Assembly: GCF_028206995.1 (NCBI RefSeq)
Contig: NZ_JAQLFL010000006.1
Coordinates: 40,093-104,092, forward strand
Length of the DNA: 64,000 bases
Origin: Collinsella aerofaciens
Lineage (GTDB): Bacteria; Actinomycetota; Coriobacteriia; Coriobacteriales; Coriobacteriaceae
Direction: 5' to 3'
Both the position numbers and the translations under genes were made by a program. Shown here piece by piece: positions 1 to 64,000 of this stretch (position 1 is its first letter; every line of letters starts with the position of its first letter). The notes under the pieces are model-generated. The model saw only the letters and a list, made by a program, of their open reading frames with translations, did no database searches and was not told where the DNA came from.

Positions 1-1267
1 CTTAGAGGTCCTCGCGCCAGAAGGGCATGCTCATGCAGCGCGGGCCGCCGCGGCCGCGGGAGAGCTCGGCGGAGGGCACGACGAGAAGGTCCAGGCCCTC
101 CTTGTACAGCACGTCGTTGGTGACGGTGTTGCGGGCGTAGACGCAGATCTTGCCGGGCTCGACGCACAGGGTGTTGGAGCCGTCGTTCCACTGCTCGCGG
201 GAGGCCGCGATCGGGTCGCCGCCGCCGCAGGGGATCAGCTTGACCTGGTCGACGCCGGTGGCGTCCTCCAGGACGTGCTCGAGGGTGTCCTCGATCAGGC
301 GGATGTTCACGTCGCCCGGGTTCTTGCCGGCGGTCAGCTCGTAGACGCGCAGGGTGCCCATGATGGCGGGGTGGATCGTGAACTTATCGACGTCGATCTG
401 GGTGAAGACCGTGTCGAGGTGCATGAAGGCGCGCGAGACCGGGATGTCGAAGGCCAGGATGCGCTCGACCTTGGAGTCGGAGTTCCAGAAGATGTTCTGG
501 GCCATGACGTCGATCGCGGCGGCCTGGGTGCGCTGGGAGATGCCGACGGCGAGGGTCTTCTCGTTGATGTTCAGCACGTCGCCGCCCTCGGTGTGGAACT
601 GGCAGTCGCGGCGGAAGTACAGCGAGACGTCCTTGTAGTCGGGGTGGTACTTGAAGATGTACTTGCCGTACAGGGTCTCGCGGTTGCGGGTGACCGAGTA
701 CATGCGGTTGAGGTTGACGCCCTCGCCGACGACCGCGAACGGGTCGCGGGTGAAGTAGAGGTTGGGCATCGGGTCGATGATCAGGTCGGACTCGGACTCG
801 GAGTTGACCAGGGAGTCGAGGGTCGTGGACGCCGTGAGGGGCATGTCGATCTCGGACTTGGTCATGCCGGCCATGGTCTTCTTGACGAACTCGAGGTTGT
901 CCTCGATGGAGTCCAGCTTCTCGCGGACGATCTGCGGCATGTGCTGGCCGCGGATGCCGGCCTCGGCGATGTACTGGTCGGTGAACTCGGCGCGGGCGCC
1001 GGGGACCTGGTCGAACACCTCGGCGACGAGGTTCTCGAGATAGAGGACCTCCACGCCCTGGTCCCTCAGGATCTGGGCGAAGGTGTCGTGCTCCTGCTGC
1101 GCGACCTCCAGGAACGGGACGTCGTCGAACAGGAGTCGCTCGAGCTCGTCGGGCGGCAGGTTGAGGAGCTCGTCGCCGGGACGGTGCAGGCAGACCTTCC
1201 TGAGCTTGCCGATCTCGGAAGGCACGTGCAGACCTTTCGTCATGGCCTCCTACCTTTCTTTCGGGCC
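1..1267. repeat. Direct repeat containing arcA, copy 1
   Basis: This block matches 3090-4356 base for base as far as I can read. All the overlapping translations in other frames are also identical, which argues for nucleotide identity and not merely protein identity. Identity stops abruptly 24 nt upstream of the arcA start codon. The downstream limit is cut off by the window edge. Confidence 0.93.
2..1243 (-). CDS. arcA: Arginine deiminase, copy 1
   Basis: Hydrolyses L-arginine to citrulline and ammonia, the first step of the ATP-yielding arginine deiminase pathway in the cytoplasm. The 413-residue length is normal for the family. Visible motifs are FTRDPF, the substrate-binding HTEGGD, MHLDT carrying the catalytic His, and the C-terminal GRGGPRCMSMPF whose Cys403 would be the nucleophile. 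The start is supported by TAGGAGG just upstream. The stop codon lies three bases inside the window, so any arcB/arcC partners would be beyond the left edge. The gene and its SD are identical to the copy at 3091-4332. Codon use is extremely GC-biased, which leaves long spurious open frames on the opposite strand and suggests high expression. Confidence 0.96.
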   Translation of the reverse strand: MTKGLHVPSEIGKLRKVCLHRPGDELLNLPPDELERLLFDDVPFLEVAQQEHDTFAQILRDQGVEVLYLENLVAEVFDQVPGARAEFTDQYIAEAGIRGQHMPQIVREKLDSIEDNLEFVKKTMAGMTKSEIDMPLTASTTLDSLVNSESESDLIIDPMPNLYFTRDPFAVVGEGVNLNRMYSVTRNRETLYGKYIFKYHPDYKDVSLYFRRDCQFHTEGGDVLNINEKTLAVGISQRTQAAAIDVMAQNIFWNSDSKVERILAFDIPVSRAFMHLDTVFTQIDVDKFTIHPAIMGTLRVYELTAGKNPGDVNIRLIEDTLEHVLEDATGVDQVKLIPCGGGDPIAASREQWNDGSNTLCVEPGKICVYARNTVTNDVLYKEGLDLLVVPSAELSRGRGGPRCMSMPFWREDL

Positions 1268-1325
1268 CTTGTCAGGGCCGATTCGTTAGCGCCCCTCCGT
1301 GTGAGGCGTTATTGCTGACGACATA

Positions 1326-1391
1326 TTTATATCCAAAATCAGCTCATACTTCCACCTTGCCCCCGAACGGTTTTTTATAGGGGGTGAACGG
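1326..1391 (-). promoter_or_regulatory. arcA copy 1 promoter with paired GAACGG boxes
   Basis: Read on the minus strand, a -10 like TATAAA (1326-1331) has a poor -35 (TGGAAG, 1349-1354). Two GAACGG boxes (plus-strand 1365-1370 and 1386-1391) start 21 bp apart, immediately upstream. The same arrangement at the same distance precedes the second arcA, although most of the surrounding sequence has diverged. This suggests an activator binding two successive faces of the helix next to a weak promoter. The regulator is unknown. Confidence 0.55.
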
Positions 1392-1618
1392 CATACACAT
1401 ATACTTCACGCATGGCACACTTCATCTTAATAAAGCGTATTTACGTGCTTAAACGCGTTTTAATCCTAAAATCAAATGGAACTAAACTATGTTAAACCAT
1501 CCTCAAATTGCATATTTCCAATAAAGCTATGAATAGAATTAGCGGTTCACACCGCGTCTCAACCATTTTCATTTTTATTCAGAAAAAAGTTTGTCCTATT
1601 CATTTCTGGTAAATAAAT

Positions 1619-1650
1619 TACCGTTTACCAGACGCTTGATACCGTTCACC
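1619..1650 (+). promoter_or_regulatory. Distal pair of TACCGTT(T/C)ACC boxes
   Basis: TACCGTTTACC (1619) and TACCGTTCACC (1640) start 21 bp apart, the same period as the promoter-proximal GAACGG boxes but in the opposite orientation. They may be an upstream operator for the same unknown regulator, possibly used in looping. The rest of 1268-1728 is AT-rich with no gene visible. Confidence 0.35.
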
Positions 1651-1728
1651 GGAAACTCAGTATAAAGCCCAGCGGATACCGGCTCGCTTTACGGCCCCAT
1701 TTGTAACAACTTGACTTCTCGGTATAGA

Positions 1729-1767
1729 AAAACGGACCCGCTTCCCCTAGGGAAACGGGTCCGTTTT
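1729..1767 (-). terminator. Intrinsic terminator after the aminotransferase
   Basis: AAAACGGACCCG (1729-1740) pairs perfectly with CGGGTCCGTTTT (1756-1767), and an inner TTCCC/GGGAA stem closes the loop. On the minus strand it is followed by a T run. It separates the aminotransferase from arcA copy 1, which therefore needs its own promoter. Confidence 0.85.
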
Positions 1768-1816
1768 CGATAATCTTCGGCTAATTTGGATAAGGCCCCC
1801 GAAGACCATCGGAATC

Positions 1817-2941
1817 CTAGCGATCAAACTCCGCCAGTGCCTCGCCCAAAAGCCTCAGGCCCTCGCGCAGAACGTCCTCGCTCGCGCAGTAGCCCAGGCG
1901 TGCGCCGCAGGGAAGCTCAAAACGGCTACCGGGGACCAGCAGCACTCCCCTCTCGGACAGCAGGCGCCTGCAGAACTCCTCGTCATCCTCGGGAATATCC
2001 AGCTGGATAAACGAGGTGGACACGCCCTGCGGGGCCGTCCAGGAAACGCGATACTGCGTATCGATCCAAGCCTGCGCGATATCGCGGTTGCCAAACACGA
2101 TCTTGCGATTGCGCTCGAGAATCTTATCCTTGTGCTCAAGCACATAGGTCGCCAGGGCATCGTTGAACACGCCGCCGCAGATCATGGTGTAATCGCGATA
2201 GGTACGGATGCGGTTGGACACCTCTTCGTCGGCCAGGACCCAGCCCACGCGGGCCGCAGGCGTCGAATAGGTCTTCGACAACGAGTTGGTGACAATGGCC
2301 CTCTCGTACACGTCGACCATCGACATAAAGGACTCAGTGCTTTCGAGCGGCAGATACACCTCGTCGCACAGCACGTAGGCGCCCACCGAACGGGCGATCT
2401 CGGCAATCTGGCCGAGCATATCGGCATCGAGCACCGTACCGATGGGGTTCGATGCGTTGTTTATGCAGATAAGCTTGGTGTTGGGGCGCACCAAGCGCTT
2501 GAGTTCCTCGATATCGGGCTTCCAGCCGAGTTCCTCGCGAAGCTCCCAATACTCGACCTCGGCGCCCAGCGTGCGCGGAATCTCGTAGAGCGGCGCGTAG
2601 GTGGGCCACTCGGCGATAACATGGTCGCTGGGCTCGACCACAGCCATGATGGCGTTGAGGTTAGCGCCCGTGCAGCCATTGGTCTGCAGAATGTGATCGG
2701 GATTGACCTCCCGACGATACAGCTTGGCAACCTCGGCCTTAAACTCCGGCGAGCCCTCGATCCAGCCGTAGTTCATCTTCTCGCGGTCCAGGCGCTCGTA
2801 GAACGTGGCGCCGTCCTGTTCATCGAGCGCGCGCAGCTCGCCCATGGTGAGCGACGAGATCGTCGACTGGGCGATGTCCCACGTGGCGCTCTTCTCCCAA
2901 ACGTTGAGCCATTCCTCAACGCCAATCGTCTTGATGTCCAT
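1817..2941 (-). CDS. Class I/II PLP-dependent aminotransferase
   Basis: A 374-residue fold-type I PLP enzyme. Seen: NNASNPIG, CDEVY and the Schiff-base region SLSKTYSTPAARVGW, whose Lys should hold the cofactor. The start is placed at MDIKTIGVEEW because AAGGAG lies 7 nt upstream; a longer frame upstream has no such signal. It sits between two identical arginine deiminase genes on the same strand, with hairpins on both sides, so a role in arginine, ornithine or citrulline metabolism is plausible but not shown. Substrate cannot be read from the sequence. Confidence 0.88.
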   Translation of the reverse strand: MDIKTIGVEEWLNVWEKSATWDIAQSTISSLTMGELRALDEQDGATFYERLDREKMNYGWIEGSPEFKAEVAKLYRREVNPDHILQTNGCTGANLNAIMAVVEPSDHVIAEWPTYAPLYEIPRTLGAEVEYWELREELGWKPDIEELKRLVRPNTKLICINNASNPIGTVLDADMLGQIAEIARSVGAYVLCDEVYLPLESTESFMSMVDVYERAIVTNSLSKTYSTPAARVGWVLADEEVSNRIRTYRDYTMICGGVFNDALATYVLEHKDKILERNRKIVFGNRDIAQAWIDTQYRVSWTAPQGVSTSFIQLDIPEDDEEFCRRLLSERGVLLVPGSRFELPCGARLGYCASEDVLREGLRLLGEALAEFDR

Positions 2942-2996
2942 GGCCAAGCTCCTTACAAAAGCAGTCGTCCAATCGTGTTGACGTTCCTCATACAAG

Positions 2997-3030
2997 ATTG
3001 GGGCGGTGCGAAAACCCGCACCGCCCCAAT
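2997..3030. terminator. 14-bp perfect hairpin between arcA copy 2 and the aminotransferase
   Basis: ATTGGGGCGGTGCG (2997-3010) pairs with CGCACCGCCCCAAT (3017-3030) around a six-base loop. There is no clear T run on either strand, so it could be a weak terminator or an RNA stabiliser after arcA copy 2. It lies 56 bases upstream of the aminotransferase start. Confidence 0.55.
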
Positions 3031-3089
3031 GGGAGACATCTAATGGCAGCTAGATGTATGTATTATGACCCGTACGAGTCCTTGAAGAC

Positions 3090-4356
3090 CTTAGAGGTCC
3101 TCGCGCCAGAAGGGCATGCTCATGCAGCGCGGGCCGCCGCGGCCGCGGGAGAGCTCGGCGGAGGGCACGACGAGAAGGTCCAGGCCCTCCTTGTACAGCA
3201 CGTCGTTGGTGACGGTGTTGCGGGCGTAGACGCAGATCTTGCCGGGCTCGACGCACAGGGTGTTGGAGCCGTCGTTCCACTGCTCGCGGGAGGCCGCGAT
3301 CGGGTCGCCGCCGCCGCAGGGGATCAGCTTGACCTGGTCGACGCCGGTGGCGTCCTCCAGGACGTGCTCGAGGGTGTCCTCGATCAGGCGGATGTTCACG
3401 TCGCCCGGGTTCTTGCCGGCGGTCAGCTCGTAGACGCGCAGGGTGCCCATGATGGCGGGGTGGATCGTGAACTTATCGACGTCGATCTGGGTGAAGACCG
3501 TGTCGAGGTGCATGAAGGCGCGCGAGACCGGGATGTCGAAGGCCAGGATGCGCTCGACCTTGGAGTCGGAGTTCCAGAAGATGTTCTGGGCCATGACGTC
3601 GATCGCGGCGGCCTGGGTGCGCTGGGAGATGCCGACGGCGAGGGTCTTCTCGTTGATGTTCAGCACGTCGCCGCCCTCGGTGTGGAACTGGCAGTCGCGG
3701 CGGAAGTACAGCGAGACGTCCTTGTAGTCGGGGTGGTACTTGAAGATGTACTTGCCGTACAGGGTCTCGCGGTTGCGGGTGACCGAGTACATGCGGTTGA
3801 GGTTGACGCCCTCGCCGACGACCGCGAACGGGTCGCGGGTGAAGTAGAGGTTGGGCATCGGGTCGATGATCAGGTCGGACTCGGACTCGGAGTTGACCAG
3901 GGAGTCGAGGGTCGTGGACGCCGTGAGGGGCATGTCGATCTCGGACTTGGTCATGCCGGCCATGGTCTTCTTGACGAACTCGAGGTTGTCCTCGATGGAG
4001 TCCAGCTTCTCGCGGACGATCTGCGGCATGTGCTGGCCGCGGATGCCGGCCTCGGCGATGTACTGGTCGGTGAACTCGGCGCGGGCGCCGGGGACCTGGT
4101 CGAACACCTCGGCGACGAGGTTCTCGAGATAGAGGACCTCCACGCCCTGGTCCCTCAGGATCTGGGCGAAGGTGTCGTGCTCCTGCTGCGCGACCTCCAG
4201 GAACGGGACGTCGTCGAACAGGAGTCGCTCGAGCTCGTCGGGCGGCAGGTTGAGGAGCTCGTCGCCGGGACGGTGCAGGCAGACCTTCCTGAGCTTGCCG
4301 ATCTCGGAAGGCACGTGCAGACCTTTCGTCATGGCCTCCTACCTTTCTTTCGGGCC
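3090..4356. repeat. Direct repeat containing arcA, copy 2
   Basis: Counterpart of 1-1267. Identity ends at 4356: copy 1 continues with C at 1268 where this copy has T at 4357, and the flanks then diverge. Confidence 0.93.
3091..4332 (-). CDS. arcA: Arginine deiminase, copy 2
   Basis: Protein identical over all 413 residues to the copy at 2-1243, with the same catalytic Cys403 and the same TAGGAGG ribosome-binding site. Its promoter and 3' flank differ from copy 1, apart from a conserved regulatory core, so the two copies may respond to different levels or cues of one regulator. Perfect identity implies a very recent duplication or ongoing gene conversion. The copies are direct repeats 3,089 bp apart, so recombination between them could delete or duplicate the aminotransferase between them. 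Confidence 0.96.
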   Translation of the reverse strand: MTKGLHVPSEIGKLRKVCLHRPGDELLNLPPDELERLLFDDVPFLEVAQQEHDTFAQILRDQGVEVLYLENLVAEVFDQVPGARAEFTDQYIAEAGIRGQHMPQIVREKLDSIEDNLEFVKKTMAGMTKSEIDMPLTASTTLDSLVNSESESDLIIDPMPNLYFTRDPFAVVGEGVNLNRMYSVTRNRETLYGKYIFKYHPDYKDVSLYFRRDCQFHTEGGDVLNINEKTLAVGISQRTQAAAIDVMAQNIFWNSDSKVERILAFDIPVSRAFMHLDTVFTQIDVDKFTIHPAIMGTLRVYELTAGKNPGDVNIRLIEDTLEHVLEDATGVDQVKLIPCGGGDPIAASREQWNDGSNTLCVEPGKICVYARNTVTNDVLYKEGLDLLVVPSAELSRGRGGPRCMSMPFWREDL

Positions 4357-4413
4357 TTTCGGCCGAATCTCTCAGCGCCCTTCCATAGCGGACGCTGCTT
4401 GCTGACAGCTCTA

Positions 4414-4480
4414 GTTATATCCAAATTCCACCCGCAATTCCACCTCGCCCCCGAACGGTCAACAAAGTGCGATGAACGGT
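4414..4480 (-). promoter_or_regulatory. arcA copy 2 promoter with paired GAACGG boxes
   Basis: The minus-strand -10 is TATAAC (4414-4419). GAACGG boxes start at 4453 and 4474, again 21 bp apart, with the proximal box beginning 34 bp from the end of the -10, exactly as at copy 1. Short words shared with the copy 1 promoter (TTATATCCAAA, TTCCACCT, GCCCCCGAACGG) sit in otherwise different DNA. Confidence 0.55.
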
Positions 4481-4824
4481 ATATCGCATGTGATTCCCCC
4501 ATGATGTACTTCGGCGTTCTAAAGTAACTTTTATAAGGTAAACGCTCTTTTTTCCTAAAAACCATTTGCAATTGCATCTCTAAACTTTTGATTCAGAATT
4601 GCATAGCTAAATCGGTTTTATGTATATAAATGATGTTTGTTTACGTTTCCGCCTGCATTCAATGATATTCAGCTATCTATCATTCTTATTCACACTTACG
4701 TACCAGTTGAGTGAGGATATAGACCACTTGCAGACGAGCAGGGCGTCAGTCCTATGACTTGTCAGCGTAAGAAGTAGGTAAAGATACCGTTCACGCGATA
4801 CGTCCGTGCCAGCGGTCGACTAAA

Positions 4825-4852
4825 TTGAGACAATAGAGAAAAGTGTTAGGCT
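4825..4852 (+). promoter_or_regulatory. Probable ppk promoter
   Basis: TTGAGA (4825-4830) and TAGGCT (4847-4852) are separated by 16 bp. A transcript starting just downstream fits a start codon at 4882 and argues against an earlier in-frame GTG at 4843, which would lie inside the promoter. A TACCGTTCAC word like the arcA boxes lies at 4785. The remaining 4481-4784 stretch is AT-rich with nothing else recognised. Confidence 0.45.
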
Positions 4853-4881
4853 ACCGTCCTCTGTGGGGACTGAACGGACAG

Positions 4882-7290
4882 ATGCATATGCCGAGCAAAA
4901 TCGAAAAGAAGCAAGCCGCCGCAAAGCTGCGCAAACCGCCGCGCGACTTCTCGTACACGCAAAACCGAGAGCTTAGCTGGCTGCGCTTTGACAACCGCGT
5001 GCTTGACGAAGCCTTCGATGAGACCGTTCCGCTGTTCGAGCGTCTAAAGTTCGTATCGATTTTCGAGTCTAACCTCGACGAGTTTCTCATGGTGCGCGTG
5101 GGCGGCCTGTCCGATCTGGCGGAGCTCAAAAAACAACCTGTCGACAACAAGAGCAATATGACCGCCTCCGAACAGGTCGATGCTGTCATGGCCGAAATGC
5201 CCGGGCTCCTTACCCGTTGGGAGTCCATCTTTAAGAGCATCGAGGGCAAGCTCGACACCTTGGGCGTTCACCGCGCCCGCATCAATTCGCTTACGCCCGA
5301 GGAGCGCACCTTTGTAACCCGCTACTTCCAGGCCTACGTGTCGCCGGTCATCTCGCCGCTGGTCATCGATCCTCGCCACCCCTTCCCCAACCTACGCAAT
5401 GGCGCGCTCTATCTGGCCTGTGGTCTGGACGGCGCCACCGACGAGGAGAGCCTGCTGGGCCTTATCGAGATTCCCGCCTCGATGAACCGCGTGGTCGAGA
5501 TCCCCTCGCCCACCGGCACCTACTCCTACATCTTGCTCGAGGACGTCATCCTCGCCTGCCTGGACAGCTGCTTTGGCTCCTATAAACCGCTGGATCGTGC
5601 GCTGATCCGCGTCACCCGCAACGCCGACATCGATCCGGACGGGGAGGGCGTCGAAGAGGAAGAGGACTACCGCCAGCACATGAAGCGCATTCTCAAGAAG
5701 CGCCTGCGCCTGCAGCCGGTAGTGCTCGCGGTCTCGGGGTCGCTCGAGAAGGCGACGCTCAAGACTATCCGCAAGGCGCTCGAGCTTTCGCGCCGCTCTG
5801 TCTTTACCTGCGATATCCCGCTCGACCTGGGCTACGTCTTTGGCATTGAGGGCAAGATTCCCGAGCACCTGCGCAACGAGCTGCTCTTTACGCCGTTTAG
5901 GCCGCAGCCCAATCCCACCATCGACATGACCCGCTCCATCCGCGAGCAGGTGCTGCAGCACGACAAGCTGCTCTTTTATCCCTACGAGGCCATGAACCCC
6001 TTCCTGGATCTGGTGCACGAGGCCGCCTACGACCCCGAGTGCATCTCGCTGCGCATCACGCTCTACCGCGTGGCCAAGCAGAGCCGCCTGTGCGAGTCGC
6101 TGATCGATGCTGCCGAGAACGGCAAAGAGGTCACGGTGCTCATGGAACTTCGTGCCCGCTTTGACGAGCAGAACAACATCGAGTGGGCCGAGCGTCTGGA
6201 AGAGGCAGGCTGCACCGTCATCTATGGTTCCGAGGGCTTTAAATGCCACTCAAAGATCTGCCAGCTCACCTATCGCGAGGGCATGGCGCTAACGCGCCTC
6301 ACGCTTTTGGGCACCGGCAACTTTAACGAGAAGACGGCCAAACTCTACAGCGACTTTATGCTCATGACAGCCCATCCCGGCATCGGCGAGGACGCCAACC
6401 TGTTCTTCCGCAATCTGTCGCTGGGCAACCTGCGCGGCGACTACCGCTTCCTGGGTGTGGCGCCCGTCGGACTGAAACCGCTCATCATGCGCGGGCTTGA
6501 CCGCGAGATCCAGCGCGCCCTTGCCGGCGAGCCCGCCCGCGTGTTCTTTAAGCTCAACTCGCTGACCGACCGCGAGGTTATCGACAAGATCGCCGAGGCA
6601 TCGTGTGCCGGCGTGCGCGTAGACATGATCATCCGCGGCATCTCGTGCCTCAAGCCCGGTGTTCCGGGCAAGACCGAGAACGTACATGTCCGCTCCATCG
6701 TCGGACGCTTTTTGGAGCACGCCCGTGTTTACGCTTTTGGCGTGGACTCGGACATGATTTACCTGAGCTCGGCAGACATGATGACACGTAACACCGAGCA
6801 CCGCGTGGAGATCGCCTTCCCTGTGCTCGACCCCACCTGCCGCGCCCTGGTACACGAGTACATGGGCATGCAGCTGCGGGACAACGTGAAGGCCCGCAGC
6901 CTCACGAGCGACGGCACCTGGGTCCCCGTGGAGCGTGCAGAGGGTGAGAAACCCTTCAACTCGCAGGAGGCTCTGCTGGAGCGCGCCTATCGCAACGCCG
7001 AGGCCGCGCCCGAGCCCGTCATTGAGGCGGAACCTGCCCCCGAGGCCGAGCCGCAGCCAGTAGCACCCAAGGTCCAAGAGGTCCAGGCGACCGTCATTGA
7101 GCCCGAGCCTGCACCTGCACCTCAGCCCGATCCGCAGGTCACCAAGCCCGCACCCGAGACGAGCGCCCGTCGCGATAAGCCCGCCGGCAAGACCAAGGCC
7201 ATCGAGCGCCATCGCCCCGGCCGCGTACGCATGGGCCTGGGTCTAATCGGCCTGGGTCTTAAGACGCTCATTACCGGCAAGACGAAATAG
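4882..7290 (+). CDS. ppk: Polyphosphate kinase (PPK1)
   Basis: Reversibly polymerises the gamma-phosphate of ATP into inorganic polyphosphate. The N-terminus carries NRELSWLRFDNRVLDEA, typical of PPK1. The two active-site histidines are visible as KCHSKIC (His456, expected to be phosphorylated) and VGRFLEHARVYAFG (His613). After the catalytic core there is an unusual C-terminal extension of over 100 residues rich in Pro, Glu and Ala, ending in a basic, glycine-rich tail (RVRMGLGLIGLGLKTL). ATG 4882 or 4888 is preferred because a promoter-like pair sits at 4825-4852, but no strong SD decides between them. A terminator follows. Confidence 0.95.
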   Translation: MHMPSKIEKKQAAAKLRKPPRDFSYTQNRELSWLRFDNRVLDEAFDETVPLFERLKFVSIFESNLDEFLMVRVGGLSDLAELKKQPVDNKSNMTASEQVDAVMAEMPGLLTRWESIFKSIEGKLDTLGVHRARINSLTPEERTFVTRYFQAYVSPVISPLVIDPRHPFPNLRNGALYLACGLDGATDEESLLGLIEIPASMNRVVEIPSPTGTYSYILLEDVILACLDSCFGSYKPLDRALIRVTRNADIDPDGEGVEEEEDYRQHMKRILKKRLRLQPVVLAVSGSLEKATLKTIRKALELSRRSVFTCDIPLDLGYVFGIEGKIPEHLRNELLFTPFRPQPNPTIDMTRSIREQVLQHDKLLFYPYEAMNPFLDLVHEAAYDPECISLRITLYRVAKQSRLCESLIDAAENGKEVTVLMELRARFDEQNNIEWAERLEEAGCTVIYGSEGFKCHSKICQLTYREGMALTRLTLLGTGNFNEKTAKLYSDFMLMTAHPGIGEDANLFFRNLSLGNLRGDYRFLGVAPVGLKPLIMRGLDREIQRALAGEPARVFFKLNSLTDREVIDKIAEASCAGVRVDMIIRGISCLKPGVPGKTENVHVRSIVGRFLEHARVYAFGVDSDMIYLSSADMMTRNTEHRVEIAFPVLDPTCRALVHEYMGMQLRDNVKARSLTSDGTWVPVERAEGEKPFNSQEALLERAYRNAEAAPEPVIEAEPAPEAEPQPVAPKVQEVQATVIEPEPAPAPQPDPQVTKPAPETSARRDKPAGKTKAIERHRPGRVRMGLGLIGLGLKTLITGKTK

Positions 7291-7313
7291 TCGTTTGTAG
7301 AAGCAGTTTGTAG

Positions 7314-7357
7314 AAGCGCCCCGCATTTGAGGAAAGCCTCGGATGCGGGGCGCTTTT
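7314..7357 (+). terminator. Intrinsic terminator after ppk
   Basis: AAGCGCCCCGCAT (7314-7326) pairs with ATGCGGGGCGCTT (7343-7355), with an inner GAGG/CCTC stem, followed by TTTT. Confidence 0.88.
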
Positions 7358-7403
7358 CCCTGCTACCATGGTGCGAACAACAACGCGAATGACAGGCAGG
7401 AAT

Positions 7404-8717
7404 ATGAAGCTCACTATAGAATCGATGACCTACGGCGCCGACGGGCTGGCACACGCCGACAACGGCAAGGCCGTCTTTGTGCAGGGCGCCGTGGCAGGCG
7501 ACACCGTCGAGGCCGAGGTCGTACAGGACGGCAAGTCGTTCATGCGTGGCCGCACCACCGAGATTCTGGAGCCAAGCCCCGATCGCATTCAGCCTCCCTG
7601 CCCCTTCGTGGGCATCTGCGGCGGCTGCTCGTGGGGCAATCTCTCACGCACGGCACAGCTCGCCGCCAAGGAGCAAAACCTGCGCTCCACGCTCGAGCGC
7701 ATCGGCAAGTTCGCTCCTGAGCAGGTCGATGAGTTGGTACAGCCCATCTGCCACACCAAGGACGACTGGGGCTACCGCAATAAAATCGAGCTCGAACCGA
7801 CCGTCGTCAACGGTCGCGTGCGCCTTGGCATGCACGGTGTCGATCCTCGCAAGATCGTGACCGTCGATTCGTGCCCGTTGTTCGACAAACGCTTCCCCAA
7901 GGCACTCAAATCGGTCGTCGGCGCGCTCAATTATCTGAGCGGCAGCCACGACCTGGGCCTTGAGCGCGTGGGCATTCGCGCCTCGCGTCGCACCAAGGCA
8001 CTCGAGGTGGCGCTCTGGACGCCTACGGGCTCTTTCCCGCGCTCGCAAGTCTCGCGCGTGTTGGCAGACGCCGCGCACCCCACAAGTGTCGTGCGCGTGA
8101 TGAGCAAGGGCGAAAAGAAGGCCCGCCGTGTCTCCAAGGTCGAAATGCTCGCCGGAGAGGGCTCATGGACCGAGAATATCGCCGAGGGTCAGATGCGCTT
8201 GTCTGCCCCGTCTTTTTTCCAGGTCAACACCAAGGGTGCCGAGATTTTGATCGAGCTTGTCATGGAAGCGCTCGACCCGCAGGAAGACGAGCTTGCCGTG
8301 GACCTGTACTGCGGTGCCGGCACCTTTACCCTGCCGCTCGCCCGCCGCTGCGACTTTGTCGCCGCCGTCGAGGCCTACGGCCCCGCCGTGCGCGACCTGC
8401 GCCGTAACCTGGAGATCAACAAGCTTGATAACGTCGACGTCATTGGCGGAGACGCGGTACGCGAGTTCCCCGACCAGGATGCCGACGTCTTGGTGGTCGA
8501 CCCGCCGCGCGCAGGCCTCGCCCCCGAGGCGATCGACCTTATCGCCAGCACGAGTGCCCGCGACGTCGCCTACGTGAGCTGCGACCCGGCCACCCTGGCG
8601 CGAGATCTCAAACGCTTTGTCGAGGAAGGCACCTTCTCCCCCGTAAAAATCACGCCAGTCGACCTGTTCCCACAAACCTTCCACTGCGAAACCGTCGTCC
8701 ACCTCAAGCGCAACTAG
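7404..8717 (+). CDS. rlmD: 23S rRNA (uracil-C5)-methyltransferase, RlmD/RumA type
   Basis: SAM-dependent RNA 5-methyluridine methyltransferase of 437 residues. A TRAM-like N-terminus (KLTIESMTYGADGLAH) is followed by cysteines suited to an Fe-S cluster (Cys66, Cys72, Cys75 in CPFVGICGGC, and Cys157), the SAM motif DLYCGAGTFTLPLA, VVDPPRAGL, and the catalytic YVSCDPATLARDL with Cys393. The start at 7404 has GCAGGAA close upstream; an earlier in-frame ATG lacks family similarity. RlmD-type 23S specificity is the best match, but a TrmA-like tRNA target cannot be excluded from the sequence alone. Confidence 0.9.
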   Translation: MKLTIESMTYGADGLAHADNGKAVFVQGAVAGDTVEAEVVQDGKSFMRGRTTEILEPSPDRIQPPCPFVGICGGCSWGNLSRTAQLAAKEQNLRSTLERIGKFAPEQVDELVQPICHTKDDWGYRNKIELEPTVVNGRVRLGMHGVDPRKIVTVDSCPLFDKRFPKALKSVVGALNYLSGSHDLGLERVGIRASRRTKALEVALWTPTGSFPRSQVSRVLADAAHPTSVVRVMSKGEKKARRVSKVEMLAGEGSWTENIAEGQMRLSAPSFFQVNTKGAEILIELVMEALDPQEDELAVDLYCGAGTFTLPLARRCDFVAAVEAYGPAVRDLRRNLEINKLDNVDVIGGDAVREFPDQDADVLVVDPPRAGLAPEAIDLIASTSARDVAYVSCDPATLARDLKRFVEEGTFSPVKITPVDLFPQTFHCETVVHLKRN

Positions 8718-8752
8718 ACTGTTTGCCCAAGACCACGCCCGATGATTTTTCT

Positions 8753-8806
8753 GGGACGGGGATTAAATAATCAATTTGCACCGAATGATTATTTAATCCC
8801 CGTCCC
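8753..8806. repeat. REP-like 21-bp perfect hairpin
   Basis: The 21-base arms at 8753-8773 and 8786-8806 are perfectly complementary, start with GGGACGGGGATTAAA and enclose 12 bases. TTTTT follows on the plus strand, so it may also terminate rlmD. The GGGAC-type ends resemble the hairpin at 26812-26855, which suggests a dispersed repeat. Confidence 0.7.
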
Positions 8807-8895
8807 TTTTTAAACATTGGGAAATCGAGCGTGGCAAGCGGAGGTCTTCGGGGTATAAGACGGCTAATTGTATGCCGTCTATGAAAGGAACCCTC

Positions 8896-9438
8896 ATGCC
8901 CAGCGTTGCCGTTCTCGCCGCCGATGGCTTTGAAACTATTGAATGCTTGACCATGGTCGATGTCATGCGTCGCGGCGGCGTGCGCGCCACGCTCGTCTCG
9001 ATCATGCCCACGCGTGAGGTCGTAAGCTCGCTGCAGATCCCCGTGACCTGCGATGCGCTCTTTGATGAGATCGACTTTGACGAGTACGACTGCGTCGTGC
9101 TGCCCGGCGGCCTGCCCGGTGCCACCAACCTGCGCGCCGATCAGCGCGTCTGCGACGTGGTCTGCGAGTTCGCCGCGACCAAGTACGTCGCCGCCATCTG
9201 CGCCGCCCCGTTTATCCTGGGCGAGCTCGACCTGCTCGAGGGACGCCATGCCACGTGCTTCCCTGGCTTTGAGAAAAGCTTCCCCGAAGGCGCCTATACC
9301 GGCGAGAAGGTTACGCAAGACGGCAACATCATCACCGCCAGCGGCATGGCCCAGTCGCTCCCCTTTGCGCTTGAGCTGCTGCGCACGCTCGCCGGCGACA
9401 AGGCCGTCGAGAAGGTCGCCGAGGGCATCCAACTATGA
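8896..9438 (+). CDS. DJ-1/PfpI family protein
   Basis: A 180-residue class I glutamine amidotransferase-like protein. The nucleophile elbow is AAICAAPFIL, with the conserved Cys, and DCVVLPGGLPGATNLR is the usual oxyanion region. Such proteins act as glyoxalases, deglycases or redox-sensitive chaperones; which applies here is unknown. AAAGGAA precedes the chosen ATG; an ATG 24 bases upstream would swallow that SD. The stop overlaps the start of maf by 4 bases (ATGA), so the two are translationally coupled. Confidence 0.9.
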   Translation: MPSVAVLAADGFETIECLTMVDVMRRGGVRATLVSIMPTREVVSSLQIPVTCDALFDEIDFDEYDCVVLPGGLPGATNLRADQRVCDVVCEFAATKYVAAICAAPFILGELDLLEGRHATCFPGFEKSFPEGAYTGEKVTQDGNIITASGMAQSLPFALELLRTLAGDKAVEKVAEGIQL

Positions 9439-10016
9439 TTTTGGCTTCGCAATCGCCGCGCCGCATCGAGTTGATGCGCGAGGCAGGCTACAACATTCGC
9501 GTGATTCCCGCGGATATCGACGAAACGCCCTTTGATGGCGAGGCCCCGCTCACGCTTGTCGAGCGCTTGGCACGCGCCAAGGCGGCTGCCGTTGCTGCCG
9601 AGTATGCCGAACCCAATGAGCTGACGGTCGCGGCCGACACCATCGTCACCTTTGACGGCAAGATTCTGGGCAAGCCAGCAACCGAGGACGAGGCGCGCAC
9701 CATGCTCCGTGAGCTTTCGGGCCGCACGCACCAGGTCGCAACCGGCGTCTGCATCGTTAAGGCAGGCGATACGGCCGCCCCGCATGCCGCCGAGAGCCTG
9801 TCCTTTGTCGATGTGACCAACGTGACGTTCTACGAGCTCACCGACGAGCAGATCGAGTACTACGTTGCCTCGGGTGAGCCCATGGATAAGGCAGGCGCCT
9901 ACGGCATCCAGGGCACAGGCGGCCGCATGCTCGTGAACGATATTTCGGGCGACTTCTATAACGTGGTGGGCCTACCCATCGCCCGCGTCGCACGTGCCAT
10001 TCAAAAACTCTCGTAA
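9435..10016 (+). CDS. maf: Maf family nucleoside triphosphate pyrophosphatase
   Basis: Hydrolyses non-canonical or pyrimidine nucleoside triphosphates to monophosphates, a house-cleaning function linked to septum control in some bacteria. The N-terminal ILASQSPRRIELM is the signature phosphate-binding motif. AADTIVTFDGKILGKP and the C-terminal GAYGIQGTGGRML are also diagnostic. At 193 residues it is full length. It starts within the ATGA overlap with the DJ-1-like gene, and no separate promoter is evident. Confidence 0.94.
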   Translation: MILASQSPRRIELMREAGYNIRVIPADIDETPFDGEAPLTLVERLARAKAAAVAAEYAEPNELTVAADTIVTFDGKILGKPATEDEARTMLRELSGRTHQVATGVCIVKAGDTAAPHAAESLSFVDVTNVTFYELTDEQIEYYVASGEPMDKAGAYGIQGTGGRMLVNDISGDFYNVVGLPIARVARAIQKLS

Positions 10017-10117
10017 TTGCATCTGGCGCCGGGTGTCCCCCAGCGCCTACAATTTTGCCGTACCGTACGGATCCCGACCGGGCACAAGGCGCGGCGGAAA
10101 ACCGATAGGAGTTAAAC

Positions 10118-11119
10118 ATGGATACACTGCTCGAGGCCATTGACGTCTGCGATGTCGATGGCTTTTGCTATGGCAACTATACGGACGAGGAGGCCGGCAC
10201 CGGTTGCACCGTAATCGTGGCACCCGAGGGCGCCACCGGCGGTGTTGACGTTCGCGGCGGTGCTCCCGCTTCGCGCGAAACCGACCTGCTGCGACCTGAG
10301 AACACCGTCGACAAGGTCCACGCCGTCTGCCTTTCGGGCGGATCGGCCTTTGGCCTCGAGGCTGCAAGCGGCGTCGCTCGCGAGCTTGAGAGCCGCGGCA
10401 TCGGCCTTCCCGTCGGCCCCACGCAGGTGCCTATCGTGTGCTCGAGCTGTATCTTCGACCTCGCCTTTGGTAACCCCACCGTTCGCCCCGACATTGAGGC
10501 CGGCATCGCCGCCGTGCGCGAAGCACTCGACAACACCCCCACCAAGCTCGAACAGGGCAACGTAGGCGCCGGCACGGGCGCTACCGTGGGTAAGCTCATG
10601 GGCCCCGCTACCTGCATGAAGGCCGGCCTTGGCGCTGCCGCCGTGGCGCTCGGCCCCATCAAGGTGGGCGCCGTGGTCTCGGTCAACGCCTGCGGCAACG
10701 TTGTCGACCCCTTCACCGGCGAGTGGGTCGCCGGTATGCGCGCCGCAGCCGATAGCGACCAGATCGTCGACATGGAACTCGCAGCCTTTGCCGCCGCCGG
10801 ATCCATGCAGATGCCGCTCGACCGCACCAACACCACCATCAGCTGCATCGTCACCAACGTGGAACTCACTAAGGCACAAGCCACCAAGGTCTCCCAGATG
10901 GCCGCAGACGCCTACGCACACGCCATCCGTCCCACGCACACCACCAACGACGGCGACACTATCTACACCCTCGCCAGCGGCAAACTGGGCGCCCAGGCAA
11001 GCGCCACCGTTCCCCTAGACCTGCTGGGCATGCTCGCAGTAAGGGCCCTGGAAACTGCCATCGTAAACGGAGCCAAAACCGCCAAAACCTCCCACGGCAT
11101 CCCCGGTGCCGCAAAGTAA
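10118..11119 (+). CDS. P1 (DmpA/S58-type) family peptidase
   Basis: A 333-residue Ntn-type aminopeptidase/amidase homologue related to DmpA and nylon-oligomer hydrolase. Seen: ATGGVDVRGGAPASRETDLL, LSGGSAFGLEAASGV and GNVGAGTGATVGKLMG, all characteristic. Proteins of this family self-cleave to expose a catalytic N-terminal nucleophile in the C-terminal third. GATAGGAG precedes the ATG. The gene ends 12 bp before a long palindrome and converges on the glycosyltransferase gene. Physiological substrate unknown. Confidence 0.9.
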   Translation: MDTLLEAIDVCDVDGFCYGNYTDEEAGTGCTVIVAPEGATGGVDVRGGAPASRETDLLRPENTVDKVHAVCLSGGSAFGLEAASGVARELESRGIGLPVGPTQVPIVCSSCIFDLAFGNPTVRPDIEAGIAAVREALDNTPTKLEQGNVGAGTGATVGKLMGPATCMKAGLGAAAVALGPIKVGAVVSVNACGNVVDPFTGEWVAGMRAAADSDQIVDMELAAFAAAGSMQMPLDRTNTTISCIVTNVELTKAQATKVSQMAADAYAHAIRPTHTTNDGDTIYTLASGKLGAQASATVPLDLLGMLAVRALETAIVNGAKTAKTSHGIPGAAK

Positions 11120-11131
11120 ACTAGCTCGTCC

Positions 11132-11256
11132 GGTTGCCCGGTGGGCCTTGGTTATGTTTGCTGCTCTACAGTCCTGGCTCGCACGAAGAGCACATTAAGT
11201 GCTCTTCGGCTCGTGCGGAACTCGCGACAAACATAACCAAGCCCCACCGGGCAACC
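11132..11256. repeat. Long palindrome E1 (core type A, locus-specific arms)
   Basis: A 29-nt left arm (11132-11160, starting GGTTGCCCGGTGGG) is complementary to the right arm (11228-11256) at 28 of 29 positions. The 67-nt centre (11161-11227) forms its own nested stem around GAGCACATTAAGTGCTC. The centre is shared, in opposite orientation, with the palindrome at 11347-11456, but the arms are not. Confidence 0.9.
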
Positions 11257-11346
11257 TACCAACCAGATTCTTTTCAGCCCAGGCCCCTGTGTACCGCGCG
11301 TCGAAGATCTTCAAATTCACCTATCTGACAATCGATTTATAGCAGA

Positions 11347-11456
11347 GGCCCCTTGGCCTTTAGTTTGATACAAGTTCCGCACGAACCGGAAAGCACTTAA
11401 TGTGCTTTCCGTGCAAGCAGGACTGTTCGCAGTAGCAAACTAAAGGCCAAGGGGCC
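11347..11456. repeat. Long palindrome E2 (core type A, locus-specific arms)
   Basis: The arms 11347-11367 and 11436-11456 are perfectly complementary over 21 nt. The centre (11368-11435) read on the minus strand matches that of E1 from ACAGTCCTG through GCACATTAAGTGCT to TCGTGCGGAACT, with few differences. The outer arm sequence is unrelated apart from the innermost GTTTG/CAAAC. It lies 32 bases beyond the glycosyltransferase stop. The 11120-11488 interval holds E1, E2 and no gene. Confidence 0.9.
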
Positions 11457-11488
11457 CAGTCAACCTATCAGCAGCGATTACTCAGCAG

Positions 11489-12520
11489 CTAGTTGAATTT
11501 GAAGATCTTTGAGGCAAGACGGTATAGGCCGAGTGTGGTTTTGTCTCCGGCCCGTCCGCGCAGATTGGTGAAGAACCCGACCACGCCGTAGCGGGCACGA
11601 CGATACATGCGCTCGTCGTAGGCCTTCAAATCATTCCACAGCGTCTTTAGGCGCTCGTCGGCGCAATCTTCCTCAGAAAGCTTGGTGAGAACCGAGCAGA
11701 TCGCCATCATCATGGTGAAGTAGCCCATCATGTACGAACGCAGGCGCGACGACTCGACATCGCTGTACAGGTGGTACGACTCCATCATGATACGCGTAAC
11801 ACGGAACTGCTGGTCCAGACGCTTGACCATCGTGGCCTCGTTGACACTCTGGCCCTCGCGACCGATAAAGTAGCGATAGAGGTCGATGTCGGCGTAGTAC
11901 ATGGTCTTGCAACGCGGCAACGGCACATAGGCGTAGATGTTGTCCACATAGAACGTGTGCGGCGGCATGGGAAGGTTGGACTCGCGCAGCACATCCGTGC
12001 GATAGCACAGGCTGTGCATGAGTAGGTTCTGGTCCAGGCGGAAATGACCGATCTGATCCCAGGAAAAGATCTTTTTGCGCGGCAGGGCAAATTTGTAGCC
12101 AATAGCGGTATGCGTGCCCTCGTAAACCTTCTCGTACACGTAGTTCGAGATAAACAGGTCAACGCGCTGATCGCGCTCTTCAAAGCCACGCAGAATCGAC
12201 AGCATAGTCGAAAGAGCCGCAGCGTCGAGCCAGTCGTCCGAGTCGACGACCTTGTAGTAAGTGCCCTGTGCCTCGCGCAGACCCGAAAGGACGGCAATAC
12301 CGTGGCCGCCGTTCTCCTGGTGTACCGCGCGAATGATACCGGGATAACGCGCCTCCCACTCGTCGGCCTTGGCGGCCGTCTCGTCCTTGGAGCCGTCGTC
12401 CACCACGATAATCTCGATATCGGTGGCGTAATTGCTCCCCTCCAAGATGGAGGTGATGCAATGGTCCATGTCCTTGGCGGCGTTATACGAGGGAATACCG
12501 AATGTTATGACTTTATGCAT
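11489..12520 (-). CDS. Glycosyltransferase family 2
   Basis: GT-A fold transferase of 343 residues. ITFGIPSYNAA opens the nucleotide-sugar domain, EIIVVDDGSKDET follows, and VVDSDDWLD holds the metal-binding DxD-like acidic cluster. The C-terminal half, rich in Tyr and Arg, is typical of polysaccharide-building GT2 enzymes. Its ATG lies inside the last codons of glf (8-base overlap), so the two are co-translated. That pairing suggests a galactofuranosyl or related transferase acting on a cell-envelope glycan; acceptor and linkage are unknown. Confidence 0.9.
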   Translation of the reverse strand: MHKVITFGIPSYNAAKDMDHCITSILEGSNYATDIEIIVVDDGSKDETAAKADEWEARYPGIIRAVHQENGGHGIAVLSGLREAQGTYYKVVDSDDWLDAAALSTMLSILRGFEERDQRVDLFISNYVYEKVYEGTHTAIGYKFALPRKKIFSWDQIGHFRLDQNLLMHSLCYRTDVLRESNLPMPPHTFYVDNIYAYVPLPRCKTMYYADIDLYRYFIGREGQSVNEATMVKRLDQQFRVTRIMMESYHLYSDVESSRLRSYMMGYFTMMMAICSVLTKLSEEDCADERLKTLWNDLKAYDERMYRRARYGVVGFFTNLRGRAGDKTTLGLYRLASKIFKFN

Positions 12521-13715
12521 GGCAGGCGATAATCTCATCCGAAAGATCGAGGGCGGAATTGGTCACGGCGTCCATATCGTAGTAACGATACTCGGCCAGA
12601 CGACCCACCGGGTGGAAGTTCGTCAGGTTCTGGACGCGCTCAAGATAGCGCTCATAGAGCTCACGGTTCTCGGGCTCAAGAATGGCGTAGTACGGCGTCT
12701 CGCCCGAGCCGGGCGTATAGGCCTTGGAGTACTCCTTCATGATGGTGGTCTTGCCGGGCAGGACCTGACCGGTCATGTTCTTGAACTCGGTAATACGCGT
12801 ATAGTCCTCGCTCGTGGTGTAGTTGACGGTGCCCACGGGCTGGAACTGATCCATATCGAGCGTCTCGAACTTCATATCGAGCGTGCGGTACGGCAGCGCG
12901 CCCAGGTCGAGGTTGAACAGCTCGTCGAGTGGACCGGTGTAGACGATCTCGCCGCCATAGACCTTGCCGTCGATCTTGACGGTAGTCTCGTCGATCTCAA
13001 AGAGATCGCGGGCGTCCACGTCGCAGAACACGTCGATTAGGTCGTGGTCGAGCATGTGCTCAAAGAGCGCCGTGTAGCCCTCCTGCGGCATGCCCTGGAA
13101 GGGAGCTTGCGGGAAGTAGCGGTCATCATCACCCACAAAGACGGGAACGCGGCCGGTGATCGAGGGGTCGATCTGATCGGGCGTCTGGCCCCACTGCTTC
13201 ATGGTGTAATGCAAAAAGACGTTCTCGTAGACATAATCGGCGACCTCGGCCAAGTCGGGGTCGTTCTTCTTACGAAGCTCCATAATGGGCACCTTGACAT
13301 CCTTGCCAAAGGTCTCCACGAGCTTCTGATACAGCTCCTCGCCGCGCTCGTCACCAAAGGCGAGCTTGAGACTCGCATGGTTGAAGGGCACGGGCATAAG
13401 GGTACCGTTGATGTTGGCGAGCACCTTGTGCTGATAATCCGTCCACTTGGTAAAGCGCGACAGGAAATTGTGCACGCGCTCGTTAAAAGTGTGATAGATA
13501 TGCGGACCGTACTCGTGGATCAGGATTCCGGCCTCGTCAGTGCAGTCATAGGCATTGCCCGCAATGTGGCTACGGCGCTCCAAAACGGCAACACGATAGC
13601 CGATGGTCTCGGCAAGACGGCGGGCACAAACGGCACCGGCATATCCGGCACCGACGACAATCATGTCGTACGCGCCGGCGTTAAAGCCTTCAGGCAGGCC
13701 TGAGGTAATCTGCAT
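12513..13715 (-). CDS. glf: UDP-galactopyranose mutase
   Basis: FAD enzyme that interconverts UDP-galactopyranose and UDP-galactofuranose, the precursor of galactofuranose glycans. The N-terminal YDMIVVGAGYAGAVCARRLAE is the dinucleotide-binding fold. EYGPHIYHT, WTDYQHKVLA and VNYTTSEDYTRITEFK are family-typical substrate regions. At 400 residues it is full length, and AAGGAG lies 5 nt before the ATG. It overlaps the downstream GT2 gene by 8 bases, forming a two-gene envelope-glycan operon transcribed away from pta. Confidence 0.94.
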   Translation of the reverse strand: MQITSGLPEGFNAGAYDMIVVGAGYAGAVCARRLAETIGYRVAVLERRSHIAGNAYDCTDEAGILIHEYGPHIYHTFNERVHNFLSRFTKWTDYQHKVLANINGTLMPVPFNHASLKLAFGDERGEELYQKLVETFGKDVKVPIMELRKKNDPDLAEVADYVYENVFLHYTMKQWGQTPDQIDPSITGRVPVFVGDDDRYFPQAPFQGMPQEGYTALFEHMLDHDLIDVFCDVDARDLFEIDETTVKIDGKVYGGEIVYTGPLDELFNLDLGALPYRTLDMKFETLDMDQFQPVGTVNYTTSEDYTRITEFKNMTGQVLPGKTTIMKEYSKAYTPGSGETPYYAILEPENRELYERYLERVQNLTNFHPVGRLAEYRYYDMDAVTNSALDLSDEIIACHA

Positions 13716-13785
13716 CGATACTCCTTGTCAAAAGCCACGGGCTCGTTAGCTGGGCTTTTCTCGAACATTCTTCGAGACATATTTA

Positions 13786-13824
13786 TCAGAGCGATTATAG
13801 CGCTAATGCGTCCTATAATGAGCT
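13786..13824. promoter_or_regulatory. Divergent -10 boxes between glf and pta
   Basis: TATAAT occurs on the plus strand at 13814-13819 (towards pta) and on the minus strand at 13794-13799 (towards glf). Neither has a convincing -35, and the two would overlap, so mutual interference or a shared activator is possible. A small CCCGCT/AGCGGG hairpin lies in the pta leader near 13873-13889. Confidence 0.35.
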
Positions 13825-13946
13825 TGCCACACAAGGAAAGCTCAAGCACAGCGGCGAACATAATTGAAAGGTAGACCCGCTAGCAGCGGGTTTATTCGTG
13901 AACAGCCGGGCGCCTGGAGCTTAGCGAAACGCTTGTAAGGAGTAAC

Positions 13947-14927
13947 ATGAGTGATTTCCTAAACCGTATGAAGTCTGCCGCCAAGGCCGACCTTAAGACG
14001 ATCGTCCTGCCCGAGGGCGAGGATCCGCGCACTATCGTCGCGGCCACCAAAATCATCGAGGAGGGCCTGGCAAAGATCGTCATCCTGGGCAACCCCGACG
14101 AGATCAACGTTCCCGGCGCTACCGTTATCGACCCACGCAATGCCGAGAAGCACGAGGAGTACGCACAGAAGTTTGCCGAGCTCCGCGCCAAGAAGGGCGT
14201 TACCATCGAGCAGGCTCGCGCCCAGGTGATGGACGCCACCTACTTTGGCACCATGATGGTCAAGATGGGCGATGCCGACGGCCTGGTCTCCGGCGCCTGC
14301 CACTCCACCGCCGACACCCTGCGCCCCGCGCTGCAGATCCTCAAAACCGCCCCGGGCACCAAGCTGGTCTCGGCCTTCTTCGTGATGTGCACCGACACCC
14401 CGCAGTTCGGCACCGACGGCACGCTGATCTTCGCCGACTGTGGTCTCAATATCAACCCGTCCTCCGACGAACTCTCCGAGATCGCCATCGCCTCCGCTCA
14501 CTCCTGGTCCACCTTCATGGGCAACGTTGAGCCGCACGTGGCCATGCTCTCCTACTCCACCATGGGTTCCGCCGGTGGCGAGGTCGCCAAGAAGGTCCAG
14601 GAGGCCGTGAAGTTCTGCAAGGAGAAGGCTCCCGAGCTCGCCATCGACGGTGACCTGCAGCTCGATGCTGCCATCGTCCCCACCGTCGCCCAGCTCAAGG
14701 CTCCCGGCTCCTCTGTCGCCGGCAAGGCCAACGTGCTCGTATTCCCCGACCTCGAGGCCGGCAACATCGGCTACAAGCTGGTCCAGCGCTTCGCCGGCGC
14801 CGACGCCTACGGCCCCATCCTGCAGGGCATCGCCAAGCCGGTTAACGACCTTTCGCGCGGCTGCTCTGCCGACGACATCGTGGGTGTCGTGGCCATCACC
14901 GCCGTCCAGGCTCAGATGGCTGAGTAG
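13947..14927 (+). CDS. pta: Phosphate acetyltransferase
   Basis: Converts acetyl-CoA and phosphate to acetyl phosphate, feeding acetate kinase for substrate-level ATP. The 326-residue short form has the typical KTIVLPEGEDPRTI start, MVKMGDADGLVSGACHSTADTLRPALQILK in the middle, and VLVFPDLEAGNIGYKLVQR near the end. AAGGAG lies 4 nt before the ATG. Two acetate kinase genes lie downstream in opposite orientation, so pathway partners are adjacent but separately transcribed. Confidence 0.96.
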   Translation: MSDFLNRMKSAAKADLKTIVLPEGEDPRTIVAATKIIEEGLAKIVILGNPDEINVPGATVIDPRNAEKHEEYAQKFAELRAKKGVTIEQARAQVMDATYFGTMMVKMGDADGLVSGACHSTADTLRPALQILKTAPGTKLVSAFFVMCTDTPQFGTDGTLIFADCGLNINPSSDELSEIAIASAHSWSTFMGNVEPHVAMLSYSTMGSAGGEVAKKVQEAVKFCKEKAPELAIDGDLQLDAAIVPTVAQLKAPGSSVAGKANVLVFPDLEAGNIGYKLVQRFAGADAYGPILQGIAKPVNDLSRGCSADDIVGVVAITAVQAQMAE

Positions 14928-14943
14928 CGGACATATCCCCGCC

Positions 14944-15074
14944 GAAGGCAGCGCAGGTTAACCCCTGAAAACGTCCTCGACCAATGAAACGCCCCCGTTC
15001 TGCTCCTTCGGAGCTACGAACGGGGGCGTTTCTGGTCTGCGGAGTGTTTTCAGGGGTTAACCTGCGCTGCCTTC
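14944..15074. repeat. Long palindrome E3 (perfect 29-bp arms)
   Basis: GAAGGCAGCGCAGG opens the left arm (14944-14972), which is perfectly complementary to 15046-15074 over 29 nt. The centre (14973-15045) has a second stem of AAACGCCCCCGTTC with GAACGGGGGCGTTT and an innermost GCTCC/GGAGC hairpin. GTCCT and TGCGGA at the edges of the centre echo the edges of the E1/E2 core. It begins 16 bases after the pta stop, between convergent pta and ackA. Confidence 0.9.
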
Positions 15075-15424
15075 TACCGTCACGTGGCATTCAGGGCATC
15101 TGGGGTGGACGGCGGCTTGGCTACGAGCTGGGGCTGAAAATCTGAATGGATGGGTGCCGTTGCTGGGAGCGCAGGCGTTGCTGATGATGATCACTTTGGA
15201 GATTGAAAGGCCGGTGGGCTTCGGCGGTTGTTGTGCCGGAAACTACATCCCAGTTTGGAGGCGGATTGTGGGATGTGGCTTCCGCCTGGGACCTGTTTGG
15301 GAAACTTTGGGACGGAATTTTGCTTTATTGTGGGTCGCACTTTCCGCAACGTGCCTCAACCGGAAAGCGTGTCCCAGTATTTGCGCTCGAAATGGGATGG
15401 GGTTTCCGCCGTCCACCTGCTAGC
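15075..15424. other. Unexplained non-coding stretch with 12-bp inverted ends
   Basis: No gene is supported here: open frames lack SD sites and similarity. GGTGGACGGCGG near 15104 and CCGCCGTCCACC near 15407 are exact inverted repeats about 300 bp apart. Internal words such as CATCCCA/TGGGATG and TTTGGGA recur. It could be a decayed small mobile element or gene remnant. Confidence 0.3.
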
Positions 15425-15460
15425 AAAAAGGCCTCCGGAGCTGTTGCTCTGGAGGCCTTT
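15425..15460 (-). terminator. Intrinsic terminator after ackA (15483)
   Basis: AAAGGCCTCC (15427-15436) pairs with GGAGGCCTTT (15451-15460), with an inner GAGC/GCTC stem. On the minus strand it is followed by TTTTTGC. Confidence 0.85.
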
Positions 15461-15482
15461 CGTTTACTTGCAAATGCGCGCG

Positions 15483-16661
15483 TTAGTTGTTCTTGGTCAG
15501 ACGCTCGACGTCGTGGGCGATCATGTATTCCTCGTCGGTGGGGATGACCATGACCGTGACGGCGGAACCGGCGGCGCTGATGACCTGCGGGCCGTTGCCC
15601 ACGGCCTCGCGGTTCTTGTTATTGTCGATGCGCACGCCCAGCCACTCAAAGCAGTCGCAGAAGGCCTTGCGGATCGACCAGTCGTTCTCGCCGATGCCGG
15701 CGGTAAAGGTGATGGTATCCACGCCCGCCATGGAAGCGATCATGGAGCCGGCCTGCTGCATAGCCTTATAGGCGAACATATCGAAGGCAAGCAGGCAGCG
15801 CTCATCTCCCTCGGAAGCGCGCGTGCGGATGTCGCGGGCGTCGTTGGAGATACCCGAGATAGCAAGCAGACCAGACTGCTTGTTCATCATGTCGTCGACT
15901 TCCTGATAGCTGTAGCCGCCCTCACGCTGCAGGTAGCACACGGTAGCCGGGTCGATGGAGCCGCAGCGGGTTCCCATCATCAGGCCGTCAAGCGGCGTGA
16001 GCCCCATCGTGGTGTCGCGGCACACGCCGTCCTCGATGGCGGCAAGCGAGGCGCCGTTGCCCAAATGGCACGAGAGCAGGCGGTGGCAGCGCGAACCCAG
16101 GATCTCCTTGGCCATCATCCACTCATAGCGGTGGCTCGTGCCGTGGGCGCCGTACTTGCGCACGTGGTACTTGTCGCACACGTCCTTGGGCAGCGCGTAG
16201 GTATAGGCGACCTCGGGCATGGTCATGTGAAACGAGGTATCGAAGACGGCGACGTTGGGCAGCTCCGGATACTTCTCGCGGCAATACTCGATTGCTGCGG
16301 CCTCGCCGTAGTTGTGCAGCGGAGCAAGCGGTGCCACCTCGAGAATCTTGGCCATAACCTCGTCGTCGACAACTGCGGAATCATCGAAGTGCCAGCCGCC
16401 CTGAACGATGCGATGCCCAATGCCATCAATCGTAAAGTCGGTCTTCTCGAGCTCCTCGAGCACGCGAGCGATAGCAGAGCGATGATCGGGGAAAGGGACC
16501 TCCTCGGTTTGCTTGGCGCCACCGTTCTCGGAGTGACCAAAGATGCCCATGTCCGATCCGATACGCTCGCAGTTGCCCTTGGCGAAAACCTTGCGGGTAT
16601 CGGTATCCAAAAGCTGATATTTAAGGCTTGAGCTGCCGGCGTTGACAACAAGTACGTTCAT
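15483..16661 (-). CDS. ackA: Acetate kinase, canonical copy
   Basis: Transfers phosphate from acetyl phosphate to ADP. The 392 residues show VLVVNAGSSSLKYQ, GHRIVQGG, the active-site YGAHGTSHRY (His173, His177), SCHLGNGAS (His199, Asn202), GTRCGSIDPA with the catalytic Arg, and TAGIGEN. All key residues expected from the well-studied Methanosarcina enzyme appear present. AAAGGAG precedes the ATG. It lies directly downstream of a second, diverged acetate kinase on the same strand, but a terminator between them suggests separate transcripts. Confidence 0.95.
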   Translation of the reverse strand: MNVLVVNAGSSSLKYQLLDTDTRKVFAKGNCERIGSDMGIFGHSENGGAKQTEEVPFPDHRSAIARVLEELEKTDFTIDGIGHRIVQGGWHFDDSAVVDDEVMAKILEVAPLAPLHNYGEAAAIEYCREKYPELPNVAVFDTSFHMTMPEVAYTYALPKDVCDKYHVRKYGAHGTSHRYEWMMAKEILGSRCHRLLSCHLGNGASLAAIEDGVCRDTTMGLTPLDGLMMGTRCGSIDPATVCYLQREGGYSYQEVDDMMNKQSGLLAISGISNDARDIRTRASEGDERCLLAFDMFAYKAMQQAGSMIASMAGVDTITFTAGIGENDWSIRKAFCDCFEWLGVRIDNNKNREAVGNGPQVISAAGSAVTVMVIPTDEEYMIAHDVERLTKNN

Positions 16662-16774
16662 GAGACTCCTTTGCAGTGCAATACGGTCGACGCAGACCCC
16701 TTAAGGCGGCCGCATTTTAATAAGAAGTTATCACAACTTAATAAATAGCTATCAGGCATATCGCCCAACGAGCA

Positions 16775-16818
16775 TAAAAGGGGGGCCGAACGGCGCTCGG
16801 TCGTCCAGCCCCTCCCCT
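16775..16818 (-). terminator. Probable terminator after ackA (16826)
   Basis: A GC-rich hairpin with GGGG and CCCC arms and an inner CCGAG/TTCGG stem ends in CCCCTTTTAT on the minus strand, right after the stop codon of the second acetate kinase. Confidence 0.6.
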
Positions 16819-16825
16819 CTTGCAA

Positions 16826-18004
16826 TTACTTGCCGTTGACGATGCGCTCGACGTCGGAAGCGATCATGAACTCCTCGTCCGTGGGGATGACGAAAATCTT
16901 GACCTTGGAATCCTTGGCAGACAGGCACCAAGCGCCATCGCCACGCAGGGCGTTACGGGCATGGTCCATCTTGACGCCCATAAAGGCCAGACGGTCGGCA
17001 ACGCCGGCGCGAACGGCCGGAGCGTGCTCACCGATGCCGGCGGTGAAGACCAGCGTGTCCATGCCACACATGGAAGTGGCCATCTCGGCAGCCTTGGCGG
17101 CAATCTTGTAGACGAACATGTCGAAGGCGAGCTGAGCCTCGGGGTCGCCAGCGGCGGCAAGCTCCTCGACGTTGCGGCAGTCGTTGGTCTTGCCACCGGT
17201 CACAGCCAAAAGGCCGGACTTCTTGTTCATCATCTCGTCGACCTCGTCGAAGGTGTAGCCGCCCTCGCGCTGCAGGTAGCACACGGTAGCCGGGTCGATG
17301 GAGCCGCAGCGGGTGCCCATCATGACGCCGTCGAGCGGGGTGAGGCCCATGGTGGTGTCCATGCACTTGCCGTCCTCGATGGCGCACAGGGAAGCGCCGG
17401 AGCCGATATGGCACACGACGACTTTGCGGGCCTCGCCGTCGGTCATCTCGGCGACCTTCTTGGAGATGTAACGGTAGCTGGTGCCATGAGCGCCATACTT
17501 ACGGATGTGCAGCTTGTCGCAAACGTCCTTGGGCAGGGCGTAGGTCTTGGCGACCTCGGGCATGTTGAAGTGGAAAGCGGTGTCGTAGACCGTAACGTTG
17601 GGCAGGTCGGGATACTGCTCCAGGCAGTACTCGATAACGTTGGCCTCGGGGTTGTTGTGCAGCGGCGCCAGCGGGGCGACCTCGCGAATCTTGGCGAGAA
17701 CGTCCTCGTCGACAAGGGAGGAATCGCCAAAGTACCAGCCGCCCTGAACGATACGGTGGCCAATGCCCTCAATCTTGACGCCGTTGGCCTCGAGATCCTT
17801 CAGGACGGCCTCGATGGCGACCTTGTGGTCGGGGAACTCGATGTTCTCGGTCACCTTCTTGGAACCGTTGGCAGCATGGGTGAAGGTACCGCCGGTAAAG
17901 CAGACGCGCTCGCAGGAGCCCTTTGCGGACACCTTGTGGGACTTGGTATCGATGACCTGATACTTAAGGGTCGAAGATCCTGCGTTGACGACCAGAACGT
18001 TCAT
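16826..18004 (-). CDS. ackA: Acetate kinase homologue with altered active-site residues
   Basis: Also 392 residues and co-linear with its neighbour, but diverged. The Arg and Glu motifs (GHRIVQGG, GTRCGSIDPA, TAGIGEH, IPTDEE) are kept. Two normally invariant positions differ: HGTSHR is HGTSYR (Tyr177 for His) and HLGNG is HIGSG (Ser202 for Asn). The matching residues in the Methanosarcina thermophila enzyme are, to my knowledge, His184 and Asn211, both important. The protein may be a slower acetate kinase, act on another acyl phosphate such as propionyl or butyryl phosphate, or be regulatory. AGGGAG precedes the ATG. Confidence 0.88.
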   Translation of the reverse strand: MNVLVVNAGSSTLKYQVIDTKSHKVSAKGSCERVCFTGGTFTHAANGSKKVTENIEFPDHKVAIEAVLKDLEANGVKIEGIGHRIVQGGWYFGDSSLVDEDVLAKIREVAPLAPLHNNPEANVIEYCLEQYPDLPNVTVYDTAFHFNMPEVAKTYALPKDVCDKLHIRKYGAHGTSYRYISKKVAEMTDGEARKVVVCHIGSGASLCAIEDGKCMDTTMGLTPLDGVMMGTRCGSIDPATVCYLQREGGYTFDEVDEMMNKKSGLLAVTGGKTNDCRNVEELAAAGDPEAQLAFDMFVYKIAAKAAEMATSMCGMDTLVFTAGIGEHAPAVRAGVADRLAFMGVKMDHARNALRGDGAWCLSAKDSKVKIFVIPTDEEFMIASDVERIVNGK

Positions 18005-18058
18005 GTGTCTCCCTACTAACAGGCGGTGTGGCGCCGCCAGGTTACATACGCTTCAATA

Positions 18059-18092
18059 ATAAACCCAAACGCCCTCGCGCTCGGGTTTATTG
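18059..18092 (-). terminator. Terminator after the HIT gene
   Basis: AATAAACCC (18059-18067) pairs with GGGTTTATT (18084-18092), with a further inner GC stem. On the minus strand the end is T-rich. Confidence 0.65.
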
Positions 18093-18151
18093 CGTTGATA
18101 TATAAGTTATCGGTGCTTGAGCTTCCGTTTCATTGCAAGGAAAAAGCGCCC

Positions 18152-18487
18152 TCAGATGAGGTTCTCGCCCAGGTTTTTGCCGCCGAGGACGTGCATGTGG
18201 AAGTGCATGACGGTCTGGCCGGCATTGACGCCCTTGTTGGAGATGACGCGGAAACCGTCCTCCAGGCCCTTGGCCTTAGCGACCTCCTGGATGGCGTGGG
18301 CCATGGCGCCCATGGTCTCGGCAGGCACGTTGTCGGCGATGTCGCTGTAGTGCTTCTTGGGGATTACGAGCGTGTGGACCGGCGCCTGGGGGTTGAGGTC
18401 GTCGAAGGCGATGACCTGATCGTCCTCATAGACAACGGTCGAAGGGATCTCGTGGTTGGCAATTTTGCAGAAGATGCAATCGCACAT
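18152..18487 (-). CDS. HIT family (histidine triad) hydrolase
   Basis: A 111-residue Hint-like nucleotide hydrolase or transferase acting on AMP-linked compounds. The histidine triad is HFHMHVLGG near the C-terminus. The N-terminal CDCIFCKIANHEIPS supplies the usual zinc-binding cysteines. The start has AAAGGAA upstream; an earlier in-frame ATG does not. It is the last gene after xseA and xseB on the same strand. Confidence 0.93.
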   Translation of the reverse strand: MCDCIFCKIANHEIPSTVVYEDDQVIAFDDLNPQAPVHTLVIPKKHYSDIADNVPAETMGAMAHAIQEVAKAKGLEDGFRVISNKGVNAGQTVMHFHMHVLGGKNLGENLI

Positions 18488-18536
18488 GGTTGGTTCCTTT
18501 CTCACAGACCAAGGCAATTATATTTGGTCGGGATGG

Positions 18537-18803
18537 TTAGAACGAGAGGTTGTCGTCCGTGTTGGCGGCTTCGCCGTCGGCGAGCACGTCGTTGCCGTCA
18601 ACGTCCTTAAGAAGCACCGAGACCTTCTGCTCGGCATCGGACAGGCGGGTGCGCAGGCTCTTGAGGAGCTCGACGCCGCGGGTATAGCTCTCGAGCGATT
18701 CCTCGAGCTCCATATCGCCCGACTCCAAGCTGCGAATGATGAGCTCCAACTCCTGCGAAGCCTGCTTGTACGTAAGCTGCTCGACCGGGGTCTTCTCTGC
18801 CAT
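18537..18803 (-). CDS. xseB: Exodeoxyribonuclease VII small subunit
   Basis: 88-residue partner of XseA, forming the multi-subunit single-strand-specific exonuclease VII. The family region LTYKQASQELELIIRSLE followed by GDMELEESLESYTRGVELL is clear. GGAAAGGAAAC precedes the ATG. It lies 42 bases downstream of xseA, so they are most likely one operon. Confidence 0.95.
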   Translation of the reverse strand: MAEKTPVEQLTYKQASQELELIIRSLESGDMELEESLESYTRGVELLKSLRTRLSDAEQKVSVLLKDVDGNDVLADGEAANTDDNLSF

Positions 18804-18845
18804 AGCTGTTTCCTTTCCCAAAGGTTTATCACTGTAAAACGCGGT

Positions 18846-20297
18846 CTATTCGACCGTATTGACCGTTGCTGCCACGTTGCCGTCTGCCATGCGCACGCGA
18901 ATGGCGTCGCCCGGCTTAAAGGTCTTGGCACTTGTAGCCACGCCGTCAACGCTGTACGCGATGGAATAGCCGCGGGCAAGCACCTTGAGCGGCGACAGGG
19001 CATCGAGCGAAGCCGCTGCACGGCCCAGGTCGGACGCTGGCTTGCTGAGCATCGTGCGCCCCTGATGCTCCAGGCGGGAGCTTGCGAGCGTGAGCGCATG
19101 GCGCTTGCCATCGAGTCCTGAGGTGCTTGCGATCAAGCGCTCGGGTAGACGCTCAAAGTTGGAGCGGAATGCCCCAACCGAACGCGTTATGGCGCCGGAC
19201 AAACGATCGGCCGTCAGGGCAAGCTCAGACTCGCGACGCTCAACCATAAACGTTGGGTCGTTGAGGCACGGGCGGCACGCAGCCGCATCGAGCGCATCGC
19301 CCAAGCGAGCCGTATAGGTATCCCAGGCACGGCGACCGCGCTGATCGAGCATCTCCAGGTCGACCTGGGCCGACCCAATCATCGATGCCATCGCGGCACC
19401 CAGACGCTGATAGCGCGCCTCGAGCACATCGGCCAACTCCGTCATAGCCGGCGCCACCGATTCGGCCGCCGCCGTAGGCGTGGAGGCGCGACGGTCGCTC
19501 ACCATGTCGCAAATCGAGGTATCGGGCTCATGGCCAATGCCGGTCACCACGGGCACGGGGCAAGCCGCCACCGCGCGGGCAAGCTCCTCGTCATTAAAGG
19601 TCATGAGGTCCTCAAAGGAGCCGCCGCCGCGCACCAGCAAGATGCAATCGGGCGCCGGCGTAATGGCAGCGGCGCGGCGCAGGCCTTCAATGAGCTCTGA
19701 CGGCGCACCCTCGCCTTGAACTTTAGCCCCCACGCAAACAAGCTCGACAAGCGGGTTGCGACGGCGCAGCGTGCGCTTGACGTCATCGATTACGGCACCC
19801 GAAAGCGAGGTGACGACCGCCACGCGCGAGCAGAACACCGGTATGCGGCGCTTGCGCGCTTCGTCCATCAGACCCTCACGGCGTAGCTTTTCGGCCAGTT
19901 GCGCCACTTGTTGACGCAGCAGACCCTCCCCCGCCAGCGAAAACGAGCGAGCGACAAAGCTCATACGACCCGTGGGCTTATAGAGGTTGAAGCTGCCCTT
20001 AAAGCTCACCTGCATGCCGTCACGCAGATCGAAGGTACGCTTGAGATAGGCGCCCTTCCAGATGATGCAGTCGACGGCGGCCGAGTCGTCTTTAATCTGG
20101 AAGTAGCAGTGGCCGCTTCGGGCGTTGGGACCACGGAAACCCGTGACCTCGCCCAGGACACTCAGCTGCGGAATGGCATCGAGCGCACCGGCGGCGATTT
20201 CTACCGCCTGGCTCACGCTGAGCTCCTTGCGCTCCCGCTCGTCCGAACCGTCAAACTCGGCGGAAACGGTATTGCCGGTCAGATTCCAGCCTGCCAC
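18846..20297 (-). CDS. xseA: Exodeoxyribonuclease VII large subunit
   Basis: Catalytic subunit of exonuclease VII, 483 residues. An N-terminal OB-fold (SVLGEVTGFRG, RSGHCYFQIKDD) binds single-stranded DNA. The nuclease core shows VVTSLSGAVIDDVKRTL, LLVRGGGSFEDLMTFNDE, VVTGIGHEPDTSICDMVSD and RASTPTAAAE. A GTG start is chosen because AAAGGAGG sits 4 nt upstream; frames extending further upstream add only unrelated residues. Confidence 0.95.
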   Translation of the reverse strand: MAGWNLTGNTVSAEFDGSDERERKELSVSQAVEIAAGALDAIPQLSVLGEVTGFRGPNARSGHCYFQIKDDSAAVDCIIWKGAYLKRTFDLRDGMQVSFKGSFNLYKPTGRMSFVARSFSLAGEGLLRQQVAQLAEKLRREGLMDEARKRRIPVFCSRVAVVTSLSGAVIDDVKRTLRRRNPLVELVCVGAKVQGEGAPSELIEGLRRAAAITPAPDCILLVRGGGSFEDLMTFNDEELARAVAACPVPVVTGIGHEPDTSICDMVSDRRASTPTAAAESVAPAMTELADVLEARYQRLGAAMASMIGSAQVDLEMLDQRGRRAWDTYTARLGDALDAAACRPCLNDPTFMVERRESELALTADRLSGAITRSVGAFRSNFERLPERLIASTSGLDGKRHALTLASSRLEHQGRTMLSKPASDLGRAAASLDALSPLKVLARGYSIAYSVDGVATSAKTFKPGDAIRVRMADGNVAATVNTVE

Positions 20298-20366
20298 GCA
20301 GCCTCCTTTCGTCATCGTGCACAAGGGCTTCGGCCCTGCGCAAATTTAAGTCCAACACATAGTACA

Positions 20367-20396
20367 GCGCCGCGGGGACACGAATCCCCGCGGCGC
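20367..20396. terminator. 12-bp GC hairpin between the zinc protease gene and xseA
   Basis: GCGCCGCGGGGA (20367-20378) pairs with TCCCCGCGGCGC (20385-20396). There is no T run, so it may be a weak terminator after the protease gene. Confidence 0.5.
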
Positions 20397-20412
20397 CCAG
20401 CGACCCAATTTG

Positions 20413-21117
20413 TTATCGGTTGGAGTTTCTGTTGTAGCGAGCCATAAGATAGAGCAGCTGAATAATCGAGGTGAGCGCAGCGGCAACATAGGTAAGCGCG
20501 GCAGCCGTCAGTACCTTCTTGGCACCGTTGACCTGCTTGGAACTCATACCCGACTGCTCGATGTACGCCACGGCGCGTCGGCTGGCGTCAATCTCGACAG
20601 GCAGCGTAACGAGTTGGAACAGTACACTAAACGAGAAGAAGATCAACGCGAGGGATGTGAGCCCGGCAATGTTCATAAACAGGCCCAAGAGCAACACGAT
20701 GGTCCAGGTGTTCTGGGTAAAGTTGACGACCGGCACGAGGGCGGTACGTACTTTCATCATGGCATAGCCGCTTTGACGCTGGGCGGCATGGCCCGCCTCG
20801 TGGCAGGCGACGGCAACACTTGCGACCGAACCGCCCGAACGGTTGGCATCCGACAGATACAGGTTGTTATCCTGCGGGTTGTAATGGTCGGTGAGCTCAC
20901 CGGCGACACCCTTGATACCCACGGCATTGCAACCGTTGGCGTCAAGCATGCGGCGAGCAACCGTGGCGCCCGTGTCGCCGTCCGAGCGAACCTTGGACCA
21001 GGTCTTGTACGTCGAATTGATATAGCTCTGCGCAGCAAGGCCAAGCACTGTACAAACAAGAACAACCAGCAGGTACAGCGGGTCGATGCCAAAGCCGTAA
21101 CCATAGTAATAAGGCAT
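20413..21117 (-). CDS. Zinc membrane metallopeptidase (YugP-like)
   Basis: 234-residue membrane protease of the neutral zinc metallopeptidase family (Pfam Zn_peptidase_2). An N-terminal membrane segment (LYLLVVLVCTVLGLAAQS) precedes the zinc motif HEAGH at His106-His110. ELTDHYNPQDNNLYLS is another family hallmark. Several further hydrophobic segments follow (roughly 125-180 and 205-225). The biological substrate is unknown. It lies between xseA and rnd on the same strand, without overlap. Confidence 0.9.
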   Translation of the reverse strand: MPYYYGYGFGIDPLYLLVVLVCTVLGLAAQSYINSTYKTWSKVRSDGDTGATVARRMLDANGCNAVGIKGVAGELTDHYNPQDNNLYLSDANRSGGSVASVAVACHEAGHAAQRQSGYAMMKVRTALVPVVNFTQNTWTIVLLLGLFMNIAGLTSLALIFFSFSVLFQLVTLPVEIDASRRAVAYIEQSGMSSKQVNGAKKVLTAAALTYVAAALTSIIQLLYLMARYNRNSNR

Positions 21118-21181
21118 GCGAATTCCTCCGAATCGAATTACACGTTGGAGGCATTCTACCCACTCAACCGGCTAGGCTTCC

Positions 21182-22315
21182 CTACAGGAGCTCGATTTTG
21201 CCGTCCTTCACCGTCAACCCCATATTGCCCGAGAGCAAATCGTCCAGGCGTGAGCCCACGAGCTCGAAGCGCCAGCCTTCGCGCAGGGGGCTCTGCTCGG
21301 GGTGCTCAATATAGTCGGCCAGGTCATCGCGCGAGGCAATGACCGAGGTCGCCACGCCCGAGCGCTCGGCAACTAGGCGAATGAGCGCATACATCAGGTC
21401 CGTCACGCTCTCCAACTCCGGAGAGATCTGACGATGCCCGCGCACCATGAGCGGCAGGCGATCGTGCGGGCAGCTCGCGCCGCGCTTGATGGCCATGAGC
21501 GCGCCGTCCACGTCGCGCTCCCCCAACTGATCGGTACCGCGAATGCTACGGAACTCCTCAACGCGCACGGGATTGCGCTTAACGAGCGCAAGCAGCGTGT
21601 CGTCGGACATGACCCACTTGCGCGGGATGTTACGGCGCTCGGCGCGATCCTCGCGCCAGGCGGCGAGCTCGCGCGCGATGCCCAACTGGTGACGGCTGCA
21701 CGAATTGATGCGCTTGACCTTACGGAACGCCTCGTGGCGATCGGCACGGTAGTGCGACTCATCGACCAGAGGACGCAACTCGTCGAACACCCAGTCCACG
21801 CGGCCCAGCTCGCGCAGGCGGCTCATCATCTCGGTATAGGCGACGATCAGGTATTTGACGTCATCGATCGCGTACTCAATCTGCTTATCGGTCAGCGGGC
21901 GACGCGACCAGTCGGTCAGCGACTCGGTCTTGGGCAGCGAGACGCCGCAAAACGTCTGCACGAGCGCGCCGTAGGAAATCTGCTGGCGCTCGCCCAAAAA
22001 AGCGGCGGCGACCTGCGTATCGAAAATCGGTCGTGGCAGCACGCCCACGGTATGGAGCATGACCTCCATATCCTGCGAGCAGGCGTGGAAGACCTTGGTC
22101 ACGCTCTCGTCGGCCATAAGCTCGGCCAGCGGCGAGAGGTCGTCGATTACCAGGGGATCGACCGCGACGCTCTCGGCAGGGGTGGCAATCTGAACCAAGC
22201 ACAGACGCGGATGGAACGTGCGCTCGCGCAAAAACTCGGTATCGACGGCAATCGCGTCGAACTTACGGGCGCGCTGGCAAAAGTCGAGTAGAGCCTGATG
22301 TGTGGAAATGTACAT
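21182..22315 (-). CDS. rnd: Ribonuclease D
   Basis: 3'-5' exoribonuclease of the DEDD group that trims tRNA and other small RNA ends. DEDD-type motifs are seen as FDAIAVDTEFLRERTF, KVFHACSQDMEVM and the YAIDDVKYLI region. An HRDC-type helical region follows (RELAAWREDRAERRNIPRKW). The 377-residue length is usual. The start MYISTHQALLDF is chosen for family fit; the SD is weak and an earlier ATG remains possible. Divergent from the lipid kinase gene. Confidence 0.92.
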   Translation of the reverse strand: MYISTHQALLDFCQRARKFDAIAVDTEFLRERTFHPRLCLVQIATPAESVAVDPLVIDDLSPLAELMADESVTKVFHACSQDMEVMLHTVGVLPRPIFDTQVAAAFLGERQQISYGALVQTFCGVSLPKTESLTDWSRRPLTDKQIEYAIDDVKYLIVAYTEMMSRLRELGRVDWVFDELRPLVDESHYRADRHEAFRKVKRINSCSRHQLGIARELAAWREDRAERRNIPRKWVMSDDTLLALVKRNPVRVEEFRSIRGTDQLGERDVDGALMAIKRGASCPHDRLPLMVRGHRQISPELESVTDLMYALIRLVAERSGVATSVIASRDDLADYIEHPEQSPLREGWRFELVGSRLDDLLSGNMGLTVKDGKIELL

Positions 22316-22413
22316 ATCAACCCATCGAATAAGGTTAGGCCCGAAAAACACGGGTAGGATATCGGCATTGCCTTACAACTATACTCGGTTAGTCACAGAA
22401 CGGAAACGTAAGT

Positions 22414-23331
22414 ATGCGCTGCCTTATCATCCACAACCCGGCATCGGGCCCCAGCTCAGATGAAATCTACGCATTTACGCACGCCCTCGCGCAGGGCGGC
22501 GACGAGGTCGTGATGCGCTTTATCGGCGATGGCATGGAGCCCGAGGACGCCGTGGCAGACGTGCGCGAATTCGATCGCGTGGTGGTCTCGGGCGGCGACG
22601 GCACCGTCTCCAACGTGCTCGACCAGATGCGCGGATGCGGTGTCCCCACGCTCGTCTTCCCCTCCGGTACGGCCTGCCTGTTCTTCAACAACATCGGTAA
22701 TGCCCCCGAGGCGGCGGCGCTTGCCAAGGCTTGCCGCGCCGGTCGCACGGTCAAAGTGGACATGGGCGAGCTCTTTTGGCTCGACGAGAACGGCAACGAG
22801 AAGCGCCACGGCTTCATCATCATCGCCGGCTCGGGCTTCGACGCCGAGATCATGATGAAGGCCGCCCCCACCAAAAACGACATCGGCGAGATCGCCTACT
22901 TCCTCTCCGCGCTCGCCACGCCCAATCCCACGGTGGCGCACTTTACGATTGAGCATGACGGCATTGTCGAGGAGCTCGACGGCATCTGCTGCATGGCCGG
23001 CAACACCTCGGTCATCCAAAACGACATCAACCTGTTCCCCGACTGCCGTATGAACGATGGCATGGTCGACATTGCGGTCATCGAACCCGTAAAAACTGTG
23101 CAGCTTCTACCGACTGTGATCACCGCCGCACTCGACCCCGCCGGCAAGGTACTCGGCCGCCCGCAGTTCAAGATCATCCAGACCAAGGAAGCCAAGATCA
23201 CCTGCACCCCGTCGCTGGGCATGCAGTTCGATGGCGAGATTATCTCCAGCAATTCGGGCGTCTTTGGAGCCCGCGCGCTTCCGCAATGCCTCGACCTCAT
23301 CGTCGACGAATTCTCCCCGCTCGGAAAATAG
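22414..23331 (+). CDS. Diacylglycerol/lipid kinase family protein
   Basis: A 305-residue YegS/BmrU-like lipid kinase. The N-terminal LIIHNPASGP and the nucleotide-binding VVSGGDGTVSNVL are diagnostic, and TLVFPSGTACLFFNN corresponds to the GTxND-type region. Such enzymes phosphorylate diacylglycerol or a related lipid at the inner membrane surface. The stop is 9 bases before the start of a 30-residue membrane peptide with a strong SD, so they are probably co-transcribed. Confidence 0.9.
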   Translation: MRCLIIHNPASGPSSDEIYAFTHALAQGGDEVVMRFIGDGMEPEDAVADVREFDRVVVSGGDGTVSNVLDQMRGCGVPTLVFPSGTACLFFNNIGNAPEAAALAKACRAGRTVKVDMGELFWLDENGNEKRHGFIIIAGSGFDAEIMMKAAPTKNDIGEIAYFLSALATPNPTVAHFTIEHDGIVEELDGICCMAGNTSVIQNDINLFPDCRMNDGMVDIAVIEPVKTVQLLPTVITAALDPAGKVLGRPQFKIIQTKEAKITCTPSLGMQFDGEIISSNSGVFGARALPQCLDLIVDEFSPLGK

Positions 23332-23340
23332 GAGGACCCT

Positions 23341-23433
23341 ATGAACGACAATCCCCTGCTCGGCTTTATCATCATCGTTTTGGCCATGCTCGTCGGCTAT
23401 GCGATCAACGTGATCCACCGCCGGAAGAAGTAA
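23341..23433 (+). CDS. Small single-pass membrane protein, 30 residues
   Basis: The frame begins MNDNPLLGFIIIVLAMLVGY and ends HRRKK: a short polar N-terminus, one hydrophobic helix and a positive C-terminal end. A perfect AGGAGG stands 5 nt before the ATG, stronger than most SDs in this window, which is the main reason to call it real. It directly follows the lipid kinase gene and precedes a terminator at 23470, so a role modulating that enzyme or the membrane is a guess. Confidence 0.7.
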   Translation: MNDNPLLGFIIIVLAMLVGYAINVIHRRKK

Positions 23434-23469
23434 TTCCACATTGGTATGATATTCATCCAATTATCGTCT

Positions 23470-23509
23470 CCCCTGCTGTTTATGCATTTGCCAAACAGCG
23501 GGGGATTTT
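23470..23509 (+). terminator. Intrinsic terminator after the lipid kinase operon
   Basis: CCCCTGCTGTTT (23470-23481) pairs with AAACAGCGGGGG (23493-23504), followed by ATTTTC. The rest of 23434-23739 is AT-rich and gene-free, with a possible -10 (TACAAT, 23589-23594). Confidence 0.75.
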
Positions 23510-23696
23510 CATTTCAGGCATTCCCAGCTACTTTATTCGGCTACAGTAATTACAGGGCGTCTTTATTAAAGTAAAGCTACAAACTGAGTACAATTAACCG
23601 CTCGTCGCATATTTCATCACGCTTATCGAGTAAGTGTCTTTCATAGATGAATATTGTTTCCAGTTCGTTACGCTAATGGGGTGTCTTTATTGGCTG

Positions 23697-23720
23697 AAGC
23701 CCTCTGGCGACAGAGGGCTT
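23697..23720 (+). promoter_or_regulatory. Leader hairpin upstream of the C69 dipeptidase
   Basis: AAGCCCTCT pairs with AGAGGGCTT around six bases, ending 19 nt before the start codon. It may affect mRNA stability or initiation. There is no T run. Confidence 0.4.
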
Positions 23721-23739
23721 TCGCACGCTGGGAAGGAAA

Positions 23740-25689
23740 ATGAGGAAAACTCACCCCGTCAACGCGCTCAAAAAGCTTGGCATAGGCCTCGCCTTTGGAG
23801 CTGCAACCATCATGTCCATGCCGACATCTGCGCTCGCCTGCACGCAGATGTACATGGGCAAAAACTATACGGCCGACGGCAATACGTACTACGGCCGCGC
23901 CGAGGACTTTGACAAGCGCTATCTTAAGCACTACGGCATCGAACCTGCCCACGAACCTGGCTTTAAGTACAGCTCGATTGAATCTGCTTTTGAATACACT
24001 TCGAACAAGCCTACCTATCGTTACAGCTATGTACGCGACCACCCCTCCAACTGGATGGGTCGCACCGACGCCTATTCCGAGGCCGGAATCAACGAGAAGG
24101 GCGTCTCCTGCTCTGCCACGCTAAGCACTTCCTATAACGAGGAGGCCGATGCAGCAGACCACATCGATGAGAAAGTGGGTCTGGGCGAGTACAGTTACGG
24201 CAGCATCATCCTGGGCGAGAGCGCCACGGCCCGCGAGGGCGTCGAGCTTCTCGGCAGACTGATCGATGATCAAGGCGTCTGCACCAACGACCAGATCATC
24301 ATCGCCGACAACAACGAGACCTGGCTGTTCGCCACACTTTCCGCCCATCAGTGGATCGCCATGAAGCTCGCTGACGACGTCGCGTCGCTCAACCCTAATA
24401 TCGGGAGCCTCAACTACGATGTCGACCTTGATGACCCCGAGAACTGCCTACACTCCGAGGGCATCGAGTCCATGCCCGTGGAGAAGGGCTTCGCCAAATA
24501 CTCCGCTGACGGCAAATTCGATGTCGCCCAAACGTATGGCGAAAGCCTCGCCGATTCCGGCGTAAACCAGTGGTCCCGCTATGTGCAAGGCCGCGATTAT
24601 TTTGGTAGTCAGCTGACCGAAGGCACAGATTACGACATTATCACAGTAAAGAAGGATGGAAAACCTGACCAAAAGGGAGCCATGGTCAGCGAAATCCAGC
24701 CCCTGTTCTTCAGGCCTGGCAAGTCTGGCTGGAGCACCTTTGAGCTGATTCGTGCCTTTGGCAACCGCGGCGAGAACGTCCCTGGCCTCAACGCGAACAC
24801 TGATGGTGTTTATTGCATCGGCAGCGAGCGCAACACCGAGATCAACCTCTTCCAGATTCGTCGCGGGTATGACCCCGAAGTCGCTACCATCCAGTGGGAA
24901 ATGCTCTCCCGCGCCGCGTACTCCGTCGCCATCCCGTTGTACTCCGCTCTGATAACTGAGGTCAGCCCGTACTTCAGCGATCAGACCGTCTCCTTCGATC
25001 ACTGCAAACAGACTGACGTCGTGTACAACGAGGAGCCCGAGAACTCAATCAACTACGTCCTCATGGACATCAGCTCGCTCTGCTTTGAGAACCCTGACAC
25101 CCTTGGTATCAGCGTCCGTGCCTACCTCGATGCGCTCCAGAACGAGCTCATCGAGCAGAACAAGGAAGTTGACGCCGCCATGCTAGCCGAGACGACCACC
25201 GAGGGCCGCACTGCCCTGGCCAACAAGGCCGGCAAGGCTGCTACCGAGAACACCTACGTCAAGTGCAAGGCCTTGCTCCAGGAGATGCGCGCCTATCTGA
25301 AGGCTGAGAACTTCGACCAGCCCTTCACCCCGAGCGACCTGAACACCGAGACCAACGGCCTCAAGGTGTCCATCACCTACGCCAAGGACGCTCTTGCCAC
25401 CGACCCGGTAACCCCGGATCAGCCTGGCACTCCCGAGCAGCCTGGTACTCCTGAGCAGCCCGGTACCCCCGAGCAGCCCGCTAAGCCCGAGCAGCCCACC
25501 ACCAAGCCCGAGAAGCCTGGCAAGTCGGACACCACGACCACGGTAACCACCAACAAGGCGAACACCAAGGGCGGCCTGCCCACCACCGGTGATCGTTTTG
25601 ATGGCCGCGTGGTGGCTGCATTCGCCATCGCTGGCGTTGCCGTCATCTCCGCGGGCGGTTACTTCCTCTACCGTCGCAATAAGGAGTAA
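23740..25689 (+). CDS. Cell-wall-anchored C69 family dipeptidase
   Basis: A 649-residue secreted Ntn-hydrolase of the PepD/U34 type. Residues 1-33 are a signal peptide ending ALA, directly followed by Cys34 (CTQMYMGKNYTADG), so removal of the signal would itself expose the N-terminal nucleophile. YYGRAEDFDKRY, SATLSTSYNEEADAADH and IIADNNETWLFATLS are family regions. The C-terminus has TPEQPG repeats (about 565-595), then LPTTG at 613-617, a hydrophobic helix and RRNKE: a sortase signal. It should be displayed on the cell wall and release dipeptides for uptake. Confidence 0.93.
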   Translation: MRKTHPVNALKKLGIGLAFGAATIMSMPTSALACTQMYMGKNYTADGNTYYGRAEDFDKRYLKHYGIEPAHEPGFKYSSIESAFEYTSNKPTYRYSYVRDHPSNWMGRTDAYSEAGINEKGVSCSATLSTSYNEEADAADHIDEKVGLGEYSYGSIILGESATAREGVELLGRLIDDQGVCTNDQIIIADNNETWLFATLSAHQWIAMKLADDVASLNPNIGSLNYDVDLDDPENCLHSEGIESMPVEKGFAKYSADGKFDVAQTYGESLADSGVNQWSRYVQGRDYFGSQLTEGTDYDIITVKKDGKPDQKGAMVSEIQPLFFRPGKSGWSTFELIRAFGNRGENVPGLNANTDGVYCIGSERNTEINLFQIRRGYDPEVATIQWEMLSRAAYSVAIPLYSALITEVSPYFSDQTVSFDHCKQTDVVYNEEPENSINYVLMDISSLCFENPDTLGISVRAYLDALQNELIEQNKEVDAAMLAETTTEGRTALANKAGKAATENTYVKCKALLQEMRAYLKAENFDQPFTPSDLNTETNGLKVSITYAKDALATDPVTPDQPGTPEQPGTPEQPGTPEQPAKPEQPTTKPEKPGKSDTTTTVTTNKANTKGGLPTTGDRFDGRVVAAFAIAGVAVISAGGYFLYRRNKE

Positions 25690-25700
25690 CGTCCTAGCTG

Positions 25701-25734
25701 AGCGGGCAAGGCAGCAATGGCAGCCTCGCCCGCT
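25701..25734 (+). terminator. Hairpin after the C69 dipeptidase
   Basis: AGCGGGC and GCCCGCT arms, extended by AGG/CCT with one mismatch, close a 12-nt loop. A second CCCGCC/GGCGGG stem follows within 25 bases. Likely the 3' end of the dipeptidase transcript. Confidence 0.5.
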
Positions 25735-25767
25735 TAACCCGCCTTTTGACCGGCGGGAAACCCGCAT

Positions 25768-25817
25768 GAAATCTTTTTCAAAAAGATTTCCCCGCATACA
25801 CTTCGCTGTGCTATAGT
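25768..25817 (+). promoter_or_regulatory. Promoter of the Trp-regulated ECF operon, with perfect palindrome
   Basis: TATAGT (25812-25817) is a probable -10. GAAATCTTTTT (25768-25778) and AAAAAGATTTC (25780-25790) form a perfect 23-bp palindrome ending 21 bp before it, over or next to the expected -35, where a repressor could act. It could also belong to the 3' end of the upstream gene. Confidence 0.45.
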
Positions 25818-25875
25818 GCAGCGCAACAGCAACTAGGTGCGACCGCGCCACGGCATCACGAAAGGAGCCACCAAC

Positions 25876-25944
25876 ATGAAGAACACGATGAAGTCTCTCA
25901 ACAACTGGTGGTGGCGTGATGCGAATACGGTCGGTCGACAGTGA
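25876..25944 (+). CDS. trpL: Tryptophan attenuator leader peptide
   Basis: A 22-residue frame reading MKNTMKSLNNWWWRDANTVG then RQ, with three consecutive TGG codons (25906-25914). AAAGGAG lies 8 nt before the ATG. The NWWW core resembles Trp leader peptides of other actinobacteria. It precedes an intrinsic terminator and an ECF transporter S gene, so it probably senses charged tRNA-Trp by ribosome stalling. The peptide itself need have no function. Confidence 0.85.
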   Translation: MKNTMKSLNNWWWRDANTVGRQ

Positions 25945-26011
25945 GTCCCTCACGCCTGTTTTTGCGCTCTAGGTGATTGGAAGGCCTCCGGTTTCGACCG
26001 GGGGCCTTTTT
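25932..26011 (+). promoter_or_regulatory. Trp attenuator: terminator and possible antiterminator
   Basis: Terminator: AAGGCCTCCGGT (25981-25992) and ACCGGGGGCCTT (25997-26008) around TTCG, then TTTTT. Alternative pairing: CGGTCGA (25932-25938) with TCGACCG (25994-26000), which would invade the terminator. A ribosome stalled at the Trp codons leaves 25932-25938 free; one reaching the stop at 25942-25944 covers it and lets the terminator form. Pairings were read by eye and no energies computed. Confidence 0.75.
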
Positions 26012-26088
26012 CTATCTCGAGCCCGATCGCATTCGCATCACGCGCCTCCGCTTTTCTCTTGCACTCCCCTTCCGAAAGGATTTTCACC

Positions 26089-26661
26089 ATGTCTCAGAAC
26101 ACCACCGCCACCCAGCCCCGCACCGTCCAGACCGCCGACCGCGGCAAACTCGACGTCCGCGCCCTCGTCCTGCTCGCCATCCTGCTCGCTGCAGGCTTCA
26201 TCCTCAACTTCACCGTCGGCAAGGCCATCTCGGGCATCTCGGGCGGCATGATCAGCCCCGAGTTCATCATCTCGGCCTTCTGCCTCACCATCCTGGTCGT
26301 TCGCCCCAACATCGGCCAGGCGCTCGTCATTGGCCTCATCTCGGCTGCCGTGATCCAGATCACCACCACTTCGCCTTTCGTCGATTTTGCCGCCGAGGGC
26401 ATCGCCGCCATGCTCATGGCCGGCATCGTCAACGCCGCCGGCAAGAACGGTCAGGTCAAGCCCGCGATCGCCATTGTCGCAACCTTCCTGACCACCTTTG
26501 TCTCCGGCGTCATCTTCATGGTCATCAAGATGGCCATGCTCGGCGTGGTAGGCGAGCTCGCCGCCGCTATGCTGCCCGTCGTCGCCATGACCGCCGTCTT
26601 TAACGCTATCCTGGTCGGCGCTCTCTACCTGCCCATCCAGAAGGCCCTTAAGCTCAACTAA
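26089..26661 (+). CDS. ECF transporter S component, probably for tryptophan
   Basis: A 190-residue membrane protein with about six hydrophobic segments (LVLLAILLAAGFILNF, FIISAFCLTILVV, ALVIGLISAAVIQITT, AIAIVATFLTTFVSGVIF and others), the size and layout of a substrate-binding S component. The start at 26089 has AAAGGA upstream. The ATPase and T subunits follow. Tryptophan (or an indole-related compound) as substrate is inferred from the TGG-rich leader peptide, not from the protein. A long palindrome separates it from the ATPase gene, so the S and A/T modules may differ in expression. Confidence 0.85.
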   Translation: MSQNTTATQPRTVQTADRGKLDVRALVLLAILLAAGFILNFTVGKAISGISGGMISPEFIISAFCLTILVVRPNIGQALVIGLISAAVIQITTTSPFVDFAAEGIAAMLMAGIVNAAGKNGQVKPAIAIVATFLTTFVSGVIFMVIKMAMLGVVGELAAAMLPVVAMTAVFNAILVGALYLPIQKALKLN

Positions 26662-26667
26662 CCTGCT

Positions 26668-26768
26668 CGGCTTTACGAGCCACCCCATCTTGGCGTTCAT
26701 TCGTCGCTCGCGTACCCAAGTACGCTTCGTTCCTCTTTCGCGCCAACCTGGGGCACCTCGTAAAGCCG
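26668..26768. repeat. Long palindrome E4 (core type B, locus-specific arms)
   Basis: Arms 26668-26695 (starting CGGCTTTACGAG) and 26741-26768 are complementary at 23 of 28 positions. The centre (26696-26740) contains GCGTAC and GTACGC around CCAA and nearly matches the centre of the palindrome at 42991-43088 (TCGTCG, CGCGTACC, AAGTACGCTTC, TCCTCTTTC). It begins 6 bases after the S component stop, inside an apparent operon. Confidence 0.88.
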
Positions 26769-26811
26769 TCTCCGTACTTCACCACCAAAGACTGTCCCAA
26801 ACAACGAGCTT

Positions 26812-26855
26812 TTGGGGACGTTCTTAAACGACTAGTCATTAAAGAACGTCCCCAA
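26812..26855. repeat. REP-like hairpin upstream of ecfA
   Basis: TTGGGGACGTTCTT (26812-26825) pairs with AAGAACGTCCCCAA (26842-26855). A further GTCCC lies just upstream (26794-26798). It ends 18 bases before the ecfA start. Such GGGGAC palindromes resemble REP sequences mobilised by RAYT transposases. Confidence 0.65.
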
Positions 26856-26873
26856 TGACTATGAAAGGTATCC

Positions 26874-28625
26874 ATGGAAACGATCATCAACGTCGACGAT
26901 GTCTCGTTCTCCTATGGCACGCAGACCGAGCAGGCGCTCAGCCACATCTCGCTCAGCGTGAACAAGGGGGATTTCATCGGCATCATCGGGCCCTCGGGCG
27001 CCGGCAAGTCCACGCTTGCCGCCTGTCTGTCGGGCGCCGTGCCCCACCACTACACCGGCACGTTCTTTGGGTCCGTCATGGTCGACGGCCACGACACCTG
27101 CGAGGTCTCGCTGACCGACGTGTCGCAAATCGTCGGCAGTGTGCTGCAGGATATCGACACGCAGATGGTCGCTTCGGTCGTCGAGGACGAGACGCTCTTT
27201 GGCCTCGAGAACTTTGGCGTTCCCCACGACCAGATCGAGCAGCGCGTGAGCGAAACGCTCGAGACCGTCGGCATCAGCGACCTGCGCGACCGTGAGATCG
27301 CCACGCTCTCGGGCGGACAGAAGCAAAAGGTAGCCATCGCCGCCATCCTCGCCATGCGTCCGCGCGTCTTGGTTCTCGACGAGCCCACCGCGGCACTCGA
27401 CCCCGCCAGCTCCACGTTGGTTTTCGAGACGCTGCGTGAGGCAAACCGCGCACTTGGAATCACCATCGTCGTCGTTGAGCAAAAGGTCGCCCTGCTCTCG
27501 GAGTACTGCAACCGCGTGCTCGTGCTCAACCATGGCGAAATTGCGCTGCAGGGCGAGCCACACGAGGTCTTCGCGCATACCGACGAGCTCCGTGCCATCG
27601 GCGTCGACTGCCCTCGCGTCACGCGTATCTTCAATAGCCTCGAGGCCGATGGCCTGGTAAGCGGTACCCCCTGCTTGGATGTCGATGAGGCCGAGCGCAT
27701 GATTTCGGGCATCGTCGACCCCGCACGCGCGGCTATCGAAGCCCAGGCACCCGCCGGTTCCCCGCATGCACCGTCGTTGCGCCCTCATGCCAAGGACGCC
27801 GAACCCGTACTCACCTTCGACCATGTTGAGTTTGCCTATCCCAATGGCGGCGCCGCCGTACACGACCTTAGCCTGACGCTCTATCCTGGCGAGCTCGTGG
27901 GCATCGTCGGCCAGAACGGTGCCGGCAAGACCACGCTCACCAAGCTGCTCACGGGCCTGCTCAAGCCCGCCTCGGGCAGCGTGCGCGTCACGGGACTGGA
28001 TACCGCAGCCGTTTCCACGAGCCGCATCGCTCGCGAGGTCGCGACCCTCTTCCAAAACCCCGACCGCCAGATCTGCAAGGACACCGTGCTCGACGAGGTC
28101 GCCTTTGGCTTGGAGCTTGGCGGCATGGACCGTGCCGAGGCTCTGCGTCGCGCCCAGCTCGTCATCGACCGCTTTGGCTTGCCAGCCGACGAGGCGCCCT
28201 TCTCGCTCTCGCGCGGTCAGCGCCAGATGGTGGCACTCGCCTCTGTCGTGGTCGTAGAGCCCAAGATCGTTGTGCTCGACGAGCCCACGAGCGGCCTTGA
28301 TTACCGCGAGTGCATGACCGTCATGGAAACGGTGCGCACCATGGCCGAGCGCGGTTGCGCCGTTATCATGGTCTGCCACGATATGGAAGTCGTCTCGGAT
28401 TTTGCCGAGCGCATTGTGGTAATGGCCGACGGTCGCATCCTCGACCGCGGCCGCACGCACGAGCTATTCTCGAACATCGATCTCATGCGGCGTGCCTACG
28501 TGGAGCCTCCCCAGGTTATTGAACTCTCGCGCCGTCTGGCATCTTCCGTCTCGCCCGCTTTTGCGCAGGTGAGCGAGGTCACCGATGTCGTTCGAATTAC
28601 CAAGGAGATGGTCCACCGTGGTTAA
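26874..28625 (+). CDS. ecfA: ECF transporter ATPase, two fused cassettes (EcfA-EcfA')
   Basis: 583 residues holding both ATPases of an energy-coupling factor transporter in one chain. First cassette: Walker A GPSGAGKSTL, signature LSGGQKQKVAIA, Walker B VLVLDEPTAALD. Second cassette from about residue 320: Walker A GQNGAGKTTL (about 346), signature LSRGQRQMVALA (Gly to Arg at the second position, as often in one half), Walker B IVVLDEPTSGLD. Most ECF systems encode these as two genes. AAAGG precedes the ATG. It overlaps ecfT by 8 bases. Confidence 0.94.
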   Translation: METIINVDDVSFSYGTQTEQALSHISLSVNKGDFIGIIGPSGAGKSTLAACLSGAVPHHYTGTFFGSVMVDGHDTCEVSLTDVSQIVGSVLQDIDTQMVASVVEDETLFGLENFGVPHDQIEQRVSETLETVGISDLRDREIATLSGGQKQKVAIAAILAMRPRVLVLDEPTAALDPASSTLVFETLREANRALGITIVVVEQKVALLSEYCNRVLVLNHGEIALQGEPHEVFAHTDELRAIGVDCPRVTRIFNSLEADGLVSGTPCLDVDEAERMISGIVDPARAAIEAQAPAGSPHAPSLRPHAKDAEPVLTFDHVEFAYPNGGAAVHDLSLTLYPGELVGIVGQNGAGKTTLTKLLTGLLKPASGSVRVTGLDTAAVSTSRIAREVATLFQNPDRQICKDTVLDEVAFGLELGGMDRAEALRRAQLVIDRFGLPADEAPFSLSRGQRQMVALASVVVVEPKIVVLDEPTSGLDYRECMTVMETVRTMAERGCAVIMVCHDMEVVSDFAERIVVMADGRILDRGRTHELFSNIDLMRRAYVEPPQVIELSRRLASSVSPAFAQVSEVTDVVRITKEMVHRG

Positions 28626-29364
28626 CGTCATCGACTACATGCCGGGCGATACGCTGCTGCATCGCCTGAACCCCGTCGTCAAACTGGGCCTCGCCGCCGC
28701 CATCATCGTCGGCATCTTTTTGTCCGACACCTACGTGGCGCTGCTGGGCTTTTTGGCACTCACCCTTGCACTGGGTGCCTATGCCGGCGTCGTCAACCGT
28801 CTGTTCTCGCTGCTCAAGTTGCTGATTCCGCTCGCGCTTATCATGCTGGTGCTCCAGCTGGCCTTTATGCGCGATGGCAACGTGGTGTGGAGCTTTATCA
28901 CCGACACGGGCCTCATCACGGGATCGAAGGCCTGTCTGCGCCTGCTGGGTGTGGCGTTACCACTCATCCTCATGCTCATGGTGACCAAGCTCAACGACCT
29001 TGCCAACGCCTGCGTCGAGGTGCTGCACGTGCCGTATCGCTATGCCTTCACCTTTACCACGGCGCTGCGCTTTGTGCCGGTGTTTGGTCAGGAGATGAAC
29101 GCCATCATGGAGGCGCAGACCGCACGCGGCGTCGAGTACGACACCAAGAACCCCATCAAGAAGCTTAAGCTCATGCTGCCACTGTGCGTGCCGCTGCTCA
29201 TCTCGAGTGTGGGCAAGACCGATGCCACAGCCTTGGCGGCAGAACAGCGCGGCTTCTATCTGCGTACGCGCGCCAGCTCGTACAAGCGCTACCCCATCAA
29301 GGGCCTGGACATCGCCGTGCTCATCGTCAGCATCGCCCTCATCGTCATCGGCTTCCTGTTCTAG
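28618..29364 (+). CDS. ecfT: ECF transporter transmembrane subunit EcfT
   Basis: 248-residue membrane scaffold linking the S component to the ATPases. DYMPGDTLLHRLNPVVKL opens the family domain, with several membrane helices following. The A-R-G motif region with EAQTARGVEYD, and TALAAEQRGF, are the ATPase-coupling helices. A GTG start at 28618, overlapping the ecfA stop, is chosen because AAGGAG is upstream and the homologous region begins there. An ATG 33 bases upstream would add unrelated residues. Confidence 0.92.
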   Translation: MVNVIDYMPGDTLLHRLNPVVKLGLAAAIIVGIFLSDTYVALLGFLALTLALGAYAGVVNRLFSLLKLLIPLALIMLVLQLAFMRDGNVVWSFITDTGLITGSKACLRLLGVALPLILMLMVTKLNDLANACVEVLHVPYRYAFTFTTALRFVPVFGQEMNAIMEAQTARGVEYDTKNPIKKLKLMLPLCVPLLISSVGKTDATALAAEQRGFYLRTRASSYKRYPIKGLDIAVLIVSIALIVIGFLF

Positions 29365-29392
29365 TTCACCACCGACAGCAACCGCCCCAACG

Positions 29393-29434
29393 CAAAAGGC
29401 TTCGGCTCGCACCAAACGAGCCGAGGCCTTTACT
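29393..29434 (+). terminator. Intrinsic terminator after ecfT
   Basis: AAAAGGC and TCGGCTCG pair with CGAGCCGA and GCCTTT around a 7-nt loop, one mismatch, then TTTACTGTTT. The opposing racemase gene ends at 29491. Confidence 0.75.
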
Positions 29435-29490
29435 GTTTCACCAGATAAAACCTACCAAAATAAACCTGTCCCTTTTTGGCAGGTCGGAAG

Positions 29491-30237
29491 CTAGAGGCGG
29501 TAGGGGGCGCCGCTGCGGATGATGGATTCGCGCACCAGGACATCCATGGCGTCGAGGGTGATCTCGGGCATCTCTCGGTACTTTTGCAACACCGAGAGCT
29601 CGGTGCAGGCCAGAATGACGCGGTCGCAGCCGCTACGGGCGAACTCCCACATCACGCGGTCGAACTTATCCATATCGGGCTCACGTCCGGCCTTCACATC
29701 ATCGTAGATAAGCGACATCACATCGTTCTGACGTTTCTCGCTGGGATAGACAACCTCGACACCCGCGGCCTCGCATTCGCGGCCGTAGACGCCCGCGCCC
29801 ACGGTGCCATCGGTTCCCATGAGGCCGATCTTATGCACCGGCTCGGCCGGCATACTCAGGTTGGGGTCGAACTCGCACTCCCCCATCACCGCACCGGCCA
29901 GAGCATAGCGCACCGACTCACGCGGCATGTGGATAATCGGCACCTTCGTAAACGACTGGATCTGGTCATAGAAGTAGTGTGACGTGTTGCAGGGAATGGC
30001 AATGTGTGCACAGCCCAGCGACTCGAGTGCCTGGGCGCACTCTTTCATGGTCGCCAGCAGTTTGGCATGCTCGCCGGTCTTAATGGCCAGCGTGCGGTCG
30101 GGCATGGTCGACTTGGAGAGTACCACCATGTCGATATGTTCCTGATCGCAGGCAGCAGCCGTATGACGCACCACCTGGTCGTAGTAATACGACGTGGCCT
30201 CGGCGCCCATGCCGCCGATAACTCCCAGCTTTTCCAT
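29491..30237 (-). CDS. Aspartate/glutamate racemase family protein
   Basis: 248-residue cofactor-independent amino acid racemase. The N-terminal MEKLGVIGGMGAEAT is typical of aspartate racemases. The two catalytic cysteines are in IPCNTSHYF and LACTELSVL. AAGGAGG stands 5 nt before this ATG, which rules out a longer upstream frame. It lies 84 bases downstream of an ATP-grasp ligase on the same strand. Together they match the arrangement, known in Enterococcus faecium, of an aspartate racemase supplying a D-aspartate ligase. Confidence 0.92.
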   Translation of the reverse strand: MEKLGVIGGMGAEATSYYYDQVVRHTAAACDQEHIDMVVLSKSTMPDRTLAIKTGEHAKLLATMKECAQALESLGCAHIAIPCNTSHYFYDQIQSFTKVPIIHMPRESVRYALAGAVMGECEFDPNLSMPAEPVHKIGLMGTDGTVGAGVYGRECEAAGVEVVYPSEKRQNDVMSLIYDDVKAGREPDMDKFDRVMWEFARSGCDRVILACTELSVLQKYREMPEITLDAMDVLVRESIIRSGAPYRL

Positions 30238-30321
30238 CGCCGCCTCCTTGGTGACGCTTGCGCAATTGCGCGTATCATACCCGCGCCCGCCCGATGCAAA
30301 CCGGACGGGCGCCGCGCTCAT

Positions 30322-31578
30322 CTACTTGTAATACGTCTTGAACAGCTTAAAGTGGCGCAGCTTGGTGTGCCACATGCGCAGCCAGCGGTTAAAGACAAAG
30401 TCGCCCTTCATAAACGAAGGGTCGGCGCCCTTGCCCTCCTTGTCCAGGCGATGCACCTTAGCGCGCAGCTCGGGATCCTTGACGTACTTGTCGACGACGC
30501 CCATGGGGACGACCATCCACAGGGCCTCGTCCTGCGCCGTCACAAACTCCGGCTCAAACGGGCGGTTGAGCACATACTCGTCCACCACATACTTGGCAAC
30601 GTTAAAGCCGCTGTTGGTAACGTAGTAGTTGCTGCGACCCTGGCGCGTGTTGAAATCGAAGAACTTAAACGAGCCATCGCGCTCGTCGTACTTAACGTCA
30701 AAGTTGGAATAGCCCACAAAGTGAAGGTCCTCGAGCAACTTGCGCACGCCGCCCATGAGCTCGTCGTTGGGCTCGGTAATGATACAGGCATGGTTGCCGA
30801 CACCGTGGGGCTGATGCTCCTCGAGCAGCACATGGCCCAGGCACATCATGCGGACCTTACCGTTGCGGTCGGAATAGCTGGTGAGCACGCGCATGTACTC
30901 GTCGTTGCCGGGCACGCGATCCTGCAAGATCAGATCGTCGGTGTAGCCGCTGGCATACGAATCGCGAATGACCTGTTCCAGCTCGGCGCGGTCGGCAATC
31001 TCATAGGCCTTCTTCTGGCCCTCGAACTCATGCTGCCACCACATGATGCCGTCGGAAGGCTTCAGAATCATCGGGTAAGGAAAATCGATCTGGTCGAGCA
31101 CTTCGGCAGGCGCCTCACCCTGGGCATTGAGCATCGCCTTGGTAAAGGTAAACGTGTGCGGATAGGGCACGCCATGCTTCTCGCACAGCTCGTAGAAGAT
31201 CTCCTTCTTCTGGCACTGCTCGAGCATGCTGTAGGGCGCGTAGGGAGCGACGATGTTATCCGCCAGCTCATGAGCATCTTTGGCCTGAGCCACGAGGGCA
31301 ACATAGTTATCGCCACAGCCCACAAGGACAATCGTCTTGTCGGCATGCGCTTGGGCAATGCCGTTGACGGTTTTGAGCATCACGGGCATGGTGTCGATAT
31401 CCACGTTGGGCGTGTAGTCGATAATCTGGCTGCGGTACGCGGGGCCCGTCTGATACTTGCCAAAGACCAGACTCTTGACCTGGTACTCCTCGTAGAAGGC
31501 GCGCGCCACCGAATAGGCGTTGATGTCGCCACCGAGCAGCACGGGAATGAACTCGCGCTCTGTAAATTGCAATGCCAT
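30322..31578 (-). CDS. ATP-grasp carboxylate-amine ligase, probable D-aspartate ligase
   Basis: 418 residues. FIPVLLGGDINAYSVARAFYE is the N-terminal pre-ATP-grasp domain. YPMILKPSDGIMWWQHEFEG and DLILQDRVPGNDEYMRVLTSYSD form the ATP site, and FDVKYDERDGSFKFFDFNTRQGRSNYYVT holds the metal-binding Asp and Asn. The family includes AslFm-type ligases that attach D-Asp to the side chain of peptidoglycan residue 3. The downstream racemase supports that reading. AGGAAG lies before the ATG. Exact substrate not proven. Confidence 0.85.
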   Translation of the reverse strand: MALQFTEREFIPVLLGGDINAYSVARAFYEEYQVKSLVFGKYQTGPAYRSQIIDYTPNVDIDTMPVMLKTVNGIAQAHADKTIVLVGCGDNYVALVAQAKDAHELADNIVAPYAPYSMLEQCQKKEIFYELCEKHGVPYPHTFTFTKAMLNAQGEAPAEVLDQIDFPYPMILKPSDGIMWWQHEFEGQKKAYEIADRAELEQVIRDSYASGYTDDLILQDRVPGNDEYMRVLTSYSDRNGKVRMMCLGHVLLEEHQPHGVGNHACIITEPNDELMGGVRKLLEDLHFVGYSNFDVKYDERDGSFKFFDFNTRQGRSNYYVTNSGFNVAKYVVDEYVLNRPFEPEFVTAQDEALWMVVPMGVVDKYVKDPELRAKVHRLDKEGKGADPSFMKGDFVFNRWLRMWHTKLRHFKLFKTYYK

Positions 31579-31798
31579 GGAAACTTCCTATCATGAACTG
31601 CCCACACAACGGGCGGTCTTTGCGCAACTGATTTATTCTAGCGTGCCAAGCCGCCGGCGCCCAAAGCTCCACCGTATCTATGGCAGTCGACGTAATCGTC
31701 CAGCACGAAGACGGCGCTCACCGTTGTATGACAATGGGCAATGAACCTACCATTGTTGTAGGATTCAACATGTTGCCCGCCCCGTCGAAAGGTGCACC

Positions 31799-32431
31799 GT
31801 GCCCCAGGCTCATCCGATCAACAACCCCATCATTGACGCCGCAAAGCGCGAACTTGCGGATCGTGCCCAGACGGCAGCTCCCCTACGCACCGCAAACGAT
31901 GCTTACAACGGGCCTGTCCGCATCGTCTCAATCAACACGTCGGAGCACAAAGGCACGCGTAAGTCACCCGTCGCCGACGGGCACGACACCGTCGTCGAGC
32001 AGTTTGGCCTCGCCTCCGATGCGCACGCCGGGCATTGGCACCGTCAGGTCTCCTTTTTAGCTGCAGAGTCTATCCAGACGGCGCAGGCGCGCGGGCTCGA
32101 TGTGCACGAGGGCGACTTTGGCGAGAACTTCACCACCCAGGGTATCAACCTGCTCTCACTCCCCTTGGGCACGCAGCTCAAGCTCGGCAGCGAAGTGCTC
32201 GTCGAAATCAGCCAGATCGGCAAAGTCTGCCATACCCGCTGTGCCATCTACTATCTCGCCGGCGACTGCATCTTTCCCCACGAGGGCGTTTTCGGCGTGG
32301 TACTAAAGGGCGGAGAGGTCCATACCGGCGACGAAATCCAGGTGGTCAAGCTCGGCGACGGCACTTGCTCGTTCACCCCCGCCGAGGCGCTCGAAGAGAT
32401 TGAGCAGGCTCGCCAGGAGGGCACGCTGTAG
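31799..32431 (+). CDS. MOSC domain protein
   Basis: 210 residues with a beta-strand-rich MOSC domain, related to the C-terminal domain of molybdenum cofactor sulfurases. Seen: GPVRIVSINTSEHKGTRKSP, DAHAGHWHRQVSFLA, EGDFGENFTTQGI and the cysteine-containing IGKVCHTRCAIYYLAGDC. Such proteins may carry sulfur on the conserved Cys for a molybdoenzyme. GTG start with GAAAGG upstream. No molybdenum gene lies beside it. Confidence 0.88.
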   Translation: MPQAHPINNPIIDAAKRELADRAQTAAPLRTANDAYNGPVRIVSINTSEHKGTRKSPVADGHDTVVEQFGLASDAHAGHWHRQVSFLAAESIQTAQARGLDVHEGDFGENFTTQGINLLSLPLGTQLKLGSEVLVEISQIGKVCHTRCAIYYLAGDCIFPHEGVFGVVLKGGEVHTGDEIQVVKLGDGTCSFTPAEALEEIEQARQEGTL

Positions 32432-32497
32432 TTGTAAAACCCCACGTTGAGATAGCTTTTACAGCCCAAAGTTCCTCTTAAACAGGCCCCCGTAACG

Positions 32498-32604
32498 TTA
32501 AAGTTGAACTCTATGGTTTCTCAACAATTCATCATAACTGCAGGTCAAAGCCAAAGCCTCAAGTTCAACTTGACCCTTTGGAACCTTTAAGGTTCAAGTT
32601 GAGG
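32498..32604 (+). promoter_or_regulatory. Cluster of AAGTTGAAC-type repeats and palindromes
   Basis: AAGTTGAAC (32501), TCAAGTTCAACTTGA (32559-32573, perfect palindrome), GAACCTTTAAGGTTC (32581-32595, perfect palindrome) and GGTTCAAGTTGAGG (32591-32604) stand upstream of the secreted coiled-coil gene. A -10-like TAGAAT lies at 32618-32623. The arrangement recalls MerR-family or dimeric repressor operators. Confidence 0.45.
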
Positions 32605-32665
32605 TCGAAAGCAGTAGTAGAATACCGTTCGAACCATAACCTACGATTGATTGCAGAGGGACTGG

Positions 32666-33799
32666 ATGCAGCATTCGAATCATCGCACCGCAGCGCTCAT
32701 TGCGTCGAAGCCGGCTCGTATCATCACGAGCGCCGCGCTCGCCGTTGCGCTGACGGCCTCGCCGATGCTCTCCCCCGTTGCGGCGTATGCCGCCTCGCAG
32801 GCAACGCAGGACCAGCTTTCCGCAGCCCAGCAGAAGATCGAAGCCGCCACGAGCGCCTACAACGACGCCCGCACCAAACTCGATGACCTGCAAAAGCAGA
32901 TTGACTCCAATGAGGCAAGCATCGAGGAAATCGAGGCTAAGCTTCCCGAGCAGCAGGCCAAGGCAAGCTCCGCCATGCGCGATCTGTACAAGTATCAGAA
33001 GGGCACCAATCCCATCGTGAGCTTCCTGGTCAACGCGCAGAGCCTGGGTGAGTTCATCACGACCTGCAAATACACCAACCAGATCACGAGCTCGAGCGTC
33101 GACGAGATCGAAGAGCTCAATAACATGCAAACCGAACTCGAGCAGAACAAGGCCGAGCTCCAGCAGGCCAAGTCACAGCTTGAGGCAGAGCAGAAAAACG
33201 CCGAGGATGCGCTGGCGCAGGCCCAGCAGCTCCGCAGCGAGGCACAGGAAAAAGCCGAGCAGGAAAATGCCGCCGAGCTTGCCAAGCTTGAGGCCGATAA
33301 GGCCGCTGCCGCCGAAAAGCTCTCGGGCGAGGGCGTAAGCGGCAGCAATTCCAGCAGCCAGGCCACCAACACCAACACCACCATCGACACCACGGTGAAC
33401 AACGCCAATACCGGTAGCTCCGATTACGATTCGTTCATTAATGAGTGGACGAGCCGCATCGACAATTATCTCGCCGGCTCCCCCATGGCAGGCCAGGGCT
33501 ATAACTTTGCCGTCGCCGCTTGGAATACCGGTGTCGACCCCCGTTGGTCCCCCGCCATCGCCTGCATCGAAAGCACCAAGGGTGCTTATTGCGCCAATTC
33601 TTACAACGCCTGGGGCTGGAGTGCACGTGGCGGCGGTTGGCGCAGCTTTGGCAGCTGGAGCGAGGGCATCTCCGCTCACGTTGCCTATCTGGGCGCCAAC
33701 TACGGCTCCACCCTTACCCCGGCAGCGGCCAAAAAGTACTGCCCGCCCACGTGGCAGGACTGGTACAACAAAGTCGCCGCTCAGATGAACCGCATCTAA
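32666..33799 (+). CDS. Secreted coiled-coil protein with C-terminal lysozyme-like domain
   Basis: 377 residues. A signal peptide ends near SPVAAYAASQA. Residues about 40-215 are a long coiled coil (QLSAAQQKIEAATSAYND through QLRSEAQEKAEQENAAELAK), as in peptidoglycan hydrolases and their activators. A Ser/Asn/Thr-rich linker follows. The last 125 residues (FAVAAWNTGVDPRWSPAIAC through YNAWGWSARGGGWRSF) look like a transglycosylase/lysozyme-type fold. Probable role in cell-wall remodelling or cell separation. AGAGGG precedes the ATG. Confidence 0.85.
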   Translation: MQHSNHRTAALIASKPARIITSAALAVALTASPMLSPVAAYAASQATQDQLSAAQQKIEAATSAYNDARTKLDDLQKQIDSNEASIEEIEAKLPEQQAKASSAMRDLYKYQKGTNPIVSFLVNAQSLGEFITTCKYTNQITSSSVDEIEELNNMQTELEQNKAELQQAKSQLEAEQKNAEDALAQAQQLRSEAQEKAEQENAAELAKLEADKAAAAEKLSGEGVSGSNSSSQATNTNTTIDTTVNNANTGSSDYDSFINEWTSRIDNYLAGSPMAGQGYNFAVAAWNTGVDPRWSPAIACIESTKGAYCANSYNAWGWSARGGGWRSFGSWSEGISAHVAYLGANYGSTLTPAAAKKYCPPTWQDWYNKVAAQMNRI

Positions 33800-33809
33800 G
33801 TGCAACTGC

Positions 33810-33836
33810 AAAGGGCCCCAATGGGGCCCTTTTCTT
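33810..33836. terminator. Bidirectional intrinsic terminator
   Basis: AAAGGGCCCC (33810-33819) pairs with GGGGCCCTTT (33823-33832), then TCTTTT on the plus strand. It lies between the convergent secreted protein and kinase genes. Confidence 0.85.
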
Positions 33837-35228
33837 TTAGGTAGCGGAGGTATCGACGACGCCGGTCACATTGGCAACCGCAACTATGACGATCATGCAT
33901 AGGAGCAGCACACCCAATGCCTTGAGCCAGAGTTTCGCGAGCTTCTTGCCGCGATAGCTGTCGAGCAGTGCGAATCGCCGACGAAGACGGCGCTTATCGA
34001 GCAGCGCAAAATGCATAAGCACCATAAGACCATCGACAAAGAAAAAATACTCGATTATGAGAAGCCACGTCGGGTAGCTTTGGTTTGCTCCGGTGGGGTG
34101 AAAGACGGCAAAGTGACTTCCGGCAAAGAACACAAGCAGCGAGAAGCAGACGAGCGTATTCCAAATGCGCCCCAGAGACTCCGGAACGCGAGAGAGCAGG
34201 CCGCATGCAGCGGAGGCGGCAGGCCTAGGAAGCCCTGCGGGGTTCTGGAGCCCTTGGGACGCCAACACCGTCTCCGAGGCCGGAGTACGGACAGGCGCAG
34301 GCGCAGAAGGCCGCACGGGGTGAATCAGGTCGTATGCCACGCGCGTCGCCCGTCCCAACGCTTCCGCACTCGCAAAACGTTTGGCCGGGTCGAGCGCCAT
34401 CGACATGCAGATGACATCGGCAAGTGGAGTGGGAATGCCACGCGCCTCGCATTGCTCGCGCATGTCGAGCCCTGGTTTAGGGTCGACTCCCGTCAAGCAG
34501 AAGAACAACAGGGCGCCAAGTGCGTAGACGTCGCTGCGCACACTCGTCTGCCCAAACCCATACTGCTCGGGCGGCGCATAGGGTCGTGTGCCAAACTTGA
34601 CGGTGTCGGCATCGGCGCCATCGCGCCATACGCGCGCGATCCCTAGGTCGATAATCACCAGCGATGAAAATGTCAGGCCGTCATCAGGCGTATAGTTGGC
34701 ACCTGTCACGATGATATTCGACGGCTTGAGGTCGCGATGGATCACCGGCGCCGACGTCTCCCCCGCCATTGCAAAACCGGCATGGAGCTCGCCCACGGCG
34801 TCGCAAAGGACAGGATACAATTCACGCGCATAATCGGGGGTGGCTCCCAGACGGTCCACCAGAGCCCCGAGTGTCTCCCCTTCGATGTATTCCATAACCA
34901 CGTTGAGCTCGTCGCCCACACGACGACAATCGACGATTCTGGGCAGGTGCTCAAAACGCCTACCTGCCCGTTGCGCGGCAAACAGACGCTCGTATGCCCC
35001 GCCGATTTGAGCCGAAGCATCGATGCGTTTACGGACAAAGGGGCCGAGCGAACCACCGCCGGTTCCTTCAAAGTACACGAGCTCGGTTGTTTCAACGGAC
35101 GAGCGCTTAAGTACACGCTCCACGCGATAGCTGTCGTCGCGATCGAGCGACGCCAGGTGCTCGGCAAGCGCTGCGGTCAGCTCGTCATCGGAATATGTTG
35201 GGATCTGAGTATCCATAGCCTCCATCAT
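33837..35228 (-). CDS. Membrane Ser/Thr protein kinase
   Basis: About 463 residues. The cytoplasmic N-terminal two thirds is a Hanks-type kinase: VIHRDLKPSNII (catalytic loop), VIIDLGIARV (DLG in place of DFG) and GTRPYAPPEQYGFGQTSVRSDVYALGALLF (activation and substrate segments). The glycine loop is degenerate. The C-terminus has three hydrophobic segments (TLVCFSLLVFFAGSHFAVF, LLIIEYFFFVDGLMVLMHF, ALGVLLLCMIVIVAVANVTG). No PASTA domains, so not a PknB-type cell-wall sensor. The start is uncertain among ATG 35228, ATG 35216 and GTG 35246. An HTH protein gene lies just upstream. Confidence 0.87.
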   Translation of the reverse strand: MMEAMDTQIPTYSDDELTAALAEHLASLDRDDSYRVERVLKRSSVETTELVYFEGTGGGSLGPFVRKRIDASAQIGGAYERLFAAQRAGRRFEHLPRIVDCRRVGDELNVVMEYIEGETLGALVDRLGATPDYARELYPVLCDAVGELHAGFAMAGETSAPVIHRDLKPSNIIVTGANYTPDDGLTFSSLVIIDLGIARVWRDGADADTVKFGTRPYAPPEQYGFGQTSVRSDVYALGALLFFCLTGVDPKPGLDMREQCEARGIPTPLADVICMSMALDPAKRFASAEALGRATRVAYDLIHPVRPSAPAPVRTPASETVLASQGLQNPAGLPRPAASAACGLLSRVPESLGRIWNTLVCFSLLVFFAGSHFAVFHPTGANQSYPTWLLIIEYFFFVDGLMVLMHFALLDKRRLRRRFALLDSYRGKKLAKLWLKALGVLLLCMIVIVAVANVTGVVDTSAT

Positions 35229-35314
35229 AGCGCAGGGCGCAGACACCCCATGGCATCCACGCCCCGTTCGTTTGCATCGTTGTTCGGCAGCTCCGCCGGC
35301 TCAGATATCAGCCG

Positions 35315-35737
35315 CTAACTCACCGTCTCCTCGCCAAAGCGATACAGCTCCTCGTTGACCTTTTGGAGGCTGCACCCGCGATCGATGCAAAAAATGATAA
35401 TCGCATCGCGGCGGTCCTTGCAGTTAAGGACGCTTACCCCGGCAGCCGTCAGCGCACGGTTGGTCTCTTTGAGCGTCAGCGCCATCGCAAAGGCAATCTG
35501 CAGCACCTTATTGCGACTCGGATGACGCGCGCCGGTAAAGATCTGATAGCCAAAGGTCTCATTGAGATCGGCCATACGAACCACGCGCGAGCGCTCCAAG
35601 CCCTTTTCCTGCAGTAGCTGCTTCAGGTAGTTCGAAAGCGACGGGGTGGCAAAGTCGTGTTCTTTGATATAGCCATCGATGTTTGGCGCGTCGAGAAGCT
35701 CATTGAGTAACTCGTCAGTCAGCTTTTTATCGGGCAT
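35315..35737 (-). CDS. Helix-turn-helix protein paired with the kinase
   Basis: 140 residues. PSLSNYLKQLLQEKGLERSRVVRMADLNETFGYQIFTGARHPSRNKVLQIAFAMAL reads as an XRE-like helix-turn-helix, followed by NRALTAAGVSVLNCKDRRDAII. GGAGGTGA precedes the ATG. It ends about 90 bases before the kinase start on the same strand; such HTH and kinase pairs recur in Gram-positive bacteria. The kinase may phosphorylate this protein, which is inference. Confidence 0.8.
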   Translation of the reverse strand: MPDKKLTDELLNELLDAPNIDGYIKEHDFATPSLSNYLKQLLQEKGLERSRVVRMADLNETFGYQIFTGARHPSRNKVLQIAFAMALTLKETNRALTAAGVSVLNCKDRRDAIIIFCIDRGCSLQKVNEELYRFGEETVS

Positions 35738-35776
35738 ACGACTTCACCTCCCATACGGCGCAACGGTAGCGACATG

Positions 35777-36319
35777 CTAGGCCAGCACCCAGCTTGCAGT
35801 GGCAGACTTATCAAACATGTTGGCAAAATACAGTGCCTTCTTGATATCGCCATCAAAGTAGATATTGCCCGCCACGGAGCCACCGGCGGAAAGGGTACCA
35901 GACTGCAGCTCATCGGAGCCCTCGCTGTAGTAACCCTGATTCTGCTGAGCGCCGTTGGCGTCCTCGCCCTTCCAGTCGTAGATGTTGTAATCTGCGCCCT
36001 CATCGCCATTGTTGACGTACGTGACGTGAATGCCCGTCATGGTCGAACCGTCATAATTTGTGAGGCCGGGCTGGACGGAATCGACAACGACGGAAAGACC
36101 GGAAGCCGTGGTCACCGTCGCACCAACCGCCAGGTCAGTCGTAGACTGCTCTTCCTTCTTCGCCTCTTCCTTCTTGTCGTCATCGCCAGCGTCCTCGGTG
36201 ACGGTCGCCTTATCGCTATCACAACCGGCAAGAAGACCGGCAGTCCCCAAGGCGACGGTGGCGAATGCGCCAAGTGCAGTGCGACGGCTCAGCAGCACTT
36301 CGTTTTCGAGCTTTTTCAT
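35777..36319 (-). CDS. Tat-type lipoprotein with DUF4352/DUF5067-like domain
   Basis: 180 residues. The N-terminus has SRRTALGAF (twin arginine), a hydrophobic stretch and the lipobox LLAGC, so it is exported and lipid-anchored. An acidic and lysine-rich linker follows, then a beta-rich domain (GATVTTASGLSVVVDSVQPG, IHVTYVNNGDEGADYNIYDW) resembling immunoglobulin-like DUF4352/5067 domains. AAAGGATG precedes the ATG. Function unknown. Confidence 0.82.
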   Translation of the reverse strand: MKKLENEVLLSRRTALGAFATVALGTAGLLAGCDSDKATVTEDAGDDDKKEEAKKEEQSTTDLAVGATVTTASGLSVVVDSVQPGLTNYDGSTMTGIHVTYVNNGDEGADYNIYDWKGEDANGAQQNQGYYSEGSDELQSGTLSAGGSVAGNIYFDGDIKKALYFANMFDKSATASWVLA

Positions 36320-36483
36320 TATGCATCCTTTCTACGATCCGGCTACCGTGCCGGCACACAGCACATCGTAGGAAGGATTAAACTTGAATTCATTAGCTGA
36401 GAGCTAAGGTTGCGGTAAACGGCCAATGCAGTTATCCAAACGCCGAGCAAACGCACTTTGCGCGACCGTCTGCTGGCAGCGCA

Positions 36484-36807
36484 TCAAACCACCGCGACGG
36501 ATTCCCCGGTAAAAGCACTGATCATCAACAGGACAAAGAACGCCAGGTAGCTGATGCTCAGCAGGTAGGCGATGACCAAAAAGGCAATCCATCCTACATT
36601 GGTCTTACCGTCGGCACGACGTTGCTCGCGAGAACGGCACAGCCAAATCGTCACGCCGATGGCCACAATCAACAGCACAAGTGCCGCTGCCGCCAGTCCA
36701 GCAAGCGCAAACATCACGCCAATGCTCACAGCAATAACCGGGAGCAGCAGCAAACCGCACCCGCATCCACCCGGACTATATACGGCAGGCTGTCGGCGTC
36801 GCCTCAT
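36484..36807 (-). CDS. Small membrane protein of unknown function
   Basis: 107 residues: a basic N-terminus (MRRRRQPAVYSPGGCGCG), one long or two short hydrophobic segments, a basic loop (CRSREQRRADGKTN) and a final hydrophobic segment. Not recognised. It lies 29 bases downstream of higA on the same strand, so it could be co-expressed with the toxin-antitoxin pair. A start 30 bases upstream is possible; GGGGGTGG favours the one given. Confidence 0.55.
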   Translation of the reverse strand: MRRRRQPAVYSPGGCGCGLLLLPVIAVSIGVMFALAGLAAAALVLLIVAIGVTIWLCRSREQRRADGKTNVGWIAFLVIAYLLSISYLAFFVLLMISAFTGESVAVV

Positions 36808-36836
36808 CGTCACGCCACCCCCATCATCTCTGAGCA

Positions 36837-37178
36837 CTACAGCGCAATGGCCTGCTGAACAGGAACGATCTTATCGAGTTCCGGTTCGATCCGCCTTTTC
36901 TCGGCCTCAAGGTCAAACGCCACCTGAGCGCGCAGCCAATAACCATCCGTCAGGCCAAAATAACGGCAAAGACGGAGGTCGGTGTCGGCCGTCACGCGAC
37001 GTTTTCCCAAGACAATCTGCCCGATACGCTGAGCCGGAATCCCGGTCTCTTTCGCAAGGCGATATTGAGAAATGCCCATGGGAACAAGAAACTCCTCTTT
37101 GAGAAGCTCACCAGGAGTCACTGGCGACAGCAAATCGGACGAGGTCTCATCACTTGTGATAATCGACGATTTCGACAT
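36837..37178 (-). CDS. higA: HigA-type antitoxin
   Basis: 113-residue XRE-family antitoxin. VTPGELLKEEFLVPMGISQYRLAKETGIPAQRIGQIVLGKRRVTADTDLRLCRYFGL is the characteristic HigA helix-turn-helix. AGGAG lies 10 nt before the ATG, which sits inside higB (29-base overlap). HigA should bind HigB and repress the shared promoter. Confidence 0.93.
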   Translation of the reverse strand: MSKSSIITSDETSSDLLSPVTPGELLKEEFLVPMGISQYRLAKETGIPAQRIGQIVLGKRRVTADTDLRLCRYFGLTDGYWLRAQVAFDLEAEKRRIEPELDKIVPVQQAIAL

Positions 37179-37431
37179 TCCAAGCCATCTCCTGTCTCCA
37201 CTCAAAACAGACCCGATAGCGCTCGTTAACACGGATGCTATATTGACCGGCACGATCGCCCTTCAAAGCTTCCAGGCGATTGCCCGGCGGAACGCGAAGA
37301 TCATCAAGCGAAGCACAAACCTGCAGTTGGCGAATCTTCCTCAACGCAACACGCTCAAAGGGCACGAACCTCCTGACCCGCACACCCATGGCAAAGCGTT
37401 CGGTATCCTCATCTTCATACGATGCAATCAT
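37150..37431 (-). CDS. higB: HigB-type mRNA interferase toxin
   Basis: 93-residue RelE/HigB ribosome-dependent endoribonuclease. LRVPPGNRLEALKGDRAGQYSIRVNERYRVCFEW and the C-terminal VEIVDYH are the family core, with the usual basic residues. The N-terminal MIASYEDEDTERFAMG is longer and less conserved. As usual for HigBA, the toxin gene comes first and the antitoxin overlaps its end. Confidence 0.93.
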   Translation of the reverse strand: MIASYEDEDTERFAMGVRVRRFVPFERVALRKIRQLQVCASLDDLRVPPGNRLEALKGDRAGQYSIRVNERYRVCFEWRQEMAWNVEIVDYHK

Positions 37432-37442
37432 AGTATCGCCTT

Positions 37443-37488
37443 ACGTTAGTAACGTCAAACGTTTCTATAGACTTACATCTCTATTATA
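37443..37488 (-). promoter_or_regulatory. higBA promoter and operator
   Basis: On the minus strand TATAAT (37483-37488) is a good -10. ACGTTA-G-TAACGT (37443-37455) is a perfect palindrome between it and the higB start, well placed for autorepression by HigA. Further ACGTTT words occur at 37459 and 37493. Confidence 0.6.
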
Positions 37489-37533
37489 TCGTACGTTTGT
37501 TCGTGTTTTCTAGAACAAATAGTCCTTCACACC

Positions 37534-38721
37534 TTAGTCAAGCAAAAGCAATCGTTTGTAGACATCGAGGCCCTTGAGTAGAATTTCCTCGTCAAAGAGC
37601 ATGCTATCGGTATGCAGAGCGCTTGTGGCATAGGCGGGGCAGCCATCCGAATCACTCGGGTTGTCTTGGTCCTCTGGCATACCCGTGCCCAGCAGGAAAA
37701 ACACGCCCGGCAGATGGCGCTGATAGAACGCGAAATCCTCGGCGATTAGCAGCGGCTCGTCCACGAGCTGCAATTCGGGCAGAGCGGGCGCGATTCGGGC
37801 AAACAACTCAGGGTCGTTATCGACCGGTGGATAGCCCTCGGCAAAGTCAAGATCATACGTGCAGCCCGTTGCGGTGCACGCCTCGTCGAGCACACGGCGT
37901 ACGCCTTCGCGCGCACGGTCGAACATGTCGTCCGTAAACACACGTAGGCTGCCGGCAACATGGGCCTCCCCCGCCACCGCGTTGCAGACGGTACCGGCCT
38001 GCAGCAGACCAAACTTACCGATACAGGGCTCGTCGGTGCCCAGCTCGTCCATCAGCTCGCGCTCGGCAACCAAAAACTTCGCTGCCGCCAACGCGGCATC
38101 GTGCGACTCCCCAACCGGCACACCATAGGTCTTAGCGATGTGGATGCTCGTACCGTGAATATGGATATGCGTCTCGCTCGAACGCGCCAGCAGCGGACCG
38201 GAACAACTCGCCAACGTGCCGGCAGGCAGATCGGGCCACACATGGAAGCCAAAAATGCGGTCGGCCCCATAGCGCTCGAACACACCACTCTCGCATACCG
38301 TCTTGGCACCACCGGTCGTTTCCTCGGCCGGCTGGAACACAAAGAGAACGTTGCGCCTAATGGCGCCCGGCTGTTCGCGAATCGTACGGTCAACATGCGT
38401 CGCGGCGGCAAGCGCCATGGCCATGTGTCCGTCATGTCCGCAAGCGTGCATCTTGCCGGGATGGGTCGAGGCAAAGGCCGCTCCCGTCGCCTCCACGATG
38501 GGCAGCGCATCCATATCGGCGCGAATCGCCGTAGCATGCGCGGCATCAACACCGGCGTCGAAGAAAGCACAGACGCAGCTGGGGCACGGATGGGTCACCT
38601 CGCAAGCGAGCGGTGCCAGCACGCCCTCGATATAGGCAATGGTTTGCGGAAGATCGAAATCGAGCTCCGGAATGCGATGGAGATCGCGGCGATAGCGACG
38701 GAGTTCTTGGAGCTCGGTCAT
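37534..38721 (-). CDS. M20D family amidohydrolase, candidate N-acetyl-DAP deacetylase
   Basis: 395-residue zinc aminoacylase-like hydrolase. RRDLHRIPELDFDLPQT, IRADMDALPI, GKMHACGHDGHMAMALAAA and VFQPAEETTGGAKT carry the metal ligands and catalytic Glu. AAGGG precedes the ATG. Members cleave hippurate, N-acyl amino acids or N-acetyl-diaminopimelate. The divergent operon encodes DapH, which makes the N-acetylated intermediate of lysine synthesis, so the deacetylase role is attractive but inferred from context. Confidence 0.85.
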   Translation of the reverse strand: MTELQELRRYRRDLHRIPELDFDLPQTIAYIEGVLAPLACEVTHPCPSCVCAFFDAGVDAAHATAIRADMDALPIVEATGAAFASTHPGKMHACGHDGHMAMALAAATHVDRTIREQPGAIRRNVLFVFQPAEETTGGAKTVCESGVFERYGADRIFGFHVWPDLPAGTLASCSGPLLARSSETHIHIHGTSIHIAKTYGVPVGESHDAALAAAKFLVAERELMDELGTDEPCIGKFGLLQAGTVCNAVAGEAHVAGSLRVFTDDMFDRAREGVRRVLDEACTATGCTYDLDFAEGYPPVDNDPELFARIAPALPELQLVDEPLLIAEDFAFYQRHLPGVFFLLGTGMPEDQDNPSDSDGCPAYATSALHTDSMLFDEEILLKGLDVYKRLLLLD

Positions 38722-38867
38722 AGAGGATCCCTTCGTGAGGCACATCTGTTGCAACTTATTGTGATACAGGATTGTGGCGCACATGTTTCCAGCATATCCC
38801 TGCATTTTTTAAACGTTATATACGAATACTCTTGTTTGGTAAAGTGCAACGTGATAGGGTCTTTACC

Positions 38868-39010
38868 ACTTGATAGAGGCGCGGGCACGAAGAACCGCGG
38901 GCGAGCCGGCAGGCTTTGACCCCGTGGGGAGGCGAAACCCGCCGAACTGGGTTTTTCGGGCACGAACAACCTGGTGGGCCTGTGGGAAACACCCACAGGA
39001 CTGTCTGCAG
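38868..39010 (+). ncRNA. Lysine riboswitch (L-box)
   Basis: L-box landmarks occur in order: TAGAGGCGCG, GGGGAGGCGAAACCCGCCGA, ACTGGG, GGTGGG with a CCTGTGGG/CCCACAGG helix, and the closing GGACTGTC. It precedes lysA-dapA, dapB and dapH. Lysine binding should shut the operon down. No covariance model was run. Confidence 0.9.
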
Positions 39011-39021
39011 CAATGCGGGAG

Positions 39022-39089
39022 CGCTATCCGGACATTGGGTCCACGCTATGCGGATTCGATGCGCAGATGGCGCCGTCTGGATAGCGAGG
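39022..39089 (+). promoter_or_regulatory. Possible translational expression platform of the lysine riboswitch
   Basis: CGCTATCCGGAC (39022-39033) pairs with GTCTGGATAGCG (39075-39086), reaching into the GCGAGG that could serve as SD for the ATG at 39100. No T run follows, so control of ribosome access is more likely than termination. Confidence 0.5.
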
Positions 39090-39099
39090 TTTACGGGAC

Positions 39100-41409
39100 A
39101 TGGCATTGACCCCCAACGAGGCATATGCGGCCAAGCAGCCGTTTGTGGACAAGGAGACACTCGAGCATATCGTCGAGCAGTTCCCCACGCCGTTTCATCT
39201 ATACGACGAGGCGGGCATCCGCCGCAACATGCAAGAAGTGCGCGACGCCTTTGCATGGAACCCGGGCTTTAAGGAATACTTTGCCGTCAAGGCCAACCCC
39301 AACCCGGCGCTCATCTCCATTCTCAACGAATACGGCTGCGGCTGCGATTGCTCGAGCTATACCGAGCTCATGATCGCCCGCTCGCTGGGTATCACGGGAC
39401 ACGACATCATGTTCTCGTCCAACGACACGCCGGCTGCCGACTTTGAGCTCGCCGACAAGCTGGGCGCCATCGTCAACTTTGACGACATCAGCCACATCGA
39501 GTTCTTTGAGCGCGTTGCGGGGCCCATCCCCAAGACGGTCAGCTGCCGCTTTAATCCAGGCGGTCTGTTCCAGCTCTCCAACGGCATCATGGACAACCCG
39601 GGCGACTCCAAATATGGCATGACCACCGAGCAACTCTTCGAGGCCTTCCGCATGCTCAAGGCCAAGGGCGCCGAGGACTTTGGCATCCACGCATTCCTTG
39701 CCAGCAACACCGTCACCAACGACTACTACCCCAAGCTCGCACGCATCCTCTTTGAGCTTGCCGTACGCCTGGAGCGCGAGACCGGCGCACACGTCGCCTT
39801 CATCAATCTGTCCGGCGGCGTCGGCATCCCCTATCTGCCCGAACAGCAGGCCAACGACATTCACGCCATCGGCGAGGGAGTACACGCGGCATACGACGAG
39901 ATCCTGGTTCCCGCCGGTATGGGCGATGTGGCCATCTGCACCGAGATGGGCCGCTATATGATAGGCCCCTACGGCTGCCTGGTCACCAAGGCCATCCACG
40001 AGAAGCAGATCTACAAGGACTATATCGGTGTCGACGCAAGCGCCGTCGATCTGATCCGCCCTGCCATGTATGGCGCCTACCACCACATTACGGTGATGGG
40101 CCAGCCGGGTGGCGCCGACAAGACCACAGTACCCGTTACGGACACCTACGACATCACGGGCAACCTATGCGAGAACAACGACAAGTTCGCCATCGATCGC
40201 GAGTTACCGCATATCGACATGGGCGACCTGCTTGTGATCCACGATACCGGTGCGCATGGCTACTCCATGGGCTACAACTACAACGGACGTCTGCGCTCCG
40301 CCGAGGTTCTGCTGCGCCCCGATGGCTCAGCCGACCTCATCCGCCGTGCCGAGCGCCCGGGCGATTACTTTGCCACGCTCGACGTGCTGCCGAGCGGCCG
40401 AGAGCTGCTGGCCAAGTCGCGCGCCGAAAGTGCCCGCCGTCGCGCCCAAGACGAGCGCTTGGCCGTCGCCGCCCAATGGAATAAGCGCATCCAGATCGCG
40501 GAAGCGAAGGAGAAGAACATGGATATCCGCAACCTCGAGGGCTCAATCGTCGCCCTCGTCACGCCGTTTAAAAAGGACGGCAGCGTCGACTTTGACGCAC
40601 TCGAGCGCCTTATCGATTTCCACCTGCAAAACGGCACCGACGCCATCCTCACCCTGGGCACCACCGGCGAGAGCGCCACGATGACCGATGACGAGGACAA
40701 CTCCGTCGTCGCCGCCGTGGTCAAGCATGTTGCAGGACGCGTCCCCGTCATCGCCGGCTCGGGCTCCAACTCCACGCAAACCATGCTCACCAAGTCGCTC
40801 ACTTACCAGGGCTTGGGAGCCGACGGCCTGCTGCTCATTACCCCCTACTACAACAAGTCCAACGAAGAGGGTATCTATCAGCACTTTAAGACCGTCGCCG
40901 ATGCTGTGGACATCCCCTGCATCCTGTACAACATCCCCGGCCGTTGCGGCTGCGGCATCAGCGAGCGCAACGTAGAGCGCCTGGCCGCACATCCCAACAT
41001 CATGGGTATTAAGGAAGCCTCTGGCAACGTCGCTTACGCGGCCAAGATCGCCCACCTGCTGTCCGACGACTTCCGCATGTACTCGGGCGAGGACGCCCTC
41101 ACCGTGCCGCTCATGAGCCTGGGCGCTTCGGGCACCATCAGCGTGTGGGCCGACGTTCAGCCGCAGCTCGTGCACGACATGTGCCGCGCCTATCTGGACG
41201 GCGACGTGGAGCGCGCCCGCGATATCCAGATTGCCGGCCAGCCGCTCATCAATGCCCTCTTTAGCGAGGTCAACCCCATCCCCGTCAAGGAAGCACTCGC
41301 CCAGATGGGTATGATCGAGGCAAACTACCGCATGCCGCTGTGCCCCATGGCAGACGACACGCGCTCCGCACTTACCGATGCTCTGAAAGGAGCTGGTCTG
41401 CTTGATTAA
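39100..41409 (+). CDS. lysA-dapA: LysA-DapA in-frame fusion
   Basis: One open frame of 769 residues. Residues 1-473 are diaminopimelate decarboxylase, the last lysine step: YFAVKANPNP with the PLP lysine, CTEMGRYMIGPYG, LCENNDKFA and HDTGAHGYSMGYNYN. Residues 474-769 are 4-hydroxy-tetrahydrodipicolinate synthase, the first committed step: LGTTGESATM, ITPYYNKSN, PGRCGCG and the Schiff-base lysine in MGIKEASGN. No stop separates them; the junction reads RIQIAEAKEKNMDIRNLEG. A fusion of first and last enzymes of a pathway is unusual. An internal SD could also yield separate DapA. Confidence 0.85.
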   Translation: MALTPNEAYAAKQPFVDKETLEHIVEQFPTPFHLYDEAGIRRNMQEVRDAFAWNPGFKEYFAVKANPNPALISILNEYGCGCDCSSYTELMIARSLGITGHDIMFSSNDTPAADFELADKLGAIVNFDDISHIEFFERVAGPIPKTVSCRFNPGGLFQLSNGIMDNPGDSKYGMTTEQLFEAFRMLKAKGAEDFGIHAFLASNTVTNDYYPKLARILFELAVRLERETGAHVAFINLSGGVGIPYLPEQQANDIHAIGEGVHAAYDEILVPAGMGDVAICTEMGRYMIGPYGCLVTKAIHEKQIYKDYIGVDASAVDLIRPAMYGAYHHITVMGQPGGADKTTVPVTDTYDITGNLCENNDKFAIDRELPHIDMGDLLVIHDTGAHGYSMGYNYNGRLRSAEVLLRPDGSADLIRRAERPGDYFATLDVLPSGRELLAKSRAESARRRAQDERLAVAAQWNKRIQIAEAKEKNMDIRNLEGSIVALVTPFKKDGSVDFDALERLIDFHLQNGTDAILTLGTTGESATMTDDEDNSVVAAVVKHVAGRVPVIAGSGSNSTQTMLTKSLTYQGLGADGLLLITPYYNKSNEEGIYQHFKTVADAVDIPCILYNIPGRCGCGISERNVERLAAHPNIMGIKEASGNVAYAAKIAHLLSDDFRMYSGEDALTVPLMSLGASGTISVWADVQPQLVHDMCRAYLDGDVERARDIQIAGQPLINALFSEVNPIPVKEALAQMGMIEANYRMPLCPMADDTRSALTDALKGAGLLD
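40519..41409 (+). CDS. dapA: DapA from an internal start
   Basis: ATG 40519 is preceded at 6 nt by a perfect AAGGAG (40507-40512), with MDIRNLEGSIVALVTPF exactly where normal DapA proteins begin; the product would be 296 residues, the usual length. This looks like an original gene start preserved inside the fused frame. Both the 769-residue fusion and free DapA may be made. DapA condenses pyruvate with aspartate semialdehyde. Confidence 0.8.
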   Translation: MDIRNLEGSIVALVTPFKKDGSVDFDALERLIDFHLQNGTDAILTLGTTGESATMTDDEDNSVVAAVVKHVAGRVPVIAGSGSNSTQTMLTKSLTYQGLGADGLLLITPYYNKSNEEGIYQHFKTVADAVDIPCILYNIPGRCGCGISERNVERLAAHPNIMGIKEASGNVAYAAKIAHLLSDDFRMYSGEDALTVPLMSLGASGTISVWADVQPQLVHDMCRAYLDGDVERARDIQIAGQPLINALFSEVNPIPVKEALAQMGMIEANYRMPLCPMADDTRSALTDALKGAGLLD

Positions 41410-42142
41410 GACCGTCATTATGGGAACGGGCCGCATGGGCTCGCTCATCCGCACCACCGCCGAGGGCATTGTCAACACCGCTGGAGAGCCCGTTTTTGAC
41501 ATCGTCGCCCAGATCGGCTTCGACTTGTCCGAGCTCGAGAGCGCACCGGCCGCCGATGTAATCATCGACTTCTCGAACGTCGTGACCTTCGATGCCGTTG
41601 TCGCCTATGTCGAGCGCACGGGTGCCGCACTCGTTTCCGGCACCACGGGCTATACGCCCGAGCAGGTGGATCGCCTGCGCGAGCTGGGTCAGAACGCCCG
41701 TGTTATGCACTCGGGCAACTACTCTATCGGTATCGCCGCCCTGCGCCATCTGGTTGCCCAGGCCACGCGCGAGCTGCCCGGCTTTGACTGCGAAATCGTC
41801 GAGACGCACCATAATCAAAAGGTCGACGCCCCCAGCGGCACTGCCAAGTTGTTGCTCGACGCCGTCGTCGAAGCCGAGCCCGAGGCAGGCTACCACCCCG
41901 TCTATGGCCGCGAGGGCATGTGCGGCGCGCGCGACCCCAAGGAGATCGGCATGCACTCGCTGCGCGGCGGCACCGTCGCCGGCGTGCACGAGGTAAGCTT
42001 TTTCGGCCAGGACGAGGAGGTCACGCTCACGCACCGCGCCACGAGCCGTCAGATCTTCGTCAACGGCGCCCTGGCAGCCGCGCAGAAGCTCGTCACCCGC
42101 GAGCCTGGCTTCTATACGTTCGACCAGGTCATGTTTGCCTAA
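41402..42142 (+). CDS. dapB: 4-hydroxy-tetrahydrodipicolinate reductase
   Basis: 246-residue NAD(P)H-dependent reductase, second enzyme of the DAP branch. VIMGTGRMGSLI is the nucleotide-binding loop; VSGTTGYTPEQ, SGNYSIGIAAL and ETHHNQKVDAPSGTAKLL, with the catalytic His and Lys, follow. It starts with TTG at 41402, overlapping the dapA stop by 8 bases, and AAAGGAG lies 9 nt upstream, so it is coupled to dapA. Confidence 0.94.
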   Translation: MIKTVIMGTGRMGSLIRTTAEGIVNTAGEPVFDIVAQIGFDLSELESAPAADVIIDFSNVVTFDAVVAYVERTGAALVSGTTGYTPEQVDRLRELGQNARVMHSGNYSIGIAALRHLVAQATRELPGFDCEIVETHHNQKVDAPSGTAKLLLDAVVEAEPEAGYHPVYGREGMCGARDPKEIGMHSLRGGTVAGVHEVSFFGQDEEVTLTHRATSRQIFVNGALAAAQKLVTREPGFYTFDQVMFA

Positions 42143-42181
42143 CCAGGTATCAACCGGATCCACTCAAAGGAGAGACAGCAA

Positions 42182-42901
42182 ATGAGTAATGCAGCCGAGA
42201 TGGACGCACAGGAGATTATCAACTACATCGCAACCGCGCCCAAGAAAACGCCCGTCAAACTGTACGTGCGCGAAAAGCCGGGCATGAAGGTCCAGTGGGG
42301 CAATGCGCACGTCTACGGCGGTCGTCGTGGCAAGACCGTCTTTGGTGACTGGGATGAGCTCAAGGCAATCCTCGACGCCAACGCCGACTCCATCGACTAC
42401 TACGACGTAGAGAACGACTGCCGCAACTCCGCCGTGCCCATGCTCGACCTCAAGGGTATCAACGCCCGCATCGAGCCGGGCGCGATCATCCGCGACCGTG
42501 TCGAGATTGGCGATCGCGCCGTCATCATGATGGGCGCCATCATCAACATCGGCTCCGTCATTGGCGAAGGCTCCATGATCGACATGGGCGCTGTGCTGGG
42601 CGGCCGCGCCACCGTGGGCAAGAACTGCCACATCGGCGCCGGCACCGTGCTGGCAGGCGTCGTGGAGCCCGCCAGTGCCACGCCCGTCATCATCGAGGAC
42701 GACGTTATGATCGGCGCCAATGCCGTGGTCCTGGAGGGCGTGCACGTAGGCAAGGGCGCTGTCGTTGCCGCCGGCGCCGTGTGCGTCGAGGACGTCCCCG
42801 CCGGTGCCGTCGTGGCCGGTGTCCCCGCCCGCGTCATCAAGATGCGCGACGAGAAGACCGACAGCAAGACCGGCCTGGAAGAGGGCTTACGTCAACTCTA
42901 G
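42182..42901 (+). CDS. dapH: Tetrahydrodipicolinate N-acetyltransferase
   Basis: 239-residue left-handed beta-helix acetyltransferase that commits the pathway to N-acetylated intermediates. The N-terminal [17 protein letters not shown] is specific for DapH. The hexapeptide region runs from about residue 90 ([20 protein letters not shown]) to 215, including [26 protein letters not shown] precedes the ATG. Using the acetyl route fits the divergent M20 amidohydrolase and would also need an N-acetyl-DAP aminotransferase. Confidence 0.94.
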
Positions 42902-42933
42902 GGCTGCGCAGTTTTACCAAACCGCGTAACTAG

Positions 42934-42991
42934 TCGACGCTGCACCTTTGGTTCCGTCGTTCTAACGAACGACGGATCTCTCGACGCTGCA
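42934..42991 (+). repeat. Hairpin flanked by TCGACGCTGCA direct repeats
   Basis: TCGACGCTGCA occurs at 42934-42944 and 42981-42991. Between them CCGTCGTTC and GAACGACGG form a 9-bp hairpin around TAAC. The second repeat abuts the left arm of palindrome E5. Possible 3' end of the dap operon, without a T run. Confidence 0.55.
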
Positions 42992-43088
42992 AACGCCCCT
43001 AAGCGGCAATCTGACGTTCAATCGTCGGTCGCGTACCGAAGTACGCTTCCCTCCTCTTTCACGTCACCTTGCTCGCCTAGGGGCGTTT
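42991..43088. repeat. Long palindrome E5 (core type B, locus-specific arms)
   Basis: The left arm 42991-43017 (starting AAACGCCCCTAAGCG) pairs with the right arm 43061-43088 apart from four mismatches and bulges. The centre (43018-43060) matches that of E4 at nearly every position, including CGTACC, AAGTACGCTTC and TCCTCTTTC. It lies between the convergent dapH and nucleoid-protein genes. Confidence 0.88.
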
Positions 43089-43131
43089 TCGCTGACTTAT
43101 GCTCAGTCTGCAACTCAATTCAGCTCCAAGC

Positions 43132-43165
43132 AAAAAGGCCGAAGTCCCGAAGGGTTTCGGCCTTT
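43132..43165. terminator. Bidirectional intrinsic terminator
   Basis: AAAGGCCGAA (43134-43143) pairs with TTCGGCCTTT (43156-43165); on the minus strand TTTTTG follows, ending the nucleoid-protein transcript. Confidence 0.8.
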
Positions 43166-43190
43166 GCTTTGTCTGAAGTTCAAGCGCAGT

Positions 43191-44195
43191 TTATCGATTC
43201 TCAATTGACCCGATGTTTTTTAGCTCGATGGAGATGAGGCCGTTAGGCTCATTGACGAACTCGATGTACTCGGAGTTGGAACCCATCTCGGCCGGGAAGC
43301 TGATCTCGATACCCGTGTCGGTACGGATCTTATGATTGCGCACCGCCGCGCGTTCGACCTGCTTGCGCTCCACGGGCACACGCTCAGGCACCTTCTCCTC
43401 GGTCAGTGCCGCGCGCACGCTCTCCTTGATGACCGGCTCGTCCTCAAAGACCTCGTCGACGATATCCCAAGGCGGCAGCTCCTCGTCATCCTCGACCTTC
43501 TCGGCAACAGCAGCCTTAACCTTGGCGAGCGCTACGGCCGTATTGGCACCGTGCTCCTCGGCGACTTCCTCGACCACACGCGTCACGGTGTCGATGACCT
43601 CCTTGCCCGATACGCCCGTGTCGCACTGCAGCAGGCCATCGGGGATAAGCATACGGTCCTCGCCGGCGATCTTGCGTTTCTTGTCCACATAGCCGATCTC
43701 CATGGTGCTTGCACGCACGATTGCATAGCTCGGCACCTTTTGCGAGGGATTCGGCAGAATGGCGTAGTGGCGCGCAATGTCGTTGCGCACCTCGCCCTCT
43801 TCGCGACCTACCTCGTGCATAAAAGCCTGCTTGGAGCCCAGCAGCATCACGGCAAACCAGCGGGCATCCTCATCGTCATCAAAGTCCGCCACAAGCACGT
43901 CAGTGGACTCGGCTTTCTCGGCCTTGGTAAGTTCGGAAGAGATGAACTCCGCAATCTGCTGAGACAGGTCCACGAACTCACGCTCACCAAAGAAATAGCC
44001 CTTGAGCTCGCCGCCGAATGCGGAGTTCTCGGCAAACGTGGCGCGTTTATTGTCGGCCGAGGTGCGTGCGCGGCGCAGATGCGTGGTCACGAAGTTGCGC
44101 ACGGTACGGCTCTCGATATCGAGCTCTCGCTGGCTCATGACGTTGACGGCAGAGTCAAAGTCCAGGATATGCAGAATCGCGTGATTGATTTTCAT
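43191..44195 (-). CDS. Nucleoid-associated protein, NdpA/YejK family
   Basis: 334 residues. The N-terminal MKINHAILHILDFDSAVNVMS and the ADNKRATFAENSAFGGELKGYFFGE region mark the 37-kDa nucleoid-associated protein family (PF04245). A charged, acidic central section (about 210-250) and a basic RNHKIRTDTGIEISFPAE segment near the end could contact DNA. GGAA lies 8 nt upstream of this ATG; an ATG 9 bases earlier would be too close to it. Probably a DNA-binding chromatin protein; specificity unknown. Confidence 0.85.
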   Translation of the reverse strand: MKINHAILHILDFDSAVNVMSQRELDIESRTVRNFVTTHLRRARTSADNKRATFAENSAFGGELKGYFFGEREFVDLSQQIAEFISSELTKAEKAESTDVLVADFDDDEDARWFAVMLLGSKQAFMHEVGREEGEVRNDIARHYAILPNPSQKVPSYAIVRASTMEIGYVDKKRKIAGEDRMLIPDGLLQCDTGVSGKEVIDTVTRVVEEVAEEHGANTAVALAKVKAAVAEKVEDDEELPPWDIVDEVFEDEPVIKESVRAALTEEKVPERVPVERKQVERAAVRNHKIRTDTGIEISFPAEMGSNSEYIEFVNEPNGLISIELKNIGSIENR

Positions 44196-44306
44196 ATACG
44201 GCATTCCGTTCTAGATCGATTTCGGCACGAACCAGTATAGCGGTCGAGCCCGCCCCAGGCGCATCGAAGATTGGCGCATCGGGGACAGGTTGCTTTGTAT
44301 CAATGG

Positions 44307-45467
44307 CTAGCGCAGGAGCTCGGACTGCCAAGCCTCGAGCTGTTCTGCCAAACTCTTGCCGGCAGCGGGCACGTCGATCTGGGGTCGTTTGGGCAACAGT
44401 GCGCATTTAAGGATCGCCACGATGGTCTGCGAGATAAAGCGTCGCGTATCTTTGTCAAAGCCTTGCGCAGCCTGGAGCATCACGGGCAGACTCTCACGCA
44501 GATTTCCTGCGATATCCGCAAACCGTTCGGCGTCCGTAGCCTCAAACACGGAGAACAACGCATCTACAAAACGCTCGCGCTCGCTAGGTGACACTGCAAG
44601 CAGCATCTCGCGAATGGAGCCATCAACGTATCGAGCACCGGCGGACAGGCGCTCACAGTATACGAAGTCGCAACCATCAACCACCCAGCTAAAGGGATTG
44701 TGCTGCAGCAGGCTGAACTCGGTGCTCTCAACGATGGCATAGTCCTCTTGTGTCTCGAACATCATGCCGAAGATCGACGACCGAGGTAGCGTCTTGTCGA
44801 TTCGACCGGAAAGATCGGCAAAGGCGTTGCCGTTCAGAAACTCCTCGACGAACCCTGGACCATCATGGGAATACGCCCGTTCGATTCGCTCACGGGCGAC
44901 ATCGGAGCACATCGCCGCACCGTACACCGCAAGGTTTCCGCCCTTGGAATGACCTCCGCACAAAAGCGGCCCGTCGATCGCATCCGCCGCCTCGTCCACA
45001 TAACGCGCCGCGGATTCCTGGGCCGGCACAGGACACCGGAACGCCATGTTAAAGTCCTCTTTCCAGCCCACAATCGTGCTGTCGGTCCCCCGGAAGGAAA
45101 GATAGCTAAACCCCGCCGGAAACCGGAACGCCATGGCTGCAAACTGCTCCGTCGCCACCACATCGCTCACGGCACGATAGCCGCAAACGTGCACGCCGCG
45201 GTATCTGGGATTTGCTGCCACGGCCTCCAACAAGGCCCTGCTTCCCTCTGGGTCCCACAAGTCGTCAATCATGTCCCGGTAGCACTCGGCACGCAGCAGT
45301 TCGCGTACGTCTAGGCCCTGCCAGTTCGTCAGCCCCGCCATATCACCCGGCAAGCGCAAATAGGACAACCACGCAAAGACCAGGCTATCCACCGCGCAGA
45401 ACGGCCGCTCCTCAAAGGGATCAAACGCCGTCTGGACATAGGTCAAAAAATTAGGCGAATCCGACAT
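44307..45467 (-). CDS. Mbeg1-like (DUF2974) alpha/beta hydrolase
   Basis: 386 residues. FCAVDSLVFAWLSYLRLP begins the domain, FSYLSFRGTDSTIVGWKEDFNM is the oxyanion region, and GGHSKGGNLAVYGA holds the nucleophile serine. The family is common in Gram-positive gut bacteria and may act as a lipase or esterase; the substrate is unknown. Two similar AGGTT(A/G)CTTTG-containing sequences flank the gene (44283 and 45500), possible remnants of a REP-like repeat. Confidence 0.85.
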   Translation of the reverse strand: MSDSPNFLTYVQTAFDPFEERPFCAVDSLVFAWLSYLRLPGDMAGLTNWQGLDVRELLRAECYRDMIDDLWDPEGSRALLEAVAANPRYRGVHVCGYRAVSDVVATEQFAAMAFRFPAGFSYLSFRGTDSTIVGWKEDFNMAFRCPVPAQESAARYVDEAADAIDGPLLCGGHSKGGNLAVYGAAMCSDVARERIERAYSHDGPGFVEEFLNGNAFADLSGRIDKTLPRSSIFGMMFETQEDYAIVESTEFSLLQHNPFSWVVDGCDFVYCERLSAGARYVDGSIREMLLAVSPSERERFVDALFSVFEATDAERFADIAGNLRESLPVMLQAAQGFDKDTRRFISQTIVAILKCALLPKRPQIDVPAAGKSLAEQLEAWQSELLR

Positions 45468-45513
45468 GGCCCTCCCATCAACTATGGTGCATTGGAGTCA
45501 GGTTACTTTGCAC

Positions 45514-45550
45514 CAAAAAGGCGCCCGGGCCGTGTGGACCCGGACGCCTT
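45514..45550 (-). terminator. Intrinsic terminator after ldh
   Basis: AAGGCG with CCCGGG pairs with CCCGG and CGCCTT across one mismatch. On the minus strand the stem is followed by TTTTTGG. Confidence 0.8.
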
Positions 45551-45581
45551 CATTGTAGCTTTTCGCTCTAGCGAGCTTGAT

Positions 45582-46532
45582 TTAGCAGGAGAAGTCGACG
45601 CTGTCGATGATGTCCTTGAGGGCCTTGGCGGAGACGGTGAGCTCATGCTGCTCGTCGTCGTTCAGCGGCACGGGGACGCGGCAGACAACGCCGTCGCGGC
45701 CAACGACGGTCGGCATGGAGATGGCAAGATCGGACAGGCCATACTCGCCCACCATGAGCGAGGAGACAGGCAGAACGGTCTGCTCATCGCGCATAACGGC
45801 GGTGCAGATGCGCTTGACGGCCATGGCGACGCCATAGTAGGTGGCGTGCTTCTTCTCGATGATGGTGTAGGCGGAGTTCTTGACGTCCTCGGCGATGCGC
45901 TTCTCGGCAGCCTCATGCTCCAAGTGGCCGTGAAGCTCACAGAAGGTGTTCAGCGGAACGCCGGCAACCTGAGCGCTGGACCAAGCGACAAACTCGGAGT
46001 CGCCGTGCTCGCCCATGACATAGGCCTGGACATCGCGCGGGTCAACCTCGACGTGGGCACCAAGCATCTGCTGCAGGCGGCCGGTGTCGAGCACGGTGCC
46101 GGAGCCGATGACGTGGCCCTCGGGCAGGCCGGACATCTTGATGGCGGCGTAGGTCAGAACATCGACCGGATTGGAGACGATTAGCAGAATGCCGTCGAAG
46201 CCGGACTTCTTAATCTCGGGAATAATGGACTTAAAAATGTTGACGTTCTTGTTGACCAGGTCCAGGCGGGTCTCACCGGGCTTCTGGGCAGCGCCAGCGG
46301 TGACGACGATCATGGCGGCGTCGGCGACATCGGAATAATCGCCGGCGTAGATCTTCATCGGCTCGGCAAACGTCATGCCGTGCGCGATATCCAGGGCCTC
46401 ACCCTCGGCGCGGTTCTTGTCCACGTCGATGAGGACCATTTCGGAGAACAGACCGCTCTGCATCAGCGCGAACGCCGAAGACGAACCGACGAAACCGCAG
46501 CCGACAATAGCGACCTTCTTCTCGTTAACCAT
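45582..46532 (-). CDS. ldh: L-lactate dehydrogenase
   Basis: 316-residue NAD-dependent enzyme reducing pyruvate to L-lactate to regenerate NAD. KVAIVGCGFVGSSSAFALMQ binds NAD, GAAQKPGETRLDLV is the mobile loop with the substrate Arg, and VMGEHGDSEFVAWS contains the catalytic His. The first residues MVNEKKVAIVG and GGGAG upstream set the start. A terminator-like hairpin lies directly upstream of the SD (46559-46589). LDH rather than malate dehydrogenase is favoured by the Gln in the loop. Confidence 0.94.
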   Translation of the reverse strand: MVNEKKVAIVGCGFVGSSSAFALMQSGLFSEMVLIDVDKNRAEGEALDIAHGMTFAEPMKIYAGDYSDVADAAMIVVTAGAAQKPGETRLDLVNKNVNIFKSIIPEIKKSGFDGILLIVSNPVDVLTYAAIKMSGLPEGHVIGSGTVLDTGRLQQMLGAHVEVDPRDVQAYVMGEHGDSEFVAWSSAQVAGVPLNTFCELHGHLEHEAAEKRIAEDVKNSAYTIIEKKHATYYGVAMAVKRICTAVMRDEQTVLPVSSLMVGEYGLSDLAISMPTVVGRDGVVCRVPVPLNDDEQHELTVSAKALKDIIDSVDFSC

Positions 46533-46558
46533 TAGAAACTCCCATCTCTCTCCACAAA

Positions 46559-46589
46559 CAAGCCGCCCGGGAACGACCCGAGCGGCTTG
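46559..46589 (-). terminator. Hairpin in the ldh leader
   Basis: CAAGCCGC plus CGGG pairs with CCCG plus GCGGCTTG with one mismatch. On the minus strand TTTG follows, 27 nt before the ldh start. It could terminate the upstream aminotransferase transcript or attenuate ldh. Confidence 0.55.
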
Positions 46590-46733
46590 CCGTAATCCCA
46601 ATACATCCAATCGGGACTTTGATTATGCTCCTATTCGCAGCCAAATATCGACCGCTTACCGAAATTATTTGCAGAATTCGTAAAATAACTGCACGAAATC
46701 GGTTTCGAGCTATTGACGAGCCGAAACAACTTT

Positions 46734-47897
46734 CTAATACAGGCCCGCCTCGCGAATGGCCTCGACAGCCAAAGCGATCTGGTCGGGCGGCAAGACCAGC
46801 GCCATGCGCACGTGCCCCTCGCCCGAAGGACCAAAGCTCGCGCCCGGCGTCACCACAACGCCGGCCTTCTCCATAAGCTCCTCGCAAAACGCCATGGAAT
46901 CGGTGCGACCACCGGGAAGCTTGGCCCACACGAACATAGAGCCATGCGCGTTGGGACGCTCCCAGCCCAGGCCCTCAAGACCGTCGCACAGGGCATCGCG
47001 GCGCTCCTGGTACTTCAGACGCTGCGCCTCGACCTCATCGCGCGGACCGTTCAGACAGGCGATAGCAGCCTTCTGGATCGGGAAGAACATACCAAAGTCG
47101 ATTTGGCTGCGCAGCTTGGCAAAGGCCGAGACCACGTCCTCGCGGCCGACCAAAAAGCCGATACGCGCACCGGTGACGTTAAACGACTTGGAGAGCGAGA
47201 AGAACTCAACGCCCACCTCGAGCGCACCGGGATACTGCAAGAAGCTTCCGCCCGGCTCGCCGTCGAACACGATGTCGGAGTACGCGTTGTCGTGAACAAT
47301 CAGTAGATCGTGCTCACGCGCGAAGGCGATAATCTCCTCGTAGACCTCGGGCGTACCCACCGAGCCGACCGGGTTCGCGGGCAACGAAACGATCATGTAC
47401 TTGGCGCGATCGGCCACCTCGGGATCGATGCCCGCCACATAGGGCAGGTAATTGTGCTCGGCAACCAGCGGATAGTACTCGAGCTTGGCATCGGCGATCT
47501 TCGCACCCGCCTCAAAGACCGGGTAGCACGGATCGGGAACTAGAATGGTGTCACCCGGATCGAGCAGGGCCAGGCCCAAATGACCCACGCCCTCCTGCGT
47601 GCCGTTGCACGACTGCACCATGGACGGCGTAATGCCCGAAACGCCAAAGCGACGCTCGTAGTAATCGCACACGGCTTGCTTAAGCTCAGGCAGGTCGCGC
47701 AGGGCGTACCTCCACATCTCGGGATCTTGGGCCGCCTGCGTGAGCGCCTCGACCACGTGGTCGTACGGCTTAAAGTCGGGCGTGCCCACGCTCATGTTGT
47801 AAATGGTCTTGCCCTGAGCCTTCAGCGCGAGAAGCTTGTTGTTGAGCGAGGCGAAGACCTCCGCGCCAAAGCGGTCGAGACGCTGCGATGCCTGCAT
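46734..47897 (-). CDS. Class I/II PLP-dependent aminotransferase (DapL/LL-DAP-like)
   Basis: 387 residues. YNMSVGTPDFKPYDHVVEAL and CNGTQEGVGHLGLALLDPGD match the large subgroup holding LL-diaminopimelate, aspartate and alanine aminotransferases. The Schiff-base lysine is in FFSLSKSFNVTGARIGFLVG, and HVRMALV carries the carboxylate-binding Arg. AAAGGTGG precedes the ATG. It could supply the N-acetyl-DAP aminotransferase step missing from the lysine operon, but substrate cannot be read from sequence. Confidence 0.9.
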   Translation of the reverse strand: MQASQRLDRFGAEVFASLNNKLLALKAQGKTIYNMSVGTPDFKPYDHVVEALTQAAQDPEMWRYALRDLPELKQAVCDYYERRFGVSGITPSMVQSCNGTQEGVGHLGLALLDPGDTILVPDPCYPVFEAGAKIADAKLEYYPLVAEHNYLPYVAGIDPEVADRAKYMIVSLPANPVGSVGTPEVYEEIIAFAREHDLLIVHDNAYSDIVFDGEPGGSFLQYPGALEVGVEFFSLSKSFNVTGARIGFLVGREDVVSAFAKLRSQIDFGMFFPIQKAAIACLNGPRDEVEAQRLKYQERRDALCDGLEGLGWERPNAHGSMFVWAKLPGGRTDSMAFCEELMEKAGVVVTPGASFGPSGEGHVRMALVLPPDQIALAVEAIREAGLY

Positions 47898-47915
47898 GGT
47901 GCCACCTTTCGATAT

Positions 47916-47946
47916 AAAAACGCGGCGCTCTGACAAGAGCGCCGCG
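47916..47946 (-). terminator. Strong terminator abutting the aminotransferase SD
   Basis: CGCGGCGCTCT (47921-47931) and AGAGCGCCGCG (47936-47946) pair perfectly with a 4-nt loop; minus-strand TTTTT follows. Only 18 nt separate it from the aminotransferase start, too little for a promoter, so transcripts must read through it or begin upstream within the 68 bases after nadE. Confidence 0.85.
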
Positions 47947-48014
47947 CGATACGGGCCATCAGATTGCAAAAGTGTAACGCTTGCAACCCCCGTATTGGTT
48001 CAATTTAGCCAACC

Positions 48015-49994
48015 TTAGTCAACTGCATCGAGCGCGTCGATCTGCGCAAGCCACAAATGCGAGCTGGCGTCACTCGGCATACGCCAATCACCGCGCGGGC
48101 TGAGTGTCACCGAGCCCACCTTGGGACCATCGGGCAGACAGCTGCGCTTAAACTGCTGGGCAAAGAAGCGACGGTAGAACGTACGCAACCACGTGTGAAC
48201 GGTCTTGGCGTCGTAGACGCCCTCAAAGCTCTTGAGCGCCATGCGGTAGATCTTGCCCGGCTCAAAGCCAAAACGCAGCAGGTAATAGAGGAAGTAATCG
48301 TGCAGCTCGTACGGCCCCACCAAATCCTCGGTCTTCTGCGCAATCTCGCCATCGCCCGTGGGCGGCAGAAGCTCGGGGGACACTGGCGTATCGAGGATAT
48401 CGAGCAGGACCTCGGCAATGCGCCCACCAAAGACATCGGCCGCATAGCGCACCAGATGGCGCACAAGCGTCTTGGGCACGCTCGCGTTGACGGCGTACAT
48501 GCTCATATGGTCGCCGTTATAGGTAGCCCAGCCGAGCGCCAGCTCCGACAGATCGCCCGTGCCGATGACAAAACCGCCAGCCTGGTTGGCCAGATCCATC
48601 AAAATCTGCGTACGCTCGCGCGCCTGGCTGTTCTCGTAGGTCACGTCCTGCACGGCCGGATCGTGCTCAATGTCCTTGAAGTGCTGTTCCACAGCCGCGT
48701 GGATCGAAACCTCGCGGAAGCTCACACCCAGGTCGCGGGCGAGCGACTCGGCATTCGACTTGGTGCGATGCGTCGTGCCAAAGCCGGGCATGGACACGGC
48801 TGTGATACCGGTGCGCGGCAGCCCCAGTGCATCGAAGGCGCGAACCGTCACGAGCAGCGCCAGCGTGGAGTCCAGGCCGCCTGAAAGACCGATGACTGCG
48901 GCCTTGGTACCCGTATGGGCAAGGCGGGTCTTGAGGCCGGCGGTCTGCAGGTCGAGGATGGTCTCGCAACGCTCGGCCAGGTCGCCATGGTCGGCCGGCA
49001 CAAAGGGCGCGCGGGGGAAGACACGGTCGATGTCGAACGCATCGCGCAGGACAGGTTCATCTGCCGGCACGCCCTCAAACGAAAATTCAACGGTCGTGGC
49101 CTCCGGCGCATCGTCCGCGCGCGTCCACGTCGTCGAGCGACGGCGCTCGGCAACCAGGCGGTCAAGGTCAACGTCGGCGACGGCCATGTCGCAGGTAAGC
49201 AGCTTGGTCGCGGCGAGCTTGGAGCCGTTTTCGTAGACGAGGTTCTCCCCCGCAAAGACCATGTCGGTCGTGGACTCGCCCTCGCTCGCGTCTGCATAGG
49301 CATAGGCACAGTACAGGCGCGCACTCTGATTGGAGATGAGGCTGCGGCGGTAATCTGCCTTACCGATAATCTCGTCCGAGGCCGACGGATTGAGAATCAC
49401 CGTCGCACCGGCAAGCGCCATCTCGGTCGAAGGGGGCGCCGGCACCCACAGGTCCTCACAGACCTCAACGCCCAGCACCAGGTCCTCGGCGCCCTCATCA
49501 CAGCAGCGGTAGACAAGCCCCGAACCCAGCGGAACCGGACCCTGACCGGCAAACTCGACCCACACAGGATCCGCGGGCGCCGGAGCAAACCAACGGCGCT
49601 CATAGAACTCGCCATAGTTGGGCAGATACTTCTTGGCCGTGAGGCCCAAAAGCTCGCCCGCGCAGCACACGGCGGCGCAGTTGTAGATGTTTTCTGCCAC
49701 CGCAACGGGCAAGCCAACGGTAAAGACAACCGGCAGCTCACGAGTCTCATCGAGGATATGCACCAGAGCAGCCTCGCAGGCATGCAGCAGCGTGCGGTTA
49801 TGGAACAGATCGGCCGCGGTATAGCCGGTCAGGTTAAGCTCGGGCAACACCAGCGCGCGAACGCCGCGCTCGGTAGCCTCGCGAACAGCCGCCAGCGCAA
49901 CCTCGGCATTGCCCTCGACATCGGCCACGCGAATCTGCGGCGACGCCGCCGCCACACGCAAAAAGCCATCAGACTGAGAAAGGTGAAGATTCAT
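48015..49994 (-). CDS. nadE: Glutamine-dependent NAD+ synthetase
   Basis: 659-residue two-domain enzyme making NAD from nicotinate adenine dinucleotide. The N-terminal nitrilase-type glutaminase has ALVLPELNLTGYTAADLF (Glu), AKKYLPNYGEFYERRWF (Lys) and LGVEVCEDLW (Cys). The synthetase domain has VIGLSGGLDSTLALLV (PP-loop), TGDLSELALGWATYNGDHMSMY and a C-terminal helical region. GGGAG stands before ATG 49994. It is monocistronic by appearance, followed by a terminator. Confidence 0.95.
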   Translation of the reverse strand: MNLHLSQSDGFLRVAAASPQIRVADVEGNAEVALAAVREATERGVRALVLPELNLTGYTAADLFHNRTLLHACEAALVHILDETRELPVVFTVGLPVAVAENIYNCAAVCCAGELLGLTAKKYLPNYGEFYERRWFAPAPADPVWVEFAGQGPVPLGSGLVYRCCDEGAEDLVLGVEVCEDLWVPAPPSTEMALAGATVILNPSASDEIIGKADYRRSLISNQSARLYCAYAYADASEGESTTDMVFAGENLVYENGSKLAATKLLTCDMAVADVDLDRLVAERRRSTTWTRADDAPEATTVEFSFEGVPADEPVLRDAFDIDRVFPRAPFVPADHGDLAERCETILDLQTAGLKTRLAHTGTKAAVIGLSGGLDSTLALLVTVRAFDALGLPRTGITAVSMPGFGTTHRTKSNAESLARDLGVSFREVSIHAAVEQHFKDIEHDPAVQDVTYENSQARERTQILMDLANQAGGFVIGTGDLSELALGWATYNGDHMSMYAVNASVPKTLVRHLVRYAADVFGGRIAEVLLDILDTPVSPELLPPTGDGEIAQKTEDLVGPYELHDYFLYYLLRFGFEPGKIYRMALKSFEGVYDAKTVHTWLRTFYRRFFAQQFKRSCLPDGPKVGSVTLSPRGDWRMPSDASSHLWLAQIDALDAVD

Positions 49995-50197
49995 AAGAAT
50001 GCTCCCGTGCGTAGACGTCATTCACAACAATTAGCAAACCCTATTGTAGTTCAACCGCCGGACGTAACCGCATCCCACCAACTTGGTGAGCAATTGATGA
50101 GTTGATGGTATCCGTTAAATGTCACGTACGATTCACATCTGGTGGGTACCCTGATGGCTACACGAAACGAAGCAGATTTACGCCGGGAGGACCCCGT

Positions 50198-51151
50198 ATG
50201 ACAACCAAGTACACCGACGCGCCGCGCACGCGCGTCATGACGCCGGCATCGCTCAACAACGGCGTGCACGAGAACCATTCCATCGGACAGACCATGGCCA
50301 TCGCGCCCAAAAAGGGCCTGTTCGATGACATTTCCATTCCCCAGATCATCGCCGGCGCCGCAGCTGCTGCCACGAGCGTCGCGCTTGCTTCAAAGATCGG
50401 CATTGCCGGCTCGGTGATTGGTGCCGCTGTGAGCTCAGTCATCACTGTTGTGTCCTCGCAGGTCTATCGCCACTTTATCTCCGCCAGCGCCGAAGCAATC
50501 AAGGGCACGCATGCCGCTGTCGACTACCCTGCCGGCGCCTACGAGCCCGTTGAGCCCGATGTCGAGGAGCACCTAGGTGGCGCCGCGACCACGCAGGAGA
50601 TGCGCCAGGTTGCGGGACGCGCGACCACGGCGCGCGTCGCCCCCAACAGCCTGCGCGCCAAGGCGGCGGCAGAGCGCAGCCAGACGCAAAAGAAGGTCAT
50701 CGTCTTCTCGATCGCTATCGCCATCGTCGCGGTCATCGCCTGCGCCGGCGCCATCCTTATCACCACTGCCGGTGAGGGTCTGGGCGAGCGTCCCGAGCCA
50801 ATCCTGTCGTCGCGCACGACCGAGAGCGATGCAAATGGCAACACCCAGTCGCAGGATCAGCAGGCACAGACGGACGATACGCAAGACAGTTCTACCTCTG
50901 CCAATTCGTCCTCGAACACCCAAAACCAATCGCAGGGCACCGATTCCTCTACGGCCAACAGTGGCACGCCGTCCGGCACGACCGACTCAAGCCAAACGAC
51001 TGACAGCTCGCAGCCGAGCACGGGCGACCAGACGAGCGGCAATACATCGGGCACGGGATCTACCGACAACAGCAGCACTAACAGCTCGAGCGGAACCGCG
51101 TCCGGTACGGCGTCTGACAGCTCGAGCCAAGGCACGGCGTCGGGCAACTAA
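50198..51151 (+). CDS. Membrane protein with Ser/Thr-rich tail
   Basis: 317 residues, not recognised. ISIPQIIAGAAAAATSVALASKIGIAGSVIGAAVSSVITVVSSQVY (about 46-91) is a small-residue-rich hydrophobic hairpin. A charged middle follows, then one clear membrane helix (VIVFSIAIAIVAVIACAGAILITT, about 170-193). The last 110 residues are almost only Ser, Thr, Gly, Gln, Asn and Asp, probably outside the cell and a likely glycosylation target. GGGAGG precedes the ATG. Function unknown. Confidence 0.75.
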   Translation: MTTKYTDAPRTRVMTPASLNNGVHENHSIGQTMAIAPKKGLFDDISIPQIIAGAAAAATSVALASKIGIAGSVIGAAVSSVITVVSSQVYRHFISASAEAIKGTHAAVDYPAGAYEPVEPDVEEHLGGAATTQEMRQVAGRATTARVAPNSLRAKAAAERSQTQKKVIVFSIAIAIVAVIACAGAILITTAGEGLGERPEPILSSRTTESDANGNTQSQDQQAQTDDTQDSSTSANSSSNTQNQSQGTDSSTANSGTPSGTTDSSQTTDSSQPSTGDQTSGNTSGTGSTDNSSTNSSSGTASGTASDSSSQGTASGN

Positions 51152-51185
51152 GCACGTTTGCCTCTCATAGATAACCGACCTGTAT

Positions 51186-51219
51186 AACGGGCGCGAACCG
51201 GCAACGGTCGCGCCCGTTT
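51186..51219 (+). terminator. Terminator after the Ser/Thr-rich membrane protein
   Basis: AACGGGCGCG pairs with CGCGCCCGTT across a 13-nt loop, followed by TTG. The T run is weak. Confidence 0.6.
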
Positions 51220-51289
51220 GCCTTGGGCGCCGAGATGGCACGCCCCGTGCGATGGTAAGATGCTTTGGTGTGTAAAGAGGAGATTTGCC

Positions 51290-52597
51290 ATGAGCAAGAC
51301 AATAGTTAAGCCCACGCTATCGCTGGGCAACCACATCTATCTATATCGTCTGCTGCGCGATGCGATTGGGTGCGGCAAGCAAACGTTTATGACGCAGGTC
51401 GAGGAGACGCTCGCCGCCGGCGACATGGCCGCTTATGACCTGGGCTTCGAGTCCACGCGCGAGCTGCTCGAGGAGCTCGATGACTGCATCAAGCTGACCG
51501 TCTTTAAGGGCGGTCGCCTGTATGCCACCGTCATCGCCAACGAGGCCTGGGATGCCGCCCTTGCCAAGGGCGAGGACAAGCCCAAGGCAACCAAGGGAGC
51601 CAAGCAGTCCTACAAAAAGAAAAAGCGCGGCGAGAAGGACCTCAAGGCCGTGCGCCCCAAGCACGTTAAGCGTCCCGAGCCCGAAGCCATGGTTGAAGCC
51701 GCGCCGGAACCCGAGCCCGAGACAGAGATCGAAGTCGCTATTGAGGTAACGGCAGAAGCCGAAACCGAAATCGCCGCCACGACCGATCCCAAAGTCATAT
51801 CCGAGCAGGAAGCCACTGTGGAGCTCAACGAAGCGCCCAAGTCGACAACCGAAGAAGCCGCTGACCAACCCGAGCCGCCTGCGTTCCAAAACAGCGATGT
51901 CTTTGGCGACGAGGCCGAGGACGATCAGTCCGACGAGCCCACAGATCAAGACGCTACCGAGACGGCGCCGGAACCCGAGACGCCGCAGCCCGCCATCTCG
52001 CTCACGGTCGTCTATGACCCCGAGAATGCCAATGCCGGCATCACCACCATGGCATCCACGCCCATCGAGGCAAAGTCGAGCGTCGAGAATGAGAGCGCGA
52101 CGCAGGTTGAGGTTGAAACTGAAGCTGCAGACGCGCCCGTCACCGTGAAGCCCGCAGATTCCACAATCAAGCCGAAGACGACGCTGGAGTTCGCACCCGT
52201 CATCGAATCCGTGCCCGCCTCTGCTTGCGACCAAATTCCCGCACCGGCACCGGCTTCGGTACTCGCAGAGGCCCCAACCCCCGCACCCGTAGCGCCCGCC
52301 ATCCCCGAGGACTTCCCCGTCGATTTCGCAACCGAGGTCTTCTGCCCCGGCCCGCTTCTGCACCAGCTGTCGACCTATCTCCCCTACGGCGCCGATACCC
52401 TCGGCATTGTCGGCGAGTACTACTGGATCGCCCGCGAGCGCGGTACCATCGAGGCCGCGCGAAACCGCGCAAGCTTCCCCCTGCGCTACACGCAGGCCGG
52501 CGAGCGCCGCGAGGTTGCCGTGCGCATCCGCCGCAATACCACCGGTGGCCTCGGATCCACCTGGGCCATCGATAAAGTCGAGCCTTCTACCAAGTAA
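51290..52597 (+). CDS. Modular protein of unknown function with acidic linker
   Basis: 435 residues. Residues 1-85 (LSLGNHIYLYRLLRDAIGCG, DLGFESTRELLEELDDCI) form a small helical domain that looks, by eye, like an OST-HTH/LOTUS-type RNA-binding module. A basic patch (KGAKQSYKKKKRGEKDLKAV) and about 200 residues rich in Pro, Glu and Ala follow. The last 85 residues (FATEVFCPGPLLHQLSTYLP, IRRNTTGGLGSTWAIDKV) form a separate globular domain. GAGGAG precedes the ATG. The two ends may bind different partners; function unknown. Confidence 0.7.
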   Translation: MSKTIVKPTLSLGNHIYLYRLLRDAIGCGKQTFMTQVEETLAAGDMAAYDLGFESTRELLEELDDCIKLTVFKGGRLYATVIANEAWDAALAKGEDKPKATKGAKQSYKKKKRGEKDLKAVRPKHVKRPEPEAMVEAAPEPEPETEIEVAIEVTAEAETEIAATTDPKVISEQEATVELNEAPKSTTEEAADQPEPPAFQNSDVFGDEAEDDQSDEPTDQDATETAPEPETPQPAISLTVVYDPENANAGITTMASTPIEAKSSVENESATQVEVETEAADAPVTVKPADSTIKPKTTLEFAPVIESVPASACDQIPAPAPASVLAEAPTPAPVAPAIPEDFPVDFATEVFCPGPLLHQLSTYLPYGADTLGIVGEYYWIARERGTIEAARNRASFPLRYTQAGERREVAVRIRRNTTGGLGSTWAIDKVEPSTK

Positions 52598-52600
52598 CAA

Positions 52601-52634
52601 AAAGGGACGATAACCCCAAGGTTATCGTCCCTTT
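52601..52634. terminator. Bidirectional intrinsic terminator
   Basis: AAAGGGACGATAACC (52601-52615) and GGTTATCGTCCCTTT (52620-52634) are perfectly complementary around CCAA. It serves both the unknown modular gene and ettA. Confidence 0.9.
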
Positions 52635-52657
52635 CTCGTTAGGTCACCTGAGCTCGA

Positions 52658-54343
52658 CTAATCGCGCGTCAGCTTACGGTGGATACGATGCGGCTGGGCC
52701 GCGTCCTCGCCCAGGCGCTCGATGCGATTGGCCTGATAGGCCTCGAAGTTGCCCTCGAACCAATACCAGTTGCCCGGATTCTCGTCGGTGCCCTCCCACG
52801 CCAGAATGTGTGTGGCGACGCGGTCCAGGAACATACGGTCGTGGCTAATGACCACCGAGCAGCCCGGGAACTCGAGCAGCGCCGCTTCGAGTGAGGACAG
52901 CGTCTCGACGTCGAGATCGTTCGTGGGCTCGTCGAGGAGCAGCAGGTTGCCGCCCTGCTTGAGCGTGAGCGCCAGGTTCAGACGATTGCGCTCACCACCA
53001 GAGAGTACGCCAGCGCGCTTCTGCTGGTCCTGGCCCTTAAAGCCAAAGCTCGCCACGTACGCGCGGCTGGGGACCTCGGTCTCGCCGACCATCATGTGGT
53101 CCAGGCCATCCGAGACGACCTCCCACAGGTTCTTATCGGGATCGATGCCAGAACGGTTCTGGTCGACATAGGAGATCTTGACGGTCTCGCCCACCTCGAG
53201 CTCGCCCGAAGTCAGCGGCTCCAGGCCCACGATGGTCTTGAAGAGCGTAGTCTTGCCCACACCGTTGGGGCCGATGACGCCCACGATGCCGTTACGCGGC
53301 AGGGTGAACGAAAGGTCGTCGATGAGCACACGGCCATCGAACTCCTTGTGCAGATGATGGGCCTCGAGCACCTTGTTGCCCAAACGCGGGCCCACAGGGA
53401 TGCGGATGTCGGTCCAGTCGAGCTTCTGGCTTGCGCGGGCCTCGGCCTCCATCTCCTCGTAGCGAGCCAGACGGGCCTTGTTCTTTGCCTGGCGAGCCTT
53501 GGGCGAGCTGCGTACCCACTCGAGCTCGGCCTCCATGCGCTTGGCGAGCTTGGCGTCGCGGTTGCCCTGCGCCTCGATACGGGCGGCCTTGGTCTCCAGA
53601 TACGTGGAGTAGTTGCCCTTGTAGGGATAAAGGTGACCGCGGTCGACCTCGCAGATCCACTCGGCAACGTTATCCAGGAAGTAGCGATCGTGCGTGACGG
53701 CAAGCACCGCGCCCTGGTAGTTGTGCAGGAAGTGCTCGAGCCACAGGATCGACTCGGCGTCCAGGTGGTTCGTGGGCTCGTCGAGCAGCAGCAGGTCGGG
53801 AGCTTCGAGCAGCAGCTTGCACAGGGCCACGCGACGGCGCTCGCCGCCAGAGAGCACGTTGACCGGCATGTCGGAATCGGGCAGCTGCAGGGCGTCCATG
53901 GCCTGGCCGAGCTTGGAATCGATATCCCAGCCGTCGGCGGCGTCGATCTCGTCCTGGAGCTTTCCCATCTCGGCCATGAGGGCGTCCATGTCGCAATCCG
54001 GGTCGCACATCTCCTCGCCGATCTTGTTGAAGCGATCGACCTTGGCGATCATGTCGCCAAATGCCATGCGCACGTTCTCGATGACGGTCTTGTCGTCGTC
54101 GAGCGGCGGCTCCTGCTGCAGGATACCCACGGTGTAGCCGGGGGTGAGCCTGGCATCGCCGTTGGAGACCTCCTCGATGCCGGCCATGATCTTGAGCAGG
54201 GTCGACTTGCCCATACCGTTGGGGCCCACGACGCCGATCTTGGCACCGGGGTAGAAGCTCAGGGTCACGTCGTCAAGGATCACCTTGTCGCCATGGGCCT
54301 TGCGAGCCTGATACATCTGATAAATGAACTCCGCCACAGTCAT
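52658..54343 (-). CDS. ettA: Energy-dependent translational throttle protein (ABC-F)
   Basis: 561 residues, two ABC cassettes without membrane domains. Walker A motifs are VGPNGMGKSTLLK and IGPNGVGKTTLFK; signatures NVLSGGERRRVAL and GVLSGGERNRLNL. An arm insertion (MEAELEWVRSSPKARQAKNK) and the linker with ARYEEMEAEARASQ are typical of EttA, which gates ribosome entry into elongation according to ATP/ADP ratio. AAGGAG lies only 2 nt before the ATG; a GTG two codons later has better spacing. A hairpin lies in the leader near 54375-54402. Confidence 0.94.
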   Translation of the reverse strand: MTVAEFIYQMYQARKAHGDKVILDDVTLSFYPGAKIGVVGPNGMGKSTLLKIMAGIEEVSNGDARLTPGYTVGILQQEPPLDDDKTVIENVRMAFGDMIAKVDRFNKIGEEMCDPDCDMDALMAEMGKLQDEIDAADGWDIDSKLGQAMDALQLPDSDMPVNVLSGGERRRVALCKLLLEAPDLLLLDEPTNHLDAESILWLEHFLHNYQGAVLAVTHDRYFLDNVAEWICEVDRGHLYPYKGNYSTYLETKAARIEAQGNRDAKLAKRMEAELEWVRSSPKARQAKNKARLARYEEMEAEARASQKLDWTDIRIPVGPRLGNKVLEAHHLHKEFDGRVLIDDLSFTLPRNGIVGVIGPNGVGKTTLFKTIVGLEPLTSGELEVGETVKISYVDQNRSGIDPDKNLWEVVSDGLDHMMVGETEVPSRAYVASFGFKGQDQQKRAGVLSGGERNRLNLALTLKQGGNLLLLDEPTNDLDVETLSSLEAALLEFPGCSVVISHDRMFLDRVATHILAWEGTDENPGNWYWFEGNFEAYQANRIERLGEDAAQPHRIHRKLTRD

Positions 54344-54421
54344 TTCTCCTTATCTAGCTGCGGAAATCTTCTCCCCCTCTCCGTTTTGGAAAAAGCGGAG
54401 AGGCAGTTCGCGCGTTCTAAT

Positions 54422-54448
54422 AAAAAGGGGCATGGTTGCCCACACCCC
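54422..54448 (-). terminator. Intrinsic terminator after sdpI
   Basis: On the minus strand GGGGTGTGG and CCATGCCCC pair with two wobbles around a GCAA loop, followed by TTTTTATT. Confidence 0.8.
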
Positions 54449-54514
54449 CTAATACTACCTGGGAAAAGTCCCCCGGAACATACTATGAACTGCGTACGCT
54501 AGTTTTCCGCAACC

Positions 54515-55219
54515 TTAACGAGCGGCTCGCTGCGATTTGCGCCACAACAGATACGAGTAGACGTAGACGGCTCCAACCGAACCAAACGCCAGAACCGCAA
54601 TCACCGCGGCGACGACTTCACTCGAAAGCACGCTGCCTGCCACGCCCATCACAATCAGGCCAATACCCAGCACCATAAAGCAGGCGCCGCCAAAACGCTG
54701 CGTACGGCGCCAGTTCTCGGGATCGGCAAGCGCCCAGGGTGTCTTGATACCGAGCGTATAGTTCTGCTTCACACGCGGCAAGTAGTTGCCTACGCCGATG
54801 AACAGCAAACCGACAACACCGGAAATCAGCACGTTGACCGAACCGACCGCCGGCACCACGCCCCAGACCGTAAGCTCTCCCAGCCAGCTTATGGCGCACA
54901 TGAACAAGGTGAAGGCGATTACGAAGCCCTGGTAGAACTTGCCCGAGGTTCGATATGCCTCACCTTTGGGGTCGATGCGCGGCACCATGCAGAACAATGC
55001 GAGAAGCGCCAGAGGCAGCACGCCGAGCGCGGAGGCCATCCAACTAGGACCCCAACCGTCGACGGCGCCGTTCGCGCCCCAGTGCGTGGGAATCTGTGCA
55101 GGCAGGCTCGGCATCACCATGAGGTGCGCTACAACATTAATAGCGCAGACCACAACAAGCATGGCCCACACGCGCGACGATACCCCCGTGGCGTGAATGC
55201 CCTTGTTTTCGTTATTCAT
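54515..55219 (-). CDS. SdpI-like immunity/DUF1648 membrane protein
   Basis: 234 residues with about six hydrophobic segments. AQIPTHWGANGAVDGWGPSW is the DUF1648 motif and NYLPRVKQNYTLGIKTPWALADPENWRRTQRFGG the SdpI motif. In Bacillus subtilis SdpI protects against the SdpC toxin and sequesters the repressor SdpR. Here too an ArsR-type repressor precedes it, with an 8-base overlap. No SdpC-like toxin gene is nearby, so it may confer immunity to a neighbour's toxin or respond to membrane stress. Confidence 0.88.
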   Translation of the reverse strand: MNNENKGIHATGVSSRVWAMLVVVCAINVVAHLMVMPSLPAQIPTHWGANGAVDGWGPSWMASALGVLPLALLALFCMVPRIDPKGEAYRTSGKFYQGFVIAFTLFMCAISWLGELTVWGVVPAVGSVNVLISGVVGLLFIGVGNYLPRVKQNYTLGIKTPWALADPENWRRTQRFGGACFMVLGIGLIVMGVAGSVLSSEVVAAVIAVLAFGSVGAVYVYSYLLWRKSQRAAR

Positions 55220-55490
55220 CCTTATCACCTTCCGTGTTTGTAAAGCCCATAAACCAACCGATCAAGTCCTGCATGACGGTGGTGTTTAAGCTGTAAACGA
55301 TGTTTTGGCCATGACGTTCGTCGGTCACCAACCCGGCGTTTTTGAGCGTCGCCAAGTGATGGCTCAACGACGGCTTGCTGATGTCAAAATGCTCGGCAAG
55401 CTCCCCGGCCGTGCAATTGCCCTCGCGCAGCAGTTCCAAAATGTGACGCCGTGTAGGATCGGCCAGCGCCTTAAAACCCTCTCCCGGCAT
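55212..55490 (-). CDS. ArsR-family repressor, SdpR-like
   Basis: 92-residue winged-helix repressor. GFKALADPTRRHILELLREG and SKPSLSHHLATLKNAGLVTDERHGQNIVYSLN are the ArsR/SdpR hallmarks. No metal-binding cysteine pair is visible, which favours the SdpR rather than metal-sensing branch. AGGAGG precedes ATG 55490. Co-transcribed and translationally coupled with the SdpI-like gene, probably autoregulated. Confidence 0.9.
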   Translation of the reverse strand: MPGEGFKALADPTRRHILELLREGNCTAGELAEHFDISKPSLSHHLATLKNAGLVTDERHGQNIVYSLNTTVMQDLIGWFMGFTNTEGDKDE

Positions 55491-55669
55491 AAGACCTCCT
55501 CTCATCATCTCTCATGACGTGCACACTATACTCAATATTTAGATGTTTGTCTAACTATCTAATCGCAATGCTTCAAACCACATCAAAGCAAACGCCATCG
55601 CAACCTATGGGCGATTACCTATAATGGCGATAGCTAAAACACGACCTGCTTCCCCATCGGAGGATGTCT

Positions 55670-56467
55670 ATGACCGAAACCACAGCCGCAACCCCCAACG
55701 AGACACGCGACACCAAGCTCGAGATCATCATGGGCCGCGAGGCACTCGACAAACTCGCCGCCGCCACGGTGCTGGTGCTCGGCTGCGGAGGTGTGGGCTC
55801 CAATTGCTGCGAGGCACTTGCCCGCGGCGGCATTGGTCATTTCGTCATTCTGGATAAGGACATCATCGCGCCCAGCAATATCAATCGCCAGGCCATCGCC
55901 TTTCACAGCACCGTCGGCAAGCGCAAAGTCGACGTCATGGAGGCTATGATTCACGACATCAACCCTACCGCTACCGTCATCAAGCGCACCGAATACCTGC
56001 TGAGCGACAACATCGATGATTTCTTCGCGAGCGTTTTGGAGCAGACGGACGGCAAGCTCGACTACGTCGTCGACGCCATCGACACCATCTCGGCCAAGCT
56101 CACCATTGCCAAATATGCTCAGGACCACGACATTCGTTTGGTTAGCTCCATGGGCGGGGCCAACAAGCTCCATCCCGAGTGCCTCCGCTTTGCCGACATT
56201 TTCGATACGGTACGTGACCCCATGAGCCGCATCATGCGCAAAGAATGCAAGAAGCGTGGAATCAAGAGCCTGCATGTACTGTTTAGCTGCGAGGAATCGG
56301 TTAAGACACAGCCCCGCGACCCTTCCAACATCCACGAGCGCACCGAGCTGGGAACCGCCAGCTTTATGCCGCCCATCATGGGCCAGATGATTGCCGGCGA
56401 GGTTATCCGCCAGATCAGCGGCCGCGGCACTGAGCGCGTACGCTCCGATGGCCAACGTCTGGACTAG
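55670..56467 (+). CDS. tcdA: tRNA threonylcarbamoyladenosine dehydratase (TcdA, ThiF-like)
   Basis: 265 residues of the E1-like ThiF superfamily. VLVLGCGGVGSNCCEALARGGIGHFVILDKD binds ATP, PSNINRQ is the arginine finger region, and DYVVDAIDTISAKL the conserved Asp region. TcdA cyclises t6A in tRNA to ct6A. CGGAGG stands 6 nt before the second ATG, which is chosen. The TatD-like gene follows after 14 bases in the same direction. Confidence 0.9.
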   Translation: MTETTAATPNETRDTKLEIIMGREALDKLAAATVLVLGCGGVGSNCCEALARGGIGHFVILDKDIIAPSNINRQAIAFHSTVGKRKVDVMEAMIHDINPTATVIKRTEYLLSDNIDDFFASVLEQTDGKLDYVVDAIDTISAKLTIAKYAQDHDIRLVSSMGGANKLHPECLRFADIFDTVRDPMSRIMRKECKKRGIKSLHVLFSCEESVKTQPRDPSNIHERTELGTASFMPPIMGQMIAGEVIRQISGRGTERVRSDGQRLD

Positions 56468-56481
56468 CGGAGCGCACCGAG

Positions 56482-57264
56482 ATGGAGCCCCGGTTATTTG
56501 ATGCACACTGCCATCTTGATTTAATGGCTCACCCGGACGCCGTTGCCGATGAGGCGACGGCGCTGGGCTTGGGTCTATTTGACTGCGGCGTCAATCCGCG
56601 CGACTTTTCGGCCGCAAACGAGCGCGCCTGTCGCCAACTAGGCATCATCGCCGGCGTTGGGCTTCACCCCTGGTGGCTCGCCGATGGTCACTGCGGTTTT
56701 GTCGAAGTCAATCTGCTTTGCGAAGTTGCTGCCCAAGAACGCTACATCGGCGAAGTCGGACTCGACTTTTCCGCGCGCTTTGCTGGAAGTGAGCCGCTAC
56801 AAATACAGGCACTTAACCGGCTCTGCGATGCGCTCGTGCAGCATCCTCTTACCGGGCGCGTGATATCAATTCACGCCGTTCGTTCGGCAGGAGCCGTACT
56901 GGACGTCCTCGAATCGCATGGACTACTCATCCCAAACCCCGACTCCCCCGTTATCATCTTCCACTGGTTTAGCGGTACTTCGGACGAACTCGTCCGCGCG
57001 CGTAATGCGGGCTGTTATTTTTCCGTCAACGAACGCATGCTCGCGACCAAGCGCGGTCGCGAATACGCACGACAGATTCCACTCGACCGCCTACTGCTCG
57101 AGACCGATGCGCCGGCCGAACCAAACACAGAAACAAGCGCGCAGTCGCTCATCAAATCGCTCACAAGGACCTCGATGCGCATTGCCTCACTCAAAAACTG
57201 TGACGCAAAGCGCATCGAGTCGGCAGTTTTAACAAATGCGCACTCTGTTTTTGACCTTCGCTAG
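56482..57264 (+). CDS. TatD family metal-dependent hydrolase
   Basis: 260 residues. LFDAHCHLDLM is the N-terminal HxH metal site, YIGEVGLDFSARF holds the conserved Glu, and VISIHAVRSAG, IIFHWFSG and LLLETDAPAEPN supply further metal ligands. TatD proteins are 3'-5' DNA/RNA exonucleases or D-aminoacyl-tRNA hydrolases. At 260 residues it is normal length, though a few motif positions vary. It ends 6 bases before the MITE-like element. Confidence 0.88.
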   Translation: MEPRLFDAHCHLDLMAHPDAVADEATALGLGLFDCGVNPRDFSAANERACRQLGIIAGVGLHPWWLADGHCGFVEVNLLCEVAAQERYIGEVGLDFSARFAGSEPLQIQALNRLCDALVQHPLTGRVISIHAVRSAGAVLDVLESHGLLIPNPDSPVIIFHWFSGTSDELVRARNAGCYFSVNERMLATKRGREYARQIPLDRLLLETDAPAEPNTETSAQSLIKSLTRTSMRIASLKNCDAKRIESAVLTNAHSVFDLR

Positions 57265-57270
57265 CCCCGG

Positions 57271-57498
57271 TGGACAAAAAATGCCAGATATGAGTACTGT
57301 TGCAAATCCAGTCACATTATTTTACGGCAAAATAGTGCCTTGATAATGTGCAGCTATCCATTATCAAGGCACTTTAAGGTGGTTAAAGTCATTTTTAGCA
57401 GGTTTTAATCGCTCGCAGACACCCAACTAGGCCCTCAAAAGCTAAATTTCGCTGTTACTAAATTAGTGACAGTACTCATATTTAGCATTTTTTGTCCA
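57271..57498. mobile_element. MITE-like element, 228 bp
   Basis: Terminal inverted repeats of 30 nt (57271-57300, starting TGGACAAAAAATGCCA, and 57469-57498) match at 28 positions. Inside, GTGCCTTGATAATG (57335-57348) and CATTATCAAGGCAC (57359-57372) form a perfect 14-bp hairpin. It is much more AT-rich than its surroundings and encodes nothing. No clear target duplication was seen. Confidence 0.8.
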
Positions 57499-57501
57499 TG
57501 G

Positions 57502-57537
57502 AGTCCCGGGGAGGCGACAATTCGACTCCCCGGGACT
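57502..57537 (-). terminator. Hairpin after the PfkB kinase gene
   Basis: AGTCCCGGGGAG (57502-57513) pairs perfectly with CTCCCCGGGACT (57526-57537). It immediately follows the kinase stop. The T run it may once have had seems displaced by the MITE. Confidence 0.65.
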
Positions 57538-57543
57538 GCTCAC

Positions 57544-58407
57544 CTATTCGGAAATCGGCACTCCATGGCCCCAGGAGCCTTCCATGCCGCACACGGTCGA
57601 GGCAAACCCGGCAGCAAAGTCGAGTGCACGCTCGATGGCCTCGGCACCATCCTCGCCACGCTTGGCGGAATCGAGATAACACATCAGGAACGAAGCCAGG
57701 AACGAGTCGCCCGCACCCATGGTGTCCTTCAAATCCGTTACCGGTTTAGCCAGTTGGCGGTAATAACGATCGCCATCATAGGCAATGCAGCCCTCAGCGC
57801 CAGCCGTTGCCGATACGAAACGCGGACCTAGACCCCTCACCCATGCCAGACGCTCGCGAATCTCATCCTCGCTCGCGGCGTCTGCCGCGCTAAAGAATGC
57901 GAAGTCAACGTAGGGAGCAATCTGCTCGTAGTACTCGTCGGTCGAATCGTCCGAGAAGTCAAACGAAACCGTGATGCCCGCGGCCTTCAACTTGGGAAGT
58001 TCGCGCTCGGTAAAGCAATAGTTGCCCGAGTGGACTACGTCGAACTGCTTCATGTACGCAAGGTCAAAGCGATCGAGCACATAGCGAGTATCACCACGGA
58101 TGCCACCCTCATTGGAGCCAAGGAAGACACGGTCACCGTCGACGACGGTCACGCGAGCCGCTCCGTTCTCGCCAATCATCTGCTCGCACTTGTCAAGCTC
58201 GATACCCTCATCCTCAAGACTCGCAATCACGTGCTCGGCAGCAGCGTCATTACCAAAGATGCCCATATACGCGGAGCGCGCGGCTCCGCATTTCTTGGCA
58301 TACACGGCAAAGTTCACCGCATTGCCACCCGGATACATCGTGCGAATATGCTCGTAGCGGTCGACGACGTTGTCGCCAAACCCCAGTGCGCTCACGTTAA
58401 ATGCCAT
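57544..58407 (-). CDS. PfkB family sugar kinase (fructoselysine 6-kinase-like)
   Basis: 287-residue ribokinase-fold kinase. MYPGGNAVNFAVYAKKCG is the N-terminal substrate motif and DLKDTMGAGDSFLASFL the catalytic motif with the base Asp. VSFDFSDDSTDEYYEQ also fits. The pattern resembles fructoselysine kinases, but substrate is inferred. GAGAGGGG precedes the ATG. Two HAD phosphatase genes lie upstream on the same strand. Confidence 0.88.
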   Translation of the reverse strand: MAFNVSALGFGDNVVDRYEHIRTMYPGGNAVNFAVYAKKCGAARSAYMGIFGNDAAAEHVIASLEDEGIELDKCEQMIGENGAARVTVVDGDRVFLGSNEGGIRGDTRYVLDRFDLAYMKQFDVVHSGNYCFTERELPKLKAAGITVSFDFSDDSTDEYYEQIAPYVDFAFFSAADAASEDEIRERLAWVRGLGPRFVSATAGAEGCIAYDGDRYYRQLAKPVTDLKDTMGAGDSFLASFLMCYLDSAKRGEDGAEAIERALDFAAGFASTVCGMEGSWGHGVPISE

Positions 58408-58466
58408 AGCGCGCCCCTCTCTTATGCCAACGGAACCACTGTTGTGACAACAATGCCGCCCAGAAT

Positions 58467-59126
58467 CTACGCGAGTTCCAGCAGCTCCGGCAGCTGGTCG
58501 ATAATCTTGTCCGCGGCATCCTGGCTAAAGCCAAAGCGCTCCTCGCGCTTGGCAATAACCGTCAGGCCGGCTCGCTTACCCGCGGTAATGCCCGGAACGG
58601 AATCCTCAACGCAGCAGCAGCGATTCGCGGGCAGCCCCAGCAGGTCCAGCGCATGCAGGTAGATGTCGGGCTCGGGTTTGCTCTCCTTAAACTGCTCGCC
58701 GCTCACCACATACTCAAAGGCATCAGACAGCCCGCATGCGTTGAGCACTTCCTCGATGCTAACCATGGGAGACGAGCTGGCAAGCGCCACGCGAACGCCA
58801 CGGCGCGGCAGCTCTCGAATCGTATCCACGGCGCCTGGGTTAATCAAAGCCTGATAGTCACGCGGACGCTTATGCGCCCACTCGTCCCAACGGGCCAACG
58901 CTTCCTCGCCAGTGAAGTGCCCCTTACCGGCGCGCTCAAACCAATCGACCAGCATATGCAGGAAGAACTGATGCGAGGTACCGACCTGCCCATTCAACTC
59001 CTCTTGAGTCAGATTAAGCCCAAGCTCCTTGGCAAACGCGGCAGTCTCGCCCAAGTAGTAATACTCGGTATCGACAATGACGCCGTCCATGTCAAAGATA
59101 ACGGCGTCGAACGGAAATGCGGACAC
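58467..59126 (-). CDS. HAD hydrolase, beta-phosphoglucomutase-like
   Basis: 219 residues, subfamily IA. AVIFDMDGVIVDTE is the catalytic DxD motif, VALASSSPMVSIEEV motif II, and CCCVEDSVPGITAGKRAGL motif IV; the cap lies between about 15 and 85. A GTG start is chosen because AGGGAGG stands 5 nt before it. A terminator-like hairpin lies directly upstream of that SD (59141-59167). Likely a sugar phosphatase or phosphoglucomutase. Confidence 0.88.
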   Translation of the reverse strand: MSAFPFDAVIFDMDGVIVDTEYYYLGETAAFAKELGLNLTQEELNGQVGTSHQFFLHMLVDWFERAGKGHFTGEEALARWDEWAHKRPRDYQALINPGAVDTIRELPRRGVRVALASSSPMVSIEEVLNACGLSDAFEYVVSGEQFKESKPEPDIYLHALDLLGLPANRCCCVEDSVPGITAGKRAGLTVIAKREERFGFSQDAADKIIDQLPELLELA

Positions 59127-59140
59127 GGCACCCTCCCTAA

Positions 59141-59167
59141 CAAAAGGACGCCCGCAAGCAGGCGCCC
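59141..59167 (-). terminator. Terminator-like hairpin abutting the SD of the HAD gene
   Basis: GGACGCCCGC (59146-59155) pairs with GCAGGCGCCC (59158-59167) through two wobbles, the innermost pairs staying open as the loop. Minus-strand TTTTG follows and the SD comes at once. Either an attenuator or the 3' end of the Cof gene. Confidence 0.6.
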
Positions 59168-59190
59168 GAGCCATGCATTAATCGGCGATT

Positions 59191-60033
59191 CTAACCCAGC
59201 AGCTTATCCAGCGTCACCGCAATGCCATCTTCGTTGTTATCGGCGGTCACCATCTGGGCTACAGCCTTAACCTCTTCGACGGCGTTACCCATGGCAACAC
59301 CGGTGCCGGCCCACTCAATCATGGACTTGTCGTTCTGGCCGTCGCCAAACGATACGACCTCACTGGCATCGATGCCGAGCTTGGGCAGGGCACCCTCGAG
59401 TGCGCGGGCCTTGTCGATACCGGGCGCCGTGTACTCAAAGTACCAGTCGGCCGTAAACATGCCCGAAAGCGTCTGCTTAAAGGGCGCATACATCTCCTCG
59501 TAATGCGCCTGCAGGTAGGCCGGATCGCCCGCCGTCAGCAGCTTGTCCACGGGATAAGCATCAGCGACCTCATGCAGGCTCTCCACCTCGCGAATCTTAA
59601 GATCGCACGCGTCGCGCTCATACTTGACGATATTCTTCTGCGAGCCGTCAGGCAGCGTGATCATGCAATGGTACGAGTCCTCGACGTGCAAATCGCGACC
59701 GAGCGAAATCATAGGGATCACGTCAAAATTACGCAGGTGATCAATCAGGCGATGCAATTCGTCGGCAGGCATAGCCTGATCGAACAGCACCTCGTCGGTC
59801 TGGGCATCGACGACGTGTGCGCCGTTAAAGGCCACCAGCAGACCGTCATGGTTTTGAAGGTCGAGCTCTTGCGCCAAGGCGTGCAGCCCCCATGCGGGAC
59901 GGCCCGAAGCCAAAATGAGCTTAATGCCCGACTCCTGCGCCGCGAGCAGCTTCTCGCGCGTACGCGGGCTAATCACTTTCTGATCGTTGGTGAGCGTACC
60001 GTCGATATCCATCGCGATGGCTTTGATTGCCAT
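59191..60033 (-). CDS. Cof-type HAD-IIB phosphatase
   Basis: 280 residues. KAIAMDIDGTLTNDQKVIS is motif I, LILASGRPAWGLHAL motif II, and VSFGDGQNDKSMIEWAGTGVAMGNAVEEVK motif IV; the cap is a large C2 type. AGGGAGG precedes the ATG. Such enzymes dephosphorylate sugar phosphates, pyridoxal phosphate or flavin phosphates. Confidence 0.92.
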   Translation of the reverse strand: MAIKAIAMDIDGTLTNDQKVISPRTREKLLAAQESGIKLILASGRPAWGLHALAQELDLQNHDGLLVAFNGAHVVDAQTDEVLFDQAMPADELHRLIDHLRNFDVIPMISLGRDLHVEDSYHCMITLPDGSQKNIVKYERDACDLKIREVESLHEVADAYPVDKLLTAGDPAYLQAHYEEMYAPFKQTLSGMFTADWYFEYTAPGIDKARALEGALPKLGIDASEVVSFGDGQNDKSMIEWAGTGVAMGNAVEEVKAVAQMVTADNNEDGIAVTLDKLLG

Positions 60034-60182
60034 ATATGCCTCCCTGTCATTGAACAACCTTGTCTGAGCCATCATACAGAACACCCATCGCGACTCCGTT
60101 TACAACGGGAAAAATGTCATATTGTCCCGAACATGAACGGCGTGTGGTCGTGAAGCTTTATCGCTCAGGTCAAATACGTCTG

Positions 60183-60857
60183 CTAGCGACGCTCATCCGT
60201 CGGTGTGCCCTCGACGATCGCGATGCCCGCCGATGCACCTAACGCGCTGGCGCCGGCCTCGATGAATGCGCAAGCCTCTTCGTAATTATGGATACCGCCC
60301 GCCGCCTTGATTGCCACGGCATCGCCGAGCACCTCGTGCATCAGCCGCACGTCCTCGAGCTTAGCACCGCCAAAGCTTCTGCCAGTCGATGTCTTAAGGA
60401 ATCCCGGCTTGGCCTCCAGCGCGATCTCGCATACACGGCGCTTGGCGGCGTCGTCGCCGTCCAGTTTGCACATCTCGACGATCACCTTGTCAGTGATGCC
60501 ATGCGCGCGACAAAAATCAGCAATGGTAGTCATCTCGCGCTCGATGGCATCAAAATCGCGGTTCTCAACCGACTCCTGATTCAAAACGTAGTCAATCTCG
60601 GTAAAGCCACACGCAGCGTATTCCTCAAACCTCGCAAGCTTCTCCTCAAGCGTCATAGTGCCCTGGGGAAAGTCGATAGCGCCGGCAAGGATGATGTCAG
60701 AGCCCTCGAGCATGGCGCGGCCCGTCTCGTACTCCTGCAGGTTCGCAAATACGCAGCGAAAGTTGTACTTTAACGCCTTCTCGACATACTGCTCAAACGT
60801 GTCCTCGGGGGCATCGATATAGTCGATGTATTTATTGATGGGTTTGGCAAGCGTCAT
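60183..60857 (-). CDS. deoC: Deoxyribose-phosphate aldolase
   Basis: 224-residue class I aldolase cleaving 2-deoxyribose 5-phosphate to glyceraldehyde 3-phosphate and acetaldehyde. CGFTEIDYVLNQESVENRDF, KVIVEMCKL, PGFLKTSTGRSFGGA with the Schiff-base Lys, and VAIKAAGGIHNYEEA with the proton-relay Lys are clear. AAGGAGG precedes the ATG, excluding longer upstream frames. CGTGGTTT and AAACCACG (60892-60913) form an operator-like dyad just upstream. Confidence 0.92.
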   Translation of the reverse strand: MTLAKPINKYIDYIDAPEDTFEQYVEKALKYNFRCVFANLQEYETGRAMLEGSDIILAGAIDFPQGTMTLEEKLARFEEYAACGFTEIDYVLNQESVENRDFDAIEREMTTIADFCRAHGITDKVIVEMCKLDGDDAAKRRVCEIALEAKPGFLKTSTGRSFGGAKLEDVRLMHEVLGDAVAIKAAGGIHNYEEACAFIEAGASALGASAGIAIVEGTPTDERR

Positions 60858-61073
60858 GCTGGGCCTCCTTGTTCGGAGCTGACAACCGATTCGTGGTTTC
60901 ACGCGAAAAACCACGTTCAATGTACGCCCGGCATGCAAGGACAGCGTCCGCATTCCGACAAGTGGTATGAAATTAGCCGTAAACGTATATTTACGGACAG
61001 CGAATGGCACCGCATGCGGATGCCGACAGCAAGGCATCCCCCCTCAATACACCCTCATGCCCATTTAAATAGC

Positions 61074-61108
61074 AAGGGGCCCGTATCTGTTGGGATGCGG
61101 GCCCCTTT
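61074..61108. terminator. Terminator-like hairpin upstream of deoC
   Basis: AAGGGGCCCG and CGGGCCCCTT arms, extended by ATC/GAT, with a short loop and TTTC on the plus strand. No gene visibly ends here, so it may close a small RNA or a transcript lost with the integration of the neighbouring element. Confidence 0.6.
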
Positions 61109-61548
61109 CGGCCATGACCTATCTCAGCAGCAAAGACCACTTGCGGTGAGCGCGGTAGAACTCGATCGCACCATCTTATCCGAGCCGGGGCACGTTCGCA
61201 TAGCGTGGCGCGTGACGGTTGCAAAACCACCCCATTTGAAACAAAGGCAAAAAAGTACTTGCAAAGACGCGTTCCGACATATAAGTTGATAAAAGACCGC
61301 CGTTGCGGTTTTAAGTAGATCGAGCATATGAAGTTTGAGTTTTAGCGTGTAAGAGAAGGAAGATCGGCAAAGTACAACCCCAAACGCAATGACAACTTAA
61401 TGAGGTAACTGCCACATGTGAGGCACCCAGGGCATTGCTGTCTCGATTTTGAGCACGATGCCTTCCGCCTTGCATGGGCCGTTCCATCCCGCCCCTGCAG
61501 CAACTGCCTCACGGGCTCATTGAAAACCGCATAGCACCCCAACGTCAG

Positions 61549-61596
61549 CACATCACCCACGGCAAGCACATCACTCACGACAACCAACACATCAAC
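61549..61596 (+). repeat. Short CACATCA-type direct repeats
   Basis: CACATCACCCACG (61549), CACATCACTCACG (61567) and CACATCAAC (61588) are spaced 18 and 21 bp, just upstream of the first gene of the mobile module. Iteron-like, but too few to call an origin. Confidence 0.35.
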
Positions 61597-61629
61597 AAAC
61601 AGCACGAACATCAACCGATTGGAGAAGCT

Positions 61630-62520
61630 ATGACAAACCACCACGCTGAAGACGGCAATAAGAAAAGCATTCTGGATGCCCGCATTGAGCGAGCATATGC
61701 AAACGAATATGACGCCGCCTTTGCCGCCGCGACCATCAAGAACTACGCGTCGCTACCGCTCGCGACGATCTTGGCCGACCACCCTCAACTGCTGAAGCGC
61801 TGCACAAAGATCATGGGCGACCCCGACATTCGCAAGCTGACAGACCCCTATGCCCCAAAACGCGACAACGATTCGTACGTTCTTACCGTAGGCTGCCTAG
61901 CCCATATGCTTACGGCGCTTGACACGAAACTCAAGCTCGAATGGGAACCCGACGAGCGTCATGAACTCGAAAGCAAGCGGAACACCCTGCGCACCGCACT
62001 GTTCCTTCCGTTGGACGGCCTCAAGCGCTGCAACGTCGAGCTCAATACACAGGCGCGGCAAAAGCCCGGGACCACGGGGCAGAAAACTCCAAGACCCCAT
62101 GCGGCCATCGTCGACCGCAACCGATATAACCGCATGACCGCGCATTTTTCTGCCGAGGGAACAGCCATAAGGACGCTAATCGACCTGCTGTGCCTCCTGA
62201 GCATCAACGAGCTATTTGAGGGCTATCTCGCCCTTGTTCCCGCGACGGCACCCAAGTCGGTAGCAAAGATCATCGAGACCTGCAGACGCCAGTTTGAGCG
62301 CCATCGCAATGGCAGCGAGATGAACGCCAGCATCGCGCAGTACTACGCGGCTCATTACAAAAATGACGGATGTGCCCCTGTCGAGCATCAGCTGCGGCTC
62401 GCCTACACCACGCCCGCCGCAACGCTCTATCGCTTTGGAGCCCTTGGCGCTTGCGAGCCGCACGAACAGGCAGTCTGCCCCACAACCGAGCTCGATCTCA
62501 GGCTCGGACGAACCCTGTAG
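61630..62520 (+). CDS. Hypothetical protein of the conjugative module
   Basis: 296 residues, not recognised. Mostly helical and charged (ILDARIERAYANEYDAAFAAATIKNYASLP at the start), with a basic central patch (QARQKPGTTGQKTPRPHAAIVDRNRYNRMTAHF) and a Leu-rich segment (IRTLIDLLCLLSINELFEGYLAL). No membrane segment or signal peptide. GGAG lies 5 nt before the ATG. It precedes the ClpP-like and VirD4-like genes in the same direction, so a role in transfer or its control is likely by position only. Confidence 0.65.
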   Translation: MTNHHAEDGNKKSILDARIERAYANEYDAAFAAATIKNYASLPLATILADHPQLLKRCTKIMGDPDIRKLTDPYAPKRDNDSYVLTVGCLAHMLTALDTKLKLEWEPDERHELESKRNTLRTALFLPLDGLKRCNVELNTQARQKPGTTGQKTPRPHAAIVDRNRYNRMTAHFSAEGTAIRTLIDLLCLLSINELFEGYLALVPATAPKSVAKIIETCRRQFERHRNGSEMNASIAQYYAAHYKNDGCAPVEHQLRLAYTTPAATLYRFGALGACEPHEQAVCPTTELDLRLGRTL

Positions 62521-62583
62521 CCCGCCAGCCCCTCCGCGGGCAACAATCCTATTCCACAACACAACCAACAGAAAGGAGTCCTC

Positions 62584-63201
62584 ATGGACACCAATCATTC
62601 CCCCATCATCAGCCCCCTCACCATGCGTGAATCCGCCCGAGGCATCACGCTCACCAGCATTTACGATGAGATGCTCGCCCGTCGCGAGCTCTCCGTCATG
62701 GGAAACATCGAAACCCCGATGGCCCACGACCTATGCCAGCAGATCCGCCTGCTCGATGCCACCGACCCCAGCCGCCCCATCACCATATTTGTCGCCAGCG
62801 CCGGCGGAAGCGTGCGATCGGGCCTTGCGATCTATGACGCCATGCGCCTCGCATCGTGCCCCATCCGCACCGTCTGTCTGGAATTCGCCGCGTCCATGGG
62901 CGCCGTGATCTTTATGGGCGGCGACGATCGCCGTATGGCGCCCCATGCAGAGCTCATGATTCACGACCCGCTGATCCCCCAGGGGGCAGGCGGCTCGGCA
63001 CTTGCGCTGCAAGAAACCAGCCGGCGTCTCATGCAGACCCGCAAGACCCTCACGCAAATCCTCTCGGACCGCAGCGGCCTCACGCCCAAGCGCATCCAGT
63101 CCCTCACTGCAAAAGACACCTACCTTTCGGCCGAGCGCGCCGTCGAGCTCGGCTTTGCCCACGAAATCCTCTCGACCACCAAGGAGGTCGCCCATGTCTA
63201 A
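62584..63201 (+). CDS. ClpP-family serine protease of the conjugative module
   Basis: 205 residues. The catalytic triad of ClpP is visible as Ser104 (EFAASMGAVIFM), His127 (AELMIHDPL) and Asp178 (AKDTYLSAERAVELG), with VASAGGSVRSGLAIYD earlier. The N-terminal 40 residues differ from housekeeping ClpP and lack the usual IVERT start, so partners may differ. AAAGGAG precedes the ATG. Its end overlaps the VirD4-like gene by 8 bases. It could process a relaxase or pilus protein, or be a phage-prohead-like protease; function unproven. Confidence 0.87.
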   Translation: MDTNHSPIISPLTMRESARGITLTSIYDEMLARRELSVMGNIETPMAHDLCQQIRLLDATDPSRPITIFVASAGGSVRSGLAIYDAMRLASCPIRTVCLEFAASMGAVIFMGGDDRRMAPHAELMIHDPLIPQGAGGSALALQETSRRLMQTRKTLTQILSDRSGLTPKRIQSLTAKDTYLSAERAVELGFAHEILSTTKEVAHV

Positions 63202-64000
63202 CCTCGCCAGCCGCCTCGCCGCATCTAAGTCCGCATCGTCCACCATCCTCGCCAAGGATCGAACGCTTTCCTGCGACACCCGCCAAACGGGACTCAACAA
63301 CAACGCACTTGTGATCGGCCCCTCGGGAGCCGGCAAGACCCGAAATGTCCTCAAGCCCAACCTGCTGCAAATGAACGCAAGCTACATCGTGCTCGACACC
63401 AAAGGCACGCTCTGTCGCGAAGTGGGACCCGTGCTGGCAGCCCACGGTTACCGCGTGCAATGCCTCAACTTCGCCGACCTCAACACCGTCCCGGCCCTTG
63501 CGCCCGGCATCGAGCGCTGCGGCTACAGCCCCCTGAGGCACATTCGCCGCAAGGCGGACGGCAGGCCCAACCAGCAGGACATCCTCTCGGTGGCAAAGGC
63601 CATCTGCCCCATCGAGGACAACAACCAGCCTTTTTGGGATCATGCGGCGGCAAACCTGCTGTCGTGTCTTATCGCCTACGTCACCGAACAGCTACCCGCC
63701 GACGAGCAGACGATCAGCTCGGTCATCAAGCTGATCGAGCACCTGCAGGACGGTGCCACGGGTCGATTGTTTGACGACCTGATCACGACCGACCCCCAAA
63801 GCTATGCCCTCTCGCTATGGCGGCGCTACGCCATTACGCAAAATGCCGAGCGCATGCACGCGAGCATCGTCGGCATCCTTGCCGAAAAGGTCATGTGTCT
63901 GGGATTCGACGGTGCGGCACAGCTCTATCGTGAGTGCCATCAGGTGAACTTCGCTTCCATGGGACACACCCCCTGCGTCCTGTTTGTAACCGCGAGCGAT
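63194..64000 (+). CDS. VirD4/TraG-type coupling ATPase (partial, runs off the window)
   Basis: At least 269 residues with no stop before the window end. VIGPSGAGKTRNVLKPNLLQ (Lys48) is the Walker A motif, followed by YIVLDTKGTLCREVGP, NQPFWDHAAANLLSCLIAYV and the start of the region that normally leads to Walker B. These match type IV coupling proteins, which pump DNA through a conjugation channel. AAGGAGG precedes the ATG inside the ClpP-like gene. The usual N-terminal membrane helices of VirD4 are absent: the P-loop comes within the first 50 residues. Confidence 0.9.
   Translation, partial: MSNLASRLAASKSASSTILAKDRTLSCDTRQTGLNNNALVIGPSGAGKTRNVLKPNLLQMNASYIVLDTKGTLCREVGPVLAAHGYRVQCLNFADLNTVPALAPGIERCGYSPLRHIRRKADGRPNQQDILSVAKAICPIEDNNQPFWDHAAANLLSCLIAYVTEQLPADEQTISSVIKLIEHLQDGATGRLFDDLITTDPQSYALSLWRRYAITQNAERMHASIVGILAEKVMCLGFDGAAQLYRECHQVNFASMGHTPCVLFVTASD

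What the first reader, a model, noticed from the sequence alone, without database searches (positions are those of the whole stretch)
11132..11456. Two long palindromes share a centre but not their arms (core type A)
E1 (11132-11256) and E2 (11347-11456) stand side by side in opposite orientation. Their centres match closely (ACAGTCCTG, GCACATTAAGTGCT, TCGTGCGGAACT), while the 29-nt and 21-nt arms are different sequences, each almost perfectly self-complementary. A MITE has conserved ends; here the ends are unique to each site and the middle is conserved. That could arise if a mobile hairpin core primes snap-back copying of the flanking strand, or if the core is a protein site around which inverted duplications are repeatedly generated. 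I know of no described family with this design.
Basis: partly seen in the sequence, partly recalled or inferred. Interest (0 to 1): 0.85.

Follow-up and report, generated by a model that had tools for sequence, protein, structure and literature searches.

The report
Conserved hairpin core, locally copied arms
Gut bacteria of the Collinsella aerofaciens group carry dozens of long DNA hairpins that share a conserved centre but have arms unique to each site, and at a good part of the sites the arms look like the remains of a mirror-image copy of the neighbouring sequence, as if the centre made the cell copy its surroundings backwards.

Summary
Twenty-two of 43 Collinsella genomes hold 11-30 type A cores each, four hold 1-7, 17 none. 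Of 121 distinct arm pairs read, 118 are largely self-complementary (17-49 bp); arms are hardly shared between loci. At orthologous loci both arms change together and faster than the flanks, including matched insertions. Mismatches show no G-U excess. New here: inverted similarity runs on outside the arms at 14 of 34 loci (one, L143, is another palindromic repeat), and at seven it reaches coding sequence, each time on the 5' side of the core. Gene ends without a core rarely show this (2 of 120, against 5 of 10 with one). A second core type (B; window 14944-15074) has the same design. Best reading: a dispersed hairpin core sits at the centre of local inverted duplications made by fold-back copying of the 5' flank; template switching keeps the inner arms paired. 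The copying and any mobility are inferred; no enzyme was found. REP/RAYT, MITE, RNA and terminator readings fit worse.

The parts
11132..11160 (+). E1 left arm (gene side)
   Evidence: 12 nt lie between it and the stop codon of the Peptidase_S58 gene 10118-11119
11161..11227 (+). E1 core, type A; conserved blocks ACAGTCCTG 11168-11176, GCACATTAAGTGC 11190-11202, TCGTGCGGAACT 11211-11222
   Evidence: aligned across loci
11228..11256 (+). E1 right arm
   Evidence: in 16 other genomes this allele type in 10, another paired type in 5, a recombinant with unpaired arms in 1
11347..11371 (-). E2 right arm (distal from its gene)
11372..11431 (-). E2 core, type A, inverted relative to E1
11432..11456 (-). 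E2 left arm (gene side)
   Evidence: 32 nt lie between it and the end of the glycosyltransferase family 2 gene 11489-12538 (-)
11292..11327 (+). degraded inverted copy of the glycosyltransferase gene's 3' end, on the far side of E2
   Evidence: score 22.3 outside the arms, 38.5 with them; also (pair I3)
11486..11524 (-). source segment: 3' end of the glycosyltransferase gene and stop
14944..14972 (+). type B hairpin, left arm
14973..15045 (+). type B core (GTCCTCGACCA...TGGTCTGCGGAGT)
15046..15074 (+). type B hairpin, right arm (29 of 29 paired)
15091..15126 (+). possible degraded inverted copy of the 3' end of the phosphate acetyltransferase gene
   Evidence: score 15.5; 2 of 120 control gene ends reach 15
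14887..14923 (+). source segment in the phosphate acetyltransferase gene (13947-14927)

Best explanation
E1 and E2 are copies of a dispersed, non-coding hairpin core (type A) that sits at the centre of local inverted duplications. Most likely, when the core arrives at or is replicated through a site, a strand folds back and copies the DNA on the 5' (ACAGTCCTG) side, so that the sequence on the 3' side becomes a reverse complement of the 5' flank, at some loci including the last tens of bases of the neighbouring gene. The outer part of the copy then decays, while the 17-49 bp next to the core are kept paired by repeated template switching between the arms during replication, which also lets both arms change together. 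SHOWN: the family, its core and locus-specific paired arms, coordinated arm turnover, inverted similarity beyond the arms at a good part of the loci. SUGGESTED: its polarity. INFERRED: fold-back copying as the cause, its coupling to the core, past dispersal of the core, template switching as the means of upkeep. A cellular function is not established; the position just after stop codons at 16 of 34 type A loci would suit an effect on transcript 3' ends.
For: Family: 22 of 43 same-genus genomes with 11-30 copies, 4 with 1-7, 17 with none; the 80 rows shown of 120 genome-contig hits are all Collinsella but one Coriobacteriaceae MAG (scan stopped at its limit); none in viral contigs. Arms: 118 of 121 distinct pairs complementary, mean 32 bp. 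Turnover: 15 orthologous pairs with flanks under 2% diverged (mean 1.25%) differ by 12% in the inner 20 arm positions, 7 of the 15 being identical there; in the under-2% class 34 paired double changes, 11 single, 1 unpaired double (10 allele pairs); 15 of 30 close allele pairs differ by an internal length change, measured on one arm with the other at least 95% complementary, and seen base by base at L042/L117 and L060/L072 and L113/L130. Extended duplication: 15 of 55 representatives above the 99th percentile of 2932 cross-locus comparisons, Mann-Whitney p 2.9e-6; 14 of 34 loci with inverted score 13 or more against 1 of 34 direct, L143 being in both. Side: in the 7 loci of that kind where a matching segment is coding (L143 set aside) it is the 5' one; the nearest gene is nearer on the 5' side in 27 of 33 loci, median 26 against 225 nt, p 0.0015. 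Control: inverted score 15 or more at 2 of 120 gene ends without a core and 5 of 10 with one; direct 3 of 120 and 1 of 10. Two groups of alleles at one locus carry different outer sequences 50-65 nt from the core, each echoed by its own inverted copy (L056/L035 and L081/L115).
Against: No empty site shows that one arm pre-existed; the occupied/empty locus is undecided, and E1 itself has no outer copy (9.1). Twenty of 34 loci show no outer inverted similarity at that cut-off, and the per-locus figure took the best member for the inverted score only, which favours it. The side argument is not independent of the distance difference: a gene lay within 120 nt on the 5' side at 23 loci and on the 3' side at 10, so 7 against 0 has p about 0.06 by hand. 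Copies with arm score under 14 were dropped before the counts, and the sets required the exact core block, which leaves out such copies as the unpaired G007 E1; both favour pairing. Flank divergence comes from local alignments and may understate intergenic divergence. Alleles are exchanged between strains (recombinants). A plain terminator at one locus also shows paired changes only, though that control let just two positions per arm vary and matched 19 of 21 genomes. No candidate enzyme was tied to the elements.
Confidence: 0.53

Rival explanations
1. A structured RNA (3'-end hairpin or processing signal) whose arms are kept paired by selection through compensatory mutations; no copying is involved.
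For: Strong folds; conserved blocks around the inner stem; 16 of 34 type A loci and 10 of 11 well-formed type B loci lie within 46 nt after a co-directional stop codon.
Against: Mismatches in 3802 arm positions: G-U 34, A-C 42, other 57, no G-U preference; orientation to genes is mixed for type A; matched multi-base insertions in both arms; outer inverted copies of coding ends; no Rfam match at the element (one hit with E 0.093 inside a gene; only tRNAs in 14 element loci).
Confidence: 0.15
2. Ordinary intergenic hairpins shaped by general replication template switching; the repeated core is an old interspersed repeat that supplies a fold-back point and is not coupled to its own dispersal.
For: Template switching is reported to create and mend hairpins, homogenise arms and invert spacers (abstracts of PMC8794818 and PMC8604942); a shortened copy with inverted core occurs at E2 in G019; plain terminator control, weak.
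Against: The core recurs at 36-38 loci and expanded in one clade, which a passive fold-back point does not explain; gene ends without a core rarely have inverted copies.
Confidence: 0.3
3. REP/REPIN-type element moved by a RAYT transposase.
For: Intergenic, palindromic, often in inverted pairs with cores about 190-290 bp apart; Y1_Tnp proteins occur in all 22 multi-copy genomes.
Against: Y1_Tnp also occurs in 15 of the 21 other genomes; the conserved part is the middle, not the stem; GTAG or CGTC near a foot in only 27 and 24 of 181 copies; no type A core and no well-formed type B hairpin in 19 fetched regions around Y1_Tnp genes (not all Y1_Tnp genes were fetched).
Confidence: 0.05
4. A mobile core that inserts into the loop of pre-existing terminator-like palindromes; the arms are older than the core.
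For: At the occupied/empty locus the empty alleles have a small hairpin GGCGGAG/CTCCGCC where an occupied allele has its outer arm.
Against: Arms of 17-49 bp are far longer than that hairpin; inverted copies of coding ends are not expected from pre-existing terminators.
Confidence: 0.12

Closest known systems
REP/BIME/REPIN elements with RAYT transposases
   Same: short interspersed intergenic palindromes, often inverted pairs
   Different: REP stems are 5-13 bp, conserved within a family and GTAG/CGTC-tagged, with G-T pairing often observed (passages of PMC3733652); here the stem is 17-49 bp, particular to each locus, untagged and without G-U excess
MITEs (definition recalled)
   Same: non-coding, dispersed, inverted repeats
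   Different: the ends are not conserved, the middle is; no transposase family tied to it
Template-switch (quasi-palindrome) mutations that create or repair hairpins
   Same: matched changes in both arms, inverted spacer, new inverted copies (abstracts of PMC8794818, PMC8604942)
   Different: here centred on one recurrent core at tens of loci
Intrinsic terminators
   Same: hairpins, many just after stop codons
   Different: a scan accepts no whole E1 or E2 hairpin as a terminator, only a 5-pair stem inside one E2 arm, at chance level; core of 60-73 nt; separate terminator-like hairpins lie near some copies
Integron attC sites (recalled, not tested)
   Same: long imperfect hairpins with variable parts and conserved boxes
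   Different: in attC the boxes near the ends are conserved and the apex varies; here the reverse

Membership tests
REP/REPIN | GTAG or CGTC tag at the stem foot | tested here: not met
   27 and 24 of 181 copies have such a tetramer, either strand, within about 20 nt of a foot
REP/REPIN | stem sequence shared between copies | tested here: not met
   only six pairs of loci share any 14-mer of the arms
REP/REPIN | association with a RAYT gene | tested here: inconclusive
   Y1_Tnp in 22 of 22 multi-copy and 15 of 21 other genomes; no core in 19 regions around Y1_Tnp genes
MITE | terminal inverted repeats shared between copies | tested here: not met
MITE | target-site duplication | not tested
   arm feet are not sharp ends; no search made
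Intrinsic terminator | GC stem followed directly by a T run | tested here: not met
   E1/E2 region only: one 5-pair stem within an E2 arm, 0.8 expected by chance
Structured RNA | G-U intermediates in excess over A-C on the transcribed strand | tested here: not met
   G-U 34, A-C 42
Known Rfam family | score above gathering threshold | tested here: not met
Template-switch product | matched multi-base changes and spacer inversion between arms | tested here: met
   spacer inversion in one genome only
Copying by a reverse transcriptase | RVT_1 protein in the genomes that carry the element | tested here: not met
   RVT_1 in 7 of 21 multi-copy and 5 of 21 other genomes searched (G064 was not among the 42)

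The most novel reading that the evidence does not exclude
A new class of selfish or domesticated DNA: a 60-75 nt mobile hairpin core without ends of its own, which on landing beside a gene primes snap-back synthesis on the strand 5' of it and so builds its inverted repeats from host sequence, then keeps rewriting them by hairpin-templated conversion; at least two core types (A and B), possibly more, have spread this way in one clade of gut bacteria.
Probability: 0.3. Interest if true: 0.92.

Novelty: new variant of a known kind. Interest (0 to 1): 0.76.

Why it matters
Dispersed repeats are usually recognised by conserved ends; here the ends seem to be made locally, so methods that look for shared termini would miss them. 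The loci are a natural experiment on how cells copy hairpins: many sites, many strains, matched changes in both arms, and gene ends that tell which arm is the original. That makes an old question, whether perfect stems arise by stepwise compensation or by template switching, directly testable in a common gut bacterium.

Tried and rejected
Rfam on the locus and on 14 element loci: one low hit inside a gene, otherwise tRNAs. Viral contigs: none. Y1_Tnp and RVT_1: no useful link. A loop motif shared by types A and B (TCCT[CG] with TGCGGA), searched alone with a short stem, hardly exceeds its reversed control (5 against 1 in 400 kb of G014, 1 against 1 in the window, 0-2 against 0-2 in four other genomes), so it does not define a superfamily by itself. 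Empty site in distant Collinsella by the upstream gene: the gene is followed by other sequence, uninformative. Locus L158: flank present in one genome only. An RNA gene just upstream of type A copies whose left gene is reversed: tRNA genes reading away from the core at L096 and L131 (those of L094 lie some 6 kb off), no general rule. Strand bias to replication was not tested. Genes between an inverted pair in L051: no Pfam or PADLOC match, so a first guess of an AbiE-type pair is dropped. Corrections to my notes: one search has no such count, but one search gives 22 multi-copy genomes and 17 without (my note said 23 and 16), and one search gives 10 of 11 type B loci with real arms (my note said 11 of 12).

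Full report
What is there. E1 and E2 are present as described: 29-nt and 25-nt arms at 97% and 96% complementarity around cores that match each other in opposite orientation. They lie between two convergent genes, a Peptidase_S58 protein (10118-11119, +) and a family 2 glycosyltransferase (11489-12538, -). The ACAGTCCTG end of each core faces its own gene; 12 and 32 nt separate the arms from the two stop codons. Folding energies are about ten standard deviations below shuffles.

The family. The exact 13-mer from the tip of the core has 8-19 copies in 16 of 35 same-genus genomes, one in two and none in 17; two of 23 genomes of other genera have one. A pattern that also covers the GTGCGGAA block, with 2 mismatches, finds 11-30 copies in 22 of 43 same-genus genomes (21 of them 23-30; the lowest is a 72% complete genome), 1-7 in four and none in 17. 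Ninety-six distinct copies were printed and 205 collected, in 38 locus clusters. The inner stem varies with compensating changes (for example GGAAAGCAC/GTGCTTTCC and GAAGGCCAC/GTGGCCTTC), while ACAGTCCTG, CACATTAAGTG and GTGCGGAA are nearly constant. The constancy of the last two is partly by construction, since the searches used them; two related hairpins with other tips were seen (L009, L017).

The arms. Of the 205 copies 178 had both sides in hand and a recognisable left block. They give 121 distinct arm pairs; 118 reach the pairing cut-off (mean 32 bp, 17-49; 46 without a mismatch), three do not (L122, L190, L200). Some of the 118 are partly paired recombinants (L119, L162), and copies with an altered core block, such as the unpaired G007 copy of E1, were not in this set. 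Six pairs of loci share a 14-mer in the arms. Over 3802 arm positions there are 133 mismatches: 34 G-U, 42 A-C, 57 other. If pairing were kept for an RNA read from the core strand, G-U should exceed A-C; it does not.

Coordinated turnover. For orthologous alleles with flanks under 2% diverged there are 34 paired double changes, 11 single and 1 unpaired double change (10 allele pairs); under 5%: 153, 80, 12 (61 pairs); under 10%: 241, 124, 17 (103 pairs); above: 143, 44, 1 (32 pairs). Forty-two pairs with ungapped arm identity under 60% were kept apart; paired changes dominate there too (543 against 53 single and 30 unpaired). Copies with arm score under 14 had been dropped. Inner-arm divergence averages 12% where flanks differ by 1.25% (15 pairs, 7 identical) and 15% where they differ by 3.0% (70 pairs, 30 identical); so turnover is uneven, many pairs unchanged and others replaced. 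By alignment, 15 of 30 close allele pairs differ by an internal length change of the arm. L042 and L117 share 98% of their flanks yet each arm is 4 nt longer in L117, with 12 further paired differences counted without gaps; L060 and L072 differ by a matched 8-nt block; L113 and L130 by a matched 6-nt block. E1 has two allele types in 16 genomes (10 and 5) and one recombinant with unpaired arms; E2 has one type in 12, another in 3, whose six arm differences (read on G006 and G027) are all paired, and in G019 a shortened copy with inverted core. G060 carries another unpaired recombinant. Broken pairing thus exists. A plain terminator beside one locus shows only paired changes among three arm alleles (4 paired, 0 single), but that pattern let only two positions per arm vary and matched 19 of 21 genomes: a weak hint that arm conversion is general.

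Complementarity beyond the arms. The 120 nt outside one arm were compared with the reverse complement of the 120 nt outside the other. In 55 representatives of 36 loci, 15 exceed the 99th and 11 the 99.9th percentile of 2932 cross-locus comparisons (Mann-Whitney p 2.9e-6; up to two alleles per locus, so not all independent). With the best member per locus, 14 of 34 loci score 13 or more inverted and 1 of 34 direct; L143, a separate palindromic repeat, is in both. At E2 the match is 11292-11327 against 11486-11524, the last codons of the glycosyltransferase; the type B hairpin of the window has 15091-15126 against 14887-14923, the end of the phosphate acetyltransferase gene; E1 has none. At L035, L081, L093 and L193 the match runs for about 65-80 nt. 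Setting L143 aside, a matching segment is coding at seven loci, always the one on the ACAGTCCTG side: the 3' end of a co-directional gene at six and the start of a reversed gene at one (L075). The nearest gene is closer on that side in 27 of 33 loci (median 26 against 225 nt, Wilcoxon p 0.0015). The two facts are linked: genes lay within 120 nt on that side at 23 loci and on the other at 10, and 7 against 0 has a one-sided p of about 0.06 (by hand). Among gene ends followed by at least 150 nt in the window and in 400 kb of G014, 2 of 120 without a core reach an inverted score of 15 (3 of 120 direct) and 5 of 10 with a core do (1 of 10 direct). At one locus two groups of alleles carry different outer sequences 50-65 nt from the core, each matched by its own inverted copy, so duplication or conversion has recurred.

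Type B. A second core (TCCTCGNNCATG...CTGCGGA) gives 9-16 pattern hits in 21 of the same 22 genomes and 4 in the incomplete one, and single hits in six of the 56 other genomes; some hits are one copy counted twice. Of 16 loci read, 11 have real arms, 10 of these 8-30 nt after a co-directional stop; 3 of 11 have outer inverted similarity of 13 or more (2.5% of 240 control comparisons do), with the coding part on the 5' side in all three. Both types have TCC-T[CG]-stem-TGC-GGA, but a search for that loop alone hardly exceeds its control, so a common origin is only a thought.

Empty sites. At the L054 locus 5 of 19 genomes read have the element (intergenic 237-238 nt) and 14 do not (72-74 nt); a further match (L341) was left out because it lies at a contig end. 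The empty alleles have a short hairpin GGCGGAG/CTCCGCC where an occupied allele has its outer arm. The inverted gene-end score is 10.4-12.4 in occupied and at most 7.5 in empty alleles, but the direct score of the longer occupied alleles is 9.0-11.0, so this decides nothing. At another locus 21 of 22 genomes have one or both elements of a pair (both found by pattern in 16; three of the others are cut by contig ends) and G014 lacks both, its outer flanks joined at an 8-nt repeat, most simply a deletion.

Mechanism. Matched indels, outer inverted copies of gene ends and their side are most simply explained if a strand carrying the core folds back and copies what lies 5' of it. Template switching is reported to make and mend hairpins, homogenise arms and invert spacers (abstracts of PMC8794818 and PMC8604942). 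What is new here is that it is centred on a recurrent core. Whether the core is mobile and which enzyme is involved is open: Y1_Tnp proteins occur in all 22 multi-copy genomes but also in 15 of 21 others, and no core lies in 19 regions around such genes; RVT_1 proteins occur in 7 of 21 and 5 of 21.

Literature. The searches listed no paper whose title or abstract describes such a family. PMC8040213 reports palindromic candidate RNAs from gut microbes and one Collinsella candidate upstream of a ribosomal protein gene (passages); its tables could not be read here, so some copies may be listed there without this interpretation.

Noticed in passing
window 8752-8806: Perfect 21-bp hairpin with a 12-nt loop after the gene ending at 8717; long arms without a core.
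   Followed up: no
L162, L219, L220, L222, L227 and L313, L319, L320: A further hairpin group with a core like GCAATCTG...CACCTTGC and locus-specific arms; in G059, G060 and G011 it stands where the left half of a type A element would be.
   Followed up: partly
L005, L032, L074, L086, L105 and others: A repeat of the opposite design: conserved arms (TAAGTTGCGGTGAAATAGGG) with a loop that differs from copy to copy.
   Followed up: no
L051 1107-2890: Two open frames without Pfam or PADLOC match (287 and 342 aa) lie between an inverted pair of type A elements that is about 290 bp apart in G011 (L059) but 2.2 kb apart in G007 and G018.
   Followed up: partly
contig ends of G001, G003, G009, G010, G029: Draft contigs often end inside or beside the core, as expected for a repeated long palindrome, so copy numbers in drafts may be too low.
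   Followed up: no
L234 1420 (G002): A hairpin with the TCCTC/TGCGGA loop in a genome without type A copies (where the reversed control of G002 also gave one hit).
   Followed up: no
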